A DNA stretch of 64,000 nucleotides. It comes from Verrucomicrobiia bacterium. Lineage in GTDB: Bacteria > Verrucomicrobiota > Verrucomicrobiia > Limisphaerales > JAEYXS01. The notes beneath the pieces are model-generated. The model saw only the letters and a list, made by a program, of their open reading frames with translations. It was not told where the DNA came from and did not search any database. Made by a program: the position numbers and the translations under genes. The first letter of the stretch is position 1, and each line of letters starts with the position of its first letter. The DNA is taken from contig DASWYF010000047.1 in the NCBI GenBank assembly GCA_036405135.1, positions 124,001 to 188,000 of the forward strand, read 5' to 3'. Below, piece after piece: positions 1-64,000 of the stretch.

Positions 1-3000
1 CGTTCCACGATACTCAAGACCATCGAGCATCGCCTTGTACATCTTCGCCGCATTCGCCATGGAGACTTGCGCAACGAATGGTGACCCGTGACCGCTCGTG
101 AACGCCTCGGCGACGTTCTTCTTCTCAATCAGCTTGCCTTGCGAGGCCACACCGAACTGGTTCATGTCATAACCGCCGAGCATCGTGGATGAGTCGGAAT
201 TCTGACCGCCGGTGTTCGAATACACCTGCGTGTCCAGCATCAGCATCTTCACGTTCGGACGGTTTTGCAGGATAACCTTCGAGACGTTCTGGAAGCCGAT
301 GTCGCCCGTGGCCCCATCGCCACCCACGACCCAGACTTTCGGCAACTCGCGGATCTCCTGCTCCGTCATCAGCGTGTCGTCCAGGTGCGTGAGAGTGAAA
401 TACTCCGCCTCGCTCGTGACCGTTTCCTTATCCAGCAACGCATCCACCATGCGCTCTGGCGAAACGGAACGGCGCGCGTGATTCACGATGACGGATTCCG
501 CCATGAGCCACGAGATCGTCGAGCCGTCCTGGAACAGCGAGTTCATCCACGGATACGGATGCGGATTGGACGGTGGCGTGGAGCCATACACCGTGTTACA
601 ACCCGTGCTCGCACCCATCATCATCACGGACATGCCATTCGCCTTGCGACCATCCACCGATTGCAGGTCCTTGTGATTGAACGCGTCTTGTTTCAAGACC
701 GCGACCAATCCGCCCACGATCTGATCATCCGTGATCTCGCCGTGTTTCGCCTCGTAATCTACGATGCGCTTGGCCGTGTCCTTGTCGTTCTCGCCACCGA
801 GACCCATAATCACGTGCGCCACACTCTTGCGGAACAGTTGGTATTGCGCGAGATCACGCGCCTTGAGCGCCGCCAGCTTGGATGCACCTTCGTGTTCCAA
901 CCGCGCCGCTTTCGCCTTCAGACGCTCCGCTTTCTTGTGATAGATCGGGCGCATGTGCGCTTCCGTCACAGACGCGATCGCGCGCAGCACGCTCTTCTCA
1001 CCGCAACCGGCGCACGCACCGTCACCGGACACGAGCGCCTCGTAATTGCGACGCACCATCAAGTGATTACGCAAGGCCGCTTCACGCGAGCCCGCAGCAT
1101 CTTGATCATTGTAAAGACCGAGGAACTTCTGCGGCGTATCCGGCAACAGGCGCGAGAAGATCTGCGCCGTCGTCAGCTTGGCGTTCAGATCTTCCGTCTC
1201 CGTCGTCATGCGCAAGGCATCGTGATCACCGCACACCTGCACGCATTCGCCGCAACCTTTGCAAAGATCGCTCACGTAGATGGAGAACAAGCCACCGCCA
1301 CCGGGCGTCTTCTGCTCAAGCGAACGGAAGATCGCGGGCACATTCGAGTACGCCAGCGGCAACTGGTCGATGATGCCCGTGAACTGCAAGCGGGCCGCTT
1401 CGCTCACTTGCGCCAACTGGTTCACTTCATCGCGGATGATGTCCTTGAACGGCACCGATTCGCGTTTCGTCACGGCATCCTTCATGCGCACGCGCGCACG
1501 CTCTTCCACGCCCTTCAATTCGTTCAGCAGCTTCTTGCGCTCCGTTGTGTCTGCGACGTAATTGATCGCCGCTGTTTGCAGCACGGTCGCGATGTCCTGC
1601 GCCATGTTCGGCAAGGCCGTGTCCGGGCACGCCGTGATGCACTCCATGCATTGCGTGCAGTTCTCCGCGATGTAAACCGGCGTCTCACGCCGCGCTACAT
1701 ACTTGGACTGCGTAGCACCCGTGCCTGCGCCCATCACACCGACTGAGGCCAGCGCACCTGCAGGCTGGTGATAGCCCATGCCGCAACGGAACTCACTGTC
1801 GAACTTCGCCAGCGTCTGCACCGGCACACGCGATTGCCCGCTCGGCAGCGAGAACGCTTGCAAACCATTGCCACCTTTCACACCCGCTGTTGGATTGATT
1901 TGATGCTCGCCCAACGGCTTCAACGGCGCATTGCGCATGCTGGAGCGGTCGGCATCTTCGATCTCGCCATACTTGATCTCCTGCACCTGCGTGAAGCCCT
2001 GCGTCATCACCTCCATGTTGGAGGCGACGACTGCATCACCGAAGCGGCCGAACTTCTTCTCATACTGTTTCCGTACCACCGTGCTGAATTGTTCTTCAGT
2101 GATGTTGAAGGTGGTGAGGAACGGCGACACGCGGAAGAACGCGCCGAGGAAGGAATTGCCCTGCATACGCAATTGCAACTCTGGCTGGTTCGTCGCATTC
2201 CGCGCAATCGCGAAGCCCGGCAGAATGAACACGCGGATATTATTATCCTTAACAAATTTCCGGTGATGCGCCGGGATACGTTGCCAGGCGGTCTCGACGG
2301 TGTCGCTCGATTCCCACACGAGACAGCCGCCTTTTTTCAGGCCTTCCAGCGGATTCGTGTGCGTGAATGCTTTCGGATCGCAGCATAGCACCACGTCCAC
2401 ATGGTTCAGCTCGCAGTTCACGCGCACGCGCTCCGGCGCGACTACGAGATAATAATTCGTCGGCGCACCCTTCTTTTCGGAACCATACTTCGGGTTCGCC
2501 ATGATGTTCAGCTTGTCCTTGAGAATGCCTTCCTCGTCATAGACGGGATCGCGCTCCGAGACGTATTTGCCGAAGTCACCGATGATCGAACCAAGGTTCT
2601 TGCCCGTGGTGATCATGCCCCATCCGCCGATCGAATGAAACCGCACCGCGATGGATTTGTCCGGCAACAGCGAAGGCGTGTCCTTACTGATGACTGCATA
2701 CGGATGATCCACACCGAGAACGAAGAACGTCTCGCCATCCGCAGAACTCTTGCCGTCCTTGCGTTTCGTCTGGCCCGTCGCGAATTCATACGCGCCCAAG
2801 GTGTGTTCCGGGCGAAAATCCCGTGAACCGATGCCGTAAGAACCGCGGAACAGGCGCGGCGTTTCCTCCGGCGTGAGCGCAGGTAATGCGCCCCCGAACT
2901 TGCCCACTTCATGCGCCTTGCCGAAGGCCACACGGATATCGCGTGCCAGCGGATTATCACCGGCGAGGCTTTCGTCCGTGCGCTCGATGATGATCACGTT

Positions 3001-4098
3001 CTTCTTGCCGCGCAGCGCATTGATGACCGCTGCTTCCGGGAAAGGCCGGATCACATTGATATGAATGCTGCCGACCTTCGCACTGCGTTGATTGCGCAGG
3101 TAATCGCAGGCTTCCTCGATATTCTCCGCCGCGCAACCGAGCGAAACGAACACCGTGTCCGCATCCTCCGTCTTGTATTCCGTGATGAGCCCGTAGTGAC
3201 GGCCCGTCAGGCGACCGAACTCCGCGTAGCATTGTTCGAGGAAGCCGAGGATGTACTCGTTGAAATTATTCCGACGCGCCACCACACCGTTCATGTGATG
3301 CTCCTGATTCTGCACCGGTCCAAGGAGGATCGGGTTCTTCAGGTCGATCATGATCGGCACACGACGACGCTTCTCACCGAAGAGCTCGCGTTGCGCGGGC
3401 GTTGGACACTCGATCTGGTCATCTGGTGCGCCGAGATATTCGCGGAGGAGTTCCGCTTCCGGCGCGAGATACGTGCGCTCCGAGTGAGTGGAGAGCATGC
3501 CGTCTTGGATGTTCATGCCAGGATTCAGCGATAGCTCGTTCGCCTTACGCAGAATGATGCCTTGATCGGCAGCCTGTTGCGCGTCCTTCGCCATCAACAT
3601 TGTCCAACCCGTATCCAGCGCGGCGTAAAAATCATCATGCCCGCAATGCACGTTCAGCGCGTGCTTAGTCAGCGCGCGCGCGCCGACTTCCAGCACCATC
3701 GTGGAGAGCTTGCCCGGCGCATGATAATATTGCTCCATGGCATACACGATGCCTTGGCCGGAAGTGAAATTCACCGTGCGCTTGCCCTGCACCGCATAAG
3801 ACGTCGCACCACCTTGCGCAGCGTGTTCGCCTTCCGTCTCCACCGCGATCTTCTGCTGGCCCCAAACGTTCAGTTCACCCTGTGCAAAAGATTGCTGATA
3901 GATCTCGCCACCTTCCGTGGAGGGCGTGATGGGATAGAACACGCCGCCTTCCGTGATACGCGTCTCCACCCACTGCGTAACGAGCTGGTTGCCATTACAC
4001 GTCACCCGGATGCCGGGATACTTGGGTTTGTTACGGGAACTGACAGCCGGGTTGGTAGGTACCGGTTTTGCTGCGGTTACAGGGTTGTCTGTGGCCAT
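1..4098 (-). CDS. nifJ: Pyruvate:ferredoxin (flavodoxin) oxidoreductase, C-terminus off the left edge
   Basis: Oxidises pyruvate and CoA to acetyl-CoA and CO2 and reduces ferredoxin or flavodoxin, in the cytoplasm. The ATG at 4098 opens a frame that stays open for 1366 codons to base 1. Visible in order: an N-terminal 2-oxoacid domain with YPITPSTEGGE near residue 55; two ferredoxin-type clusters at C814/817/820/824 and C946/949/952/956; the C-terminal cluster pair C1029/C1032 (GDGACAGCGE) and C1167 (GCNTVYG); and the thiamine-diphosphate motif GGDGATGDIGF near 1258. The cysteine spacing differs from standard NifJ of about 1170-1200 residues: the two ferredoxin motifs are 132 apart instead of about 56, and C1032 to C1167 is 135 instead of about 25, so extra segments are inserted. 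A weak GAAAGG lies about 12 bases before the ATG. Family assignment is secure; substrate preference is inferred. Confidence 0.93.
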   Translation of the reverse strand, partial: MATDNPVTAAKPVPTNPAVSSRNKPKYPGIRVTCNGNQLVTQWVETRITEGGVFYPITPSTEGGEIYQQSFAQGELNVWGQQKIAVETEGEHAAQGGATSYAVQGKRTVNFTSGQGIVYAMEQYYHAPGKLSTMVLEVGARALTKHALNVHCGHDDFYAALDTGWTMLMAKDAQQAADQGIILRKANELSLNPGMNIQDGMLSTHSERTYLAPEAELLREYLGAPDDQIECPTPAQRELFGEKRRRVPIMIDLKNPILLGPVQNQEHHMNGVVARRNNFNEYILGFLEQCYAEFGRLTGRHYGLITEYKTEDADTVFVSLGCAAENIEEACDYLRNQRSAKVGSIHINVIRPFPEAAVINALRGKKNVIIIERTDESLAGDNPLARDIRVAFGKAHEVGKFGGALPALTPEETPRLFRGSYGIGSRDFRPEHTLGAYEFATGQTKRKDGKSSADGETFFVLGVDHPYAVISKDTPSLLPDKSIAVRFHSIGGWGMITTGKNLGSIIGDFGKYVSERDPVYDEEGILKDKLNIMANPKYGSEKKGAPTNYYLVVAPERVRVNCELNHVDVVLCCDPKAFTHTNPLEGLKKGGCLVWESSDTVETAWQRIPAHHRKFVKDNNIRVFILPGFAIARNATNQPELQLRMQGNSFLGAFFRVSPFLTTFNITEEQFSTVVRKQYEKKFGRFGDAVVASNMEVMTQGFTQVQEIKYGEIEDADRSSMRNAPLKPLGEHQINPTAGVKGGNGLQAFSLPSGQSRVPVQTLAKFDSEFRCGMGYHQPAGALASVGVMGAGTGATQSKYVARRETPVYIAENCTQCMECITACPDTALPNMAQDIATVLQTAAINYVADTTERKKLLNELKGVEERARVRMKDAVTKRESVPFKDIIRDEVNQLAQVSEAARLQFTGIIDQLPLAYSNVPAIFRSLEQKTPGGGGLFSIYVSDLCKGCGECVQVCGDHDALRMTTETEDLNAKLTTAQIFSRLLPDTPQKFLGLYNDQDAAGSREAALRNHLMVRRNYEALVSGDGACAGCGEKSVLRAIASVTEAHMRPIYHKKAERLKAKAARLEHEGASKLAALKARDLAQYQLFRKSVAHVIMGLGGENDKDTAKRIVDYEAKHGEITDDQIVGGLVAVLKQDAFNHKDLQSVDGRKANGMSVMMMGASTGCNTVYGSTPPSNPHPYPWMNSLFQDGSTISWLMAESVIVNHARRSVSPERMVDALLDKETVTSEAEYFTLTHLDDTLMTEQEIRELPKVWVVGGDGATGDIGFQNVSKVILQNRPNVKMLMLDTQVYSNTGGQNSDSSTMLGGYDMNQFGVASQGKLIEKKNVAEAFTSGHGSPFVAQVSMANAAKMYKAMLDGLEYRGT

Positions 4099-4548
4099 AA
4101 AGCAATGCCTTTCGGTAGCACGTTCATCGCCCGACCCATAAACGACGGTCCCCCGCCAGGCATGGCCGGAAGTGAAGGTGTCCCTAACGTTATGACGTAC
4201 CGCTGAAAGACACAAAGGAAAAGAATGCGGGAGTGGAATTTTTCGAGCCATCCTATCCCCTTCATTTTCCCATTTCTCGGTGTTCGATGTTTCCCCAATA
4301 CCCTCCGCCCTGTCTTTTTCCTCTACCATGGGCACGAACATGGCAGTTTTTTTGTGCAGGCGTTATCACTCCGCTCGCTATAACTCACTCCAGCTACACA
4401 AAATTTCAGAAAAACACCCTAAGTGTCTGATTTGAACTCGAAAAAAAATCGCCAGCTTGCAGAAAAGTTTGACACTCCGAAAAACTAGGTTTTATAAATC
4501 CAGCCATTACCAAGAGGGATAAAACAAACTTAACAAGTCTTTAATAAA
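4099..4548. other. Intergenic region between divergent genes
   Basis: About 450 bases separate the oxidoreductase (leftward) and the exported protein at 4549 (rightward). The right half is AT-rich compared with its surroundings and must hold the promoters for both directions. No convincing hairpin, repeat or coding frame was seen. Confidence 0.5.
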
Positions 4549-5214
4549 ATGCGCACCTTCACCCGAAATATCTGTCTTCAAGCCATCTTTACCCTCTGCG
4601 CGGTCATGCCTTTGCAGGCGGCTGAAGCACCCGTGAATCTCCAAACGGAACTCGTCAAGATCTCTGCGCAGCCGAATGCCACGGAAAGACTGGCAGCCTA
4701 TGACGCCCTGGCGGCGAAAGCGGCCAAGCTATCCCAAGAGAAGAAAAAGCAGGAAATCACCGGCAAAACCGTCACCAAGCACGGCAACTGGACTTTGTAT
4801 GCCTCCATCTCTCCCATCGACGACAAACAGATCTATACAGCCGTTGTAGAAGCGGATCAGACCGTGCGTGTGGGCTTCCGGGATATACGCCCACGCCTGG
4901 TCATCGCGTTGAAGGACGGAAAACGCCTGTCGGCCTATGTGGATTATGACTACTATCTGGGTTATGAGACCATTGACGTCACGGTGAGATATGGCACGGA
5001 AAAAGCCAAAACGGAAAGATGGTCCCTTTCGGACGACCACCAGGCTGCATATCCCGCCATGGGATCGAACACCTTCCTTACCAAGCTGAAAAAGACCGAC
5101 AAAATGCTGGTCCGGCTCGCTCCGGAGAGCGAAAACTCGATCATCGTCACGTTTACCTTGGAAGGCGTCAACGAATTCGCCGACACGATCCTGACAGAGT
5201 GGAAGAAATGGTAG
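4549..5214 (+). CDS. Exported protein of unknown function
   Basis: A 221-residue protein with an N-terminal signal peptide: two Arg, a hydrophobic stretch, and a likely cleavage after LQAAEA at about residues 24-27. Residues 40-70 are rich in Ala/Lys/Glu and probably helical (AAKAAKLSQEKKKQ). The remainder alternates charged and aromatic residues and looks like a beta-rich periplasmic domain. No catalytic motif or named domain is recognised. It stands alone, with a strong terminator 38 bases after its stop. Real on the basis of signal peptide, start position and codon use; function unknown. Confidence 0.75.
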   Translation: MRTFTRNICLQAIFTLCAVMPLQAAEAPVNLQTELVKISAQPNATERLAAYDALAAKAAKLSQEKKKQEITGKTVTKHGNWTLYASISPIDDKQIYTAVVEADQTVRVGFRDIRPRLVIALKDGKRLSAYVDYDYYLGYETIDVTVRYGTEKAKTERWSLSDDHQAAYPAMGSNTFLTKLKKTDKMLVRLAPESENSIIVTFTLEGVNEFADTILTEWKKW

Positions 5215-5251
5215 TGCGTGATTCCTCAAAAGATTGTGCCTCCTGCACTAT

Positions 5252-5283
5252 GCCCAGCGATAAACCCGCTGGGCTCTTTTTTT
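5252..5283 (+). terminator. Rho-independent terminator
   Basis: A perfect 8-bp stem, GCCCAGCG/CGCTGGGC, with loop ATAAACC, is followed by TCTTTTTTT. It ends the transcript of the exported protein at 4549. Confidence 0.9.
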
Positions 5284-5416
5284 GCCCTCCAGGCTTGAGA
5301 ATCAGACTGTCTTTTGACCGCCAGGCCCGAAAGGATTGTCCATACATCCGCCTGCATCTCTACCCCTTGCAATTCCCAGCCCGATACCTCACTTTGAACT
5401 GACAAGAAGGAACGCC

Positions 5417-5647
5417 ATGCCCAAGTGTCTCCAATGCCAGAGTGAACGCACCGTCCAAGGTGAGATCATGAACAATCAAGGCCGTCCTATAGCAACCTTT
5501 CGGCCAAGCAGTTCGAAGCTGTTCTCCTTTACCCTGAGTCACGGCCCTGAGTTGATCAGCAATGCGTGTTTGGATTGCGGTCTTGTCTGGAACACCGTCT
5601 CCACTACGGAACTCTCAGCCTTCGTGAAAAAACATTGCGATCCCTGA
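5417..5647 (+). CDS. Small zinc-ribbon-like protein
   Basis: 76 residues. Two CxxC pairs, CLQC at residues 4-7 and CLDC about 45 residues later, are arranged as in a four-cysteine zinc ribbon. The ATG at 5417 is preferred over longer frames because AGAAGGA lies just upstream and the cysteine pair then sits at the N-terminus, as is usual. It is followed at close spacing by two more small genes. Zinc binding is inferred from the cysteines; the partner or target is unknown. Confidence 0.7.
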   Translation: MPKCLQCQSERTVQGEIMNNQGRPIATFRPSSSKLFSFTLSHGPELISNACLDCGLVWNTVSTTELSAFVKKHCDP

Positions 5648-5665
5648 CTAGGACACCAGCGAGCC

Positions 5666-5926
5666 ATGCAGAAAATCAAAAAACACCGTGTCTTTATTCT
5701 GGCTGCGATATTTGCCGTCTATCTTGCTGGATACGGTGTTTACCGCTGTTACGGCCCGGTCGACCTGCACTGGCCTCGCGGTGACCATCTCGGACCTGAT
5801 GACGACTATCCCTCTTTGCTGATCAGCTTGGAATCCCCCACCCGGACATTGCTTTACCGGATTTACAAACCGTGTGTCGCGTTGGAAGACAGCTATTACT
5901 ACCTCCGTTACCATGGGAGGGAATAA
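5666..5926 (+). CDS. Small single-pass membrane protein
   Basis: 86 residues. A Lys-rich start is followed by one hydrophobic segment at about residues 9-25 and a polar tail with several Tyr. It starts 18 bases after the zinc-ribbon gene and ends 5 bases before the next start, so the three are probably one operon. No family recognised. Confidence 0.6.
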   Translation: MQKIKKHRVFILAAIFAVYLAGYGVYRCYGPVDLHWPRGDHLGPDDDYPSLLISLESPTRTLLYRIYKPCVALEDSYYYLRYHGRE

Positions 5927-5931
5927 GCAGT

Positions 5932-6573
5932 GTGAAGCCGTGTCATTCCATAAAGGCAGCATTGATTCTTGTGGTCGCTTTATTGATGACCTCGTCCGGG
6001 TCTTTGTGCGCGCAAAACCCATCCGCACTCCTTCCCCTTACCAACACGGTCGCAGCCTATAAACGTCTGCAACCTGTTTTCAAATCGACTCAGACCGAGA
6101 AATCACGGGGAGATGCGCTGTTGGCCATATTGGCAGGAGAAAAATCCTTGGAACCATGGATGAACAATCGCATGCTGGACGGCACGGGCTACTTCGCACC
6201 TGCCCCCGCACGGTTATGGCTAGAGCTGACACTGACTGATGGGACGACAATGAAGCTAGGCTTAACCCACAACGGCGGACTGCTATATCTCCCAAGTGGC
6301 CTCTATAATATCACAGGCAAAGCTTTAAATCAGACGGTGCAGTGGATGAAGGAGATGGAAGCGGACCTTCAAACAGAGATCGTGAACACGCCGAAACCGT
6401 TCACATATAAAATGGGGACTTTGAACAATGACAGCACTTTACCCAAGCTCGCCCGGTTGATTTATGGCGATGACACCAAATGGAATCACATCTACGAGGC
6501 CAACCGGAAAACGATAAAACATCCCCACGAAATCACCGGGAAGGAAACGCTCATCATCCCAAAGCTGAAATAA
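5932..6573 (+). CDS. Exported protein with C-terminal LysM-like domain
   Basis: 213 residues from a GTG start. This start is chosen because GGGAGG stands 11 bases upstream and the protein then begins with a clean signal peptide (positive start, hydrophobic core, cut near SGSLCAQ). The last 45 residues (TLPKLARLIYGDDTKWNHIY, then ANRK and a final LIIPKLK) match the LysM pattern, which binds peptidoglycan or other N-acetylglucosamine polymers. The middle region is not recognised. It probably anchors a small periplasmic module to the cell wall. Confidence 0.72.
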   Translation: MKPCHSIKAALILVVALLMTSSGSLCAQNPSALLPLTNTVAAYKRLQPVFKSTQTEKSRGDALLAILAGEKSLEPWMNNRMLDGTGYFAPAPARLWLELTLTDGTTMKLGLTHNGGLLYLPSGLYNITGKALNQTVQWMKEMEADLQTEIVNTPKPFTYKMGTLNNDSTLPKLARLIYGDDTKWNHIYEANRKTIKHPHEITGKETLIIPKLK

Positions 6574-6600
6574 ACCCATCAATTATCCGTATTCCTCGCG

Positions 6601-6663
6601 CATCACGAAGTGATGCCAGAAAGTAGCCGGAGGTCGAGCGACCATCGAGAGCGATACCTCCGG
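6601..6663. repeat. Two-hairpin extragenic element
   Basis: CATCAC-GAA-GTGATG at 6601-6615 is followed by CCGGAGGT (6627) pairing with ACCTCCGG (6656) across a 21-base loop. It sits between the LysM gene and the CoiA-like gene and codes for nothing. The layout resembles the REP-like hairpins seen elsewhere in this window. Confidence 0.6.
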
Positions 6664-6705
6664 TAAGTTGCCCGCAAACACATCACCCAGAAGGGGTGGC
6701 AGAAG

Positions 6706-7647
6706 ATGCCGCACGATAACATTAAAATTCAGTATGCAATCCGTGACGGACGTTTGGTTGAGGTAAAAGACGTCGAACGAGGCTTGGACTGTAATTGTGT
6801 CTGTGCTGGTTGCGGAGGAAGTTTGATTGCCCGCAAAGGCGAGCACCGAATTCATCATTTTTCTCACGCCAATATTGGCACACCATGCAGCGAAGAATCC
6901 GTTCTCCACATTCTCTCCAAGCGAATCCTGAGAGAAAGAATAGAACGTTCGTTGCTTGCACACACGGCGTTAGAGATAGAATGGAATTGTTCGATTTGTG
7001 AAGGTAAACACAAGGTCGATCTGCTCAAGAAGGCAATAGCGATCAAGGAGGAATACTGTCACGGCAGTATCAGGGCGGATTTGATGTTGTTCAACCGGAA
7101 GGGCCTACCCTACATCGCGATAGAAATGGTCGTAACTCACAGCCCAGAGCCTGAAACTATAGAATTCTATCGGAATAGCAAAATCGTCTTGGCAGAATTT
7201 GATATCTCTTCAAGCAGTGATTTGGAACTCCTTGAAAAAGCTGCGATTCTTCAAGCTGCCCAACTTAACTACTGTTTGGCTGTTAAATGCTCATGCGGGG
7301 GATTGATGGATGCGCGAAGCGTTTACGTCGTGGACCGCAACTGCTCTCGGTGTAAAAGAATTATGAAGGCAGCTTATGGGCTTTTCCAATGGGGACTAGC
7401 CGGACCCGAAGAGTTTCGCTCTGCAGAAATACAATTTGCTCAAGAAAAAGGTGTCAAAATTGAACGGCGGTTTAGTAAAACTGCAAGTGATTACTATATG
7501 GTCAACGTGTGTCCGCGTTGCGATGCTTTCTGGGGTAGGCATTTTCTGTCCGATGTTTGGAACAATTTCGTCACAGATCCTTCAACGGTAGTCTTGTTAC
7601 AATGCAGAAAATGTAGTCGCACTGAAAAATGTCTCAAAGACAGCTAA
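6706..7647 (+). CDS. CoiA-like competence/nuclease family protein
   Basis: 313 residues. The N-terminus has the CoiA-type zinc motif: CVCAGCGG near 30 and HHFSHA near 50. It is followed by a helical stretch and a nuclease-like core with RADLMLF near 125 and IAIEMVVTH about 14 residues later, comparable to the D...ExK core of restriction-fold nucleases, although the usual ExK is replaced by EMV. Further CxxC pairs lie in the C-terminal half (KCSCGG, CSRCKR, CPRCDA, CRKCSR), giving a zinc-rich protein. Base composition is visibly more AT-rich than the neighbours, suggesting acquisition. CoiA acts on incoming single-stranded DNA in competent Gram-positives; here the role may be processing of foreign DNA. 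Confidence 0.65.
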   Translation: MPHDNIKIQYAIRDGRLVEVKDVERGLDCNCVCAGCGGSLIARKGEHRIHHFSHANIGTPCSEESVLHILSKRILRERIERSLLAHTALEIEWNCSICEGKHKVDLLKKAIAIKEEYCHGSIRADLMLFNRKGLPYIAIEMVVTHSPEPETIEFYRNSKIVLAEFDISSSSDLELLEKAAILQAAQLNYCLAVKCSCGGLMDARSVYVVDRNCSRCKRIMKAAYGLFQWGLAGPEEFRSAEIQFAQEKGVKIERRFSKTASDYYMVNVCPRCDAFWGRHFLSDVWNNFVTDPSTVVLLQCRKCSRTEKCLKDS

Positions 7648-7670
7648 TCGTCGTAAATAACAGTCGTTCA

Positions 7671-7959
7671 ATGCAATTTCGAACATGGTGGCGCGAATAT
7701 GAGCGCACTGGCAAGCTCGGTATCATCCAGCTAGGAATGACGCGGGAAGACTTGCACGCATTGTTCGGCGAACCGGGATGACACTGCGCAGGGCTTTCGC
7801 AAACGTCCTTTGAGCGGTATCTGGAAATACGGCGAGATCGAATTTCACTTCGGTTTCGAAAGGGAGCTTTTCTTAGTATATACCGAAGCTTCAGATGGAA
7901 AGCCGCGCACCATTATCAAGCAAGGACCAGATTTGCCAACTGACGATCTACTAGAATAG
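7671..7959 (+). pseudogene. Small conserved protein gene broken by a one-base insertion
   Basis: Codons 1-35 from the ATG at 7671 read MQFRTWWREY... to LHALFGEP, then TGA. Skipping one G of the GGG at 7775-7777 restores a frame of 60 codons that begins DDTAQGFRKRPLSGIWKYGE, continues with IEFHF, and ends at TAG 7957-7959. The joined product of about 95 residues has the layout of a family of small proteins with an LGxTxxDL-xxLFGEPDD motif followed by WKYGxIEFHF. It sits 23 bases after the CoiA-like gene and 12 bases before the next. Either a genuine pseudogene or a sequencing error. Confidence 0.75.
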
Positions 7960-7971
7960 AGTTGCATCGTC

Positions 7972-8364
7972 ATGGAAATCAGCACGCAAAACTTAATACG
8001 CACTGACCTTCATCTGATTGAAGCTGAAGACGGCCCTTCCTTCCATGACCGTAAGCCGGATGTGGCTCTGTCAGGTTCAGTCACGCTGGATGCACAGCAA
8101 TCGCAGGAGCTGTTGAAGCGTACTCGGGTTCTTCGTTACAGCAACCAGATGCGCTGCCATATCCCTGCGTATGCTGCAGAATGCCATTATGCGAGCGGCG
8201 CTTCTGTGAGACTTTCCATCTGCTTCAAGTGTAACAATATCTTAGTCTCCACCCATGAACTTCATGGCACAATCGAGTTCGATGCCAAGGCTCAGTCAGG
8301 TCAGAATCTGCTCAAGTTCTTGAACCGTGCGTTAGGCGTGATCAAGGAGACAGAACAACCTTGA
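7972..8364 (+). CDS. Conserved hypothetical protein
   Basis: 130 residues, no signal peptide or membrane segment. Regularly spaced hydrophobic residues suggest an alpha/beta fold. One CFKC pair lies at about residue 85, with another Cys near 62 and 71. It follows the broken gene by 12 bases and shares its AT-rich character, so the two were probably co-transcribed. No family recognised. Confidence 0.6.
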   Translation: MEISTQNLIRTDLHLIEAEDGPSFHDRKPDVALSGSVTLDAQQSQELLKRTRVLRYSNQMRCHIPAYAAECHYASGASVRLSICFKCNNILVSTHELHGTIEFDAKAQSGQNLLKFLNRALGVIKETEQP

Positions 8365-8396
8365 ACACACAAATTTCAGTCCTCAGAAACACTCTT

Positions 8397-9413
8397 ATGT
8401 CCAGTCTCCGCTTGAATACATTACTCTCGGCTATCTTTCTCTTGGCTGCAGCTCTCCCGATATTCGCCCAAGACATCGGCGAGACCCGCATCGCGAAGTG
8501 GAAAGATGACCGCACCGCCACGTTTCTCCTGATGTTCGATGACAGTTGGCCCAGCCACGTGCAGGTGGCTGCGCCGGAGTTGGTGAAGCGCGGCATGATC
8601 GCCACGTTTTACATCTGCCCCGGCAAAGGTGAGCACCTCAAGTTCTCGGCGGATTGGGATAACAAGCTGTGGAAGCAAGGAATGGTCTATGGCAATCACA
8701 CCATGACGCATAAGGGCGTGAAAGATTACACGAACGCTATCACGGAGATCGGCAATTGCGCGCAATACATCCGCAAGGTCACCGGGGCCAAGGAGACCAA
8801 GCTCATCTCCTACGGCCAACCCGGCGTGGGTCCGAAGGATTGGAACATCACGGCGGCGCAACTGAACGATTTGCTCAAACAGAATAACATGATCGACCGG
8901 CCGCCTTTCGCAAATCACGGAGCGGTCTATCACTGGAAGACGAAGGAAGAGATGCTCGCGCTGGCAGATAAGGCCATCACGAACAAGGGCATGGAATACC
9001 TCGTCATCCACGGCGTGGAACGCCTCAAGCCGGACTGGGGCTATCAGGACTTCTGGGCCTTGAAGCAGGACATCTTCCTCCCTTTGCTCGACGCGCTAAA
9101 GGAGCGTCAGGATAAAAACCAGCTCTGGATCACCGACCACATTTCCGCGCATCAATACGAGACTGAGCGCAACTCTGCCGAGGTGAGAGTCGTGGAAAAG
9201 AAAGGCGACGCAATCCGACTGGAGCTGAAGTCCAAAGCGGACCCGATCTTTTACGATCATCCGCTCACGCTCATCACGCAGGTGCCTGCGGATTGGAAGC
9301 AAGCCAGTGTCACCCAAGGCACCCAGAAAACTTCGGTAAAGGTGGAGAATGGCAGCATCCGTTATGATGCGTTGCCGGGAAGCGTTCCGATCGTGCTGGA
9401 GAAAGCGAATTGA
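8397..9413 (+). CDS. Secreted polysaccharide deacetylase (NodB-like)
   Basis: 338 residues. Removes N- or O-acetyl groups from polysaccharide in a metal-dependent reaction, outside the cytoplasm. A signal peptide (core LLSAIFLLAAALP, cut after IFAQ) is followed by the first NodB motif, FDD at D48-D49, and the metal motif HTMTH at H101/H105 within GNHTMTH. A C-terminal beta-rich tail follows the barrel. The ATG at 8397 gives a normal signal peptide; a TTG at 8361 overlapping the previous stop is the alternative. Family membership is firm; the substrate is unknown. Confidence 0.82.
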   Translation: MSSLRLNTLLSAIFLLAAALPIFAQDIGETRIAKWKDDRTATFLLMFDDSWPSHVQVAAPELVKRGMIATFYICPGKGEHLKFSADWDNKLWKQGMVYGNHTMTHKGVKDYTNAITEIGNCAQYIRKVTGAKETKLISYGQPGVGPKDWNITAAQLNDLLKQNNMIDRPPFANHGAVYHWKTKEEMLALADKAITNKGMEYLVIHGVERLKPDWGYQDFWALKQDIFLPLLDALKERQDKNQLWITDHISAHQYETERNSAEVRVVEKKGDAIRLELKSKADPIFYDHPLTLITQVPADWKQASVTQGTQKTSVKVENGSIRYDALPGSVPIVLEKAN

Positions 9414-9476
9414 TGCCTTTACGGCATTCGAATAACCGCCCGTTCTCCTGCGTCGAATTCCGTTGAAAGGCCGGTT

Positions 9477-10274
9477 ATGAAAACGTTTTGCCTGTTGGCT
9501 GTCGTCGTGGTGGGACTCTGCGGTTGCAGCACGAAACACGCGGCGGTCATCTCTCGTAATGAGGCACTTACATTGGCGGATGTGGACTACGCGCCGAATC
9601 GCCCCAGCGGTGCCGTGCGTCTCCAACTCCCTTCCGGCAGCACGGGCACAGGACACGCAGATTACTACACGCTCTTCGCCCAGTATCATCGCGGGAAGAG
9701 CATCGTTTACGGGCTGGGCATCGCCACCTCTCCACGCGCAGTAGATGCCGGTTCCTCGGTGATCGTGAATGGCTTGGGTGCGCTCACGATGAACGCCTAC
9801 GCACGTCCCCCGGCTTCGCTCGATAAGAAGATGAATTACACGGAGGTCTTCTTCGATAAAGACTTCGTGGAACAATCGGCCACCACTGGTCGGTTCTTCA
9901 CCCTGACGAGCGAGCGCGGCACACATGAGTTCCAAGTACCGGACTGGATGTTCGCCGCGCTGATCGAATCGCTCGAACGCCGCCTGCCTGAGATGCGCAC
10001 GAAGTCGTTCAACGTGATGGAGGCGATGAACCGTCAGCAGCTCCAGCGTAATCATGTGAACAGCGCGACTGATATGCCCGACGATATGCGCGAGGCGATA
10101 TTGGATGGCTTTGTGATGGTGGGCATGACGTATGCCGATGTGCGCGCGAGCTGGGGCGATCCCGAGATGGTGAGCGCAGAGGCCAGTGGCTCCGAGGTGT
10201 GGCGTTATCCCGGCGGACGTGTGATGCTGGAGAATGGTGTGGTGACAACGTTGCAGGCGGATGAGCCGAGGTAA
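9477..10274 (+). CDS. Lipoprotein with C-terminal SmpA/OmlA-like motif
   Basis: 265 residues. The signal peptide ends in a lipobox, LCGC, with the lipidated Cys at about residue 17. The last 60 residues contain MTYADVRASWGDP, then SEVWRYPGGRVMLENG. This is the pattern of small outer-membrane lipoproteins of the SmpA/OmlA fold, where a GxPxx turn is followed by W-Y and a beta strand. The middle region is not recognised. The start codon lies inside a possible leader hairpin: ATAACCG at 9432 pairs with CGGTTAT at 9472, which covers the ATG. Probably envelope-associated. Confidence 0.7.
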   Translation: MKTFCLLAVVVVGLCGCSTKHAAVISRNEALTLADVDYAPNRPSGAVRLQLPSGSTGTGHADYYTLFAQYHRGKSIVYGLGIATSPRAVDAGSSVIVNGLGALTMNAYARPPASLDKKMNYTEVFFDKDFVEQSATTGRFFTLTSERGTHEFQVPDWMFAALIESLERRLPEMRTKSFNVMEAMNRQQLQRNHVNSATDMPDDMREAILDGFVMVGMTYADVRASWGDPEMVSAEASGSEVWRYPGGRVMLENGVVTTLQADEPR

Positions 10275-10277
10275 TGC

Positions 10278-10411
10278 GCTGCCGGATTCCAGCCGGCAGT
10301 AGGAGCGGTAGAATAGCATCACGGCAATCATCAAATCACTGATGACACACTTCGCCCGCTGATGGATTGCTACGTCGTCGCCCGCAGAACTGCCGGCTGG
10401 AATCCGGCAGC
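10278..10411. repeat. REPIN-like inverted REP doublet
   Basis: Two perfect 23-base arms, 10278-10300 and 10389-10411, are reverse complements of each other and enclose 88 bases. Each arm folds on itself: CTGCCGG-ATTCCAG-CCGGCAG. This is the architecture of two REP sequences in inverted orientation. The element begins 3 bases after the lipoprotein stop codon. Confidence 0.8.
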
Positions 10412-10647
10412 ACATGGACACATGCTTCGTCGGCCCATCCATCGGATTCATCCGATCTTCCACTTTTCACGCATCAGGCGTGAGCTTCGGCCATCTCTCT
10501 TCTAAAATCCTGCATTTCCGGCCATTTATGCCCATTTTTTACTGGTGGCATACGCGATGCTTTCATTGACTTAAGGTGACTTACTCGCTCTGGCAGCGGT
10601 GCCAGAGTCCCGCCACCGAAACTTCGGGAAACTCCGTGAGGTCTATT

Positions 10648-11400
10648 ATGAAAGCACAGACGTACTCTATTCATCGGGCGGCCTTCACGCTCATCGAGCT
10701 GCTGGTCGTCATCGCCATCATCAGCATTCTGGCGGGGCTGTTATTGCCCGCGCTGGCGAATGCCAAGCGGCAGGCGCAGAAGACGCAATGCATCAACAAT
10801 CAGAAGCAGATGGGTATCGCCATCAAGGTCTTCGCGAATGATCACGAGCAGAATTATCCCTACAAGGTGCAGGGCAGCTCGCTCAAGACGAACAACAATT
10901 GGATGGATACCTGGCAACACTTCCAGAAATTCTCCGGTGAACTTGGTTCGACGAAATTGCTGTTGTGTCCAGGCGACGCCATCCGCAAAGCAAATGAGGC
11001 TCTGGACTTCACCGACGTTGTCGGACGCGGCTTGCAAGAGCCGGGCAAGCAGAATGCGGCGGTGAGTTATTTCATCGGCTTGGAAGCGGATGAGACGAAG
11101 CCGTCCACGATCCTCTTCGGCGATCGCCACATCGGGCCGAGTGATACGGCACTGCATTATCGCTATGCCACGAACATCACGGCCACGAGCACGAATGCGG
11201 TGGTGTGGTCCAAGTTGGTGAACCAGCACGTGACGCCGATGCACGGCAGCGTGGGTGTGTTTCTCCTCAGCGATGGCAGCATGGCCTCCGGCGGCAATGA
11301 GAAGCTGCAAGAGCAAGTGCGCCTGAGCGAACAAAGCAACGGCGCGAAGGCGAATCAATTCGTCCTGCCGCAAGTGGATGCGGAAGGGAAACCACAATAA
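10648..11400 (+). CDS. Pseudopilin-like protein with type IV prepilin N-terminus
   Basis: 250 residues. The prepilin peptidase recognition and helix read [19 protein letters not shown], starting near residue 12, with the usual Glu at +5. A soluble domain follows with FGDRHIGPS and a late LLSDGSM motif, as in the large Verrucomicrobiota/Planctomycetota family of secreted pseudopilin-like proteins. The ATG at 10648 is preferred because GTGAGGT is at good distance; an in-frame upstream start would spoil the leader. Whether it forms pili or is part of a type II secretion-like fibre is not known. No pilus assembly genes lie nearby. Confidence 0.85.
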
Positions 11401-11548
11401 TTCAGCAGGACGCCAAGGTAAATGAATGAATGGGGGCAAGCCCTCGCAGTGACTCACACTGCGAGGGTTCTGATTTGGCTATCCGACTCCAATATGACGG
11501 TAGTTTTATAGTGTCCCTCTCTGAGCCGGGTGTTATCATCATTCAGTC

Positions 11549-11830
11549 ATGGGAAACTTTTTCATCGTCTTCTTACTGCTGATGGTGGGGATGTTCATGA
11601 TATTCAGGTATCGCGGCGAAGGCGGCCGCACTGGATCAACCGGAGGTTATGATGGAGGCTTTTCAGCATGGGATACCACCAACCCTTCAGATTTTCAGGG
11701 CCATCAATCTTCTACAGACAACAGTTTCGACCATAGCTCGCACGATTGCAGCAGCCATGATAGCGGGGGCAGCTTTGATTCGGGTAGCAGCGGGTGTGAC
11801 AGTGGCGGGAGCAGCAGCAGTAGTGATTAA
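11549..11830 (+). CDS. Small membrane protein with Ser/Gly/Asp-rich tail
   Basis: 93 residues. One N-terminal hydrophobic helix at residues 3-19 is followed by RYRGEGG. The tail of about 65 residues is almost only Ser, Gly, Asp and His with two Cys (HSSHDCSSHDSGG ... SSGCDSGG), ending in five Ser and one Asp. The tail resembles the low-complexity C-termini of TPM-type membrane proteins and may bind metal. A 46-codon membrane ORF follows after 14 bases. Confidence 0.6.
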   Translation: MGNFFIVFLLLMVGMFMIFRYRGEGGRTGSTGGYDGGFSAWDTTNPSDFQGHQSSTDNSFDHSSHDCSSHDSGGSFDSGSSGCDSGGSSSSSD

Positions 11831-11844
11831 ACACTGACAAGCCT

Positions 11845-11985
11845 ATGGAAACGCTCATTTGGTGCATGATATTCGGCTTGGTACTGCTGGGGATGTACAT
11901 CAGCGGCAGCAACACGACGTCGTGCAAGGAGCATGGGCAATCGCGGGATTGTGGCAGCATGGTTGATGGTGGTGGTGGAGTGTGA
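11845..11985 (+). CDS. 46-residue membrane peptide
   Basis: ATG at 11845 to TGA at 11983-11985. One hydrophobic helix (LIWCMIFGLVLLGMYI) is followed by a short polar tail with two further Cys (TTSCKEH, RDCGS) and four Gly near the end. Its build repeats that of the upstream gene (helix, then Ser/Gly/Cys-rich tail), which supports it being a real co-transcribed partner. The hairpin cassette begins 3 bases after its stop. Confidence 0.45.
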   Translation: METLIWCMIFGLVLLGMYISGSNTTSCKEHGQSRDCGSMVDGGGGV

Positions 11986-11988
11986 TTC

Positions 11989-12182
11989 CGTGCCGTTAGG
12001 CACGAAAGATTCATAGCGGCGGCTTTCAAAGCCGCCGGGTGGGATCAATAGGAGTGCCGTCACGTAGTGACGGAAGATTTTGGTTGGCAGTGGTTCTGTC
12101 GTCGCTATGCGACGCGGGAACTGAGATGGGCTACCACGGGTTAAAAACCCGTGGCTAGGAATCTGTCCTCGCTAACGCGAGG
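11989..12182. repeat. Six-hairpin cassette, copy 1
   Basis: Six hairpins in a row: CGTGCC-GTTA-GGCACG (11989), CGGCGGCTT-TCA-AAGCCGCCG (12017), CCGTCAC-GTA-GTGACGG (12057), CGTCGC-TAT-GCGACG (12100), CCACGGGTT-AAA-AACCCGTGG (12134) and CCTCGC-TAAC-GCGAGG (12167). A second copy with the same order and linkers lies at 55451. Two stems differ between copies by paired changes that keep pairing: the second pair of hairpin 1 is G-C here and A-T there, and a pair in hairpin 3 is A-T here and G-C there. Loop types are mostly preserved. No open frame spans it. Confidence 0.85.
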
Positions 12183-12272
12183 GGGACTGCGGGTGGAAGG
12201 TGCGAATAGGTTGAATGCAAGCAACGATGTCTCTCGTGCCACTTTCAGGGCACATCCCTTTGTATCGGACTT

Positions 12273-12341
12273 CCTAGGGCAGCAATCGCCGTAGGCGACG
12301 ATTGCTGCCCTAGGCTAGAATCTATTGGCCCTTTGGGCCAA
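12273..12341. repeat. Long perfect hairpin plus a second short hairpin
   Basis: A 16-bp perfect stem, CCTAGGGCAGCAATCG at 12273-12288 with its complement at 12299-12314, encloses a 10-base loop (CCGTAGGCGA). Ten bases later comes TTGGCCC-TTT-GGGCCAA (12325-12341). Both lie between the hairpin cassette and the sugar isomerase-like gene. No T-run follows, so this is not an ordinary terminator. Confidence 0.8.
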
Positions 12342-12446
12342 TTGCGGGATTGAACAAGGCCTTGGGCATCCGCGTCTATCCTTGCATGCTTGACGATTTG
12401 GCGCGTTCCGCTTGAATCGTCGGGAACCGAATCACATTCATCATTC

Positions 12447-13289
12447 ATGAAACCGCTATCTTTACGTCGTTTTCTCTTTTCCACCTTGGCCGTGGCCGCT
12501 TTGGCGCTCGCCCCGGTGACTTCCTCGCAGGCCGCGGAAAAAGCCCAGCCGAAGCTGGGTCTCCAGACCTGGACGTGCCGCAACATGTCCTTTGATCAAG
12601 TGGTGGAATTTGCCGAGAAGCATGGCATCAAACACTTGCAGATGATCGGCAAGCACATTGATCCGAATGGCACGAAGGAAGATTGGGCGAAGAAGAAGGC
12701 GATCTTGGATAGCAAAGGTCTGACTTGCTACACGTTTGGCGTGGCGGGCACCTCGATGAAGAAAGAGGAGAACAAGAAGTTGTTCGAGATGGCGAAATTC
12801 CTCGGCTGCAAGCTCATCATCGTGGAGCCGCGCGATCAGGCGATCTGGGATAACTTGGAAGAGCTGGTGAAGGAGTATGACATCAAGCTGGCGATCCATA
12901 ACCATGGCAAGGGCAGCGTGTATGGTGATCCGGCCACGGTGCAGAAGATCCTCGATGCTCGCGACAAACGCATCGGCGTGTGCATGGATGTGGGCTGGAT
13001 CACGGCAGCGGGCTTCGATGCGGCTGAGGTGTTCAAGAATTACAAGGGCCGCGTGTATGACATGCACCTGAAGGACAAGAAGATCGAGAAGACGCAGGAC
13101 GGCAAGGAAGTGTATCTGGACGTGGAAGTGGGCACGGGCCACGCGAATTACAAAGGCCTCTTCTCGGAGATCAAGAAGGCGAAGTGGGACGGTGTGATGT
13201 CCATCGAGACGGACAACGCATCCTTCGCGAACGAGCCGACGAAGTTCGTGGAAGTGGCGTCGAAGTTCTTCAAGGAGAATGTGAAGTAA
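12447..13289 (+). CDS. Secreted sugar phosphate isomerase/epimerase-like TIM barrel
   Basis: 280 residues. The signal peptide ends near SSQAAEK. The mature part is a xylose-isomerase-like (AP endonuclease family 2) barrel: LGLQTWTC strand 1, VVEFAEKHGIKHLQM, LIIVEP, LAIHNHG, IGVCMDVGW, YDMHLKD and a final MSIETDN. The metal ligands of this fold are the Glu in IVEP, His in NHG, Asp in MDVGW, His in MHLKD and Glu in IETD. Exported members are common in Verrucomicrobiota and Planctomycetota and are thought to act on sugars in the periplasm; the substrate is unknown. A strong terminator follows. Confidence 0.85.
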   Translation: MKPLSLRRFLFSTLAVAALALAPVTSSQAAEKAQPKLGLQTWTCRNMSFDQVVEFAEKHGIKHLQMIGKHIDPNGTKEDWAKKKAILDSKGLTCYTFGVAGTSMKKEENKKLFEMAKFLGCKLIIVEPRDQAIWDNLEELVKEYDIKLAIHNHGKGSVYGDPATVQKILDARDKRIGVCMDVGWITAAGFDAAEVFKNYKGRVYDMHLKDKKIEKTQDGKEVYLDVEVGTGHANYKGLFSEIKKAKWDGVMSIETDNASFANEPTKFVEVASKFFKENVK

Positions 13290-13312
13290 GCAGAGTTCAC
13301 ATCAGAGATTGC

Positions 13313-13347
13313 AAAGACCGCAGGATGAGAGTCCTGCGGTCTTTTTT
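13313..13347 (+). terminator. Rho-independent terminator
   Basis: AAAGACCGCAGGA pairs with TCCTGCGGTCTTT across a 6-base loop (TGAGAG), followed by a T-run. It ends the isomerase-like gene at 12447. Confidence 0.92.
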
Positions 13348-13630
13348 TGTTCTGGCTTCTCCGTCGCAGAATCCTTGGAGTCTGCTCCTCCGCCAAAGCC
13401 TCGTCTGAACCCGGAAAATCTTCACTTCACACGGATGCAGCGTTTTTTAGCGTTATAAAGTTGGACCAGTGCCTCCTCTCTCCGGCCCTGCATCTATCAA
13501 TCGAGGAAAGAGTGGTGAACGCTTGGGGGGGCATTCTTGGAAGTGAGAGCCTGTCATCCGGTATGGGATGCTGCTACATTATCAGGGGTGGCAAATTCGC
13601 TTTTGTTGCTCGTGAAATGGGAGTATGTAA
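13348..13630. other. Intergenic region before the tandem hydrolase
   Basis: About 280 bases with no recognised gene or repeat. It must contain the promoter of the hydrolase at 13631. No clear -35/-10 pair was picked out. Confidence 0.4.
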
Positions 13631-15775
13631 ATGGCGTTGTCATCAATCATGAATCCTTCACCGAATAATCCCGGGCTGTCGCCGTCGTTGTTGTGGAATC
13701 GCCGCGAGTTGTTGCAGGCTACAGGGCTTGGTTTGCTGGGGCTGGCGATGGGCGAGGTGCCGGGGCTTTCTTCGTTGGAAGCAGCGGAAGCAGGCAAGGC
13801 TGTAGCAGCTCCGTCGTTGACGCCGTTGAACCGGTTTCCACGGATGGTGCAGGAGCAGTATGTGGCGCGGGTGAAGCGGATCGAGCAGGCGGTGCGGTCG
13901 CGCAAGCAGGAGATGAACAGCCTGGAGAGCGCGCAGAAGTATGTGATGGCGGTGCGGCAGAAGGTGCAGGCCTGTTTCGGTCCTTGGCCGGAGAAGACGC
14001 CGCTGAATGCAAGGACGACGAAGACGGTCGAGCGTGATGCGTATACGATCGAGAATGTGATTTTCGAGAGCCGTCCGGGATTCCTGGTGACGGCGAATCT
14101 ATATATCCCGAAGGGGCGTCCGTTTCCTTTGCCAGGCATCGTGGGTTCTTGCGGGCACTCGCATAACGGCAAGGCGGCGGAGGCGTATCAGAGTTTTGCA
14201 CAGGGATTGGCGCGGCAGGGTTATGTGACGCTGATCTTTGATCCGATCGGGCAGGGTGAGCGGTTGCAGTATGCGGATGAGAAGTTGAAATCGACGGTGG
14301 GTTCGGGGGTGAGCGAGCATTTGCTGGGCGGGAACCAACAGTTCCTCGTGGGTGAATTCTTCGGAAGTTGGCGGGCGTGGGACGGGATCCGGGCGCTGGA
14401 TTATCTGCTGACGCGGAAAGAGGTGCATCCGGAGGTGGTAGGCATCACGGGCAATTCCGGCGGTGGCACGATGACGACGTGGTTGTGCGGATTGGAGGCG
14501 CGTTGGACGATGGCGGCTCCGGCGTGTTTCATCACGACGTTCCGGCGCAACTTGGAGAACGAATTGCCAGCAGACACTGAGCAATGTCCGCCGAAGGCGC
14601 TGGCGATGGGGTTGGATCACGAAGATTTCATCGCGGCGATGGCACCGAGGCCGGTGATCATCCTGGCGAAGGAGCGTGATTTCTTCGACGTGCGCGGCAC
14701 GGAAGAGGCCTACGGGCGGTTGCAGCGGCTGTATGATCTGCTGGGTTTCCCGAACAACATCGCGATGTTCACGGGACCGACGTATCACGGTTACTCACAG
14801 GAGAATCGCGAGGAGATGTACAAGTTCTTCAATGCGATGACGCAGGTCTCGAAGGCGGAGAAGGAGCCGGCGCTGGTGATCGAGAAGGACGAGACGCTGT
14901 GGTGCACGCCGAACGGACAAGTGGCGGAATTGAAATCGCGCACGATGTTTTCGTTCACGAAGGAGATCTCGGAGAAATTGCGGAAGGAGCGCGCGCCTTT
15001 GGATGGGAATGCGCTGCGGCAGGCGTTGACGAATGTATTGAAGGTGCGGCGACAGACGACGTATCCAGAGTACCGGATATTGCGGCCAATCAGTGGCAGA
15101 AAATATCCGACGAAACATGCGATCACGTACGCAGTGGAGACGGAGGCGGGTGTGCATGCGCTGGTGACGCGGTTGACGGAGGAGCCTTTGTATTCGCGGC
15201 CGCCGAAGGACAAGAAGCGCGCGGTGCTATACATCGCGCATCACTCGGCAGATGCGGAGTTGCGCGAGGAGCCGCTGGTGAAGGAGATCATGGACGCCGA
15301 GAAAGACGCGGCGTTTTATGCGTGCGATGTGCGGGGCATCGGGGAATCGAAGCCGGACACGTGCGGGGCGAATTCGTTCTTGAACCCGTACGGGAGCGAT
15401 TACTTCTATGCGATCCATGCGATCATGTTGGATGATTCCTACGTGGCGCAGAAGACGTGGGACATTTTGCGGGTGATCGATTGGTTGCGCGGCACGGGCC
15501 ATGAGGGCGTGCATCTGGTGGCGAAGGGATGGGGAACGATTCCCGCGACGTTTGCAGCGATCTTTGCGGATGAGGTGAACCAGGTGACGTTCAAGAACGC
15601 GCTGACGTCTTACGCGGATCTGGCGGAGACGGAGATCTACAAGTGGCCGCTCTCGAGCATGGTGCCAGGCGTACTGAAGACGTTTGATCTGCCGGATTGT
15701 TACCGGATGTTGTCGGGGAAGAAATTGAAGATGATCGAGACGATGGATGGGAAAGGGGAAGTGGTGAAGGAATGA
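13631..15775 (+). CDS. Tat-exported tandem alpha/beta hydrolase (acetylxylan-esterase-like)
   Basis: 714 residues. Twin-arginine signal NRRELLQATGLGLLGLAMG with R24/R25. Two alpha/beta hydrolase halves follow. The first carries the nucleophile motif GNSGGG (S276), D353 in the segment FFDVRG and H386 in YHGYS, a full Ser-Asp-His triad as in the acetylxylan esterase/dienelactone hydrolase group. The second half keeps the fold (AVLYIAHHSADAE, ACDVRGIGESKPD) but its nucleophile elbow reads KGWGT, without Ser. Export by Tat implies folding, perhaps with a cofactor, before crossing the membrane. Likely removes acyl groups from plant polysaccharide. The start could instead be the ATG at 13649. Confidence 0.85.
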   Translation: MALSSIMNPSPNNPGLSPSLLWNRRELLQATGLGLLGLAMGEVPGLSSLEAAEAGKAVAAPSLTPLNRFPRMVQEQYVARVKRIEQAVRSRKQEMNSLESAQKYVMAVRQKVQACFGPWPEKTPLNARTTKTVERDAYTIENVIFESRPGFLVTANLYIPKGRPFPLPGIVGSCGHSHNGKAAEAYQSFAQGLARQGYVTLIFDPIGQGERLQYADEKLKSTVGSGVSEHLLGGNQQFLVGEFFGSWRAWDGIRALDYLLTRKEVHPEVVGITGNSGGGTMTTWLCGLEARWTMAAPACFITTFRRNLENELPADTEQCPPKALAMGLDHEDFIAAMAPRPVIILAKERDFFDVRGTEEAYGRLQRLYDLLGFPNNIAMFTGPTYHGYSQENREEMYKFFNAMTQVSKAEKEPALVIEKDETLWCTPNGQVAELKSRTMFSFTKEISEKLRKERAPLDGNALRQALTNVLKVRRQTTYPEYRILRPISGRKYPTKHAITYAVETEAGVHALVTRLTEEPLYSRPPKDKKRAVLYIAHHSADAELREEPLVKEIMDAEKDAAFYACDVRGIGESKPDTCGANSFLNPYGSDYFYAIHAIMLDDSYVAQKTWDILRVIDWLRGTGHEGVHLVAKGWGTIPATFAAIFADEVNQVTFKNALTSYADLAETEIYKWPLSSMVPGVLKTFDLPDCYRMLSGKKLKMIETMDGKGEVVKE

Positions 15776-15778
15776 AAA

Positions 15779-15808
15779 AGCGGAGGTTGATGGACTCAAC
15801 CCCCGCTG
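15779..15808 (-). terminator. Terminator between convergent genes
   Basis: AGCGGAGGTTGA pairs with TCAACCCCCGCT with one mismatch across a 6-base loop. Read leftward the stem is followed by TTTTTC, so it best serves the minus-strand gene at 15827; it lies directly after the hydrolase stop as well. Confidence 0.7.
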
Positions 15809-15826
15809 AAAACGAAAAAAGAGGTG

Positions 15827-16105
15827 CTATTTGATGCCGGGTGGCGTTTTGTGCTTATCCGGCAAGACGGCGAGAATGAGGAGGCCCAAGCAGCTGAAAA
15901 TTCCCAATAACCCGAGGAACTGGGAGTAGCCCTTGCCGATGGCGTAGCAGCCACAGCCCCAAATGAACATGATATAGCCTACCAAAACCATCAGAAAACC
16001 GATCAGGGCGAGGCTTTCCACACCAGTCAGGACGCGTCCGACGAATTGGATCAGGAGTCCGATACCGATGCCGATGTTTGTTTTTGTTTTATACTCTGCG
16101 AGCAT
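15827..16105 (-). CDS. Small multi-pass membrane protein
   Basis: 92 residues with three hydrophobic helices at about 9-30, 33-55 and 60-82, and a Lys/Pro tail. No charged residue sits inside the helices, so a transport role is not suggested. It lies between manA and the convergent hydrolase, with its own terminator. No family recognised. Confidence 0.65.
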   Translation of the reverse strand: MLAEYKTKTNIGIGIGLLIQFVGRVLTGVESLALIGFLMVLVGYIMFIWGCGCYAIGKGYSQFLGLLGIFSCLGLLILAVLPDKHKTPPGIK

Positions 16106-16169
16106 AGCATTTATTGGGTGTTTTTTTCCTTTGGCGACGGGCTCCGAGCGTAGATTTGTCCTTTTACGG

Positions 16170-16190
16170 AAGGGATTTTTAAAATCCCTT
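16170..16190. other. Perfect hairpin downstream of manA
   Basis: AAGGGATTT-TTA-AAATCCCTT, a 9-bp stem. It lies 69 bases beyond the manA stop on the leftward transcript. There is no good T-run, so its role as terminator is uncertain. Confidence 0.5.
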
Positions 16191-16258
16191 GAAGCTCAAT
16201 ACCCGAACTGATCGTCAGGAGACGAAATCGTCCGGTGGATTGCAAGATGAATGTTTTC

Positions 16259-17239
16259 CTATCGTGCCTCAGCCACCAACACGCTCGCACGAGTGATCGC
16301 GCTCGTTTGAAGGGTGACAGCGGAAACACTCGCGGGGATGACGGCGAATTGCCCGGTGTACAGATGTACCGGATCACCCGAGGAGAAGATGGTGACGCTG
16401 CCTTGTGTCGCCGCGATAACTAAAGGCCCGGTGTGAGGCAATTGCGCGGAAGACTTCGGCGGCAGCGCGAGAAGGTCCACGGTGAAGAGATCGTGGTCCA
16501 CGAGTGAGCGACGGCTGGAGATGGCGGAAGCAGTGCTTGCGGCGGCTTGCATCGCAGGCTCGAAATCATTGAAGTCGATGGACTTCATCGCTTGCTCCAG
16601 ATGCAACTCGCGCGGTTTGCCATCGAGACCTTTGCGGTTCCAGTCGAAGACGCGATAGGTGGTGTCCGAGTTTTGCTGAATCTCAAAGATGACACTGCCC
16701 GCGCCGAGTGCGTGGACGCGACCGCTGGGGAGGAACATCACATCGCCAGCATGAACGGTGTGGCGATGGAAACAATCCGCGACGGTGCCGTCATTGACTT
16801 TGCGCTCGAAGTCCTCGCGTGTGACACCGTTTTTCAGGCCCACATAGATTTGGGCGTCGTGCGTGGCGTGGGCCACATACCACATCTCAGTCTTGGGTTC
16901 GCCACCGAGTTCTGCGGCTTTATGAGCGGGAGGATGGACTTGGAGCGAAAGGTCGTCCTGAGCATCCAGCAACTTGACGAGGAGGGGGAAGCGGCCGCTT
17001 TGAGGTTTCGCTGGTCCAAGGAGTTCTGCACCGTGATGTTCCATCAACCAACGCAGGTCCTTACCGGCGAAGGTGCCGTTGGTGATGACGCTGACGCCTT
17101 CGGGGCGATCCGTGATTTCCCACGATTCGCCGATGGGCACGTTGGCCGGGAGTTTCTTCTGGTAAAGATCCGCGAGACGGCGCCCGCCCCAAACACGTTC
17201 CTTGAAGATCGGCTGGAACGTGAGCGGGTAGAGAGCCAT
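16259..17239 (-). CDS. manA: Type I mannose-6-phosphate isomerase
   Basis: 326 residues, cytoplasmic. Interconverts fructose-6-phosphate and mannose-6-phosphate, giving mannose for surface glycans. A zinc-dependent cupin: QVHPP with H102, E118 in KTEMWY and H176 in GRVHALG are visible ligands. The N-terminus YPLTFQPIFKERVWGG is typical of the short bacterial form. It starts 12 bases after the accA stop, so the two are probably co-transcribed. The C-terminal 70 residues are less conserved and end VLVAEAR. Confident. Confidence 0.92.
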   Translation of the reverse strand: MALYPLTFQPIFKERVWGGRRLADLYQKKLPANVPIGESWEITDRPEGVSVITNGTFAGKDLRWLMEHHGAELLGPAKPQSGRFPLLVKLLDAQDDLSLQVHPPAHKAAELGGEPKTEMWYVAHATHDAQIYVGLKNGVTREDFERKVNDGTVADCFHRHTVHAGDVMFLPSGRVHALGAGSVIFEIQQNSDTTYRVFDWNRKGLDGKPRELHLEQAMKSIDFNDFEPAMQAAASTASAISSRRSLVDHDLFTVDLLALPPKSSAQLPHTGPLVIAATQGSVTIFSSGDPVHLYTGQFAVIPASVSAVTLQTSAITRASVLVAEAR

Positions 17240-17251
17240 GACCGGATGCTT

Positions 17252-18235
17252 TTAGGCGGCTTGCTTGGCCTTGGGATCGTTGAAATGCCCGTGAGCGCGG
17301 AATTTCTGATAGCGCAAGCGCAGGCGCTCGGAAGTGCTCAGCTTTAGAGAGCCTTCCAAGTGCTTTAACAAGCTGGCTTTCAAATTGTCTGCCGAAATCT
17401 TAGTATCCACATGAGCGCCGCCGAGCGGTTCCGGGATGATTTCGTCCACCAGTTTGAGTTCGAGCAGGTCTTTGGCTGTGATCTTGAGAGCTTCAGCTGC
17501 TTTGGCGGCGGCATTGCGCTCCTTCCAGAGGATGGCTGCGCAACCTTCCGGGCTGATGACGGAGTAGTAAGCGTTCTCCATGATGAGCACCTTGTCGGCC
17601 ACGCCGATGCCAAGTGCGCCACCGGAACCGCCTTCGCCGATAACTGCTGCAATCACAGGCACTTGCAAAAGCATCATCTCGCGTAGGTTCACCGCGATCG
17701 CCTCGGCGATGTGACGTTCCTCTGCGCCGATACCGGGATACGCGCCAGCGGTATCAATCAAGGTGATGATCGGGAGGCCGAATTTATCCGCCAACTTCAT
17801 GAGCCGCAGGGCTTTACGATAGCCTTCCGGGTGGGCAGAGCCGAAGTTGCGTAGGATGTTTTCCTTGGTATCGCGACCTTTTTGAGTGCCCATCACGAGC
17901 ACTTTATGGTTACCGAGCTTGGCGAAACCGGCCACAATGGCCCGATCATCAGCATACAGGCGGTCGCCGTGCAGTTCAGCGAAATCGGTGAACGAATGCT
18001 GGAAATAGTCCAGCGAGAAGGGGCGTTTGGGATGGCGGGCGATCTGGACGCGCTGCCAAGCTGTCAGGTTGGAATAGACCTGCTTGCGGGTTTCGGCGAT
18101 TTTCGCCTCCATCTGCTTGATTTCCTGGTCGAAATCGATTCCCAGAGATTTGTTCTCTGCTGGGTGCCGCTTCAGTTCGTCCAACTTGCGTTGGAGTTCA
18201 ATGATCGGTTTTTCGAATTCAAGCTGATGCTTCAT
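17252..18235 (-). CDS. accA: Acetyl-CoA carboxylase carboxyltransferase subunit alpha
   Basis: 327 residues, cytoplasmic. With AccD it transfers the carboxyl group from biotin to acetyl-CoA, the first step of fatty acid synthesis. Family hallmarks: LEFEKPIIELQRKLDELK at the start, FSDYFQHSF-type segment (here LDYFQHSFTDFAELHGDR), GTQKGRDTKENI, PEGYRKALRLMKLADKF, LIDTAGAYPGIGAEERH and GEGGSGGALGIGVAD. The ATG at 18235 matches the normal family start; a longer frame to 18310 adds residues not seen in AccA. Length is normal. First gene of a two-gene unit with manA, divergent from the parvulin gene. Confidence 0.95.
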   Translation of the reverse strand: MKHQLEFEKPIIELQRKLDELKRHPAENKSLGIDFDQEIKQMEAKIAETRKQVYSNLTAWQRVQIARHPKRPFSLDYFQHSFTDFAELHGDRLYADDRAIVAGFAKLGNHKVLVMGTQKGRDTKENILRNFGSAHPEGYRKALRLMKLADKFGLPIITLIDTAGAYPGIGAEERHIAEAIAVNLREMMLLQVPVIAAVIGEGGSGGALGIGVADKVLIMENAYYSVISPEGCAAILWKERNAAAKAAEALKITAKDLLELKLVDEIIPEPLGGAHVDTKISADNLKASLLKHLEGSLKLSTSERLRLRYQKFRAHGHFNDPKAKQAA

Positions 18236-18375
18236 GTCGGGGCGGAGGATAGGCCGGAGAGGGGGAGCGCGCAAGGGGAAGTAACATGGGGCAAACTCCG
18301 CCGTTGTCACGGGTGGCGACCGGGTTGTTTTGGGTTTTGTTCAAATGTTTATTTTCAGCTTTCCTGCGGGTCGGC

Positions 18376-18405
18376 TTGACCCGCCCCTATTGCCGCACCT
18401 AGTAT
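18376..18405 (+). promoter_or_regulatory. Possible sigma-70-type promoter
   Basis: TTGACC (18376-18381), an 18-base spacer, then TAGTAT (18400-18405), placed 15 bases before the start codon of the parvulin gene. The spacing is acceptable, but the match rests on sequence alone. Confidence 0.4.
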
Positions 18406-18419
18406 GCGCCACGTTTGTC

Positions 18420-19379
18420 ATGAAAGTATTCCGGTTATTCATTGGGTTGACATTGGCACTGACGCTTCAGTCAGTGGCGCAACAGGCCCGTACTCTGAAC
18501 GGCATTGCCGTGATCGTGAACGATGCCGTCATCACGTACACTGAAGTCGAAGATTTCGCCGGACCTGCCGTTGATGCCATCCGCCGTACCACGCCATCAG
18601 CCCAGTTGTCGCAAAAGATGGCCCAACTGCAAAACGATGCATTGCAGCAACTGGTGGAGCGCCAGTTGATTCTGAATGATTACAAGGTCTCTGGTTACAT
18701 GCTCCCGGAGAGCATCATTGATGATGAGATCAACACTCGCATCCGCAAACAGTTCGGTGACCGCCTTCGTTTGACGCAGACCTTGCAGCGCCAGGGTGGC
18801 ACTTATGAAAGCTATCGCCGGAACATCCGGGATCAGATCATCGTGGACGCGTTGGCGCAGAAGCATGTCAGCTCGGTGGTGCTCATCTCCCCCTACAAGA
18901 TCGAGCAGTATTACGAGACCAACAAGCAGAACTACAAATTGGAAGACCAGGTCAAGCTGCGCATGATCGTGCTGAACAAACCACCCGGCTCGGATGCCAC
19001 CATCACCACCAAGCTGGCCAAAGAAATCCTGCTCAAGCTGGATGAGGGTGCTTCCTTCACCGAGATGGCTGGAATATATTCTGAAGGCGCCCAACGGGCG
19101 CAGCAGGGGGATTGGGGCTGGGTGGAGAAGAAGAAGGTATTGCGGACGGAACTGGATGCCGTCGCCTTTTCCTTGAAGAAAGGTCAGCACAGCGGGGTAA
19201 TCGAAACGGCGGACGCCTGTTACATATTGCTGGTCGAGGATATCCGGCAGGCACAGGTCCGCCCGTTGCCCGAGGTTCGTGATGAGATTGAAAGCATTTT
19301 GGTGGCTGAAGAGCGTGCCCGTTTGCGCAAGCAATACGTGGACCGTCTGATGAAGAAGTCGTTTGTCCGTTATTACTAA
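18420..19379 (+). CDS. Exported parvulin-type peptidyl-prolyl isomerase (SurA/PpiC-like)
   Basis: 319 residues. Signal peptide to about QSVAQQ, then a SurA-type N-terminal chaperone region (GIAVIVNDAVITYTEVEDF, then QMAQLQNDALQQLVERQLIL-like helices), then one parvulin domain at about residues 175-270 (LRMIVL, AKEILLKLDEGASFTEMAGI, GDWGWVEKKKV, SGVIETADACYILLVED). Catalyses proline isomerisation and helps fold outer-membrane proteins in the periplasm. E. coli SurA has two parvulin domains; this one has one. The start at 18420 gives the signal peptide; the upstream in-frame ATG at 18330 would place it internally. Confidence 0.87.
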   Translation: MKVFRLFIGLTLALTLQSVAQQARTLNGIAVIVNDAVITYTEVEDFAGPAVDAIRRTTPSAQLSQKMAQLQNDALQQLVERQLILNDYKVSGYMLPESIIDDEINTRIRKQFGDRLRLTQTLQRQGGTYESYRRNIRDQIIVDALAQKHVSSVVLISPYKIEQYYETNKQNYKLEDQVKLRMIVLNKPPGSDATITTKLAKEILLKLDEGASFTEMAGIYSEGAQRAQQGDWGWVEKKKVLRTELDAVAFSLKKGQHSGVIETADACYILLVEDIRQAQVRPLPEVRDEIESILVAEERARLRKQYVDRLMKKSFVRYY

Positions 19380-19678
19380 GAGTCTCCGGCGTCCCTCTTT
19401 TTTCGCCATGTGGCTTTCGGGTTCGTGGCGATTTCCCAGCGCAGGTCAGCCGTTGTCGTCGTAACTTGTTTGATGTCATGCCTGCCGCTCACAATTCTTC
19501 CGTCTATCACCCATTTTGCCGAGGTTACTGGGTTGAACAACATGCTATAGGGGCTGTCTGTCACTATGAACCGGACTGGGGAAAGATGCGCCATGCAGGC
19601 GTCTTCCTCGGCTGAAATGGTAAAAATAGTCCATAAAACTACGGAAAAACTTATAGAAACCGGCGTTAGCCGTTGCAA
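19376..19678 (-). CDS. Doubtful small exported protein
   Basis: 100 codons from a TTG start, in an otherwise empty 340-base gap. The first 22 residues could be a signal peptide (VSISFSVVLWTIFTIS). The rest has a plausible mixed composition but no recognised motif, and the stop overlaps the end of the convergent parvulin gene by 4 bases. There is no clear ribosome site. Could be a chance frame; if it is not a gene the gap holds only the promoter of the operon at 19722. Confidence 0.3.
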   Translation of the reverse strand: MQRLTPVSISFSVVLWTIFTISAEEDACMAHLSPVRFIVTDSPYSMLFNPVTSAKWVIDGRIVSGRHDIKQVTTTTADLRWEIATNPKATWRKKRDAGDS

Positions 19679-19721
19679 TCAGGTGCTTCGCACTTATGAT
19701 ACGCGGCGCAACCAAACTTAG

Positions 19722-20687
19722 ATGCGGCAGATACTGACCATAGCAATCAATGCGTTCATGGAGCTGATCCGGCAGCCGATTTTTCTGCTGCTTGGCACCA
19801 GCACTGCCGTTTTCAATGTCTTCTTGGCGGCTGTTCCTTACATGGCGCTGGGTGATGATCCGAAGTTGGTGAAAGATAGCGTATTGGCCGTTACCTTCAT
19901 TTCCGGCCTTTTCGGAGCCGTATTGAGCGCATCCTCCTCCGTGGCCAAGGAAATCCGGACAGGCACAGCACTGGCCGTCATGTCCAAGCCGGTGAGCCGC
20001 ACGCAATTCCTCCTCGCTAAGTTTCTCGGTGTGGCGGGCGCCCTCACGGTGCTCACCTACATCAATGCCCTCAGCGTGCTGCTCGCCAGCCGGATGGCTT
20101 ATGATGCCTATGGGGATGCCGATATTGCAGGCCTCTCGGTGTATTATGCGGCAATCGCCCTGGCATACTTGGTGGCCGGTATCAGCAACTACTTCCTGCG
20201 CCGGCCTTTTGCCTCGGATGGCGTGATCGCCCTGCTCGTCACCACTACCATAGCTTACATTGTCATCACGAATTTTATGGTCTTGAAGAGCGCGGTGGAA
20301 GTGGAGCCGAACCATGTGGATACCCGCATGGTTCCAGTGACGATCCTGCTGCTTTTCGCTTTATGGACACTGGCGGGTGTGGCTTTGGTCTGCTCCACGC
20401 GGCTGGAGACGATACCCACCCTGGCCATCTGCTCGGGCGTGTTCATTCTGGGTTTGATGTCTGATTATCTTTTTGGGCGTCCGGCTGAAGCGGGCGCGCT
20501 CTGGGCGAAGGTGCTCTACACCATCACGCCCAACTGGCAATTGTTTTGGACGGCAGACACTTTGGAGCCGGGCAAGCCCGGCGTGCCGTGGAGTTACGTG
20601 GCGCAGGCATTCGGCTATGTGGTGGCCTATCTCGGGGCTTCTCTCATGGCGGCGCTATATCTGTTTGAAGACCGGGAACTGAACTAG
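19722..20687 (+). CDS. ABC-2 type transporter permease
   Basis: 321 residues with six hydrophobic segments and the ABC-2 permease pattern: an N-terminal helix starting in the cytoplasm, SSSVAKEIRTGTALAVMSKPVSRTQFLLAKFLG linking helices 2 and 3 (the coupling region, quoted in part), and a long C-terminal pair. First gene of the eight-gene run, 3 bases before the next start. It has no ATPase beside it; the only ATPase is six genes on (26874), so the two permeases of the run may share it. Substrate unknown. Confidence 0.8.
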   Translation: MRQILTIAINAFMELIRQPIFLLLGTSTAVFNVFLAAVPYMALGDDPKLVKDSVLAVTFISGLFGAVLSASSSVAKEIRTGTALAVMSKPVSRTQFLLAKFLGVAGALTVLTYINALSVLLASRMAYDAYGDADIAGLSVYYAAIALAYLVAGISNYFLRRPFASDGVIALLVTTTIAYIVITNFMVLKSAVEVEPNHVDTRMVPVTILLLFALWTLAGVALVCSTRLETIPTLAICSGVFILGLMSDYLFGRPAEAGALWAKVLYTITPNWQLFWTADTLEPGKPGVPWSYVAQAFGYVVAYLGASLMAALYLFEDRELN

Positions 20688-20690
20688 CAC

Positions 20691-22577
20691 ATGACTACGG
20701 ATCGCAACGTGCAACGGATCGGCCTGATCAACCTCGTGGTTTTTCTGGGTATCGGCATCGCCGCCGCAGTGACGGCGCAATATGTGAGATCGGCCACCGC
20801 CGAGGTGATGGCCGTGCTGGTGGGATTTGGTTTCCTCGCCTCCCTCGTCTCCTACCTGCAGATGCGCCTGGAGACGCAGGAGCAACTGGAGAAACTGGAA
20901 TTCGACGAACTCCAGAAGTCCAAGAACGCAGCGGCACTGTTCGACACCGCTGAAGCGGAGAATTTTCCCGCACACCGTGCCCGCCTGCAATTCGAGCGCT
21001 TCGGGGTCCCGACCTTCGCCATCATCCTGCTCCTGCTTCAGGGCGCGGCCATCTACTTCCTCTGGACCCGCTACGATGAATTCGCGGGGCTGAACCTCAG
21101 CCGGGCGCCGGTAGGCATGACGTTTTTCGGCATCTTCATGCTCATCCAGTTCATGCTGGGCAAGTATGCGGCGGGGGTTGCCCGGTTGGAAAAGCAACGG
21201 CTCCTCCGCCCGGGTTCCTCCTACATGCTGCTGTGCTCGTTCGCGAGCCTGCTCGCCTTGACGGCCTTGATCTTCGCCTACCTTGGCAGTCCCAATATCG
21301 ATGTGATCATCGCCCGGATTTTGGTGGTCATCATCGGCTTCGCCGCCATGGAGACGCTCTTCAATGTGGTGTTCGAAGCATACCGTCCGCGTCTCAAAGG
21401 CCAGGTCACGCATTTGTTGTATGACAGCCGCGTCATCGGTTTGGTGGGCGATCCGGCAGGGTTCTTTGCCACGGCGGCGCAGGCCCTCGACTACCAGTTC
21501 GGTTTCAAGGTTTCCGAGACCTGGTTCTACCGTTTCCTCCAGCGCACGATCGCCTGGATCATCCTGGCGCAGATCGGCATTCTTTGGCTTTCCACGGTGG
21601 TGGTTTTCATCGAGCCCGGTGAACAGGCTGTGTTGGAACGTTTCGGCAAGCAATCAGACCGCGGTGTGCTGGAACCGGGACCGCACTTCAAATACCCCTG
21701 GCCGGTGGACAAGGTGTATCGTTACAAAACCCGTGCCATCCAAAGTTTCCTCGTAGGTGCCGTCCCTGATGAGAATCTGGACAAGGAACGCACTGTCCTG
21801 TGGACGAAAGCCCATTACAAGGAGGAGTTCAACATGCTGGTGGCCAGCCGCCAGCAACTGACGGTCACCAACAATACCGATTCCACGGCGGAAGCCGCCG
21901 TTCCGGTGAACCTTCTCACCGCCAGCATCCCGGTCCAATACACCATCAAGGATCTCCAGAAGTGGGCTTACAATCACGAAGACGCCGGCAAACTGCTGGA
22001 GAAGCTCGCCACCCGTGAAGTGGTGAACTTTCTCGTGAGCGTGGACATGGACGACATCATGGCGCGTGGCCGTCTGGACGCGGCCAACGAGTTGCAAATC
22101 CGCATTCAGAAGCTCGCGGACAAACACGAACTGGGTGTGCAGATCATATTCGTAGGCTTGCAGGACATCCATCCGCCTACTGCCGTGGCCGAGGCTTACC
22201 AGGAGGTGAACGCCGCGTTGCAGGCCCGTGAAGGCATCATCTTCACGGCGGAAGGCGAGCGTGCGCAGATAATCCCGATGACTCGTGCCGAAGCGGCGAA
22301 CATCATCGCCGAGGCGCAAGTTTACAAACTGTCTGAGCAGGCCAAAGGTGTGGCCGCAGCCGGGCGTTTTCCGAACCAGATCGTGGCCTATCAAGCCTCC
22401 CCAGAAGTGTTCCGCCAGCGTTCTTATCTGGATTCACTCGGCAAAGCCATCGCTCCCGCCCGCAAATACGTGATCGGTGTGACCAACACCAAGGACACCA
22501 TCATCATGAATTTGGAGGATAAGGTGCGCATGGACATCATCGAAGACGTGGCGTTGCCAACCATCCAGAAACAATAA
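20691..22577 (+). CDS. SPFH/band 7 protein with multi-pass N-terminus (HflK-like)
   Basis: 628 residues. The first 290 residues hold about six membrane helices, an unusual addition for this family. Then comes a membrane-proximal SPFH domain: VVFIEPGEQAVLERFGK near 310, GPHFKYPWPVDKVYRYKTRA, QYTIKDLQKW, and a helical region with AEGERAQIIPMTRAEAANIIAEAQ. HflK-type proteins form ring-shaped scaffolds around FtsH and other membrane proteins. No Shine-Dalgarno-rich gap separates it from the permease (3 bases), suggesting translational coupling. Not a standard HflK because of the N-terminal helices. Confidence 0.82.
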   Translation: MTTDRNVQRIGLINLVVFLGIGIAAAVTAQYVRSATAEVMAVLVGFGFLASLVSYLQMRLETQEQLEKLEFDELQKSKNAAALFDTAEAENFPAHRARLQFERFGVPTFAIILLLLQGAAIYFLWTRYDEFAGLNLSRAPVGMTFFGIFMLIQFMLGKYAAGVARLEKQRLLRPGSSYMLLCSFASLLALTALIFAYLGSPNIDVIIARILVVIIGFAAMETLFNVVFEAYRPRLKGQVTHLLYDSRVIGLVGDPAGFFATAAQALDYQFGFKVSETWFYRFLQRTIAWIILAQIGILWLSTVVVFIEPGEQAVLERFGKQSDRGVLEPGPHFKYPWPVDKVYRYKTRAIQSFLVGAVPDENLDKERTVLWTKAHYKEEFNMLVASRQQLTVTNNTDSTAEAAVPVNLLTASIPVQYTIKDLQKWAYNHEDAGKLLEKLATREVVNFLVSVDMDDIMARGRLDAANELQIRIQKLADKHELGVQIIFVGLQDIHPPTAVAEAYQEVNAALQAREGIIFTAEGERAQIIPMTRAEAANIIAEAQVYKLSEQAKGVAAAGRFPNQIVAYQASPEVFRQRSYLDSLGKAIAPARKYVIGVTNTKDTIIMNLEDKVRMDIIEDVALPTIQKQ

Positions 22578-22618
22578 TTTTAGAACTTAGATCGAAGCCG
22601 AAGAAAAATATTTTGGGT

Positions 22619-23530
22619 ATGAAGAAGAATACTCTGTCATTAGTCGTAGGGATCCTCCTCGTGATCGTGTTCGCGTTCCTCCTGTTCTCCTTCCAAGTGA
22701 GGCAGACGCAGGTGGCTGTGGTGACACAGTTCGGCAAATTCTCGGCGCCGCAGACCCAGCCGGGTCTGTACTTCAAGCTGCCGTGGCCCATCCAGCAGGT
22801 CTATAAGTTCGAGAACCGCCTGCAAAACTTCGAGAAGAAGTTCGAGCAGACGCCCACCAAAGATTCGCGCATCATCCTGATCACCGTGTTCGCGGGCTGG
22901 AAGATCGCCGACCCGGCCAAGTTCCTCACCAGCTTCGATGGTGACGCCGCCAAGGCCGAGGAGAAACTGGAGAACCTCATCCGTACTGCCAAGAACGGTG
23001 TCATCGGTCAGTATGATTTCGCTGACCTTGTCTCCGCCGACCCGAAGACGCTCAAATTCGACGAGATCGAGAAAAAGATGCTCGAGGCCGTTCAGCCCCT
23101 GGCCAAAGAACAATATGGTGTGGATGTCGTCCTGCTCGGCATCAAGCAACTCGGCCTGCCTGAGAACGTGACCACCAAGGTTTTCGCCCGCATGAAGGCG
23201 GAACGTGAGCGTCTGGTGAAGCAATTGACCAGTGAAGGCGAGAAGGAAGCGGCCATCATCCGCGCCGAAGCCAAGCAGAAGCGTGAAGAGATCATCGCCG
23301 AAGCCCGCGGCAAGGCCGAGATCATCCGCGGCGAAGGCGATCGTGAAGCCGCCAAGTCCTTCGCCGTATTCAAGCAGGAGCCTGATCTGGCGATCTTCCT
23401 TCTGCGCCTCAAAGCGCTCGAAGCCTCACTTAAAGATCGTTCCACGCTGATCCTCGATCAGCAAACGCCTCCGTTCGACATGTTGAGCGGCGGCGGCTGG
23501 GAGGCGAACGACAAGAAGGGCAACAAGTAA
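22619..23530 (+). CDS. hflC: SPFH/band 7 protein (HflC-like)
   Basis: 303 residues. One N-terminal helix (LSLVVGILLVIVFAFLLFSF) is followed by the SPFH domain (VRQTQVAVVTQFGKF, GLYFKLPWPIQQVYKFENR, ITVFAGWKIADPAKFL) and a charged coiled coil rich in Glu/Ala/Lys (KREEIIAEARGKAEIIRGEG). Length and layout match HflC. HflC pairs with HflK in a cage that modulates FtsH protease. ATG at 22619 chosen over TTG at 22613. A 41-base gap precedes it, the longest but one in the run. Symbol used for similarity; the context is not the usual hflX-hflKC one. Confidence 0.8.
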   Translation: MKKNTLSLVVGILLVIVFAFLLFSFQVRQTQVAVVTQFGKFSAPQTQPGLYFKLPWPIQQVYKFENRLQNFEKKFEQTPTKDSRIILITVFAGWKIADPAKFLTSFDGDAAKAEEKLENLIRTAKNGVIGQYDFADLVSADPKTLKFDEIEKKMLEAVQPLAKEQYGVDVVLLGIKQLGLPENVTTKVFARMKAERERLVKQLTSEGEKEAAIIRAEAKQKREEIIAEARGKAEIIRGEGDREAAKSFAVFKQEPDLAIFLLRLKALEASLKDRSTLILDQQTPPFDMLSGGGWEANDKKGNK

Positions 23531-23541
23531 TCTAAACAACC

Positions 23542-24792
23542 ATGAGCGATAAAGACAAAGGCTCGCACGAGCACGATCATGGTGGGCATGAGCATGATCA
23601 CTCCCATTCCCATGGGCACGATCATGACCACGGTCATAGCCATGGGCATGAGCACGACCACGGTCACAGTCATGGCCACGGCCATGATGGAAAAGATCAT
23701 CTCGAAGAATTGCTGAGCCAGAAGAAGGATGCGCCCGAGCCTGAGGCCGAGATTGTGAACGAAGTGGATGATCCGTCCACCCGCGCCCTTTCCGAGGCGT
23801 TGCGCAGCGTCTTCGCCATCGTCAAAGTCCTGCTCATCATCCTTGTCGTCATCTTTTTCTCCTCCGGAGTTTTTCAGGTAAAAGAGAATGAAGCCGCCGT
23901 GATCTTGCGTTTGGGCAGGCCGGTCGGCGGAAATGATGTGGCGTTGAAACCCGGTCTGCACTGGGCGTTTCCCTATCCCATCGATGAGATCGTGAAGATT
24001 CCGTTGGGTCAGAGCCATAGCGTGCTGTCCACCAATGGCTGGCCGGCTTTCAACCCGACGCAGGAGATCAAGGGAGACATGCCTTCGGGCAACGAATCGT
24101 TGCGGCCTGGCTTGGATGGGTACGTGCTGACCAAGGATGGCAACATCATCCATGTGAAGGCCAATTTGAACTACCGCATCTCGGACCCGGTGCGTTACAC
24201 ATTCGATTATGCGGACACCACCAAGGTGTTGCTGAATTTCGTGGACAACGCCGTATTCTACGCGGCCACCTTCTACACGGCGGAACAGGCGCTTTACACG
24301 GACAAAGGAGGTTTCCGCGAGAAGGTCTCGGATCGGGTTCAACAGCTCGTGGCCAAGCACAATCTGGGCGTCACGCTGGAGCCGATCAGCATCGACACTT
24401 CGGCACCGTTCAATGTGCGGCCCTCGTATGAAGCGGTCCAGCAATCGGACCTTGACCGTAACGAGAAGATCAACGCTGCCCAGGGCGATGCGGGCAAGAT
24501 GACGCGCGAAGCGGAAGGCGAAGCGCAAGCCATCATCAGCGGCGGCATATCCGAGAGCAACCAGCTCGTGCAGGCCGTCCGTGCAGAAGCGGCCACTTAT
24601 ACGGAGTTGCTGCCCCGTTACCGTGACGATCCCGCACTCTTCAAGAGCCGGGTGATGACGGACAAAATCCAGAACGTCCTGGCGAATGCGCAGGACAAGT
24701 TTTTCATCCCCAATCGTGCCGATGGCGAAAAGCGTGACCTCAGGCTACAGTTGAACCGTGAGCCTGTGAAACCGAAGGGCAACGCCTTTTAA
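23542..24792 (+). CDS. SPFH/band 7 protein with His-rich N-terminal tail (HflK-like)
   Basis: 416 residues. Residues 9-51 are almost entirely His, Asp, Gly, Ser and Glu in HDH/HGH repeats, a metal-binding tail on the cytoplasmic side. A single helix near 90-110 (LLIILVVIFFSSGVF) leads into the SPFH domain (VKENEAAVILRLGRP, GLHWAFPYPIDEIVKIP, ANLNYRISDPVRYTF) and an Ala/Glu-rich coil (MTREAEGEAQAIISGG). It starts 11 bases after the HflC-like gene. The reading frame ends NAF-stop, but dropping one T of the TTTT before the stop would continue it for 13 more codons (see findings). Confidence 0.82.
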   Translation: MSDKDKGSHEHDHGGHEHDHSHSHGHDHDHGHSHGHEHDHGHSHGHGHDGKDHLEELLSQKKDAPEPEAEIVNEVDDPSTRALSEALRSVFAIVKVLLIILVVIFFSSGVFQVKENEAAVILRLGRPVGGNDVALKPGLHWAFPYPIDEIVKIPLGQSHSVLSTNGWPAFNPTQEIKGDMPSGNESLRPGLDGYVLTKDGNIIHVKANLNYRISDPVRYTFDYADTTKVLLNFVDNAVFYAATFYTAEQALYTDKGGFREKVSDRVQQLVAKHNLGVTLEPISIDTSAPFNVRPSYEAVQQSDLDRNEKINAAQGDAGKMTREAEGEAQAIISGGISESNQLVQAVRAEAATYTELLPRYRDDPALFKSRVMTDKIQNVLANAQDKFFIPNRADGEKRDLRLQLNREPVKPKGNAF

Positions 24793-24833
24793 ATTTGAAC
24801 CGGCGGCTGCGGCTGCCAAGAAAGATAAGTAAC

Positions 24834-26861
24834 ATGCAAGTCTCATCCCATGCGCATGATCATGATCATCACCACCACGATCATGATGGCTGCTCCAGTT
24901 GCGGCCATGACCACTCGCACACCGAGGTCAAGCTGCAACAGGTCATCATCGGCCTGATCTTCATCATCAATTCCTTCATCGCAGACAAGTTTCTGGAGAA
25001 GGGCGATCTTATCTCGACCTTGGGTGCGGTGAGCGCCATCAGTGCCATGATCGGTGCGCTCATCCTGGGCACTCCCATCGTGCTGCTGGGCATCAAGGAT
25101 TTGCGTCGCGGCATCCTGAGCACGAATGAGCTCGTGGCGCTCGCGGTCCTGGCGTCCTTCGCCTCCGGTCACTATCAGGAAGCAGGCACGGTCGCTTTCT
25201 TCATGCTGCTCGGCGAGATCATCGAGACACGCACGGCCGATGGTGCCCGCCGTTCCATCGAATCTCTCATCAAGCTGACGCCAACGAAGGCGCGCCGCAT
25301 CAAGGACGGCAAGGAAACCGAAGTGGCGGTGAAGGAACTCGTGATCGGTGACATCATCCGCGTGCGTCCTGGTGATAACATCGCGGCGGATGGTGTGATC
25401 ATCTCCGGCCAGGGTTCCATCAATCAGGCGAACATCACCGGTGAGTCACTCCCTGTGGACAAGAAGGGCGGCGATGAAGTCTTCGCCGGTACCGTGAACC
25501 TCACGGGTGTGCTGGAGATCAAGGTGAACCGCGCCGGCACAGACACCACCCTCGGCCGCGTGCATGACCTCATCCTGGCAGCGGAAAAGACCAAGCTGCC
25601 CATCATGCGGTTGGTGGACCAGTACATGCATTTCTACACCCCGCTGGTGTTCGTCATCGGCTTGATGGTGTTCGCCTTCTCGAAAGATCTGAACCGCGTC
25701 ATCGCCGTTTACATCGTGGCCTGCCCGTGTGCGTTCATCTTGGCAACACCCACCGCGATGGTCGCAGCGCTTTCTGCCGCTGCCCGTCTGGGTGTGCTCA
25801 TCAAGAATGTGGCGGACCTTGAGCTGGCCGCCCGCATCAATGCCTTCATCTTCGACAAGACTGGCACGTTGACCACCGGCAAGCTGGCCGTCAGCCGCCT
25901 GGCCCCGTTGAACGGCGTGAAGCCTGCGGAACTGCTGCGCATCGGCGCTTCCGCCGAGCAATACAGCAATCACCCGACAGCCAAGGCTGTGCTGCAACTC
26001 GCTGAAGAAGCGGGTGTCCCGCTGGCACAACCGCAGAATTTCTCTGAAACTGCCGGCAAAGGCGTGCAGGCAGAGATCGATGGCGCGAAGATTGTTGTTG
26101 GCCGTGCGAACTGGTTGAAGGAAAACGGCGTGAAGGAAGACTTCATGAGCTCCGTGGACCTGAACGAGACGGAAGGCTTCAGCCTCATCTTCGTGGCCCG
26201 CAACGGCCAGTGCATCGGCTGGGTCGGCTTGAAAGACCAGACCCGTAGCGAAGCCAAGGAATCTCTCTCCGACCTGCTCGGCAATGGTGTCCGCCGCGTG
26301 GCGATGGTCTCCGGTGACCGTACGCCGGTGGCCATCCGTGTGGCGAAAGAGATCGGTTGCGAAGAAGTCGTGGCCGAGTGCCTGCCGCAGAACAAGGTGG
26401 AATTCGTCCGCGCGATGAAGAAGAAGGGTTATCGCGTGGCCGTTGTCGGTGACGGTGTGAATGACGCGCCTGCTCTTGCCGCCGGTGATATCGGTATCGC
26501 GATGGGTGCCGCTGGCTCTGAAGTGGCCATCCACAGCGCGACCATCGCGCTGATGAACAGCGATCTGCGCCGCCTGCCGTTCCTCGTCCGTCTTTCGCGC
26601 CAGACCCGTGCCGTGATCAACCAGAACTTCCTCATCGGTGTTCTGTTCGTGATCGGCGGTCTGATTCTCGCGGCCTTCGGTTACATCAATCCGATCGTGG
26701 CCGCACTGATGCATGTGATGGGCTCTTTGCTCGTCGTGTTCAACAGTTTCCGCCTTGTCCGTCAGGGTGAGGAACTGGAGCCGTTCGTGGTGGAAACACC
26801 GAAGCAGGAAACTCCGGCTGCACCGGCTCCGTCCGGCCAGCTCGCACCCAAAGCCGCCTGA
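24834..26861 (+). CDS. P1B-type heavy-metal-transporting ATPase with His-rich N-terminus
   Basis: 675 residues. Pumps a metal ion across the inner membrane using ATP. The N-terminus is a His/Asp run with CSSC inside; the usual HMA domain is absent. Visible motifs: TGES in the actuator domain, CPC in the sixth helix (C297-P298-C299), phosphorylation motif DKTGT (D341), SNHPTAKA, and GDGVNDAPAL (D540). CPC is found in copper and in zinc/cadmium pumps. The last helix carries HVMGSLLVVFNSFRL, so the metal cannot be fixed by eye; the His-rich tail favours zinc, nickel or cobalt. It follows the His-tailed SPFH gene in the same run. Confidence 0.9.
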   Translation: MQVSSHAHDHDHHHHDHDGCSSCGHDHSHTEVKLQQVIIGLIFIINSFIADKFLEKGDLISTLGAVSAISAMIGALILGTPIVLLGIKDLRRGILSTNELVALAVLASFASGHYQEAGTVAFFMLLGEIIETRTADGARRSIESLIKLTPTKARRIKDGKETEVAVKELVIGDIIRVRPGDNIAADGVIISGQGSINQANITGESLPVDKKGGDEVFAGTVNLTGVLEIKVNRAGTDTTLGRVHDLILAAEKTKLPIMRLVDQYMHFYTPLVFVIGLMVFAFSKDLNRVIAVYIVACPCAFILATPTAMVAALSAAARLGVLIKNVADLELAARINAFIFDKTGTLTTGKLAVSRLAPLNGVKPAELLRIGASAEQYSNHPTAKAVLQLAEEAGVPLAQPQNFSETAGKGVQAEIDGAKIVVGRANWLKENGVKEDFMSSVDLNETEGFSLIFVARNGQCIGWVGLKDQTRSEAKESLSDLLGNGVRRVAMVSGDRTPVAIRVAKEIGCEEVVAECLPQNKVEFVRAMKKKGYRVAVVGDGVNDAPALAAGDIGIAMGAAGSEVAIHSATIALMNSDLRRLPFLVRLSRQTRAVINQNFLIGVLFVIGGLILAAFGYINPIVAALMHVMGSLLVVFNSFRLVRQGEELEPFVVETPKQETPAAPAPSGQLAPKAA

Positions 26862-26873
26862 TAATTCACGACC

Positions 26874-28094
26874 ATGGCTGCCACATTTGAAACAACGTCA
26901 GCGCCCGAATCCACGTCCACGCAGGGCGATCTGGTGATCGCAGTGCGCGGTCTCTCGAAGGTGTTCAAAGACTTCTGGGGCCGCCCGAAGGCGCGTGCCG
27001 TGGATAATGTGGATTTCGATGTGCGCCGTGGCGAAGTGTTCGGCCTGCTCGGGCCTAACGGTTCTGGCAAATCCACTACGGTGAAGATGTTGCTGGGCTT
27101 GCTCAATCCGACCAAGGGCCACATCGAAGTCTTCGGCAAATCGCCGCGTCACGTGGCCACCAAGGCCCGCATCGGTTATCTGCCGGAAGAGTCTTATCTC
27201 TACCGTTATCTGAGTTCCGCCGAGACGTTGGATTTCTTCGGTAATTTATTCGAGTTGCCTCCGGGTGATCGCCGCAATCGTGCCGAGCAATTGATCGAGA
27301 TGGTGGGGCTCAATCAGGCGAGAGGCCGCATGGTGGGCGAATTTTCCAAGGGTATGCAGCGCCGTATCGGACTGGCGCAGGCGCTCATCAACGATCCCGA
27401 TCTGGTGATCCTTGATGAACCGACGGCGGGCTTGGACCCGATCGGTTGTCGCGAAGTCAAAGACCTCATTCTCGCATTGGCCAAGCGTGGCAAAACCATC
27501 ATCCTGAGCAGTCATTTGCTCGCGGATGTGGAAGATGTCTGTGATCGCGTGGTGATCTATTACGGTGGCAAGATCCACGCTTCCGGCACACTCAAGAGCC
27601 TGCTGACCAAGCCTGACTCCGTGCGTATCACCTCGCCGGTGCTGCCCCGCGAGACGATGGAAAAGGTGCTGGAAATGATCCGTCGCGATGTCGGCACGGA
27701 CAAACTGCGTGTGGACAATCCGACGCAGAACTTGGAGAACTATTTCCTCGATGTCGTCGAGCGCGCCCGTGCCGCCGCGTCTCATACTTCCGGTGCCACG
27801 TCTGGCGCCCAAGTCGCCGCTTACTTGCGTGGTGATGCGGACAAGCTGGCGGAAGCGCAATCTGCCAGCGTGCTGGACCGGCTGACTGTTACTGAAAAAC
27901 CTGCCGCTGCCACCCAGCCGGTCGTCACTCAGAAAGAGGAGTCGAAAGTGGATACGGCGCGGTTGGACAAACTTTCTGCGATGGAAGCTCCGGCTCCAGC
28001 GCCAGCGCCTAAACCGGCTCCGGCACAAGCCACCAAGGAACAACTCGACAAGGCGAACGACAAGCTGTCGTCGTTGCTGGGCGGCAAGGAGTAA
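26874..28094 (+). CDS. ABC transporter ATP-binding protein with long Ala/Pro-rich tail
   Basis: 406 residues. Walker A GPNGSGKST (60-68), signature FSKGMQRRIGLAQAL, Walker B LVILDEPTAGLDP, switch His in LSSHLLADVEDV. Belongs to the ABC-2 exporter ATPases (CcmA/NatA type). The nucleotide-binding domain ends at about 300; the remaining 100 residues are low-complexity (APAPAPAPKPAPAQATKEQ) with a charged helix at the end, which may be a docking tail. It starts 12 bases after the metal ATPase gene and 21 before the permease at 28116, its obvious partner. Confidence 0.9.
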   Translation: MAATFETTSAPESTSTQGDLVIAVRGLSKVFKDFWGRPKARAVDNVDFDVRRGEVFGLLGPNGSGKSTTVKMLLGLLNPTKGHIEVFGKSPRHVATKARIGYLPEESYLYRYLSSAETLDFFGNLFELPPGDRRNRAEQLIEMVGLNQARGRMVGEFSKGMQRRIGLAQALINDPDLVILDEPTAGLDPIGCREVKDLILALAKRGKTIILSSHLLADVEDVCDRVVIYYGGKIHASGTLKSLLTKPDSVRITSPVLPRETMEKVLEMIRRDVGTDKLRVDNPTQNLENYFLDVVERARAAASHTSGATSGAQVAAYLRGDADKLAEAQSASVLDRLTVTEKPAAATQPVVTQKEESKVDTARLDKLSAMEAPAPAPAPKPAPAQATKEQLDKANDKLSSLLGGKE

Positions 28095-28115
28095 GCAATC
28101 GCACGCTGAGTACCC

Positions 28116-29579
28116 ATGGAATTAGTCGATAAAACGAAGCGGTTTCTTTACTGGCAAAGTACCGGCTATGGTCTGATTCCCTGGGTGTCGCGCAAGATAT
28201 TCGGTCCGCAGATCACCGCCGTGGCGGGAGTCACCTTGCGGGCCACCTATCGGTTTCGGCTGTTTCCGGCGTTGCTCCTGTTCCTGTTTCTCACGGTGCT
28301 GGTCTTGCCGATGGTCATCAAAGATGACGGTACCGCGCGGGGCCTGACGCAAATTCTCCTGACCTATACCTTGGGCCTGTCTGTTTCCCTGCTGGGATTC
28401 AGCACCCTTTGGCTGGCCTGTGGTGTGCTTGCCCGGGATATCGAGGATTGCACCATCCAGACACTTGCAGTGAAACCAATCGCACGTTGGGAGATATGGC
28501 TCGGCAAATGGCTCGGCATCATGGCGCTCAACGCCAGCTTGCTTAGTTTCGTCGGGTTCTGTGTTTATGGTTCGGTGATGTATCGTGCGGCAAAGCTGCC
28601 GGATGAGCAGAAGGACGTCCTGCGCAACCAGATCCTCGTGGGACGCGGCTCGGTGAAAGCACCCGTGCCGGATATGAAGCAGGATGTGGAGGCGTTGCTG
28701 CAAGAGCGGTTGAAAGAACCGACTGTCGCCGCGATGGACCGTGCTTTCGTGCGCCAGCAGGTGGAAGAGATGGTGAAAGGCCGTGAGCAGTACGTGCCGC
28801 CTTTGATGGGCAAACGTTGGGAATTGGATTTCGGCGCTATGAAAGGTTTCGTGCAGGACCGGGAGATGCAGGTCCGCTTGAAATTCAACAAGGGCACGCT
28901 AACGCAGATCACCAGCTTTCCGGTCATGTTGCAAGTGGGACCTCCGGAAGACCCCCGCATGATCCGGGTGGAGACCGCCCTGGCTGATGAATCCTATCAT
29001 GAGATTCCGGTCGGGAAAGATCGGCTGGATGCGAACGGCAAGCTGAATGTGGAATTTTATAACATGAGTCCCGTGCCGTTGATGGTTCCTTTGGAGGATG
29101 GCATTGAGGTGTTATATGAGGAATCGGGCTTTGGCGTGAATTTTTTTCGTGGGATGTTCATCATCCTGCTCTGGTTGGCTTTGCTGACGGCTTTGGGGCT
29201 GGCGGCGGCCAGCTACCTGTCCTTTCCGGTGGCGGCGTTTGTCTCTCTGGCAATGCTGGTGGTGGCACTCTCCAGCGGTGTGATGGAGAATGTGGTCAGG
29301 GAAGGCACCGTGACGGGAGTGAATCACGAGACGGGCAAGGCGGCGGGTTCGCTGGTGGATCTGGTGATCGTGCCCATGTTCCGCGTCCTGTTGAAGGGTA
29401 TCAATCTGATCAAGGAGTTTTCACCGATCGACTCGTTAAGCAGCGGACGCAGCGTGACCTGGTGGGACTTGTTGCGGGCCATCGGGCAGATTGGCGTGCT
29501 GGTCACGGGATTGGTCAGCCTTGTTGGCATCGGGCTTTTCTACCGTCGTGAACTGGCTGCCGTACAACAAACAAGTTGA
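28116..29579 (+). CDS. ABC-2 type permease with large extracytoplasmic loop
   Basis: 487 residues. Two N-terminal helices pairs (LFPALLLFLFLTVLVLPMV, then LTYTLGLSVSLLGFSTLWLA), the ABC-2 coupling segment LARDIEDCTIQTLAVKPIAR, then about 180 residues of soluble beta-rich sequence (residues 165-340), and three to four C-terminal helices. The soluble insertion is likely periplasmic. Follows the ATPase by 21 bases and precedes the FKBP fusion by 5 bases. Substrate unknown. Confidence 0.8.
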   Translation: MELVDKTKRFLYWQSTGYGLIPWVSRKIFGPQITAVAGVTLRATYRFRLFPALLLFLFLTVLVLPMVIKDDGTARGLTQILLTYTLGLSVSLLGFSTLWLACGVLARDIEDCTIQTLAVKPIARWEIWLGKWLGIMALNASLLSFVGFCVYGSVMYRAAKLPDEQKDVLRNQILVGRGSVKAPVPDMKQDVEALLQERLKEPTVAAMDRAFVRQQVEEMVKGREQYVPPLMGKRWELDFGAMKGFVQDREMQVRLKFNKGTLTQITSFPVMLQVGPPEDPRMIRVETALADESYHEIPVGKDRLDANGKLNVEFYNMSPVPLMVPLEDGIEVLYEESGFGVNFFRGMFIILLWLALLTALGLAAASYLSFPVAAFVSLAMLVVALSSGVMENVVREGTVTGVNHETGKAAGSLVDLVIVPMFRVLLKGINLIKEFSPIDSLSSGRSVTWWDLLRAIGQIGVLVTGLVSLVGIGLFYRRELAAVQQTS

Positions 29580-29584
29580 GATAG

Positions 29585-31450
29585 ATGACCGAAAGCCGTT
29601 TATACAAACCGTTCCTGCTTCTGCTCGCCCTGGCGATGCTGGTGACCTCCGGCATCACCCAGAAGGCGCTTAACGAAGAGCGCACGGCCATGGGGTTGAC
29701 TCGCACGGAACCTCTGGAGAACGCTCCGCCCATGCTCGCTTTCACCACTGTGGCGCTCGGCGGTTTTCGCGGATTGATCGCCAACGCACTTTGGTTGCGT
29801 GCCAACGACATGCAGCAGAACGGAAAGTACTTCGAAATGGTGCAGCTTTCCGACTGGATCACCAAACTGCAGCCCCACTTCGCCATGGTGTGGCGGCATC
29901 AGGCATGGAACATGTCCTACAACATCTCCATCAAGTTCCCTGACCAGAAGGAGCGGTGGATGTGGGTGGTACGCGCGATCGAACTGCTGAGAGATGAAGG
30001 CCTGCGCTTCAATCCCCATGAAGTGCAGCTCTACCATGAGCTGGGCTGGACCTTCCAGAACAAGATCGGCGGCAACATGGATGACGGGCACATGTACTAC
30101 AAGCTCTCTTGGGCCTATGAGATGGACCAAATAGTGGGACGCCCGCCTTATAATTTCGAAAACTTGATCAATCCCAAGACCCCGGAGGATGAGGCTACGC
30201 GCAAGACATTGAAAGAGACCTACAAGATGGATCCCGCCTACATGCAGAGCGTGGAGAACATCTATGGGCCGCTCGACTGGCGCATGCCGGAAACGCAGGC
30301 CATATATTGGGCCTACACAGGCATGCAAAAAGCAGGCCGCGGGATGGATCTCATGCCGTTGCGCCGGTTGATCTATCAGTCCATGCAGCTGGCCTTCCAT
30401 CGCGGCAGGTTGGTATTGAATGTGGCGGATGGCCGGGCGGATTTTGCCCCCAACGTGGACATCGTGGAAAAGGTCAGCGCCTCTTACGCGCAGATGCTCA
30501 AGGAAGAGAAGAATCTGGAGAACATCCAGCAAGGGCATCAGAACTTTTTGAAGAGCGCGGTAAGCACCCTGTATCTTTACAATCGCGAGGCGGAATCAGC
30601 CAAGTATTGGGCGGAGTTGAAGAGGCTGTATCCGGCGACGGTTGAAGATTGGAAAACGGCCGAGGAGTATAGCATCTGGCGTACGACCGAACTGCTGGCC
30701 AATGAAGGCGGTGAGAAATACCTGGCCGTCATCGAAGGTCTGTTGGTGCGTTCTTATACCCTGCTTGCAGTGGGCGAGTACGATCGCGCTGCTGGTTATG
30801 AACGCATGGCGCAGAAAGTCTGGCAGAGTCACCAGATCAAGGTGGACGTGGATACGAAGGAAGAGATCAAGGCGCGCATCCAGCTTCCGCCTTATGCAAC
30901 CATCAAGAACCGCATACTGAATGATATTTTGAACCCCGATAAGCGCCTGATGTCTGCCGGTCTGGCCTTGCAGTTGCGGACGGAGCTGGGCCTTCCTATG
31001 CCAGCCTCCGCAGCCGGACAGAAAAATCAGGATGCCGAGATGGAGTTGTATAACCCGGAGGTAATGCGCAAACTGCCCGCTCAACAATACATGGCCCAGA
31101 ATGCGAAACGTCCGGGCATGGTGGTGCTGCCCAGCGGTGTGCAGTATCGAGTCATCGAAAAAGGTGACGGACCGAAACCCCGCCCGGGCCTGAAGACGCA
31201 CATACACCATTGGGAACAGACTTCGACAGGCAAAAAGATCATCAACACTTACACCGTGGTCCCTGCCCCCGCGGTGGACATTGGCAAGTTCGTGAAAGGC
31301 CTGCAGGAAGTCATCCCCATGATGAACCAAGGCTCCAAGTGGCATGTCTACGTCCCGCCTGCCCTGGCCTACGGCGAGAAGGGGGTGTCTCCCAACATCC
31401 CCCCAAATTCAGTGATGGTGTATGAAGTCCACCTGGTGGAAGTGAAGTAG
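29585..31450 (+). CDS. Membrane-anchored helical-repeat protein with C-terminal FKBP domain
   Basis: 621 residues. An N-terminal helix (FLLLLALAMLVTSGIT) anchors or exports it. Residues 60-440 are helical with Trp/Tyr/Leu-rich pairs (WLRANDMQQNGKYFEMVQLSD, WVVRAIELLRDEGLRFNP-type, LYHELGWTFQNKIGG), in the style of TPR-like repeats. The last 115 residues are an FKBP-type peptidyl-prolyl isomerase domain: LPSGVQYRVIEKGDGPKPRPG, VKGLQEVIPMMNQGSKWHVY, PPALAYGEKG and PNSVMVYEVHLVEV. Quoted motifs are partial. Last gene of the run; probably a periplasmic folding or assembly factor for the complex encoded upstream. Confidence 0.82.
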   Translation: MTESRLYKPFLLLLALAMLVTSGITQKALNEERTAMGLTRTEPLENAPPMLAFTTVALGGFRGLIANALWLRANDMQQNGKYFEMVQLSDWITKLQPHFAMVWRHQAWNMSYNISIKFPDQKERWMWVVRAIELLRDEGLRFNPHEVQLYHELGWTFQNKIGGNMDDGHMYYKLSWAYEMDQIVGRPPYNFENLINPKTPEDEATRKTLKETYKMDPAYMQSVENIYGPLDWRMPETQAIYWAYTGMQKAGRGMDLMPLRRLIYQSMQLAFHRGRLVLNVADGRADFAPNVDIVEKVSASYAQMLKEEKNLENIQQGHQNFLKSAVSTLYLYNREAESAKYWAELKRLYPATVEDWKTAEEYSIWRTTELLANEGGEKYLAVIEGLLVRSYTLLAVGEYDRAAGYERMAQKVWQSHQIKVDVDTKEEIKARIQLPPYATIKNRILNDILNPDKRLMSAGLALQLRTELGLPMPASAAGQKNQDAEMELYNPEVMRKLPAQQYMAQNAKRPGMVVLPSGVQYRVIEKGDGPKPRPGLKTHIHHWEQTSTGKKIINTYTVVPAPAVDIGKFVKGLQEVIPMMNQGSKWHVYVPPALAYGEKGVSPNIPPNSVMVYEVHLVEVK

Positions 31451-31495
31451 CCTCAAGCCTCCGGCAAGAGATGCGGAAAGATTCTGATCCCAATG

Positions 31496-31526
31496 AAAAA
31501 CCCCTCCACCGGCAGATGGAGGGGTT
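31496..31526. terminator. Bidirectional terminator hairpin
   Basis: AACCCCTCCA (31499) pairs perfectly with TGGAGGGGTT (31517) across an 8-base loop. AAAAA precedes it, giving a T-run on the leftward transcript. It lies between the ends of the eight-gene run and the lipoprotein gene at 31557. Confidence 0.85.
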
Positions 31527-31556
31527 CAATGCTGTCAGGGGTTTCTCTGCCGAATT

Positions 31557-31979
31557 TTAATTCGTGTTCGTGACCTTCACGCTGCCGTTGCTGGAATCGT
31601 AGGCGAGTTTTTCGCCAGGAGGCAGTTGTGGCAGGCGTATGATGTGGCGCGAGGCAACCGCTTCTTCCAGGGTGGCGGGGAAGCGGCCTTTTTCTTCCTT
31701 GAACATGGAGATGCCGTAGCTGAGCAGCATCACTTCTTCCTGGGTCAGCGGACGGCCCTTGCCGCCCAAAGGTTCACTTTCAGTGAGCTGTGCTTGGGCC
31801 GGAGGAGCGGCGGTGGCAGGTGTCGCGGCTTCCGGCGCGGGGGCTGCCACGCTCTGGCTAATATCCAAAGCCTGTGGCTGCTCTGCCGGAGGCGGTGCGC
31901 TGACCGTCGTTTCAGGCTCGCCACCGCAACCGGTCATAAGACCGGCGAGGGCCAAAGCGGAAAATAACGTGTTACGCAT
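31557..31979 (-). CDS. Lipoprotein with Pro/Ala-rich linker
   Basis: 140 residues. Lipobox LMTGC with the lipidated Cys near residue 18. Residues 25-65 are Ala/Pro/Glu-rich and disordered. The C-terminal half (LTQEEVMLLSYGISMFKEEK, FPATLEEAVASRHI) resembles the short helical domain found next to pseudopilin-like proteins, where a peptide of this type follows FTLIELLVV proteins. It lies 18 bases downstream of the pseudopilin-like gene and is likely its partner. Function unknown. Confidence 0.72.
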   Translation of the reverse strand: MRNTLFSALALAGLMTGCGGEPETTVSAPPPAEQPQALDISQSVAAPAPEAATPATAAPPAQAQLTESEPLGGKGRPLTQEEVMLLSYGISMFKEEKGRFPATLEEAVASRHIIRLPQLPPGEKLAYDSSNGSVKVTNTN

Positions 31980-31997
31980 ATGCTCTATGGTTAAAGG

Positions 31998-32951
31998 TTA
32001 ATCATTGGGCTGGATGGTCCACATGCCCGTCTGGCGGGAGTTCGTGGTGTTCGTGGAACCCAAAGTCTTGTTCGGATTCATGAATTCGACGTGACCATCG
32101 GCGAACAAGTAGTTCCAAGACGCATTAGGGTGAAAATCCTGCGCGTTCGGGTAGGTGTAATCACCGTCAGCGGCTGCCACAGTGCCGGATTGGATGTGGC
32201 CGTTGGCGGCGTCGATGCGGGCTTCATCAGGGTGCCCCATCACATTGCTCACATGGATGCGCTCGGTGAGGAGGATGGTCTCGGAATTATCCCGGAGCAT
32301 GGCACCGTAAACCGCGTACTGGCGGCGGGGAATCTGCAAGGGGATGGAATTGGTGTAAGCCGAGGGCACGGGATCCATCGTATTCCACGGATTGTCCGAG
32401 GAGGTCGGATTGCCATTGCCGAAGTTCCAGCTCAAACCAACACCGGAAGCCGCGCTCGGAGCCGGCGGCCAGGGAACATTGCCGAAGGTGGAGCCGCTCG
32501 TGCCTTGGATGTAGCGTGGCATCGCATAGGAGCGCTTGTTACGATTGCCGGTGGTGTACCACGTCGGGGTTGGGGACTTGTCTTGCGGGCAGAGAATCAC
32601 TTTGGTCTTGGCGTTGCCCGTGTAAGGACCCGCCCAGCGGTCGTTCTCGCTCAGAGTGCCACCGACATAGGGGTTCATGAGATCATCCCAAGTCATCTCG
32701 GAACCGTATTTGAAACGCAGGCGTGCGTACGGCAATTTTTCAGCATTGTCGCTGGTATACATTGCGCTCGCGGTGCCGATCTGCTTCAAGTTGTTCAAGC
32801 ACTGGGTGGAAATGGCACGAGCTTTGGCCTTGGCCAATGCGGGCAATAGCATGCCTGCCAAGATGGCAATGATGGCGATGACCACCAAGAGTTCGATGAG
32901 GGTGAAAGCCCGCCAGGAAAGGCGGTTACGACGATACGACTGGGACTTCAT
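31998..32951 (-). CDS. Pseudopilin-like protein with type IV prepilin N-terminus
   Basis: 317 residues. [20 protein letters not shown] starts near residue 15 and is the prepilin peptidase site plus helix. The rest includes [28 protein letters not shown] and the C-terminal H-x-x-G-type [11 protein letters not shown] motif, as in the expanded family of these bacteria. In tandem with a lipoprotein at 31557. No assembly ATPase or secretin is near, so the use of this prepilin signal is unknown; the second such gene of the window is at 10648. Confidence 0.88.
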
Positions 32952-33243
32952 ACAACGTTTACGACTTTACTACTTTTTGGCAGCTCGGTTGCATGATACC
33001 CATCAGGCAACGTCGCAGCCGTACGACTTTTTGCTCAGATCCGGCACACCTTGTTATGATCAGAGACGGCAGGGGTTAAACCCTTCTGCCGAGTCTTTTC
33101 CGGGCGGGAAAGGCCACCACGGGAAAGCTGTGCAAGTTTGAACCAGACAACTTAACCGGTTTAGAGCGATGTCTCAAGTGGAGGTTTTGAAAATCCGTGG
33201 GCGTACGCAGTGCGGCTGTGCAAATTCGGGCGATTTTTGTGTC

Positions 33244-33993
33244 TCAACGACTCATCTCCCGGAGAATCTGATACTTTCGATGGACTTCGCGGGCGCAATA
33301 ATTCGCGATTTGCCAGCCCTGTGGGCCATCCAGAAAGCCACCCCGCAAGATATAACCGCGCAACCAGCGGAATGTGGCGTGAGTATAGGGAGAGAGAAGA
33401 TTTGCCGTGCGCCCGGCTTCCGCCTGCGTCTCAGCCCAGAGGCGCGCATATTTTTCACAGCGCTGCCAGTGGTCCTCGGCGTTTTTGAAAGAGTAGTGAT
33501 GCAGGTCGCCTGAAAGTGGCAAAACCTTGCCTTCAAGCTCCAGGCGCTCATGCACACGACCGCCGGCGAAATGGGCGCGATTACGCCGGAATAAACGCGT
33601 GAGCCGGTCCGGATACCAATCGCCATGCCGGATCCATTTGCCCTCGTAGAGCACGCAACGCGGGACACTGTACCCGCTTACATCTGAAGGGATGTCCGCT
33701 TGCTTGAGTGCCTGTATTTCGGCTCGCAACCGGGGTGAGAGTTCTTCATCTGCATCGATGCTGAAGACCCATTCATTCTGCGCGAGTGAGAGGACGACAT
33801 TTTTTTGCCCGACGTAGCCGAGCCAATCCTGATGCTGCCAACGGGCGTTGAATTCTTTGGCGATCTTGCTGGTGCCGTCCTTGCTGCCGGAATCGACGAT
33901 GACGATCTCATCCGCCAGGTCTGCAAAACTTTTCAGGCAACGTGCCAGGTTTTCCTGTTCATTGAGCGTGATCAGGCAGAAGGAGATCTTCAT
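33244..33993 (-). CDS. Family 2 glycosyltransferase
   Basis: 249 residues. ISFCLITLNEQENLARCLKS and EIVIVDSGSKDGT are the GT2 nucleotide-sugar motifs; SIDADEEL is the DxD metal site. The layout (no membrane segment, HERLELEGKV, LHHYSF) is that of the WaaE/KdtX group, which adds a sugar such as glucose to lipopolysaccharide core or an exopolysaccharide. Last gene of the glycan run; its ATG overlaps the stop of the GT4 gene by 4 bases. Substrate unknown. Confidence 0.87.
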   Translation of the reverse strand: MKISFCLITLNEQENLARCLKSFADLADEIVIVDSGSKDGTSKIAKEFNARWQHQDWLGYVGQKNVVLSLAQNEWVFSIDADEELSPRLRAEIQALKQADIPSDVSGYSVPRCVLYEGKWIRHGDWYPDRLTRLFRRNRAHFAGGRVHERLELEGKVLPLSGDLHHYSFKNAEDHWQRCEKYARLWAETQAEAGRTANLLSPYTHATFRWLRGYILRGGFLDGPQGWQIANYCAREVHRKYQILREMSR

Positions 33994-35180
33994 TTCTGTT
34001 TATCTCCAATGGTGCGTTCAAGGATGGTCATCGTCTCCGCCACATTTCGCTCCAGCGAGAGTTGGGCGAGATTCGTTGAAGGCAGGTGATGATGGCGGGC
34101 GGACATCCAATAAAGCGTCTCCATCAATGCAGCCGAGATGTCGTCAGGCCGCTGGATGACGCTGCCGTTCACGCGCTGTTCGATGAGTTCGGAAGCGCCG
34201 TTGCAAGCCGTGGTGATGACCGGCAGGCCTGATGCGAGGGCTTCGCAGACCACATTTGAGGAAGGCTCGTAAATGGGAAGAAAGAGGAAAAGATCGGCGG
34301 CAGCGTAGGCATTCTCCACATCTTTACTGGGGCCGGCAAAGAGGACGTTTTTCCAATTGCCTGAGGGGCGCCTGATCTTGCCCACGACCAGTGTCTTGAG
34401 CGGGCGGGCTGGAGCCAGTTTGGGGGGCAGATCCAACTGCCAGTCACAGCCGTGGAGCCGTTCGGCGGTCAGCAGGTCGGTCGGGAGCTCTTTCAATGCT
34501 TCCCGGACCTCTTCAACCGCAGATGTGGTGCGCAGGACATGCCTGAGGCCTTTACGCTCCTGACCGGAGCCCACAAAGAGACAGACGAAATCGTTCTTAT
34601 CGAAGCCGAATTGCTGGCGCGCTTCCGTGCGACGCGTGTTCTGAAAGCGGTCCACTTCGATGCCGTTACGCACAAGATGAATGCGCGCCTGAGGGTAGGC
34701 GAAATTCCGCAGTATCTCGCGCTCCACCATGTTGGAGTTCACGATCACCCGGCCCGTGTTTGCTGGATCGAATGTGCGTTTTTCCAATTCCAGCATGTTG
34801 CGGTGAAACGCGCCCATGCCGATAAAAGGCTTTTTCCACCATGGGGCATACTTCTTCCGTGCAGCGAGCCACTCGCTATGCAGTCCGTCTCCGGCGCGAT
34901 AGACATCTTGTTTCAAGGTGCGCTCCAGGCTGAAGACGCAATCAAACTTGGAGGCTGCCAGCATCTCTTGGACACGCTTGGCGAAATTGACGGGGCGGTC
35001 AGCCCGTGAGCCGTTGACTTCAACAGGCTGGAATTGCACGCCTTGGGGTGGCTTCTCCCAGGCTTCGGCGAACAGATGCACCTCATGCCCTCCGCCGTTT
35101 AGGGCTTCGAGCAAACGCTGCATGTAAAGTTCCGCACCGCCCGTGGCAGCAAAGCGGCGGCGGATGAGCGCCAATTTCAT
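33990..35180 (-). CDS. Family 4 glycosyltransferase
   Basis: 396 residues. GT-B fold: ATGGAELYMQRLLEALNGGGHEV at the N-terminus (quoted in part), RVIVNSNMVEREI, FVCLFVGSGQERKGLRHVL, and the donor-site segment LFLFLPIYEPSSNVVCEALA with GLPVITT and NGASELI. The E-x7-E pair of GT4 enzymes is in YEPSSNVVCEAL. Overlaps the flippase gene stop by 4 bases and the GT2 gene start by 4 bases. Retaining transferase, cytoplasmic face; the donor sugar is unknown. Confidence 0.88.
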   Translation of the reverse strand: MKLALIRRRFAATGGAELYMQRLLEALNGGGHEVHLFAEAWEKPPQGVQFQPVEVNGSRADRPVNFAKRVQEMLAASKFDCVFSLERTLKQDVYRAGDGLHSEWLAARKKYAPWWKKPFIGMGAFHRNMLELEKRTFDPANTGRVIVNSNMVEREILRNFAYPQARIHLVRNGIEVDRFQNTRRTEARQQFGFDKNDFVCLFVGSGQERKGLRHVLRTTSAVEEVREALKELPTDLLTAERLHGCDWQLDLPPKLAPARPLKTLVVGKIRRPSGNWKNVLFAGPSKDVENAYAAADLFLFLPIYEPSSNVVCEALASGLPVITTACNGASELIEQRVNGSVIQRPDDISAALMETLYWMSARHHHLPSTNLAQLSLERNVAETMTILERTIGDKQK

Positions 35181-36475
35181 GAGCTAGCCTGCGAGATGAC
35201 TGGCTGGTCTTTGCGGCCCCACGCAAACCAGAGCGCGATGATCAGAGCCGCACCATTGAACGCCGTCATGATGTGGATAATCATACGATAAGCTTCAAAA
35301 GAATCCAGTTGCGGCAACCAGGGGCGCAACCGGAGCATCGTATAGACGTAACCGGCTGCCAGCAGCATCAACCAGGGGATGAAGGCATAACGCTTGCGCG
35401 CGATCAGACCGCCGACCACCACATTCGCCATCGTGAGAAGCAGCATGCACCACGCAAAACCCGCTACCAAAGGAGCCGCCTGCCACATCTCCGGGCTCTT
35501 GAAATAAAGCACCCGCAAAGGCAGCCATGGCAGCAAAGTGCTGGCGATCGCTGCCAGTCCGCCCATGATGGCCGTGGAGATCAAAGTCAGTTTCAACGCA
35601 TCTGATTTTTCGGCTTTCGCCGCGCTTTGAACGATCTTGGGGAACATCACCATTGCCAGCGGTGCGGTGAATTGGAACAAAGCGAAGCCGATGTTTTGCC
35701 CGGCCATGTAGAGCTTTCTTTCACCCGCTTCAAACGTGGCCTGGATGAACGGCACATCAAAGGAAGAGAGCAGCAGAACGGCGCCCGTGCCGCCCATCAA
35801 AGGCAGCAATTGCAGCATCCATTCCCGGACCGGAAACTTTTCCCCCGGACCGCGAAGCACATCGCGTATCCAGTAAAGGCCAAAGACCAAGGCGATCCCT
35901 TGGCCTATGACCGCTGCAAGCATCGCTCCCGCCGATTGGCCGCGAAACATCAACACGATGGCGACCAGGGCCGCGATCCGCACGAAGCCATCCAAGATCA
36001 TCGTCCAGCCCAGCCCGAAAAAGTTTTGCTTCCCTTGCAGGATGCCACGCGCCATCACCAGCCAGAGCTGGCTGAGTACAAGGCCGATGCTGAAATAAAG
36101 AGTCCAAGGATTGGTGATCGTAAAAGTCGTGATGAAACCCGACTGCTTCAACAGGATGGCGGTAAATACCAATCCCCAGATCACAAAGATGGCCAATGCG
36201 AAGGCGCGAGTGGCCGAGCGCAATTGCCGTTCTTTTTGCTCAGTGATCGCGGCGGCAGACTGTTGGGCGAAGATGGTCTGTAAAGCCGCCGCCGGAATGG
36301 CGATGAGCAACTGCAGCTTCAGCATCGCGGCAAAGATCTCGTATTCTGCTTCTTGGAGACGGGGCGGAGCGGTCACGCTGTGGACCAGCATCATGCAGCC
36401 GCCCATGAGTACGGTGGCGATGACCATCCAGCCGCTCTGGCGGAAGAACGAAGCTTTGGACTCGGCAGTGCTCAT
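35177..36475 (-). CDS. Lipid-linked oligosaccharide flippase (MATE/Wzx-like)
   Basis: 432 residues with about twelve membrane helices. Typical features are the N-terminal GWMVIATVLMGGCMMLVHSV helix, paired helices, and an intracellular FAQQSAAAITEQKERQL loop. Moves lipid-linked glycan units from the inner to the outer leaflet. Overlaps both neighbouring genes by 4 bases (ATGA junctions), so the operon is translationally coupled. No Wzy polymerase or O-antigen ligase is in the window. Confidence 0.8.
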   Translation of the reverse strand: MSTAESKASFFRQSGWMVIATVLMGGCMMLVHSVTAPPRLQEAEYEIFAAMLKLQLLIAIPAAALQTIFAQQSAAAITEQKERQLRSATRAFALAIFVIWGLVFTAILLKQSGFITTFTITNPWTLYFSIGLVLSQLWLVMARGILQGKQNFFGLGWTMILDGFVRIAALVAIVLMFRGQSAGAMLAAVIGQGIALVFGLYWIRDVLRGPGEKFPVREWMLQLLPLMGGTGAVLLLSSFDVPFIQATFEAGERKLYMAGQNIGFALFQFTAPLAMVMFPKIVQSAAKAEKSDALKLTLISTAIMGGLAAIASTLLPWLPLRVLYFKSPEMWQAAPLVAGFAWCMLLLTMANVVVGGLIARKRYAFIPWLMLLAAGYVYTMLRLRPWLPQLDSFEAYRMIIHIMTAFNGAALIIALWFAWGRKDQPVISQASS

Positions 36476-37425
36476 GCAGGGGAAATTCTCTCCAGAACGA
36501 CTTCAACCGCCGCCTGTTCGGCCTTCGTTTTCAGGCGGGTGAACAACCCCTTCCAGAATCCGAATCCATAACATACGTGTGACAACATGATCAGTGGCGC
36601 CACCGGCCAGAAAAACTCCAAGCCGCGCGGCAAAGCCAAGGTTTGCCCGAATATGGCCAGAAAGTAAGCAAATAAAGGCCACCACAGTAATTTGGGCAAA
36701 AATGGCAAAGCGAGCAGGTAGAGGCAGAAGAGCGGGGGGACGAAATTCGGCGCGCTGCCCAGAGTCGGATTCACGCGGAACTGCTCGGCACGACCACGAC
36801 CATAGGTCATCAGCATTTTCGCAAAAGCCTTGAGGTCGCGACGGGGACGGCGTTCCACGATGAACACCGGATCGTAGAGCAGCGTGAAACCTTCTTTTTG
36901 CAGCGTATCCATCAAGGCATTTTCTTCGTTCGGATAGAGTGCTTCGTCAAAGCCGCCAGCGGCCAGAAATTCCTGCTTCCGCATCATCATGTTGCAGAGG
37001 ATGAGTTCCTTTTCCGAACTGGCGCGGAGTTGGCCGATAGGGGTGTAGCGCGCGCGGCTGGGACCGAAGGCGAGGAAACTGGCCATGACTTGCGCGAAGG
37101 CTTGCTCGATGTCCGGTGCGTCTTTCGGGCAAACATTCGGTCCACCGAGTAACGCGGCCTTCGGATGTTTCTGGAAATGTTGCACGCCGCGTTTAAGATT
37201 GTCGGTAGGAGCGATGGCGTCGTCATCGAGGAAATAGATGAGTTCGCCTGTGGCTTCCTTCACGGCACGGTTGCGCTGGATGGCGGGCTGACGGCCGCGG
37301 GCGACGATGATCTCCAGCCGATCTTTTGGGTAATCGAACTTTTGTGCGGCTTGAATGGATGGCACCTCGCTATCGCCCGGGCGGGCGGCAACGACGACGG
37401 TGACCAGCGGCAAGACCTCGCTCAT
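36472..37425 (-). CDS. Family 2 glycosyltransferase with C-terminal membrane helices
   Basis: 317 residues. PLVTVVVAARPGDSEV opens the fold; the DxD site reads YFLDDDAIAP, and KEGFTLLYDPVFIVERR-like sequence follows the LYPNEENALMDTL helix. Two or three hydrophobic helices (about 235-300) lie at the C-terminus, so the enzyme is membrane bound. The start at 37425 is chosen over 37491 because it matches the family N-terminus and overlaps the M20 gene by 4 bases. Builds the glycan translocated by the flippase next door. Confidence 0.85.
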   Translation of the reverse strand: MSEVLPLVTVVVAARPGDSEVPSIQAAQKFDYPKDRLEIIVARGRQPAIQRNRAVKEATGELIYFLDDDAIAPTDNLKRGVQHFQKHPKAALLGGPNVCPKDAPDIEQAFAQVMASFLAFGPSRARYTPIGQLRASSEKELILCNMMMRKQEFLAAGGFDEALYPNEENALMDTLQKEGFTLLYDPVFIVERRPRRDLKAFAKMLMTYGRGRAEQFRVNPTLGSAPNFVPPLFCLYLLALPFLPKLLWWPLFAYFLAIFGQTLALPRGLEFFWPVAPLIMLSHVCYGFGFWKGLFTRLKTKAEQAAVEVVLERISPA

Positions 37426-38555
37426 GGCAGGGATTTCAGGAAACGCGTGAGCAGGGCGGTGCCGCGCTCCAGCGAGGCGAGCGAGATCCATTCATCGCCC
37501 GTGTGCGCCTGCGCAATGTGACCCGGGCCGAACACGATGCTGGGAATGCCGCTCTGCGCGAGCACAGCGGCATCGCAGAAATAATCCACGCCGATGGGCT
37601 TCGTCTGGCCGTTCAATTTCATGAACTCCTGCACGAGCGGCAGTTTGTGATTCGTCTCCAGCGCGAGGCAGGGGACGCCTTTGCCCTTCGCGAGTTTCAC
37701 TTGCACGCCTGCTTTCTTAAAGAAAGCGGTGAGTTCACGGCGCACGCTCGTCTCTGTCTCACCCGGCAAGGTGCGGCGATCGATGGAGATGGTGCAATGT
37801 GCGGGGACGATGTTCGGTTGGAAGCCACCTTGGATGGAACCGACGTTGATCGTGCCGTGCTTGAGCAGCGGATGTTTCCGCTTCTTCAAAGCTTGCGCGT
37901 ATTTCGTCTCCAGCAAATCCACGACCTTCGCCATGCGGTGGACGGCGTTATCGCCAAGTTCAGGACGCGCTCCATGCGCGGCTTTGCCCTTCGTCTCCAA
38001 CCAGAGCCACACATCGCCTTTGTGCGCGGTGATGACTTTCAGTTGCGTGGGTTCACCGACGATGGCGAGGTCCGCTTCAAATCCAGAAGCAGCCACAGCG
38101 CGTGAGCCTCTCTGTTTTACTTCCTCATCGATGAGGCCGATGAAAACGATCTCGGTCTCGTTCGGGCGTTGCGTGCTGCGCGCGGTGTCCAGCACGGCGG
38201 TGAGCATGGCGGCGACACAGCCTTTCGTATCACACGCACCACGTCCGTAGAGGCGGCCATTGCGGATCTCGGGCTTGAGCAACTGATCGAGATTATCGCC
38301 GCCCACGGTGTCCATGTGCGGGGCGAGGACGATGCGATGCTTCACCGGACCGGAAGGCGTGAGGCGGATGAAGACGTTGGAACGGCCCAAGAAAACTTCG
38401 CGGGTCTCAACGGTCAAGCCAGCCTTCGCGCCCGTGGCTACGAGGAAGTCTGCGACGCGATGTTCGCCTGCGCGCGGATCGCCGGCGGGCAATAACTCTG
38501 GATTAACGCTCGGAAGCGCCACCAGATCGCGTAGCAGTTGAACGACGGGAGTCAT
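37422..38555 (-). CDS. M20-family metallo-amidohydrolase (ArgE/DapE-like)
   Basis: 377 residues, cytoplasmic. Removes an acyl group from an amino or sugar amine with two metal ions. Metal-site motifs: LAPHMDTVGG with H79-D81 (approximate), GRGACDTKG, GLIDEEVKQRGS with the catalytic Glu, GEPT, and a late GPGHIAQAHTGDE. The small lid domain (KAAHGARPELGDNAV) is present. Being embedded in a glycan operon with 4-base overlap, its job may be to deacylate a sugar precursor rather than an amino acid, but this is inferred. Confidence 0.82.
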   Translation of the reverse strand: MTPVVQLLRDLVALPSVNPELLPAGDPRAGEHRVADFLVATGAKAGLTVETREVFLGRSNVFIRLTPSGPVKHRIVLAPHMDTVGGDNLDQLLKPEIRNGRLYGRGACDTKGCVAAMLTAVLDTARSTQRPNETEIVFIGLIDEEVKQRGSRAVAASGFEADLAIVGEPTQLKVITAHKGDVWLWLETKGKAAHGARPELGDNAVHRMAKVVDLLETKYAQALKKRKHPLLKHGTINVGSIQGGFQPNIVPAHCTISIDRRTLPGETETSVRRELTAFFKKAGVQVKLAKGKGVPCLALETNHKLPLVQEFMKLNGQTKPIGVDYFCDAAVLAQSGIPSIVFGPGHIAQAHTGDEWISLASLERGTALLTRFLKSLP

Positions 38556-38572
38556 GAAAATGCAGGATGTTC

Positions 38573-38696
38573 TTCTTCCTTCTCTCCTTGGAGGGGAGAA
38601 GGATTGAGGATGAGGGATGCCCGGCCCAAGTATTCACGCACGAACAAAAGCCCGGCACCCCTCACCCCGGCCCTCTCCCCTCCGAGGGGCGAGGGT
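38573..38696. repeat. REP doublet in inverted orientation
   Basis: Left unit: CTTCTCTCC-TTG-GAGGGGAGAAG followed by GATTGAGGATGAGGGATGCC. Right unit is its near reverse complement: GCACCCCTCACCCCGG then CCCTCTCCCCT-CCG-AGGGGCGAGGG. The left unit is also found near 47826. The pair lies between the M20 gene and the epimerase gene. Confidence 0.65.
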
Positions 38697-38749
38697 GGTA
38701 AGTCTTCTGCCATTTTGGTGGCGTTTATTGGTGAGAAGCTCATGTCACT

Positions 38750-39700
38750 TTACAGCGTCGTGCGGAACCATTCCACGAAGCGCGGAATACCTTCCTCGAT
38801 CTTGATGTGCGGATTGTAGCCGAGCTTCTCACGAGCTTTTGAAATGTCGGCATAAGTGATGGGCACGTCACCGGCTTGCATCGGTTGGCGATCAATGACC
38901 GCCTTCTTGCCCAGCGCTTTCTCGATGAGCTCGATGAGGTAATCGAGGCGCACGGTCTGCGATTCGCCGAGGTTGAAGACGTCGTAGCCGAATTCTTTTT
39001 GTGTGCAGGCGAGGACGCCATCCACGGTGTCGCTCACGTAGGTGTAGTCACGTGCGGTCGAGCCATCGCCGAAGACGGGGATGGGTTTGCCTTCGTGGAT
39101 CATGCGGCAGAACTTATGAATGGCGAGGTCGGGGCGCTGGCGCGGTCCATACACGGTGAAGAAGCGCAGCATGATGACATCCATGCCATAGACGTGATGA
39201 TACACATGGCCAAGGGCTTCGCAGGCAAGCTTGCTCGCGGCATACGGCGAGATGGCGGAGAAAATAGGATCGCTTTCGGAGAAGGGCACCTTCGCATTCA
39301 CACCATAGACGGAGGAGGATGAGGCGATGGTGATCTTCTTCACCTTCCGTTTGCGCGCGGCTTCGAGGAGGTTCACGGTGCCTTCCACATTCACGCGTTG
39401 GTAGAGCGCGGGCTCTTGCAAGCTGGGGCGCACACCGGCACGGGCGGCGAGATGGATGACCTGATCGATCTGCGCGCTGGCGAAGACTTCTTCCACGGCG
39501 GCGTTATCCGTCAGGTCGCCTTGTACGAAGGTGAAGGGCTTGGCGAAGGATTGCAGATGGCGGATGGCGGACTGCTTGATGGCGGGCGAATAGAAGTCAT
39601 TCAATTCATCAAACGCCCAGACGGCATGACCGCCCTGCAAGAGACGTTCACAAACGTGCGAGCCGATGAAACCAGCTCCGCCAGTGACCAAAAAATTCAT
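38750..39700 (-). CDS. NAD-dependent sugar-nucleotide epimerase (UDP-glucuronate 4-epimerase-like)
   Basis: 316 residues. Extended short-chain dehydrogenase: GGAGFIGSHV is the NAD motif, SSSSVYG the Ser strand, YAASK the catalytic Tyr-Lys pair, and RFFTVYGPRQRPD the substrate strand. The phrase VYGPRQRPD with DLAIHKF is characteristic of UDP-glucuronate or UDP-galacturonate epimerases. It supplies an activated uronic acid or hexose to the glycan cluster to its left, which it precedes after a 194-base gap holding a repeat. Exact substrate uncertain. Confidence 0.85.
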   Translation of the reverse strand: MNFLVTGGAGFIGSHVCERLLQGGHAVWAFDELNDFYSPAIKQSAIRHLQSFAKPFTFVQGDLTDNAAVEEVFASAQIDQVIHLAARAGVRPSLQEPALYQRVNVEGTVNLLEAARKRKVKKITIASSSSVYGVNAKVPFSESDPIFSAISPYAASKLACEALGHVYHHVYGMDVIMLRFFTVYGPRQRPDLAIHKFCRMIHEGKPIPVFGDGSTARDYTYVSDTVDGVLACTQKEFGYDVFNLGESQTVRLDYLIELIEKALGKKAVIDRQPMQAGDVPITYADISKAREKLGYNPHIKIEEGIPRFVEWFRTTL

Positions 39701-39809
39701 TGGGGAAAGAGTAACAGGACGAGAGGGGTGGCGTCGAGAGGGGATGGGGAGGGATTGTTAAGGGGAAACACTGAAGCCGGTTGCACAGGTTAGGCAACAG
39801 GTTCAACTT

Positions 39810-40340
39810 TCATCGAGTTGCAGGTAAAGCAGTAACGCTTTGGGCCAAGAGTTTTTGAATGTCCAACTTATAGAGGCGCTTTTCGGCGACGAGATAAATG
39901 AAGGACAAGCGGGTGGCATGTTTTTCACCGGGTAGGCGTCCTTCGCCAAAGACGAATACGGCTTGGGAATCGGTTGACCAAGTTCCACGATAAGCTTTGC
40001 CGGAGCCGGGATCGCCTTCTTCCACATTCAAGATGGTGGCGGTGGTTTTCTTGGCAGTCCAAGTGACATCCAAGGCGTGGAAGTAATCCTTTTCCCGCCA
40101 TTGGAGGCGATGGACTCCATCGGGTGAGTCGAGCTTGATGGGGATGTCGCGAAGATAGAAATGGCCGTTTTTCCAGTGAGTATTATTTTTAAAGGAATCG
40201 GCAAACTCCTGTTGATAGCGCAAGGCGGCGGGCGATTGGCTGCCGTCATGGATTTTGACACGTTCGATAAAGGGATCGAGGAATGAAATGAGCCAGCAGG
40301 CAAGTGCTGGCAGGAATAGGTATGCCTTCCAGTTTTTCAT
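39810..40340 (-). CDS. Membrane-anchored protein of unknown function
   Basis: 176 residues. N-terminal hydrophobic segment (YLFLPALACWLISFL) is probably a signal anchor. The rest is polar, Trp/His-containing, likely beta-rich. A Lys/Leu-rich helix is near the end. No family recognised. It stands between the epimerase and the divergent higBA pair. Confidence 0.55.
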   Translation of the reverse strand: MKNWKAYLFLPALACWLISFLDPFIERVKIHDGSQSPAALRYQQEFADSFKNNTHWKNGHFYLRDIPIKLDSPDGVHRLQWREKDYFHALDVTWTAKKTTATILNVEEGDPGSGKAYRGTWSTDSQAVFVFGEGRLPGEKHATRLSFIYLVAEKRLYKLDIQKLLAQSVTALPATR

Positions 40341-40401
40341 CGCTTATATCAGGATGGCCAGGTTGCAGAGCGGTGTCAATCTGGGCCTTGGGGAATGCCG
40401 G

Positions 40402-40437
40402 TTGACAATGTTGAATTGGTGCATACATTTTGTATGC
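40402..40437 (+). promoter_or_regulatory. higBA promoter with overlapping palindromic operator
   Basis: Consensus -35 TTGACA at 40402-40407, a 16-base spacer, then TACATT at 40424-40429. A perfect inverted repeat GCATACA-TTT-TGTATGC (40421-40437) covers the -10 region and ends on the base before the GTG start of the toxin. This is the standard place for autoregulation by a HigA-type antitoxin. The transcript would start almost at the start codon. Confidence 0.72.
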
Positions 40438-40746
40438 GTGCGGATAATCAAGCAAAGCACGCTGCTGGCATTGGCTGAAAAACACCCGAAATCGCTTACG
40501 GCGATCAGGAGTTGGCTGGTGGTGGCCAAGCAGGCTGAGTGGCGAGGGCTGAATGACGTGCGACGGACTTACCCGCACGCTGATCTGGTGGAAGTGGGCA
40601 GCGGCAAGAAAGTGATGGTGTTCAATATCTGTGGCAATGCCTACCGGTTGATTGTGGCGGTCCATTTCAATACGGGCATGGTGTACATCCTCCGCTTTTT
40701 GACCCATGCCGAATACAGCAAAGATCAATGGAAAGAGCAGTTATGA
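40438..40746 (+). CDS. higB: HigB-type toxin of a type II toxin-antitoxin pair
   Basis: 102 residues from a GTG start. mRNA-cleaving toxin of the RelE/HigB fold. Motifs: WLVVAKQAEWRGLNDVRRTYPHADLV, KVMVFNICGNAYRLIVAV and YILRFLTHAEYSKD (quoted in parts). The THAEY end is shared by HigB toxins that lack the usual ParE-type ending. The GTG start is chosen because the family begins about there and the operator ends on the previous base; ATG at 40408 is the alternative. Stop overlaps the antitoxin start (ATGA). Confidence 0.85.
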   Translation: MRIIKQSTLLALAEKHPKSLTAIRSWLVVAKQAEWRGLNDVRRTYPHADLVEVGSGKKVMVFNICGNAYRLIVAVHFNTGMVYILRFLTHAEYSKDQWKEQL

Positions 40747-41171
40747 AAACAGCAACCAAGATTGAATTTCGCAAGCTGCCGAAGACTTATTCGGGGCTAT
40801 GCAAGCTGCTAATGCCGCGTCCCATTCATGACAGTGTGGGCTATGAGAATACCATGGAGATGACGGATGCGATGGTGTTGCATGAAGAAGATTTCACGGC
40901 GGATCAACGGGACTATTTCGACCTGCTTTGCCGATTGATCGAGCAGTATGACGCGGAGCAGGTTCCACCGATTGAGTTGCCACCTTTGGAAGTATTAAAA
41001 CATTTGTTGGAGCAACAGGAAATGTCAGCGGCGGATTTATCCCGGCTTTTGGGTGGGAGCAGGAATTTGGGGGCAATGATTCTACGGGGCGAGCGTGGAT
41101 TGACGACGGAGCATATCGCGAAGCTGGCAAAGCATTTTGCTGTGTCACCTGCGTTGTTTATTGGCAGTTAG
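40743..41171 (+). CDS. higA: HigA-type antitoxin with XRE helix-turn-helix
   Basis: 142 residues. The C-terminal half is an XRE-type helix-turn-helix: LLEQQEMSAADLSRLLGG, NLGAMILRGERGLTTEHIAKLAKHFAVSP (quoted in parts). The N-terminal half probably wraps the toxin. It represses its own promoter by binding the palindrome at 40421. The 4-base overlap with higB couples translation. Toxin-first order is normal for higBA, unlike most other such pairs. Confidence 0.88.
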   Translation: MKTATKIEFRKLPKTYSGLCKLLMPRPIHDSVGYENTMEMTDAMVLHEEDFTADQRDYFDLLCRLIEQYDAEQVPPIELPPLEVLKHLLEQQEMSAADLSRLLGGSRNLGAMILRGERGLTTEHIAKLAKHFAVSPALFIGS

Positions 41172-41250
41172 CCGACGGTGTTCTTCTATTACAACCGTGA
41201 CGTCGGTGATGCACTTGTCTTTTCCGTCCCGTTCGCTATCCTGCCAAGGC

Positions 41251-43617
41251 ATGTCATCCAAGGTCTTTGCCGCTGGTCGTATCGCGTTGTTCTGCGGCGC
41301 GTTGTTGTCGTGGACCCTGCCCGCATTTTCTCAATCTGCCGAGCCGCTGGCCGGAACCAAGCAATTGACCATGGAAGGCGACCTCTCGGAGCAGATGGTC
41401 ACGGGCATCAGCAAGTTCCTGGATCGTGAACTGGCTGCCTCGGTGGAAGGCCGCGCCCGCTTTTGGAAGCCAGACTTCTCCACGCGGACGACTTATAATC
41501 AATCGGTGCAGCCGAATCGTGAGCGGCTCGCGCGTATCATCGGTGCGGTCGATGCGCGCGTGACCAAGGTGAATCTGGAATACGTGGCTACGAGCACCTC
41601 CCCAGCGAAGGTGGCGGAGACGGATCGCTTCGTAGCTTATGCAGTGCGTTGGCCGGTGTTTGAGAATGTCTATGGTGAAGGGCTGATGCTGGTGCCGAAG
41701 GGCCGTTCCTCCTGTCGCGTGATCGCCATTCCGGATGCGGATCAGACACCCGAGCAGATCGCAGGGTTGGCTCCGGGCTTGCCCACGGAACTGCAGTTTG
41801 CCCGTCGTTTTGCGGAGAATGGTTGTCAGGTGATCATTCCCACGTTGGCCAGCCGGGCGGATACTTTTTCGGGCAATGTACGGTTGAACCGTTTCACCAA
41901 TCAGCCGCATCGCGAATGGATTTACCGTCAGGCGTATGAGCTGGGCCGTCACATCGTGGGATATGAGGTGCAAAAGGTTCTGGCGGCGGTGGACTGGCTC
42001 GAAGGTCAACTGCCGACGAAAGATGCGATTCCACCCGAAGTGGGCGTGGTGGGTTATGGGGAGGGTGGTTTGATCGCTTTTTACAGCGCGGCGATTGATA
42101 CGCGCATCGATGCCTGTTTCGTCAGCGGTTATTTCGGCAAGCGCGAAAAACTTTGGCAGGAGCCGATTTACCGGAACTTTCACGGTCTGTTGCAGGAATT
42201 TGGTGATGCGGAGATCGCCACACTCATCGCACCCCGTGTGTTCATCGCGGAGTATTCACCCGCTCCAGATGTGAAAGGTCCGCCGGAAGAACGCGCGGGT
42301 CGTAAGGGCGCGGCTCCGGGAAAGATTGTCACACCGGAATACAAAGACGTCGTCGCTGAATTCAATCGCGCTCAAATGCTGTGTGCTGAAGCGTTCCGGC
42401 CCGCGCTCATTTTGTTCAATGGTCAGGATGGTGCCTTGATGGGACCGATCAATGACACGGGCGTGTTGGCCACGATGCAGGCTTTGCGCGTGAATATTGA
42501 AAGCCTGCGTGTTCCCGGCCAGCAACCGACGGATTTGCGACCGACGTTCAATCAAGATGAACGGCAGGAGCGTCTGGTCCGTGATTTGGAACGGCATACG
42601 CAACGGCTCTTATTGCTGGCCAGCAGCGTGCGGGATGATTTTCTGTGGAACAAGGTAAAGCCGAACACGACGAACGAGTGGCAGGCTGCCATGCGGTCGT
42701 ATCAGACCAAACTGTGGGATGAAAGCATCGGACGTTTCGCCAAAGGGACAAATGAGCTGAATCCACGCACGCGCAAGATCTACGATAAACCAAAGTGGAC
42801 GGGCTACGACGTGGTGTTGGATGTGCATAATGACGTTTACGCCTGGGGTTATCTGTTGTTGCCCAAGGGGATGAAGCCGGGTGAAAAACGGCCTGTGGTT
42901 GTCTGCCAGCATGGTCTTGAAGGTGTGCCGGACGACGTGGTGAATGATAATCTGGAAAGCCCAGCTTACGCTGCTTACAAAGCTTTTGGTGCGCGATTGG
43001 TGGAGCGTGGTTTCATCGTGTTCGTGCCGCACAATCCGTATCGCGGCAAGGACGCCTTCCGTGTGCTGCAACGCAAAGCGAATCCGCTCGGCAAGTCACT
43101 CTTCTCGGTGATTCTGAACCAGCATGATCGCATTCTGGATTTTCTTTCCTCCCAATCATTCGTCGATCCGCAACGCATCGGTTTCTACGGGCTTTCTTAC
43201 GGTGGCAAGACGGCGATGCGTGTGCCGGCTTTGCTGGACCGCTATTGCCTTTCCATCTGCTCCGGTGATTTCAATGAGTGGGTCTGGAAGAATGTGACGA
43301 CGGACTGGAGCCGGAGTTACATGTTCAGCGGCGAGTACGAGATGCCGGAGTTCAATCTTGGCTCCACGTTCAATTATGCGGAGATGGCCGCATTGATCGC
43401 ACCACGGCCTTTCATGGTAGAGCGCGGGCATAATGACGGGGTGGGCGTGGATGAATGGGTGGCTTTCGAATACGCGAAGGTGAACCGTCTCTACGGCAAA
43501 TTAAAGATTCCGCAGCTCACGCAGATAGAATATTTCGACGGGCCGCACACGATCAATGGTCAGGCGAGCTACAAGTTCCTGCACAAGCACCTGAACTGGC
43601 CGGAGCCGAAACAGTAG
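41251..43617 (+). CDS. Secreted tandem alpha/beta hydrolase (acetylxylan-esterase-like)
   Basis: 788 residues. Signal peptide cut near LPAFSQSAE. Two hydrolase halves. In the first the nucleophile elbow reads GYGEG, so Ser is lost. The second has GLSYGG with S649, a candidate acid residue in ERGHNDG, and H766 in GPHTI, a complete triad. Related in layout to the protein at 13631, where the first half is the active one. Probably removes acyl groups from polysaccharide outside the cytoplasm. The start gives a usual signal peptide; in-frame upstream codons overlap higA. Confidence 0.82.
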   Translation: MSSKVFAAGRIALFCGALLSWTLPAFSQSAEPLAGTKQLTMEGDLSEQMVTGISKFLDRELAASVEGRARFWKPDFSTRTTYNQSVQPNRERLARIIGAVDARVTKVNLEYVATSTSPAKVAETDRFVAYAVRWPVFENVYGEGLMLVPKGRSSCRVIAIPDADQTPEQIAGLAPGLPTELQFARRFAENGCQVIIPTLASRADTFSGNVRLNRFTNQPHREWIYRQAYELGRHIVGYEVQKVLAAVDWLEGQLPTKDAIPPEVGVVGYGEGGLIAFYSAAIDTRIDACFVSGYFGKREKLWQEPIYRNFHGLLQEFGDAEIATLIAPRVFIAEYSPAPDVKGPPEERAGRKGAAPGKIVTPEYKDVVAEFNRAQMLCAEAFRPALILFNGQDGALMGPINDTGVLATMQALRVNIESLRVPGQQPTDLRPTFNQDERQERLVRDLERHTQRLLLLASSVRDDFLWNKVKPNTTNEWQAAMRSYQTKLWDESIGRFAKGTNELNPRTRKIYDKPKWTGYDVVLDVHNDVYAWGYLLLPKGMKPGEKRPVVVCQHGLEGVPDDVVNDNLESPAYAAYKAFGARLVERGFIVFVPHNPYRGKDAFRVLQRKANPLGKSLFSVILNQHDRILDFLSSQSFVDPQRIGFYGLSYGGKTAMRVPALLDRYCLSICSGDFNEWVWKNVTTDWSRSYMFSGEYEMPEFNLGSTFNYAEMAALIAPRPFMVERGHNDGVGVDEWVAFEYAKVNRLYGKLKIPQLTQIEYFDGPHTINGQASYKFLHKHLNWPEPKQ

Positions 43618-43624
43618 AGCGTTG

Positions 43625-44548
43625 CTATTCTTTCAGACGCGACATTGCGAGCTTCAGGCGGGTGATGGATTCCTCCTGATGCTCGGCGAGGAAGAAGTGG
43701 TCGCCGCCGGTGATCACTTGGCTGGTGACTTGCACGCCGCGTGACTTCATCTTCTCCAGATTGTTCGTGAGCATCTGGTTTTGCACGAAGAGTTCTTTCT
43801 CGCCGCAGAGGAATTCCAACCGATGGCCTTCACGAAAGGCAGGCAGGGTTTCGTTGGCTGGATATCCCGCGATGCAGATCGCGCCCGTATATTGTCGTGC
43901 GCGAGGCCCGTAATGTTCCAAGACTCCATTCACGCCAGCAGATAACCCGATCAGCACTGGCTTGGGTAATGGTTCTTCCAATTTTAAAGTATCCTGAACG
44001 GCGCGTAACGATTGCTGGATGTAGAGAGGGTGAATGTTTCCACCGCTGAGGCCGTAAGCGGGTGCGATGATGACGCGATCGGGAAAAGCGCGGGCGAGGA
44101 GATGGATGGGCCAGAGGAAGCTGCCGCCGTAGCCGTGGAGGAAGAGGATGGGCGGTTTGTTCGTACCCACATTCTCCGGAAAGTAAACTGTGGCGAGGCC
44201 GTTGGTGGGCGTGGTCTCGGAGTAGCAATAGGGCAGGGCGCTACGGGCGTTTTTGAATACTTCGTCCTTCTTGATCTCAGCGTAGAGCGGGACGAGGAGA
44301 CGTTGCAATCTTCCGGCCTGTTCTTGCGTGAGGCCGATCATCTGGGCGGCAGAGGCGCTCATGCCGACGGCCTGTGCCTCGCTCATGCTGGAAAGTCCCA
44401 GCCGATATGTCGCAAGCCAGCGCGAGTCGATACCGGTCGGCGGTTTGGAGGCGAAGCGTGTGGGCCATTGCAAGGTCTGAACGGATTGCGCGATACCGGT
44501 GAGAGCCAGCGCAAACAGGCAAGTGATGATGGAAATAGAGCGGACCAC
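43625..44548 (-). CDS. Exported alpha/beta hydrolase
   Basis: 307 residues. Signal peptide to about TGIAQ. Alpha/beta hydrolase core: LFLHGYGG (oxyanion region), nucleophile elbow LIGLSAGV, and the late HFF of GGDHFFLAEH as catalytic His. A helical insert (ASAAQMIGLTQEQAGRLQRL) precedes the core. Convergent with the tandem hydrolase, 7 bases apart. Substrate unknown. Confidence 0.75.
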   Translation of the reverse strand: MVRSISIITCLFALALTGIAQSVQTLQWPTRFASKPPTGIDSRWLATYRLGLSSMSEAQAVGMSASAAQMIGLTQEQAGRLQRLLVPLYAEIKKDEVFKNARSALPYCYSETTPTNGLATVYFPENVGTNKPPILFLHGYGGSFLWPIHLLARAFPDRVIIAPAYGLSGGNIHPLYIQQSLRAVQDTLKLEEPLPKPVLIGLSAGVNGVLEHYGPRARQYTGAICIAGYPANETLPAFREGHRLEFLCGEKELFVQNQMLTNNLEKMKSRGVQVTSQVITGGDHFFLAEHQEESITRLKLAMSRLKE

Positions 44549-44593
44549 TTGCGGAGAACATCCCTTGCAAGACGCAGGAAATCAAGTGTCAGA

Positions 44594-45496
44594 CTATTTC
44601 AGTGGCAGGGCGAGGTGACGGGTTTCTGCTTCACCTTCGATGTGGACGACCACTTCGCGTTCACCGATCTCACGGCACTCGACCACCTTGAATGTGTTTT
44701 CCCATGGCACCTTTTTCTTTTCGCCGATCATGAGAGGGATATTGCGTTTGCCTACGCCGATCAACGCCACCTTACGGTCACCAGTGCCGCTTACACCTTT
44801 CAGTGTTACCTCAAAGATTATAGGGGGAGCGTTAGTGGTTGGGGATGCTTTCGCTGCGGAGGCGGTTTGCGATACGGTTGCGACGGAGGCAGGTGAAGTC
44901 GTGCTTTTGGTTGTGGCTGAAGCAGGGGCAATAAGTTTTTTTGGTGAGGATTTGTCCCCTTTGCTGAGTTGTTCGATCCAGCGGATGTAGCTTTTCGGGC
45001 CGCCGTCCTGATAGCCAGAACGCGCTCCGAGCAGGGAGCCGTCCTTGGCGATGACGGCCACGAAAGGAAATCCCTGTCCGGCTCCGGAAGCCTTCGCGAA
45101 GGAGTCGAGCAGTTCCATGCGCTGGACAAGTTCGGGTTGCGCGCTGGTGAAGGAGGTGGGCATGAGATAGTCCGTCAGCTCCAGTTTCTCGGCGGCGAAG
45201 GTGGCCCATTCGGCTTGTGCGAAAACATCTCGCGACATCCGTTCGCAAACGGCGCAGCCGGTGAGATTAAAGCGGATCACAGCGGTTTTCCCGGAAACTT
45301 GCGAGCGCCTTAACGATTCGTCGATGACGGTGGATGCGGTGGGGGAGGCTTCTATCGGTGCTGCGGCTTTCGGTGCGCGCAGGCGTTCCCATAGTTGGAT
45401 CGCATCTTCTTTGTAATGAAGTCCTGCCAAGGCCGCGCTGGCGATAAGCGCGACCACGAACAAGCCTTTGACCGCTTTGGCGAACTTCCCGGGCAT
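44594..45496 (-). CDS. Membrane-anchored thioredoxin-like protein
   Basis: 300 residues. One N-terminal helix (GLFVVALIASAALAGLHY), then a thioredoxin-like domain with CxxC in TGCAVC (C81, C84), preceded by VIRFNLTG and followed by FPFVAVIAKDGSLLG with the cis-Pro position. A Ser/Thr/Ala-rich linker (about 190-225) leads to a C-terminal beta domain (GVSGTGDRKVALIGVGK). The CxxC spacing fits a periplasmic disulfide reductase or oxidase. Ends 45 bases before the convergent or upstream neighbours. Confidence 0.75.
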   Translation of the reverse strand: MPGKFAKAVKGLFVVALIASAALAGLHYKEDAIQLWERLRAPKAAAPIEASPTASTVIDESLRRSQVSGKTAVIRFNLTGCAVCERMSRDVFAQAEWATFAAEKLELTDYLMPTSFTSAQPELVQRMELLDSFAKASGAGQGFPFVAVIAKDGSLLGARSGYQDGGPKSYIRWIEQLSKGDKSSPKKLIAPASATTKSTTSPASVATVSQTASAAKASPTTNAPPIIFEVTLKGVSGTGDRKVALIGVGKRNIPLMIGEKKKVPWENTFKVVECREIGEREVVVHIEGEAETRHLALPLK

Positions 45497-45543
45497 AACA
45501 AGCGGGATTATGCAGGAAACTGAAGGGTGCGCAATCCCCGCTC

Positions 45544-46464
45544 CTAAGCTCTCGGATGAAATTTCCGATGCACCTCGCGCAAGCGGCTGCCAGCCACGTG
45601 AGTATATATCTCCGTGGTGCTGATGTTCGCGTGGCCGAGCAATTCTTGGATCACGCGCAAGTCCGCGCCGTGTTCGAGCAGATGTGTGGCGAAGCTATGC
45701 CGTAACATATGCGGTGTGATATTCCGTTTGATGCCTGCGAGCTTCACACGACGCTTCACGCGCCACCACATGCTAACGGAAGCGAAGCCGGTGCCGCGTT
45801 TGCTGAGGAATAATGTCGCGGGAGATTTGGGTGTCACCAGTTTTGGACGCGCGGCGTGCAGGTAACGATTGATCGCTTCCACCGCAATTTTGCCCACGGG
45901 AACGACACGCTCTTTGTTGCCTTTGCCGATGACGTTGATGAAGCCGGATTCGAGATGCAGTTGCTCAAGGCGGATGGTGCGCAGTTCGCTGAGGCGGAGG
46001 CCGGAGGCGTAGGCGAGTTCGAGAACGGCCTGATCGCAGAGCGCTTCCGGTGTTTCTACCGGCAAGGGCTTGAGTAACTGATCTACCTCAGCATTCGTGA
46101 GGGCTTTGGGCAAACGCTTCCAGCGGCGAGGCAGGGAAAGGTTTTCTGCCACATTTACCGGCAGGATTTTCTCGTTCTCCGCGTATTTGTAGAAGGCGCG
46201 CAACGCCGCGATCTGCAGGTAGATACTCTCGGAGCTCATCTTGGCTGCGGACTCCTTCGGCTGATCCATCGGCACGCGTTCACGTTCCGTTTGCAGGAAG
46301 GACATCAGGCATTTCAGGTCCACCTCGCGCCAAGCGCTGATGCCTTGGGCTTCTGCCCAAGCTGTGAATTTCCCCAAGAGCGCCGCGTAGGTTTTCTGCG
46401 TCTGCTCGGACTGGCCCCGCTCCAAGCGGAGGTAAGTCAGGAAATCTTCGACGAGGTCTTGCAT
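45544..46464 (-). CDS. xerD: Tyrosine recombinase XerD
   Basis: 306 residues. Resolves chromosome dimers at dif with XerC. All catalytic residues are present: R157 (GLRLSEL), K181 (GKGNKER), H252 and R255 (HMLRHSFATHLLEHG), H278 (GHANIST) and Y287 (TEIYTHV). The N-terminal core-binding domain (residues 1-110) carries a slightly long loop with MDQPKESAAKMSSES. XerD and XerC are hard to separate by eye. Third gene of a purC / small ORF / xerD unit, with 2 bases between the small ORF stop and this start. Confidence 0.9.
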   Translation of the reverse strand: MQDLVEDFLTYLRLERGQSEQTQKTYAALLGKFTAWAEAQGISAWREVDLKCLMSFLQTERERVPMDQPKESAAKMSSESIYLQIAALRAFYKYAENEKILPVNVAENLSLPRRWKRLPKALTNAEVDQLLKPLPVETPEALCDQAVLELAYASGLRLSELRTIRLEQLHLESGFINVIGKGNKERVVPVGKIAVEAINRYLHAARPKLVTPKSPATLFLSKRGTGFASVSMWWRVKRRVKLAGIKRNITPHMLRHSFATHLLEHGADLRVIQELLGHANISTTEIYTHVAGSRLREVHRKFHPRA

Positions 46465-46466
46465 AT

Positions 46467-46637
46467 TTAATGCCGAGACCTGTTCACGCGCTTTTGAACT
46501 TCTTTGCGGATGCCAGCAAAGAAACCATCTAACTCAGCAGCGTTGTGTATTACTACGAAGCGTTCCGGATGCTGAGTGTATTCTTCCCGACGACGAATCA
46601 ATTCATCTTTCACAGCATCTGTAAGTTCGGCTGTCAT
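46467..46637 (-). CDS. 56-residue hypothetical protein between purC and xerD
   Basis: ATG at 46637 to TAA at 46467-46469. The product is highly charged and helical (MTAELTDAVKDELIRRREEY, then NAAELDGFFAGIRKEVQKRV). It begins 1 base after the purC stop and ends 2 bases before the xerD start, so all three must be read from one message. No family recognised, although the size and charge recall small RNA- or DNA-associated or antitoxin-like proteins. Confidence 0.6.
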   Translation of the reverse strand: MTAELTDAVKDELIRRREEYTQHPERFVVIHNAAELDGFFAGIRKEVQKRVNRSRH

Positions 46638-46638
46638 C

Positions 46639-47529
46639 TTACAGCTTCTTCCCCGTCAACCGCTCATACGCCTCCAGGTACTTCGCCTGCGATTTCATCA
46701 CGATCTCGTTTGGCAAAGCAGGCGCGGGCGGGGTCTTATCCCAGTCCAGCGTCTCCAGGTAATCGCGCACGAATTGCTTGTCGAAGCTCGGTTGGCCTTT
46801 GCCCGCCTGATACTGATCTGCGGGCCAGAAGCGTGAGGAATCCGGCGTGAGTACTTCATCAATGAGGATGAGTTCGCCATTGTAGATGCCGAACTCGAAC
46901 TTTGTATCCGCGATGATGATGCCGCGTTGGCGGGCGTAATCGCGGGCGAAGTTGTAGATCTTCAGGCTCAGGTCGCGTGCCTTCTCGGCGATGTCCTTGC
47001 CCACGATCTTTACCGCTTCCTCGAACGAGATGTTCTCGTCGTGGCCCGTCTCCGCCTTTGTCGCGGGGGTGAAGATCGGTTCAGGCAATTCCGAAGATTC
47101 CTTCAAACCTGCCGGCAGCTTGATGCCGCAAACCGTCTGGCTGGTCTTGTATTCCTTCCAGCCGGAGCCTGCGAGATAGCCGCGCACCACGCACTCGATC
47201 GCCAATGGCTTGGACTTCTTCACGATCATGCTGCGGCGTGCCACCTTGTCTGCGAACGGTTGCAGGATGGCGGGCAGGGGATCGTTCGCCTTCGCCAGGC
47301 GATGATTCGGCACCAGCTTTTCCGTTTGATCGAACCAGAAGTGGGAGATCTGCGTGAGCACCTCGCCCTTGCGCGGGATGCCGTTGGGCATGATGCAATC
47401 AAACGCCGAGATACGGTCCGACGCCACGAACAGCAGGCTATCGCCGAGGTCGAACACCTCGCGCACCTTTCCGCTTTTCACTTTCGGGATGCCCGGCAAA
47501 TCGATCTGCAACAACGTTTGGTCACTCAT
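46639..47529 (-). CDS. purC: Phosphoribosylaminoimidazole-succinocarboxamide synthase
   Basis: 296 residues, cytoplasmic. Joins aspartate to CAIR with ATP to give SAICAR, step 8 of purine synthesis. Family signatures: [24 protein letters not shown] (quoted in part), [54 protein letters not shown] (in part). The start at 47529 (MSDQTLL) is chosen over an upstream in-frame ATG at 47589, which would add a non-family extension. Length is normal for the longer purC form. First gene of a three-gene unit. Confidence 0.93.
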
Positions 47530-47825
47530 CATCGCGCGGATGATGGGGTCCCCCCACGAAAGTGCAAATCGAAATTCCCAACCTCCCATCTTGCTCGTCC
47601 TCGATTCGTTAAAACCGTGAAACCGTGAATCGCTTCACCATTTAACCTATTTAACATTCCCCGAAATGGCCTTCTGCATGGTTTCTTTAGCCCGGCAACC
47701 CGTTCAAAGCATCCTGTTCTGCGGCACTCTAGCCTCCGGCCTCAACCTCCCAAACCAAACCCTCGCCAGCCACTTCACGGGAAAATGCTTGAGCGTCACG
47801 TCGAAAAACGGCGCTTTATTCGTCC

Positions 47826-47880
47826 TTCTCCCTTGGCAGTCGAACTTCGACCGGGAGAAGGATTGAGGATGAGGGTGCCC
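47826..47880 (+). repeat. REP-like unit, second locus
   Basis: Hairpin of CTTCTCCC and GGGAGAAG with an inner hairpin GTCGA-ACT-TCGAC, followed by GATTGAGGATGAGGGTGCCC. The tail shares 20 of about 21 bases with the left unit at 38573. The inverted partner to its right is decayed. Confidence 0.6.
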
Positions 47881-48590
47881 GGTCTTTTCGGACCTCGCAC
47901 CTCTTCCTTCGCATTTCCCCACTGGGGAACTATGTCAAAGAGCAATGAAACCATCCGACCCCTGTGAGCTATCGTTTCCTCCCTCCCTACGATTGGGACT
48001 TCAGATTGAGCGCTTGTCCCTGACCCGGCCGGTTCCGCAGTGGGAATGGAGGTCGAACTTCGACCTAGGGATTCCCCGGTCTGGTCATAACCTATGACGA
48101 CCGACGTCCCTTTCCCCCTCCGGCTTACGGACCCTGATCCAAACGCCCGATACACCCACATATCCTAAACCCGGTAGGGCGGAGCTGCCGCTCCGCCGTA
48201 ACTCTTTCCGCAACTGAACTACCGGATTTGCAACAGTGGACTCGATAGCTATCAAAAGCTCTCTTGCCCCCGTTCCTAACGGTTCCATAAGAACTGCCAC
48301 CTCCCCGCCAACGCAGGACACATCGACGCAATTACGCATCGCTATGTTTAGTGACCTGGGATTTCCGGCTCTTTCCTCGTTCCTAATTCAAAACTTAAAA
48401 CTAAGAACTTAAAATTACCTCAAGCCCGTCCTTTACCAGCAGCGAGCTGCCAGCACCAAAAAGATTACCACAAAACCTCACTAGCACAATAAATTTTCCA
48501 TATCTTAAAAATCAAAACCCCTAATCTCCTCCCGCTCAAAAACTTCCACCAAAAAATATTTTCCACCGCGCCCTGGAGCTCGCCTTCCTT

Positions 48591-48628
48591 GGAGCGCGGG
48601 TCTCCGAACCGCAGCAACGTCCATAAGC
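48591..48628 (-). repeat. Dispersed element, copy A
   Basis: Read on the minus strand it begins GCTTATGGACGTTGCTGCGG and ends CGCGCTCC, with a 10-base middle (TTCGGAGACC). Copy B lies at 55695 on the plus strand: the first 20 bases are identical and the end matches, while the middle differs. Confidence 0.75.
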
Positions 48629-48716
48629 ACCACCAACCCACTCTCGCAAAAAAAGCACCGCAAAAAAATCTTCTCATCTGCGTCTATTTCACCCCGGCTC
48701 TTAGTCGGGGCTGCGG

Positions 48717-48857
48717 TTAACCCCTTCTCCCCTCCCGATACCGCCCCACAAACCCCTTCTTCCGACGCGCCGTCTCCGTCTCGTTATACGTCTCCTGAAA
48801 CAACCACCGCATCCCCGCCTCCAGTGCCAGCGGCACGACCCGATGGTAGCCGTGCAT
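48717..48857 (-). CDS. Doubtful 46-codon reading frame
   Basis: From ATG 48857 to TAA 48717-48719. The protein-like sequence includes MHGYHRVVPLALEAGMRWLF, QETYNETETARRKKGF and a basic end. The frame stays open for 27 more codons upstream without a start. It lies between repeats on the strand opposite the leucine-rich-repeat gene. May be the end of a decayed gene or chance. Confidence 0.25.
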   Translation of the reverse strand: MHGYHRVVPLALEAGMRWLFQETYNETETARRKKGFVGRYREGRRG

Positions 48858-48938
48858 GAAATGCACGGACCACCGCCCGATGCGACCCGCTGAAATAGTT
48901 GCCTCCGCACTTAACTTCGCGCTAGCCTTCCCCTCGCC

Positions 48939-50465
48939 ATGTATCTCCCCGCCCTCTTGTCCATGATGCTGCTCGCTACTCCGCTCATGGCCGCAGAAAA
49001 GAAAGGTGCAGCATTCGTGTCATCAGCTTCCCAGCTTCCTTTTGCCACGCTTTGTCTCGACTCCAAGATTAGCACCGAGACGGCTTACACCTTGGCGAAG
49101 CTGATCCATGCATCCCGCTACGAATTCACAACCCAACAATTTCCTGAAGACGCCTTTCGTAACGTCACGCGGAAAAATGCGAAAGCGTTGGTAGCCAAAC
49201 TGACCCCTGAATCAGTTTACGCCATCGCATCACACTTGGAGAAAAAGACGTGGCTCCATTTGGAAGGGGATAAAATCGCCGATTTGCGCCCTCTGACTGG
49301 ATTGAGCAATCTGACGGGTCTTGTCCTCAGCCATCATTCCATCTCGGATCTCACTCCGTTGGCCGGTCTGGTTAACCTCAAACGACTGGATCTGGAAGGC
49401 AATCAGATCGCCGATCTTAATCCCTTGGAGAAACTGGTGAACCTTCAGGAACTCACTCTATATGACAATCCTTTGATCAGTCTCCAGACGCTCGGCCATC
49501 TGCCGAAACTGGCCGAACTCGAACTCTCCGCCGGGCACGTCCACTTGCTGGCTGGTGTCCAGCGGTTGGATGCCTTGAAGAAATTGACCGCCCGTGGCAT
49601 CGGCCCCAGTAGCTTTATCGCCACTCCTCGCTGTCCGGAGTTGATCAGTTTGCGGGCTGAGGGTCTTACCAGTCTGGATGGCATGGAGAAATTCCCGTCC
49701 TTGTTATATGCCAGCCTGACCGGTGTTTATACTTCATTGAAGCCGCTGAACTCCTGCCCCCAGCTTACTCATCTGCGCATTTCTTCATTCCGTACGGTCG
49801 ATGCCTCTGAGATTAAAGATTTGCCCGCCATCAAGGCGATAGACTTTAGTGCATTGCAGGTGAAAAATCTGGAATCATTAGGCAGCCACCCGACCTTGCG
49901 CGAAGTAACCATGCCCGAGTCCAAAGGCACTCCCGTCCTGCAATTGAAGCTGCTCCATGCCAGCCTCTCTTCTTGGGATGCCGATTTTTCCTTCTCTGAA
50001 CCACGTGCCACTCCTTCCCCGAAGTTGCTGGTCGTTTCCCAAGATGAATTCGACCGTTTCGATTTCAAGGAAGGCTACGGTGTGACTCCTGCGGATAGAA
50101 ATATCGAACTCATCGAATCGGAGCGTGCTTGGCTGGAGCGTCGTCTCACCAAGATACTGGCGGCGAAATGGGAGAAGACAAAAGACTGGAACTTTCCCTA
50201 CACTGGCGGTCTGCGCCGGTCTCATACGCTCCATCTCAGCTCGGTAAAAGCCTATCAGGCCGCTCCGCAGATTGTTGCTGCCATCCAAAAGGAACTGGCC
50301 ACTGCGCGGAATGACTGGATCATCTACCTGCAAGTCGAACTTTGGGGTTCCGATGCTGATAGACCGGTCCACGCTACCCCTGACTTCATCGCCTGGATAT
50401 ACCCAGATAAGATCGTCACAACTGAGAATTACGCAGAAACAATTCGCAAGCTGTTCAAGCCATAG
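48939..50465 (+). CDS. Exported leucine-rich-repeat protein (internalin-type repeats)
   Basis: 508 residues. Short signal peptide (LPALLSMMLLATPLMAAE). Residues 110-250 carry 22-residue repeats of the internalin form: LTGLSNLTGLVLSHHSISDL, TPLAGLVNLKRLDLEGNQIA, DLNPLEKLVNLQELTLYDNP. Further, weaker repeats reach about 330. A non-repeat C-terminal domain of about 130 residues follows (KLLVVSQDEFDRFDFKEGYG). Such proteins bind other proteins at the cell surface or in the periplasm. The start is the only ATG with a signal peptide. Target unknown. Confidence 0.82.
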   Translation: MYLPALLSMMLLATPLMAAEKKGAAFVSSASQLPFATLCLDSKISTETAYTLAKLIHASRYEFTTQQFPEDAFRNVTRKNAKALVAKLTPESVYAIASHLEKKTWLHLEGDKIADLRPLTGLSNLTGLVLSHHSISDLTPLAGLVNLKRLDLEGNQIADLNPLEKLVNLQELTLYDNPLISLQTLGHLPKLAELELSAGHVHLLAGVQRLDALKKLTARGIGPSSFIATPRCPELISLRAEGLTSLDGMEKFPSLLYASLTGVYTSLKPLNSCPQLTHLRISSFRTVDASEIKDLPAIKAIDFSALQVKNLESLGSHPTLREVTMPESKGTPVLQLKLLHASLSSWDADFSFSEPRATPSPKLLVVSQDEFDRFDFKEGYGVTPADRNIELIESERAWLERRLTKILAAKWEKTKDWNFPYTGGLRRSHTLHLSSVKAYQAAPQIVAAIQKELATARNDWIIYLQVELWGSDADRPVHATPDFIAWIYPDKIVTTENYAETIRKLFKP

Positions 50466-50556
50466 CCTTGAATCCATAGCCTCTCTCTTGTTCAACTTTT
50501 TCCTGTCACCAGAACGTTCCTTTCCCTCCTTCCGTCCGATACGCTACAAACACACC

Positions 50557-51372
50557 GTGCGTATCAAGCTCTTCATTGCCACCTTGGCCCTGCTGCTGTT
50601 CACCTTAAGTAGCCTCCTCGCCCAATCCACGAACAGCACTCCCACGAATCTCGTGTATTCCCAAACCGGCGATCTTCCCATTCTCCTCACCGCACCACAC
50701 GGTGGAACCAATGTGCTCAAAGATGTGCTTACGCGCACCAATGGCACGGTGCTTCGTGATGACGGGACGTATGAGTTGGCGCTCTTGGTGAATGAGGAAC
50801 TTGCCAAGCTGATGAAAGGGAAGAAGCCGTATGTGGTCGCGGCGCAGTTTCATCGCAAGTTTTTGGATGTGAATCGTCCGGTGACAAATGCTTTTGAGAG
50901 CGCGGGTGCGAAGCCGTATTACGAGGCGTATCACAATCAGGTGAGCAATTATGTGGCGGAGATTCGGAAGCGTTTTGGTGGTGAGGGATTGATGGTGGAT
51001 ATCCATGGGCAGGCGCGGGATGAGTCCTCCATCTTTCGTGGCACTGGCAATGGTGTGACGGTGATGCGGCTCATCCAGAAGCAGGGGGAGGATGCGTTCA
51101 CCGGGACGAACAGTTTGCTCGGGCAGCTTGCGGCGATGGGTTACGCCATCGTCCCGAATAACACGCCACCCGGCAAACCGCCTGAGGACCGCAGTTACAA
51201 TGGCGGTTTCACGGTGCGCACATATGGCAGTCACAAGGAGGACGGCATTGATGCGATCCAGATCGAGCTGGGCTATAAACAACGGCGCGCCGACCGGAAG
51301 AAATTCGCCAGCGATCTGGCTAAAGCCATCTATGTGTTTCAGCAAGAATATCTGAAACCGGCGGCGGACTGA
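50557..51372 (+). CDS. Secreted N-formylglutamate amidohydrolase-like protein
   Basis: 271 residues from a GTG start chosen because the signal peptide (IKLFIATLALLLFTLSSLLAQ, partly quoted) begins there. The N-formylglutamate amidohydrolase (FGase) fold motifs are LPILLTAPHGG, AAQFHRKFLDVNRP, VDIHGQ and a late IQIELGYKQRR. His, Asp and Glu in these segments bind a metal in the family, which hydrolyses N-formyl-glutamate in histidine breakdown. An exported form is unusual, so it may act on another N-acyl or peptide bond. Overlap with the upstream gene is avoided by this start. Confidence 0.78.
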   Translation: MRIKLFIATLALLLFTLSSLLAQSTNSTPTNLVYSQTGDLPILLTAPHGGTNVLKDVLTRTNGTVLRDDGTYELALLVNEELAKLMKGKKPYVVAAQFHRKFLDVNRPVTNAFESAGAKPYYEAYHNQVSNYVAEIRKRFGGEGLMVDIHGQARDESSIFRGTGNGVTVMRLIQKQGEDAFTGTNSLLGQLAAMGYAIVPNNTPPGKPPEDRSYNGGFTVRTYGSHKEDGIDAIQIELGYKQRRADRKKFASDLAKAIYVFQQEYLKPAAD

Positions 51373-51634
51373 TCTGACTCATGGCCTTTGTCATCAACTT
51401 CTAAAGGGTTTTAGCATCCTCGGATGAGTCTCTTAAAATGGTTAAATCGTTGAATCGGGAAACGACTGGCCAGTTATCGCTTTTTACGATTTTAACGCGC
51501 ATGCCCCCGGCATGGAAAGGGGTTGCTTTTGATTTAACGTGTTCGTTTCCAATGGGTTGGTGGGTTTGAGAGGTTTTTCATAAAAATAATCGCATGGACA
51601 GCCAATGTCCTACCCCCCTCCTTAGGCTGGGGGC

Positions 51635-51748
51635 ATGAAAAATAGAAATGTGCCTTTGTTGACGAGCGGAGAGCAGGAGCCGCTGTGGGTGACGGTGCTG
51701 GGATGCGGAGCGGGGTTTATTCTGTTTTTGATGATTTTGGCGACCTGA
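51635..51748 (+). CDS. 37-residue membrane peptide
   Basis: ATG at 51635 to TGA at 51746-51748. A polar start (KNRNVPLLTSGEQEP) is followed by one hydrophobic helix (VLGCGAGFILFLMIL). GGGGG just upstream may serve as ribosome site. It lies alone in a 620-base gap, and the run of small membrane peptides at 5666, 11845 and 57205 makes another one plausible. Confidence 0.4.
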   Translation: MKNRNVPLLTSGEQEPLWVTVLGCGAGFILFLMILAT

Positions 51749-51780
51749 GCCGGTTGCACCGGCAGGCCTACAAAAGAGAA

Positions 51781-51826
51781 ACATCGAACATCCAACGCCC
51801 AACTTCGAACATCGAGAGAAGGGGAA
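51781..51826. repeat. Degenerate GAACATCCAAC-type tandem repeat
   Basis: Short repeats of the form ACATCGAACATCCAACGCC and CAACTTCGAACATCG in succession, 7-8 bases each. The same style of intergenic repeat is common in this bacterial group. It lies between the 37-residue peptide and the large gene at 51993. Confidence 0.5.
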
Positions 51827-51992
51827 GAGGGGAAATCAGGGACGAGCACGAGAGGGGACGGTCATAGGAGGAAAAGATGAAACGAATTTTGCTAACTAAT
51901 AGCTCTACGCTTGCGCGGATTGATTTGGGACGCATAATCGCCGCCCGTAGTGGTCAAACTCTAGACCCTCTCACCAATAACCCCGCGCTGAG

Positions 51993-54900
51993 ATGAACCT
52001 GGCAAAAAGCATTGGTCTGTACACGGACTCAGCACCTACCTCCGAAGGTCGGTTGCTGCAATACATCAATCTCAAACTGGCCGCCATGGGCCTGCCGACG
52101 GTAGTCACCCAGGGTGACTCGGAACTGCATGATATGGCTGCCTCGCTGCTCTCGCATCATCGGGAGAGCGAGCGCTTGCTGGCCAATTACCAGTGCGCGG
52201 CGGACTGGCGTATCCAGCAATTTCTCGACGATTATCTCTACGACACCAGCACGGCGGTGAAGCTGCCGAGCCAGACATTTGTGCTGGATCGTCACGGTTT
52301 GGCCCGCACGCTCTCCATCCCGGTGGACAAGGATGAGTTCGTGTCGGACATCGTCAGCTCGTATCGCACGAAGCAAGGAGTGCTGCACAATCCGAAGAGC
52401 GATCGCCGCACGACGAAGGGTGTCTTCCACGTGGCCGCAGGTGGATTGCCAGTGCCAGCAGACAAGTATGAGGTGCCGAAGATCACGTTCGCGCTGATGC
52501 TGAAGAAGGCGCTGCAACCGCCTGCAAGCCTCATGCGCCTGCCAATCACGAGTGAGCAAGAAAAGAAGGCGGAGTGCTATGTCACGTTGTTGCTGCGTCC
52601 ATTGCTGTGCCCGGAGGTGAAGGGGTTCACGCCGGAGAAACGCATGGAAGTGCGGTTCTTCGTGCCGGGCAACTTGGTGAGCAATCTGGATTTCGTGGAG
52701 AGCATCTTCGGTAATGCGGGCGATCCGTATTTGCCGGAGAACGATGCAGGTCTGGACGCGGAGCATTGGTCCGGTCACACGGGCTGCGTGATCTTGGCGC
52801 CGCACTTGATCGGTTCCACGAAGAAGGAATTGGGCCTGCCGCATTATGACAAGGCCACGGAACGTCAGCGTCTCGACGGCATGTGCTGGAAGAGCGAGGA
52901 CGAACTGTATAACGACGGCCAGGCTTACAAGCTCACGGCACGGGACAGCCGTGGTGTGGTCGTGACGATCATCGCGGACAATTATTTCGGTTACTGCAAG
53001 AAAGAGGTCAAAACGCAGCTCAGCTACGCGGCGAACCTCTTCGGCATGTGCGAGGAAGAGCACGCGGGCGGTGCGATGGTGTATCCCGCTTACGATCTCG
53101 GCGAGGAGTTCAGCGGCAACTTGCACGTGAAGCGCAAGGAGCATAACTGGCAGGAAGTGACGGAGAAGTATGCTGATCTGATGCACTTGCAGCCGGAAGG
53201 TTACGGCATCGACAAGAAGTGGGCGGACATCGTTTACGTGTGTGAGGATGTCCACTTCGACCTGCATAAGCAGAAGGTTTCATGGACCTACGGCGGCAAG
53301 GAACGCAGCATCAAATTGATGCCCAGCAAGACGTACATCCGTCCGTCTGGTTACAAGGTGCACATGGAGAAGCCGCCGGGTGGGCGCACGTGGCGATTGG
53401 TCGGCACAGTGGCGGAAGGTGTCTTGTGTCATAAGCCGTGTACGGTCTCCGGTGGTGGTAAATCGGAAATCTCGAAGCCGATCACGGATGCCATCATCCA
53501 AGGACCGGTGTTCGTGGCGGATTTCAAAGCGGACTTCGATAAGGTCGTCGAACTTATCCAGCGCGATTACTCGGATCGCTTGAAGGACAAGAGCAAGGCG
53601 GATACGCGCCTGATCTTGAGCCCGGAGCGTTCGCTCGGTTCTGTCATCAAGCTGCTCAGCCCAGCCTCACGTGAATACACGGAGGAATACAACAAGTGGG
53701 TTGCGGAGATACCGCAGTATCTCAAGGAACTCGTTTTCGTGGTGAAGCGCTATTACAAGCCCGAGTGGGGCAATGATTGGCGCAGCCATTTCAGTGTGGA
53801 TATCATCAACGGCACGCCGGGCAACGAACTCAAATGCGATGGTCGCAAGTTGGTGACGAATTACCTGCGCGTGGGCTATGACGAAGATGGTGCGTGGCGC
53901 ACATTCGGCCTGCGGAAAGATTTCCAACCGGCTGCGAAGATCCAGATGGAAGACGATATCACGGCCTCTATCGTGGTGCCATCCGCAGCGGTCGCGAACC
54001 TGAGCGGGCTGGAAGAAAATCCGTCCGTGAAGTTCGTGCAGAACTGCGAGTTCCGCCTGTTCCAACGTCCTGACGATGCGATCCATCGCGGCTACGACAA
54101 GCAGACAGAACTGGACTTTGCGCGGCAGGATAACTTCTTCTCGAATTACGAACCGCTCACCACGGCTTATGCGAATGAGTTGATGGAAGATGCGATCGGC
54201 TTCGACAAGTTCACCCCGCCGATCCAGGAGATTATCAAGCATGCGGCGGTGATGCTGAAGCCGGATTACTTCGTCTCCTCGGCGCACCCGCGCATCGTGG
54301 AAGGCAAGCCATCCAAGAATCCGCGCTATCTGCAAACGCGCCCGGACCTCTTGAATCCGCGCTCGGTGTATCTCGCGGAAGTAGCCACGCGCCTGCAACG
54401 TCGCATCCCGCTGGGTGAACCGGTGCCGACGCCGGTGAACGCGGTGTTGCCCGGTCGCCGGAATAATCCGCCGGAACCCGCAGCAAAGATCCGTCCGTTA
54501 GCGGTGTTCAGCCCGATCCATTATCTCGAACTGCCCGAGCTGTTCATGGAGTTCATCTCCAGCATGACGGGTAAATCGCCCTCCACCACGGGTGCAGGTT
54601 CTGAAGGTGCGCTCACGAAAGCGCCGTTCAACGCGCTGCCGCCGATCGTGGACTTGAACAACGCACTCGTATCTTACTTGCTCACGGGTTACGAGAGCTT
54701 CATCACGTCCGCCGGTTACGTGGGGCCGAATGTGCGTGTGGATCACGACATCAGCTTGCTCATCCCGGAGGTGTGGTGCCGCATGACGGAGCAGGAGCGC
54801 GATCCGAAATTCCTGATCCGCAATGGTTACCTCGAGAAGTGCGAGGACACGGAATATCAAGGCCGCAAGCTGCTCTCGAGCCGCTTGGGTTATCGCATCA

Positions 54901-55430
54901 CGAAACGATTTGTGCGGACGTATTTCGGTCGCGTGTTCAATCACCCGGGCGAAGTCATCAGCGAAGAGATGCTGCTGCCGGAATTGCAGGGCATGGAGAT
55001 CTTCGCGGATGGCATGGATAACATTGTGGCGACGCACAAACGCGTGGCGCAGTATTACTTCGATGACGGCAGCATCAAAGATGCATGCCCGCCGTTGAAG
55101 GCACTCTTGCACATCATGCTGAACGATGAGTTCGAAGGCAAAGACCTGACGAGTCCGGAGATCCGCGCGCTCTTCACGCGTGAAGCGCTCCTGAGCAGTG
55201 ATTGGTACAAGGTGCGTTTGGCGACGAAGCAGGAGAAGGACATCCGCCTCTGGCGTCGTCACGTGGATTACCTGTCCAAGTTCCTGAATAAGCCGGGTCA
55301 CGTGGAAGAGGCCAAGCGCTTGGGCATCGAGCAACGGCTCGACCTCGCGCTCGCGATGCAGAAGCACGTGAAGTCACCGGAGTACCTGACGCAACTGAAC
55401 GGGACGTTGGGTGCGGATCCGAGTGTGTAA
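51993..55430 (+). CDS. Probable PPi-dependent phosphoenolpyruvate carboxykinase
   Basis: 1145 residues, no signal peptide. PPi-type PEPCKs (Entamoeba, Propionibacterium) have about 1140-1150 residues, the size seen here. They make phosphoenolpyruvate and PPi, or the reverse, without nucleotide. Two segments fit the PEPCK core. YFGYCKKEVKTQLSYAANLF (331-350) lines up with the substrate motif of ATP-type enzymes, which has Y, G and a double Lys (K336, K337). TVSGGGKSEISK (484-495) lines up with the kinase loop GLSGTGKTTLS but with the nucleotide-specific residues changed. DNYFGY and GGAMVYPAYDLGEEF follow the expected order. The last 300 residues match nothing recognised. Cytoplasmic. A six-hairpin cassette begins 20 bases after the stop. 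Confidence 0.65.
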   Translation: MNLAKSIGLYTDSAPTSEGRLLQYINLKLAAMGLPTVVTQGDSELHDMAASLLSHHRESERLLANYQCAADWRIQQFLDDYLYDTSTAVKLPSQTFVLDRHGLARTLSIPVDKDEFVSDIVSSYRTKQGVLHNPKSDRRTTKGVFHVAAGGLPVPADKYEVPKITFALMLKKALQPPASLMRLPITSEQEKKAECYVTLLLRPLLCPEVKGFTPEKRMEVRFFVPGNLVSNLDFVESIFGNAGDPYLPENDAGLDAEHWSGHTGCVILAPHLIGSTKKELGLPHYDKATERQRLDGMCWKSEDELYNDGQAYKLTARDSRGVVVTIIADNYFGYCKKEVKTQLSYAANLFGMCEEEHAGGAMVYPAYDLGEEFSGNLHVKRKEHNWQEVTEKYADLMHLQPEGYGIDKKWADIVYVCEDVHFDLHKQKVSWTYGGKERSIKLMPSKTYIRPSGYKVHMEKPPGGRTWRLVGTVAEGVLCHKPCTVSGGGKSEISKPITDAIIQGPVFVADFKADFDKVVELIQRDYSDRLKDKSKADTRLILSPERSLGSVIKLLSPASREYTEEYNKWVAEIPQYLKELVFVVKRYYKPEWGNDWRSHFSVDIINGTPGNELKCDGRKLVTNYLRVGYDEDGAWRTFGLRKDFQPAAKIQMEDDITASIVVPSAAVANLSGLEENPSVKFVQNCEFRLFQRPDDAIHRGYDKQTELDFARQDNFFSNYEPLTTAYANELMEDAIGFDKFTPPIQEIIKHAAVMLKPDYFVSSAHPRIVEGKPSKNPRYLQTRPDLLNPRSVYLAEVATRLQRRIPLGEPVPTPVNAVLPGRRNNPPEPAAKIRPLAVFSPIHYLELPELFMEFISSMTGKSPSTTGAGSEGALTKAPFNALPPIVDLNNALVSYLLTGYESFITSAGYVGPNVRVDHDISLLIPEVWCRMTEQERDPKFLIRNGYLEKCEDTEYQGRKLLSSRLGYRITKRFVRTYFGRVFNHPGEVISEEMLLPELQGMEIFADGMDNIVATHKRVAQYYFDDGSIKDACPPLKALLHIMLNDEFEGKDLTSPEIRALFTREALLSSDWYKVRLATKQEKDIRLWRRHVDYLSKFLNKPGHVEEAKRLGIEQRLDLALAMQKHVKSPEYLTQLNGTLGADPSV

Positions 55431-55450
55431 GGTTAAGAGCTAAACGTATT

Positions 55451-55652
55451 CATGCCGTTAGGCATGGAAGATTCATAGCGGCGGCTTTTTAAGCCGCCGT
55501 TTCTTTTTGGCAAAATGCTCCGTCGCGTAGCGACGGAAGATGCAGGTTAGTTCCAAACGGGAATCTTGCGTCGCTACGCGACGCTGGGAAACTCGTTCGG
55601 ATACCACGGGTTAAAACCCGTTGCTATGAATCTGCCCTCGCTAACGCGAGGA
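55451..55652. repeat. Six-hairpin cassette, copy 2
   Basis: Same order as copy 1 (11989): CATGCC-GTTA-GGCATG (55451), CGGCGGCTT-TTT-AAGCCGCCG (55479), CCGTCGC-GTA-GCGACGG (55520), GCGTCGC-TAC-GCGACGC (55568), CCACGGGTT-AAA-ACCCGTTG (near 55603) and CCTCGC-TAAC-GCGAGG (near 55637). Differences at paired positions in hairpins 1 and 3 keep the stem. Immediately follows the PEPCK-like gene. Confidence 0.85.
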
Positions 55653-55694
55653 GAGATAGCGTTTGAAGGTGGAACTGCATATCACGCTGACTTT

Positions 55695-55734
55695 GCTTAT
55701 GGACGTTGCTGCGGATAGGGACAATCCGCGCTCC
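55695..55734 (+). repeat. Dispersed element, copy B
   Basis: Starts GCTTATGGACGTTGCTGCGG (identical to copy A at 48591, read on the other strand) and ends CGCGCTCC. The middle holds a hairpin GCGGAT-AGGGACA-ATCCGC. Confidence 0.75.
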
Positions 55735-55740
55735 CCCGGC

Positions 55741-55911
55741 GGAGCGTGGCCGTCCTCGGCCGCAGCAAGGTGAAATGCTGCAGGCGGCTTCAGAGGGTGA
55801 GAACGGGTGCGATCAAGAGAATCATTTCGCACGGCAGGCTCTGCGCGAAACTAGCCCACCTTTGCTTATGTATCCCGCATGCGGGACTGTGCCCGAGGAC
55901 GGGCACGCTCC
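55741..55911. repeat. REPIN-like inverted REP doublet
   Basis: Left arm 55741-55763 (GGAGCGTGGCCGTCCTCGG followed by CCGC) and right arm 55889-55911 (GTGCCCGAGGACGGGCACG followed by CTCC) are near reverse complements. Each arm contains its own hairpin with different but paired stem bases: GTGGCCG-TCCT-CGGCCGC on the left (one pair is a mismatch) and GTGCCCG-AGGA-CGGGCAC on the right. The right arm touches the stop codon of the propeller gene. Confidence 0.7.
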
Positions 55912-57149
55912 TACTCAATCCGAAATAAGTGCTGCTCTCCCCGGATGAACAGACATTTGTTTCCCACTGCATAAGAAGCCAACGTGCGTTCGGCGAGGTT
56001 ATTTTCGGCCAGTTTCTCGAAGGTCTTGCCGGGTTTGAGCACCACACCCATGCCTTGCTCGCTCTGGAAATAGATTCTTCCGGCGGCGTAGATCGGTGAA
56101 GCCGAGTAGTTACCGCCGATGCGTTCCTGCCAATGCACACTGCCGGTCTTGGCATCCGCGCACGTCGCGATGCCGCCATCGGAAACCATGTAGAACTCAT
56201 CGCCTACCACCAGCATAGAAGGTGTGTTCGGTCCGCCTTTGGGCAATGACCACGCAACGTGTGTATCCGTGACATCGCCTTTGTTAGCATCTACGCGAAT
56301 CGCCATCGCGATGGGGCGGTCATAGCCGGAGCTTAGGAAAAGCATCCCGTTTGCATAAACGGGTTTTGGGATCACCGAATAGCCTTCACCATAGCGGCAG
56401 CGCCAGAGTTCTTTGCCATCCTTCGGATTCAGCGCACAAACTACTCCGCTGCCGGGGCTGATGATTTGCTTCTGGCCGTTCACTGTGATGACCGTGGCCG
56501 TGCTGAAGGAAAACGCTCTCTTCGCCGTAGTTTCACGCGGGACTTTCCAGCGGATGCTGCCGGATTGTTTATCCAGCGCGACCATGAAGGGATCCTTCGC
56601 GCCATCGCAACTGAAGAACAGGATGTCATCCACAATCACCGGTGAGCCGCCGTTACCATGCACGGGCTGGTATTTGATCGTGTCATTCTTCCAGATGACT
56701 TTGCCTTTGAGATCGAGGCACGCTGTGCCTTGATGGCCGAAGTGGACATACACGCGGTCTTTCTCAATCACCGCCGTCGGGCTGGCGTGACTGTTCTTCT
56801 TATGGATGCCGGGTGAAGTCTGGGGGCGAAACACTTCTGTGTTCCAAACGATCTTGCCGTCCTTTGCATCCACGCACAATGCGTGCAAGGACTGGCCGCC
56901 TGCATCATTCGTGATGGCAGAGGTGAGGTAGATGCGGTCCTTGAAAAGAGCAGGGGAGGACCAGCCGGTGCCGGGCACTTCGATCTTCCATTTCACATTC
57001 TCCGTGGCGCTCCACTTGAGTGGGAGAGACTTGGCTTCCGCATGGCCATGGTTCGACCCGCGGAACTCTGCCCAATCCGCCGCCTGCAAGCTCACTGTTC
57101 CCAGCCAGCACAGCACTAAACCTAATGTGAAAAATCGGATTGTCTTCAT
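55911..57149 (-). CDS. Exported PQQ-type beta-propeller protein
   Basis: 412 residues. Signal peptide cut near LQAADW. The mature part is a beta-propeller: WAEFRGSNHGHAEAKSLPLKW (quoted in part), WSSPALFKDRIYLTSA, LHALCVDAKDGKIVWNTEVF, ACLDLKGKVIWKNDT, VALDKQSGSIRWKV and CADAKTGSVHWQER. The GxxxW blades are those of PQQ-like repeat proteins, which bind cofactor in dehydrogenases or simply serve as scaffold. No dehydrogenase residues are recognised, so binding of PQQ is not claimed. The start at 57149 replaces a longer frame to 57197. Confidence 0.82.
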   Translation of the reverse strand: MKTIRFFTLGLVLCWLGTVSLQAADWAEFRGSNHGHAEAKSLPLKWSATENVKWKIEVPGTGWSSPALFKDRIYLTSAITNDAGGQSLHALCVDAKDGKIVWNTEVFRPQTSPGIHKKNSHASPTAVIEKDRVYVHFGHQGTACLDLKGKVIWKNDTIKYQPVHGNGGSPVIVDDILFFSCDGAKDPFMVALDKQSGSIRWKVPRETTAKRAFSFSTATVITVNGQKQIISPGSGVVCALNPKDGKELWRCRYGEGYSVIPKPVYANGMLFLSSGYDRPIAMAIRVDANKGDVTDTHVAWSLPKGGPNTPSMLVVGDEFYMVSDGGIATCADAKTGSVHWQERIGGNYSASPIYAAGRIYFQSEQGMGVVLKPGKTFEKLAENNLAERTLASYAVGNKCLFIRGEQHLFRIE

Positions 57150-57160
57150 ATGCAGAAAGC

Positions 57161-57188
57161 AAAAAGGGCTTCCCGGTAGGGAAGCCCT
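57161..57188 (-). terminator. Rho-independent terminator
   Basis: AGGGCTTCCC (57165-57174) pairs with GGGAAGCCCT (57179-57188) across a 4-base loop. On the leftward transcript the stem is followed by TTTTT. It ends the small membrane gene at 57205 just before the propeller gene. Confidence 0.88.
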
Positions 57189-57204
57189 AAAAATCAACGA
57201 CCGC

Positions 57205-57375
57205 TTAGTGGTGATTCGATTTCGGCGGAAGGCAGAAATAGCCGAATAGCACTACAAACCCGGCCAATGCCAGGAAGAAGAGCGCTGCACCCTTGCCGTG
57301 CGACATGCGCACCATGCCGATGCCGATGATCACGGCCATCAAAATCGTCACACCAGTCGATGCCCAAAATTTCAT
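57205..57375 (-). CDS. Small two-helix membrane protein
   Basis: 56 residues from ATG at 57375 (longer frames start with non-hydrophobic sequence). Two hydrophobic segments, about residues 5-20 and 28-46, separated by RMSHGKG, and a His-containing end. A terminator follows. It lies between two exported-protein genes. No family recognised. Confidence 0.5.
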   Translation of the reverse strand: MKFWASTGVTILMAVIIGIGMVRMSHGKGAALFFLALAGFVVLFGYFCLPPKSNHH

Positions 57376-57437
57376 AGGCGCGTAATATACCGGTCCAGCC
57401 GCCAGAGACAAGCGAGGTTTTTAGGATTTCTCAGGGC

Positions 57438-58928
57438 CTATTTTACCACCTTGCGCGGCAACGTGTTGGCGAGGATGAAATCCACGATCGGCTTCGGATC
57501 ATCCAATCCATGCACGTGGCCGATCCCCGGTTTGTGGATCACCTGAATGGAGCCTCCCAACTCCTTGTACCGTTGCTCAATGATGGCCGTATTCTCATCC
57601 ACCGGTACCACTTCATCCGCATCACCCACTACATGCAACAACGGCACCTTCGCCTTCGCCAGTGGTGCGAGGCTGTCGATCGGATTGCCTTTCCACGCCA
57701 TTGCTTCGGCCTCGTCCTTGAAGCCATACGCCTTCAGGACGAGTTCCCAATCCTTCGGACTTCCCTTGGATTTTCCTTTTCCACCTGGCCAGCTCTGGAA
57801 TGTGCACACAGGTGCGTCTGCATAAATGCACGCCACCTTCTCCGGATTCGCCGAAGCCCAATTGTAGATGTAGAGCCCGCCACGACTCATCCCTTCCAAT
57901 GCGGGCTTGGCATTTAAGCGATGGATCGTCGTGAGATAGGCATAAAACTTGTTCCACACCTCCACCGCTGCCGGACTGCCGATCAACTCTGGTGCATCGA
58001 TGTAAACCAGGTGAAAACCTTTGCCCAAAAGCGCGATGTCCACCTCCGGCCGATGCGCCCAGAACCGCGCGCGCCAAATCCATGGACGCCCTTCAGCAGC
58101 TTTCTCCGGCACTACGATGTAAGCTTTCCGTTTTTCGAACTCGATCTCGTGCAGATTGAACCCGTTCCACTTCGATATCTTGCCCGGCACCAACTCATCC
58201 GCAGTGAGCGCTTCCGGGGCTTTCGCTTTCAGATGCTGTTTCAGCGTGGGCAAAGCCTGTGGCAATTCCTGCATCACCAGTTCCGCCATGGCTCGCGCGC
58301 CTTTGGCTGAAAAATGTGTCCGATCACCTGGAGCATTACTCAAATCCGCACTGCCCGCATCCCCCAGCTTGGCAAAGAGCTTGCCGCTCGCAGTGTGCAG
58401 ATCCACCAGCGGCACCTTCTTATCCGCTGCCACGATCTTCATCGCTTCCGCATACGGTTTCAGGATATCATTCAACGAACCATCCGCATTGAACGTGCGA
58501 CGATGCATCGGCGTGACCAGCACCACTTGCGCGCCAAAGGCCCGCGCTTCATTGATATAGCGATGGAGATAATCCCTATAATCCGTGGCCGCATCCGTCG
58601 CCTTCGGTTCCGTCTTCGCGTGAGAATCATTGTGTCCGAACTGGATGATCACAATGTCTGGCCGTATCGCCTTGGTCTTCTCCCAGTGCCCTTCCGTGAT
58701 GAAGCTCTTGGAACTGCGTCCGCTCAGGGCCACATTCGTCACCTGCAACGAATCATTGAACCAGCTCTGCACGTAATGGCCCCAGCCGCGGATGATGGAA
58801 TTCGTCGGATACTCGCTCACCGTGGAATCGCCAAGGATCGCCACCTTCACCGGTGCCGCACCCGCCGTGGCGATAAAGAAAACGGCAGCGAGTAGTGCCG
58901 CCAAAAAGTTCACGCAGCTTCGTTTCAT
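57438..58928 (-). CDS. Exported fusion of SGNH esterase and alpha/beta hydrolase
   Basis: 496 residues. Signal peptide to about ATAGAAP. Domain 1 (about 25-240) is an SGNH/GDSL esterase of the rhamnogalacturonan acetylesterase type: GDSTVSEY with S35, GRSSKSF, GHNDSH and the DxxH block DRTHFSAKG. Domain 2 (about 255-490) is an alpha/beta hydrolase: GMSRGG with S348, HVVGDADEVVP for the acid, and GIGHVHG for the His. Two different esterases in one protein fit deacetylation of a complex plant polymer at two positions. Start at 58928 gives the signal peptide; a longer frame to 58961 also exists. Confidence 0.85.
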   Translation of the reverse strand: MKRSCVNFLAALLAAVFFIATAGAAPVKVAILGDSTVSEYPTNSIIRGWGHYVQSWFNDSLQVTNVALSGRSSKSFITEGHWEKTKAIRPDIVIIQFGHNDSHAKTEPKATDAATDYRDYLHRYINEARAFGAQVVLVTPMHRRTFNADGSLNDILKPYAEAMKIVAADKKVPLVDLHTASGKLFAKLGDAGSADLSNAPGDRTHFSAKGARAMAELVMQELPQALPTLKQHLKAKAPEALTADELVPGKISKWNGFNLHEIEFEKRKAYIVVPEKAAEGRPWIWRARFWAHRPEVDIALLGKGFHLVYIDAPELIGSPAAVEVWNKFYAYLTTIHRLNAKPALEGMSRGGLYIYNWASANPEKVACIYADAPVCTFQSWPGGKGKSKGSPKDWELVLKAYGFKDEAEAMAWKGNPIDSLAPLAKAKVPLLHVVGDADEVVPVDENTAIIEQRYKELGGSIQVIHKPGIGHVHGLDDPKPIVDFILANTLPRKVVK

Positions 58929-58951
58929 GAGATGAGAAAAAGCTCTCAGAA

Positions 58952-59106
58952 GAATGACCAATGACCAAGCACGAATGACGAAGGAATGAGCAATGACAAA
59001 TGCCCTAATAATCTCTGCAAACGCTGAAACTCAATGCGCACCCTCAAAGCGCACATTTAGTCATTCGTCATTCCTTGGACATTCGGATTTCGTCATTGGT
59101 CATTCC
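58952..59106. repeat. Inverted arrays of degenerate heptads
   Basis: Left arm 58952-58997 (GAATGACCAATGACCAAGC ... then GAATGACGAAGG) and right arm 59059-59106 (AGTCATTCGTCATTCC ... then GTCATTGGTCATTCC) are partial reverse complements, 61 bases apart. It could fold as a long imperfect stem. It lies between the fusion esterase gene and the NtrC-type gene. Confidence 0.6.
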
Positions 59107-59121
59107 GAACGAAGTGAGGCC

Positions 59122-60462
59122 TTAGCTCGTCGGTATATTGTACTGCTTGATCTTATTATAAAGCGTCTGCCGCCCGATGCCCAAGCGCTTCGCCGTCTCC
59201 AGCTTGTTCCCGCCGGTTTCCTTCAGCATTTGCAAGATGGCATTGCGCTCGATGCCTTCCATCAGCGTGAGATTCTGTTGCACCGCTGCATCTGTTGTTT
59301 CTGTGATGCTCAGATCCGTCGGCGCGATCTGGCGCGTATCGCACATCAGCACCGCGCGCTGCACCTCATTCTGCAACTGGCGCACATTACCCGGCCAATC
59401 GTAATTGCGCAGCATATCCCCTGCTTCTTGCGTGAAGCCGAAAATGGAACGCCCCGCCTGTGCTGCGAACCGCTTCAAGAATGCTTCCGCCAGCGGCAAA
59501 ATATCCTCACGACGTTCGCGCAATGGCGGCAATGAAACCGTGATGGCACCTACGCGGTAATACAGGTCCTCGCGCAGCTTGCCTTCCTTGATCGCCTCTT
59601 CCACTGGACGATTCGTTGCCGCAATGATCCGGCAATTCGTCTTGTAACTCACGCGACCACCCACCGGACGCACTTCTTGCTCCTGCAACACGCGCAGCAA
59701 CTTGCTCTGCGTATCGATCGGCATTTCCGAGATCTCATCCAGCAACAACGTGCCACCATCCGCCTCGCGGAACAGACCCGTGCGATCCGCATGCGCACCA
59801 GTGAATGCGCCTTTCACGGAACCGAACAGCTCGCTCTCGATCAAATCACGCGGAAGCGCCGCGCAGTTCACTTTCACCAACGGCCCGCTCGCACGATTGC
59901 TCAATGAGTGCAACAGATCGGCGACCACCTCCTTGCCTGCGCCGCTCTCACCGCAAAGCAACACGGACACATCTGTAGGCGCGACGCGTTCTACCGTGCG
60001 TAGCACATTCTTCATCGCTGCACTGCGGAACACTGGCGAGCTGCCGCCACTGATGTTTGAGATGGCGCGGCGCAGCGTGCTCGTCTGCTCCGTCAGCTTC
60101 TTGTGCTCCAACGCCTTCTCGATCGAGTGGATGAGCGACTCGTGATCGAACGGCTTCTTTTGAAAATCATACGCGCCCAGCTTCGTAGCCGTGACAGCGG
60201 CATCGAGTGACGCATGACCGGTAAGCACGATGACCTCCGTGCTCGGCCAAGACTTCTTGATGAGCGGCAAGAGTTCCAAGCCATCCGCGTCATCCAGCTT
60301 CAGGTCCAGCAAAACGACATCCGGCTCCTGTCCACCCAGCGACTGGCGTAGGGCCGTACCGCTGGTCAGCGAGGAGGTGCGATACCCTTGCGTAGCGAGC
60401 AAGTTCTGAAGCAGCAAACAAAGCTCCTGCTGGTCGTCCACAATCAATATACGTGCGTTCAT
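59122..60462 (-). CDS. NtrC-family sigma-54-dependent response regulator
   Basis: 446 residues. Receiver domain with acidic pocket VDDQQEL and phospho-Asp D53 in LLDLKL. AAA+ domain with Walker A GESGAGKE (171-178), the sigma-54 contact loop GAFTGA (218-223), Walker B GGTLLLDEISEM and the R-finger segment LREDLYYRV. The C-terminal Fis-type helix-turn-helix is LETAKRLGIGRQTLYNKIKQ. Turns on promoters of the sigma-54 type when phosphorylated. No histidine kinase gene is adjacent, so it is an orphan. Start is clear. Confidence 0.93.
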   Translation of the reverse strand: MNARILIVDDQQELCLLLQNLLATQGYRTSSLTSGTALRQSLGGQEPDVVLLDLKLDDADGLELLPLIKKSWPSTEVIVLTGHASLDAAVTATKLGAYDFQKKPFDHESLIHSIEKALEHKKLTEQTSTLRRAISNISGGSSPVFRSAAMKNVLRTVERVAPTDVSVLLCGESGAGKEVVADLLHSLSNRASGPLVKVNCAALPRDLIESELFGSVKGAFTGAHADRTGLFREADGGTLLLDEISEMPIDTQSKLLRVLQEQEVRPVGGRVSYKTNCRIIAATNRPVEEAIKEGKLREDLYYRVGAITVSLPPLRERREDILPLAEAFLKRFAAQAGRSIFGFTQEAGDMLRNYDWPGNVRQLQNEVQRAVLMCDTRQIAPTDLSITETTDAAVQQNLTLMEGIERNAILQMLKETGGNKLETAKRLGIGRQTLYNKIKQYNIPTS

Positions 60463-60617
60463 CGTTTCGTAACCTTTCCGCTTGGGTGCCGCATTTCACG
60501 ACAGTTTCCGAACCCAAATCAGCCGGACTAACCATATTTTGCCATCACCGGCTTACAAGTAGCAATAGCAAATATAATTCCAGTCTCGTTTGTAGACAGG
60601 GAAAAGTTAAGAAAATA

Positions 60618-60647
60618 TGGGGTTTTTTACCCCAAGAAGAATCTTGG
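60618..60647 (-). promoter_or_regulatory. Two overlapping hairpins in the leader of the NtrC gene
   Basis: TGGGGT-TTTTT-ACCCCA (60618-60634) and CCAAGA-AGAA-TCTTGG (60632-60647) share three bases, so only one can form. They lie about 160 bases before the NtrC start on its strand. Could be an attenuator or two unrelated hairpins. Confidence 0.35.
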
Positions 60648-60691
60648 GACACTAAACCGGAAACTTAATCGCAAAACACAGGACTTTTGCC

Positions 60692-60958
60692 TTAAATCTC
60701 GGCATCCGGGAAGAGCTGTTTGATACGCTTCCTCAAGCGAATCTCCTCAATTGGGGTAAATCGGCGACGGCTTATCCGGCGCTGGACACCATCAAGAAGT
60801 TCCAACCAGTCCTCCAAAGGCGGCTCTGGCAGCTCCTTCCATTGATCATGGCGCTTCCCGCGCACAAAGAAAAGCCAGCGATCACCGACATGCTTCGCAT
60901 ACACCTCGCGCTTCTCGCCTTCTTCCGTCCGCCCTTTCCAACTGATTTCGCCTTTCAT
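60692..60958 (-). CDS. Conserved hypothetical protein
   Basis: 88 residues, highly charged. Blocks MKGEISWKGRTEEGEKREVY, AKHVGDRWLFFVRGKRHDQW and LEDWLELLDGVQRRISRRRF resemble a small protein often seen in Verrucomicrobiota and Planctomycetota genomes. The ATG at 60958 is chosen because the family starts MKGEI and it lies 1 base after the ispF stop, so the two are co-transcribed. No function is known to me. It may bind nucleic acid given its basic end. Confidence 0.75.
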   Translation of the reverse strand: MKGEISWKGRTEEGEKREVYAKHVGDRWLFFVRGKRHDQWKELPEPPLEDWLELLDGVQRRISRRRFTPIEEIRLRKRIKQLFPDAEI

Positions 60959-60959
60959 A

Positions 60960-61439
60960 CTATTCCGGAAGATCCACTGAAGCGACTGCCATGGCGGCAA
61001 TGCCTTCACCGCGACCTACAAAACCCATGTGCTCATTCGTCGTGGCCTTCAAACCCACGCGCTTCGGGGCGATGCCCAGCGCCGCGCCGATGTATTCCTT
61101 CATCGTGGGAAAATATTTGCCCATCTTGGGTTCCTGCGCGATGACCGTGGCATCGATATTCACGATGCGGCCTTTACGCTTCAACACCTGACTCGCTGCC
61201 TCTTCGAGGAAAATACGGCTCGGGGCACCTTTCCAGCGCGGATCGGTGTTAGGGAAGAATTGTCCGATATCCCCTTCACCCAGGGCGCCCAGCACGGCAT
61301 CCGTGATCGCATGCATCAATGCATCCGCATCAGAATGGCCATCGAGTCCCTTGTGGTAGGGTATCTCCACCCCGCCCAATATGAGCTTCCGGCCCTCAAC
61401 CAACTGATGCACATCGTAGCCTATGCCTACGTAAATCAT
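60960..61439 (-). CDS. ispF: 2-C-methyl-D-erythritol 2,4-cyclodiphosphate synthase
   Basis: 159 residues, cytoplasmic. Cyclises CDP-methylerythritol phosphate in the non-mevalonate isoprenoid pathway. Zinc ligands are in GIGYDVHQL (D9, H11) and the later GHSDADALMHAI; the conserved blocks GDIGQFFPNTDPRWKG, IVNIDATVIAQEPK and ATTNEHMGFVGRGEGIAAMA are present. The ATG at 61439 is the usual start; a longer frame reads into repeat DNA. Normal length. Followed after 1 base by the 88-residue gene. Confidence 0.95.
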   Translation of the reverse strand: MIYVGIGYDVHQLVEGRKLILGGVEIPYHKGLDGHSDADALMHAITDAVLGALGEGDIGQFFPNTDPRWKGAPSRIFLEEAASQVLKRKGRIVNIDATVIAQEPKMGKYFPTMKEYIGAALGIAPKRVGLKATTNEHMGFVGRGEGIAAMAVASVDLPE

Positions 61440-61525
61440 GTCTGGTGATACTAGAGGCTGCAGCCATTCTCGCAAGATGGAACGTTCAGGAAAAAGTTCC
61501 CAATCACAAACTTCAAGCTCCAGTG

Positions 61526-61609
61526 AAATCCAAAGCTCCAACACACATTGAACAAGCTGGATTGGAACTTTAGATTGGGTGGTTCCTTGGTGGTTGGTGC
61601 TTTGGATTT
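61526..61609. repeat. Inverted repeat of AAATCCAAAGCTCCAAC type
   Basis: AAATCCAAAGCTCCAAC (61526-61542) and GTTGGTGCTTTGGATTT (61593-61609) pair at 16 of 17 positions across 50 bases. Part of a longer degenerate array between the divergent ispF and recA genes (61440-61758), where both promoters must lie. No clear LexA-type box was found by eye. Confidence 0.6.
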
Positions 61610-61758
61610 GGGATTTTTATCTTTCTTCCCCTGTGAATAAAATCCACTGGCTTTTGCCGGTCATCGCCGCTCTACTCACTACGCGTTTCAAGAGGTGGCA
61701 ATGACCGTTCGCGCCCCCTGATGCGTTCACGTTTAACAACCCAAAGATTTACCCAGTT

Positions 61759-62889
61759 ATGGCCGCAAAAACCGCCGAGAAACCTGAAAAAGCAGAGAAA
61801 GTCGAGAAGGCCGAAAAAGCCGAGAAAACTTCCGAAAAAAATCTCCCAGCCGAAACCAAGACCGCTTCTGCCGAAGAGGCGAAAGCCAAAGCCGCGCGCA
61901 ATCGCGAGTTGGACGCCGCCATCGCCACCATCACCAAGGCCTACGGTGAAGGCAGCATCATGCGCCTGGGCGATGCCCGCGCCCAGACGAAGATCGAAGT
62001 CATCCCCACCAGCGCGCTTTCGCTGGACCTCGCGCTCGGCATCGGCGGCTTGCCCCGCGGTCGCGTGATCGAGATCTACGGCCCGGAATCTTCCGGTAAG
62101 ACGACCTTGATGCTCCACGTCATCGCGAACGCGCAGAAGAACGGTGGCCTCGCTGCCTTCATCGATGCGGAGCATGCGCTTGATCCCGCTTACGCCAAGA
62201 AGCTCGGTGTGAACCTGGACGATCTCCTCGTCTCCCAGCCGGACAGTGGTGAAGAAGCTTTGAGCATCTGCGAAACCCTCGCCCGCTCGAACGCCCTCGA
62301 TGTCATCGTGGTGGACTCCGTCGCCGCGCTCGTGCCCAAGTCCGAGCTCGAAGGCGAGATGGGCATGGCCACCATGGGCATGCAAGCACGCCTCATGAGC
62401 CAGGCGCTGCGCAAACTTACGGCCATCCTGAACAAGGCCAAGACGACCTGCATCTTTATCAACCAGCTTCGTGAAAAAGTCGGCGTGATGTTCGGCAATC
62501 CCGAAACGACCCCCGGCGGCAAGGCGCTGAAATTCTACGCCTCCGTGCGTATCGACATCCGCCGTAAGGACGCCTTGAAGGATGCTTCCGGCGCCGCCAT
62601 CGGTAACCACGTGAAGTGCAAAGTGGTGAAGAACAAGGTCTCGCCTCCGTTCACCGAGGCGGAGTTCGACATCATGTTCAACCACGGCATCAACAAGGAA
62701 GGCTGCATCCTGCAAGTAGGTATCGACCTCGGTGTGGTGGAAAAGAAAGGCGCTTGGTTGCAGTTCAACGGTGACCTCATCGGCCAAGGCAAAGAAGCCG
62801 CTGCCAAGGCGCTCGTGGAGAAACCGGAACTGGCGCAGAAGATCGTCGCCGCCATCATGGTGAAACACGCTGAGAAACCAGCGGCGTAA
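61759..62889 (+). CDS. recA: RecA recombinase with charged N-terminal extension
   Basis: 376 residues, cytoplasmic. Binds single-stranded DNA, promotes strand exchange and triggers LexA-type cleavage. Walker [10 protein letters not shown] (108-116); the core blocks [47 protein letters not shown] (in part), [15 protein letters not shown] are all present. Compared with the usual 350 residues the Walker A sits about 42-46 positions further in, because of an added N-terminal tail of Lys/Glu/Ala ([18 protein letters not shown]). The start may also be later, but the tail has the same codon style. Terminator follows. Confidence 0.95.
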
Positions 62890-62912
62890 GCTCGCGGACA
62901 ATCTAAAAACAA

Positions 62913-62946
62913 AAAAGGCCGCGCTGTTCATTCAGCGCGGCCTTTT
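62913..62946. terminator. Bidirectional terminator
   Basis: AAAAGGCCGCGCTG pairs perfectly with CAGCGCGGCCTTTT across TTCATT. T-runs on both strands; it separates recA from the convergent AsmA-like gene. Confidence 0.92.
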
Positions 62947-62960
62947 GCTTTCCAGAAAAG

Positions 62961-63728
62961 TTAGTCCTTCTTCTTGAAGATATTTTTGATGCCGTCCGTG
63001 GCCTTCTTCGTCGTCTCCGACGCGGTGCCGCCTACATCCTTCACCGCATCCGTGGCGAACTTGCCGACGTCACCGATGGACTTCGCCACAATGACGGTCG
63101 TCTGTTTGATGACTTCTTCCAGCACGCGCTTGGTCATGTCCGCCGGTGTGATGCCATCGGGACCGGCACCCAGGCCGGTCATGCGGATTTCTGGAACGGT
63201 CACGGAGAGCGGCTTGCCGAGCATGCTGAAGAGCACCGTTACTTTGGCATTAGTCACCACGAACTCATCCACTTGCAATTTCTTCGGTGCACCCGGAGCC
63301 TCTTCCTCTGCCTTCTTGTTCTCCGTGCTGCCGGTGAACTCTTCCACGTTCTTCAGGATTTGCGTGAGGTTGTTCGCGTTCAAGCCGCCTTCCAAGATGA
63401 TTTCCGGGCCGTCCACCTTCACGGACTTCACCACGATCTTGTCCGAGAGCAATGAACCGGGGCTGATGGACAGGCTGGCTTTATGCACCTTGATGGAGTG
63501 CTCAGACTTATAACCCTCCGGCACACCGATCACGAGGTCGTTCACCGAACCGCCGCCCGAGAGCGGCATGATGGCGATGCCGTCGAGCTTCACCGTGGTC
63601 TTCGTCACACGTGGGCCTACTGTCTCCACGCCTTTCTTCACGATGCCATTGATGGAAAGTGCGACAGCTACCACGGCAACAATCAGAACGACGAGCAGCG
63701 CCAATGCGATTTTTACAGGTTTCTTCAT
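62961..63728 (-). CDS. AsmA-like membrane-anchored protein
   Basis: 255 residues. N-terminal helix (IALALLVVLIVAVVAVALSI), then an AsmA-type beta-rich region: VKLDGIAIMPLSGGGSVNDLV, KASLSISPGSLLSDKIVVKSVKVDGPEIILEGG (in parts) and NLTQILKNVEEF. The pattern of short repeated strands with LxLxxG and GPEI is that of the AsmA/TamB envelope proteins. A helical C-terminal tail with several Lys ends the protein. The family helps move lipids or assemble outer-membrane proteins; here the role is inferred. Confidence 0.7.
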   Translation of the reverse strand: MKKPVKIALALLVVLIVAVVAVALSINGIVKKGVETVGPRVTKTTVKLDGIAIMPLSGGGSVNDLVIGVPEGYKSEHSIKVHKASLSISPGSLLSDKIVVKSVKVDGPEIILEGGLNANNLTQILKNVEEFTGSTENKKAEEEAPGAPKKLQVDEFVVTNAKVTVLFSMLGKPLSVTVPEIRMTGLGAGPDGITPADMTKRVLEEVIKQTTVIVAKSIGDVGKFATDAVKDVGGTASETTKKATDGIKNIFKKKD

Positions 63729-63864
63729 AAAGCAAATAAAGTCAGGGGTTGTTCCAACCTCTGCTGGGAAAACTTACCTTCCGTTTTCACAGAGTAAAGC
63801 GGGCAGATATACCTATCATTTCCAGACAAATGTCCCGTATCTTTGTTCAATTCGTGACGTCTCC

Positions 63865-64000
63865 TCAAGATCTGCTGACCAAGCCAATCATGCGGTGCGA
63901 ACTTCGCCTTTTTAAAAGCTGCAACAATTTGGTGAGGACATGTTTACGAACATTTTCAGGTGCGTGCATATCACCCTTTTCCGATATATCGGCTCCACGC
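63865..64000 (-). CDS. C-terminal end of a gene cut by the right edge
   Basis: The last 44 residues of a reading frame that continues past base 64000 and ends at TGA 63865-63867. The visible part is RGADISEKGDMHAPENVRKH, then VLTKLLQLLKRRSSHRMIGL and a short end. It is positively charged and helical. The identity cannot be judged from this fragment. It lies on the same strand as the AsmA-like gene, 136 bases away. Confidence 0.4.
   Translation of the reverse strand, partial: RGADISEKGDMHAPENVRKHVLTKLLQLLKRRSSHRMIGLVSRS

Follow-up and report, generated by a model that had tools for sequence, protein, structure and literature searches.

A six-hairpin cassette in a Verrucomicrobiia genome is best explained as a gene-less IS200-like single-strand transposon

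The window, by which we mean the whole 64,000-nucleotide stretch analysed here (positions 124,001 to 188,000 of contig DASWYF010000047.1, Verrucomicrobiia bacterium assembly GCA_036405135.1), holds a cassette of six perfect hairpins that contains no reading frame (copy 1, Table 1), together with a second copy in which the hairpins follow the same order. The earlier note on this DNA, which had located both copies correctly, offered a structured RNA, a mobile hairpin array or a combined terminator and stabiliser as explanations. We conclude, with a probability of about 0.88, that the cassette is an internally deleted, non-autonomous IS200-like single-strand (Y1/HUH) transposon, which has kept its arms and is missing its transposase gene, tnpA. 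The mobile array was essentially the right guess, since the same arms bracket a Y1/HUH gene and the cassette is absent from orthologous sites in sister genomes.

When the copies found in the genome are lined up, the cassette proves to be symmetrical: H1, the linker AGATTCNTAG, H2, a spacer and H3 are followed by an inverted repeat of that layout. With a strict hairpin defined as a stem of at least 6 and a loop of 3 to 6, position 11989 is the sole site in the 64 kb with six strict hairpins per 200 nt. Copy 2 has five, and 20 Markov-resampled windows never contained more than three. Folded as RNA, the cassette has a z of -4.8, and none of 200 shuffles was equally stable.

Table 1. Coordinates of the cassettes, their parts and related arms. 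Positions are those of the window unless a contig is named; H, hairpin.
Feature	Position (strand)	Description
Cassette copy 1	11989..12182 (.)	left arm H1-H2-H3 and inverted right arm H4-H5-H6, no gene between; half-model matches C47:135987-136079 + and 136093-136184 -
H1, outer hairpin, left arm	11989..12004 (+)	CGTGCC-GTTA-GGCACG; covariation helix 1
Conserved linker AGATTCNTAG, directly 5' of H2	12007..12016 (+)	possible guide sequence, NTAG; AGATTC and TAG invariant in 36/36 half-elements
H2, long hairpin, left arm	12017..12037 (+)	covariation helix 2
H3, inner hairpin, left arm	12057..12073 (+)	covariation helix 3
H4, inner hairpin, right arm	12100..12114 (-)	inverted H3 equivalent
H5, long hairpin, right arm	12134..12154 (-)	inverted H2 equivalent
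Conserved linker, right arm	12155..12164 (-)	reverse complement AGATTCCTAG
H6, outer hairpin, right arm	12167..12182 (-)	inverted H1 equivalent
Half-element of second family, beside copy 1	12236..12341 (-)	inverted arm: hairpins 12236-12253, 12273-12314, 12325-12341; cognate to tnpA on C33 of the window's genome
Cassette copy 2	55451..55651 (.)	H1 55451-55466, H2 55479-55499, H3 55520-55536, H4 55568-55584, H5 about 55604-55623, H6 55636-55651
Arms of the C20 element	C20: 262225-262273 (+) and 262857-262905 (-)	96% identical to the window's H1-H2 module

The paired stem changes that had been claimed between copies 1 and 2 are correct, and they hold far more widely in the genome. In an alignment of 36 half-elements, all from the window's own genome, 95.4% of cells were paired against 78.8% after shuffling, both sides had changed in 15 of 22 pairs, and the covariation score was 0.415 against 0.131 for shuffled alignments and at most 0.09 for slid controls. 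G-U pairs are rare among the paired cells. The stems fall into a few discrete types, with one-sided intermediates almost absent, so the independent events are fewer than these cell counts suggest. While the stems vary, AGATTC and TAG beside H2 do not; the base before TAG can be A, T, C or G (hence NTAG), with GTAG standing at the foot of H2 in elements on C34, C35, C6 and C2. Stems that mutate without keeping their pairs, an outcome the earlier note had named as telling against its own reading, were looked for in these half-elements, and the stems were found to co-vary.

A second such outcome, the lack of any copy outside the window, was likewise not what we found. Searching the window's genome (5.8 Mb in 52 contigs) at the nucleotide level gave 43 matches, some of them full cassettes of ~200 nt and many of them 53-nt H1-H2 modules. 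A covariance model of one three-hairpin end found 60 half-elements genome-wide at E <= 0.01, most of which form head-to-head inverted pairs a few bases apart. This half-model also matched 30 times in sister genome G001 and 6 times in G002, both of the same genus, and a few times in 12 of 55 genomes from other families of the order. In a phylum sample, 12 of 289 genomes, the window's own included, had matches at E <= 1e-5; the model is tuned to the genus, so absence elsewhere means little. Within the window's genome, the identity of full-length copies to copy 1 does not exceed 77%; the nucleotide search revealed no near-identical full-length copies and hence no sign of a recent burst. That no recent transposition event was seen counts against the transposon reading.

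Several further repeats were observed along the way. A small genome of the same order, G006, has ten weak half-model matches of ~77 nt, and tnpA of the cassette-linked type was not found there. Near copy 2, at window positions 55690-55912, further short palindromes match many places in G002 (for example, a 25-nt stretch with 100% identity at several loci) and apparently represent another dispersed repeat family. An identical 23-nt sequence, GGGAGAAGGATTGAGGATGAGGG, occurs at window positions 38594-38616 and 47853-47875, 9 kb apart, and the similar AAGGATTGAGGATGAGGG adjoins a half-element in locus L025.

The arms are also found with a gene between them. The window's genome has eight PF01797 matches, six of which are compact tnpA genes of about 150 codons, and all six intact tnpA are bracketed by two hairpin arms. 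One of these genes (C20:262354-262803) lies between inverted arms that match the window's own H1-H2 module (Table 1), and the other five have hairpin arms of their own. The second family, represented in the window beside copy 1, has 18 matches in this genome, one of them flanking its cognate tnpA on C33. Relatives from one Acidobacteria and one Phycisphaerae genome likewise stand between three hairpins on either side. Within the order, tnpA of the cassette-linked type was found in 37 of the 58 genomes sampled, and in most, though not all, of the loci that could be parsed (three could not) its two flanks match as inverted repeats far better than shuffles or outer controls do. At one locus (G021:C140:1122-1845, L057/L071), a tnpA gene is closely preceded on its upstream side by four half-elements that repeat in direct tandem at a distance of about 204 nt.

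The strongest single evidence that the cassette is a gene-less element is an intact element of sister genome G001 (C33:1941-2720), with a TnpA that shares 79% identity with the TnpA of the C20 element. Its upstream arm carries GTGCC/CGGCGGC and its downstream arm CTCGC/CCACGGG. The upstream arm matches the left arm of copy 1 with a local score of 52.5 and the downstream arm matches the right arm with 60.5, against 9 and 11 when the arms are swapped; copy 2 behaves like copy 1. Copy 1 thus keeps both ends of an intact element, in their order, and the window's cassette is what the G001 element would be minus its gene.

Which enzyme this gene encodes bears directly on the nearest alternative, a classical REPIN or BIME, in which two inverted REPs are mobilised by a domesticated RAYT (TnpA_REP, class 2). 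Looking through the rest of the genome for a transposase of the RAYT type, as the earlier note advised, does lead to a Y1/HUH gene between the same hairpin arms, but the enzyme is IS200-like (class 1) and not a canonical RAYT. TnpA matches PF01797 at 6e-28, exceeds the cut-off for the IS200/IS605 model NF033573 (80 bits against 55) and falls far below that for the RAYT model NF047646 (26 bits against 80). By sequence, it matches TnpA structures of the ISHp608 type. In the alignment, the P0001 TnpA has a DHVH (HUH) motif and Y115, and its YIHGQREHH forms a Y---Q--HH signature; of the four further TnpAs aligned with it, three show the equivalent and P0004 has Q--HN. This signature marks subclass 1.2 of TnpA_Y1 as defined by Quentin et al. 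2018 (PMC6006769), a subclass which that paper describes as generally lacking terminal secondary structures and as coming mostly from Cyanobacteria and Bacteroidetes; class 2 enzymes carry an NP motif instead. In favour of a REPIN are two inverted copies dispersed in intergenic DNA, an invariant TAG 5' of H2 (GTAG in the elements listed above), a bias to gene 3' ends and, as in a REPtron, a single-copy tnpA per arm type beside tens of dispersed arm copies. Set against these points, the class of the enzyme and the presence of three hairpins per end, not one, make a REPIN or BIME an improbable explanation.

Comparison with the sister genomes shows that presence of the cassette varies. At the site of copy 1, G001 has the flanking genes and no cassette, and G002 has both arms of the second family (12236-12341 type); copy 1 may therefore have inserted into a second-family element or taken the place of part of one. 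At the site of copy 2, G001 has the same upstream gene and again no cassette, and G002 lacks a further three cassettes at the orthologous positions. The clearest of these empty sites is the counterpart of C36:121401, at which just 55 nt of G002 separate the two aligned blocks. Match positions point to shared locations for a cassette on C36 with G001, for C2:77018 with G002 and for C2:51197 with G001. Being absent at some orthologous sites and common to others, the cassettes thus vary in presence within the genus, as for a mobile element, and in single cases absence from a sister site could reflect loss by deletion. The five empty sites in sister genomes yielded no base-exact junctions, their intergenic DNA being too diverged. 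Beyond about 6 nt outside the outer hairpin H1 no base is conserved, and the flanks of 36 ends contain no fixed target oligonucleotide, only a weak pyrimidine run within the 6 nt next to H1. Elsewhere in the window, positions of about 10680-10820 cover the start of an N-methylation/DUF1559-type gene, which has dozens of matches in G001 and G002 and belongs to a large gene family.

The position of the cassettes relative to genes invites two further readings. Simple ORF calls place 9 of 16 cassettes between convergent and 7 between co-directional genes, with none between divergent genes or inside genes, and each of the 16 has a gene 3' end nearby on one or both sides. This bias fits the removal of harmful insertions and equally a role at 3' ends. 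A transcribed structured RNA, whether a non-coding RNA or a cis-regulator conserved for its RNA fold, would be consistent with this closeness to 3' ends, the strong covariation and the folding z of -4.8. We consider it very unlikely: the window has no Rfam match at the gathering threshold, the stretch around copy 1 contains no promoter-like site, the arms are inverted and near-symmetric, and G-U is rare among the paired cells, unlike in typical RNAs. Moreover, presence at the same gene differs between sister species and the same arms flank transposase genes, and transposon arms account for the conserved structure. Least probable of all is a 3' element useful to the host, combining terminator and mRNA stabiliser whatever its origin, which would suit the 9, 7 and 0 counts, the T-rich run after H2 of copy 2 and the ordinary terminator-like hairpin that G001 has, in place of a cassette, after the same gene, but copy 1 has no terminator-like site, the same bias would arise equally if selection purged insertions that fall within genes or close to promoters, and the same genes do without the cassette in sister species. 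Given the location beside gene 3' ends, an effect on transcript ends or stability may be a side effect, as may an RNA role; neither is supported as what the cassette primarily is.

The two ends of a cassette differ significantly more than random pairs of ends do. The halves are of different type in all 13 typable cassettes. Mean arm identity within a cassette is 0.676, against 0.718 (sd 0.013) under random pairing, and none of 2000 shuffles was as low (16 cassettes); within the cassettes of G001 and G002 it averages 0.684. Simple random joining of halves as the source of cassettes is rejected on these figures. The left and right ends of the intact G001 element also differ, so that a cassette is most simply read as one left end joined to one right end, in the manner of IS200/IS605. 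In the window's own genome, the nearest intact element (L032, C20:262224-262906) departs from this pattern and tells against the transposon reading, as its two ends are similar (identity 0.83), unlike those of the cassettes. On its right side it carries an arm like the right one of a second cassette type (GGCCC/CAGCGGC left, GTGCC/CGGCGGC right), so that, by inspection of the arms, the C20 element may be a chimera of two cassette types. Local folding of the hairpins, as a further reason for unlike ends, was not demonstrated: in DNA folds of whole cassettes, some long-range pairing persisted in many of them. REP dimers have earlier been observed to favour unlike partners, a tendency with no agreed explanation (PMC3733652).

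We are able to propose a mechanism that connects these observations. An intact element comprises the left arm H1-H2-H3, a Y1/HUH tnpA of ~150 codons and the inverted right arm H3'-H2'-H1'. Its TnpA would bind arms that have folded into hairpins in single-stranded DNA, probably in the lagging-strand template, would use the conserved AGATTCNTAG/NTAG beside H2 as a guide, and would cut and rejoin at the ends. We infer that gene-less copies are mobilised by the same TnpA in trans. Stems would be free to change in pairs because the enzyme recognises the folded shape and a few fixed unpaired bases, and such reading of shape would lead to paired stem changes while AGATTCNTAG stays fixed. The two ends of one element may be kept different either because the left and right roles differ, or because two nearly identical ends would make a long inverted repeat that collapses into a single hairpin and is lost. 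More generally, we see an even chance that the TnpA subclass described as lacking terminal structures defines a widespread group of single-strand transposons in which each end has three hairpins. Gene-less copies of this group would then follow a different-ends rule (one left-type and one right-type end), and their stems would diversify in pairs, keeping the six hairpins folding separately.

The implications extend beyond this locus. An anonymous hairpin array can now be assigned to a defined mobile element for which there is a candidate enzyme, and this in bacteria whose repeats of this sort have been little annotated. Our data suggest that Y---Q--HH Y1 transposases do have terminal structures, and more complex ones, at three hairpins per end; with ends of this complexity, the reported lack of IS features in the Y---Q--HH group may partly be a detection problem. 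In addition, natural paired stem changes combined with fixed unpaired bases provide a map of what the enzyme may read in folded single-stranded DNA.

Among known systems, IS200/IS605 elements (ISHp608, ISDra2) share with the present family the transposase family, as seen from PF01797 and NF033573, hairpins near both ends and, in the G001 element, ends that differ in sequence; as in IS200, no tnpB was present in the cassette-linked tnpA flanks examined. The family differs from them in having three hairpins per end in place of the usual one, a tnpA with Y---Q--HH, arms that far outnumber the genes and no defined target tetranucleotide in the flanks of 36 ends. With TnpA_Y1 subclass 1.2 (PMC6006769) it shares the Y---Q--HH signature, a conserved C-terminal tail and few gene copies per genome, but in the present family hairpin arms enclose the genes, including those of the Acidobacteria and Phycisphaerae relatives. 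REPINs, BIMEs and REPtrons (RAYT, TnpA_REP) are likewise intergenic, dispersed inverted pairs of palindromes with a 5' NTAG and a cognate single-copy Y1 gene, whereas the enzyme here is class 1-like, the end has three hairpins and the unit measures about 200 nt. TIRtrons (TIRYT; Di Nocera et al. 2013, PMC3733652) also place Y1 genes between long inverted repeats, some of them self-complementary, and are described there as having moderately abundant dispersed copies, some of them dimers, in taxa that include Acidobacteria; three-hairpin arms and gene-less six-hairpin units are absent from the main text of that article. PATEs of Haloquadratum are, like the cassettes, transposase-less derivatives of IS605 type that retain only palindromic ends; they differ in being archaeal and in generally having one palindrome near each end, and the article's passages on these elements report no paired stem variation (PMC3119063). 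The cassette is best seen as a non-autonomous IS200-like element, PATE- or REPIN-like in character, set apart by an unusual three-hairpin end and a different-ends rule.
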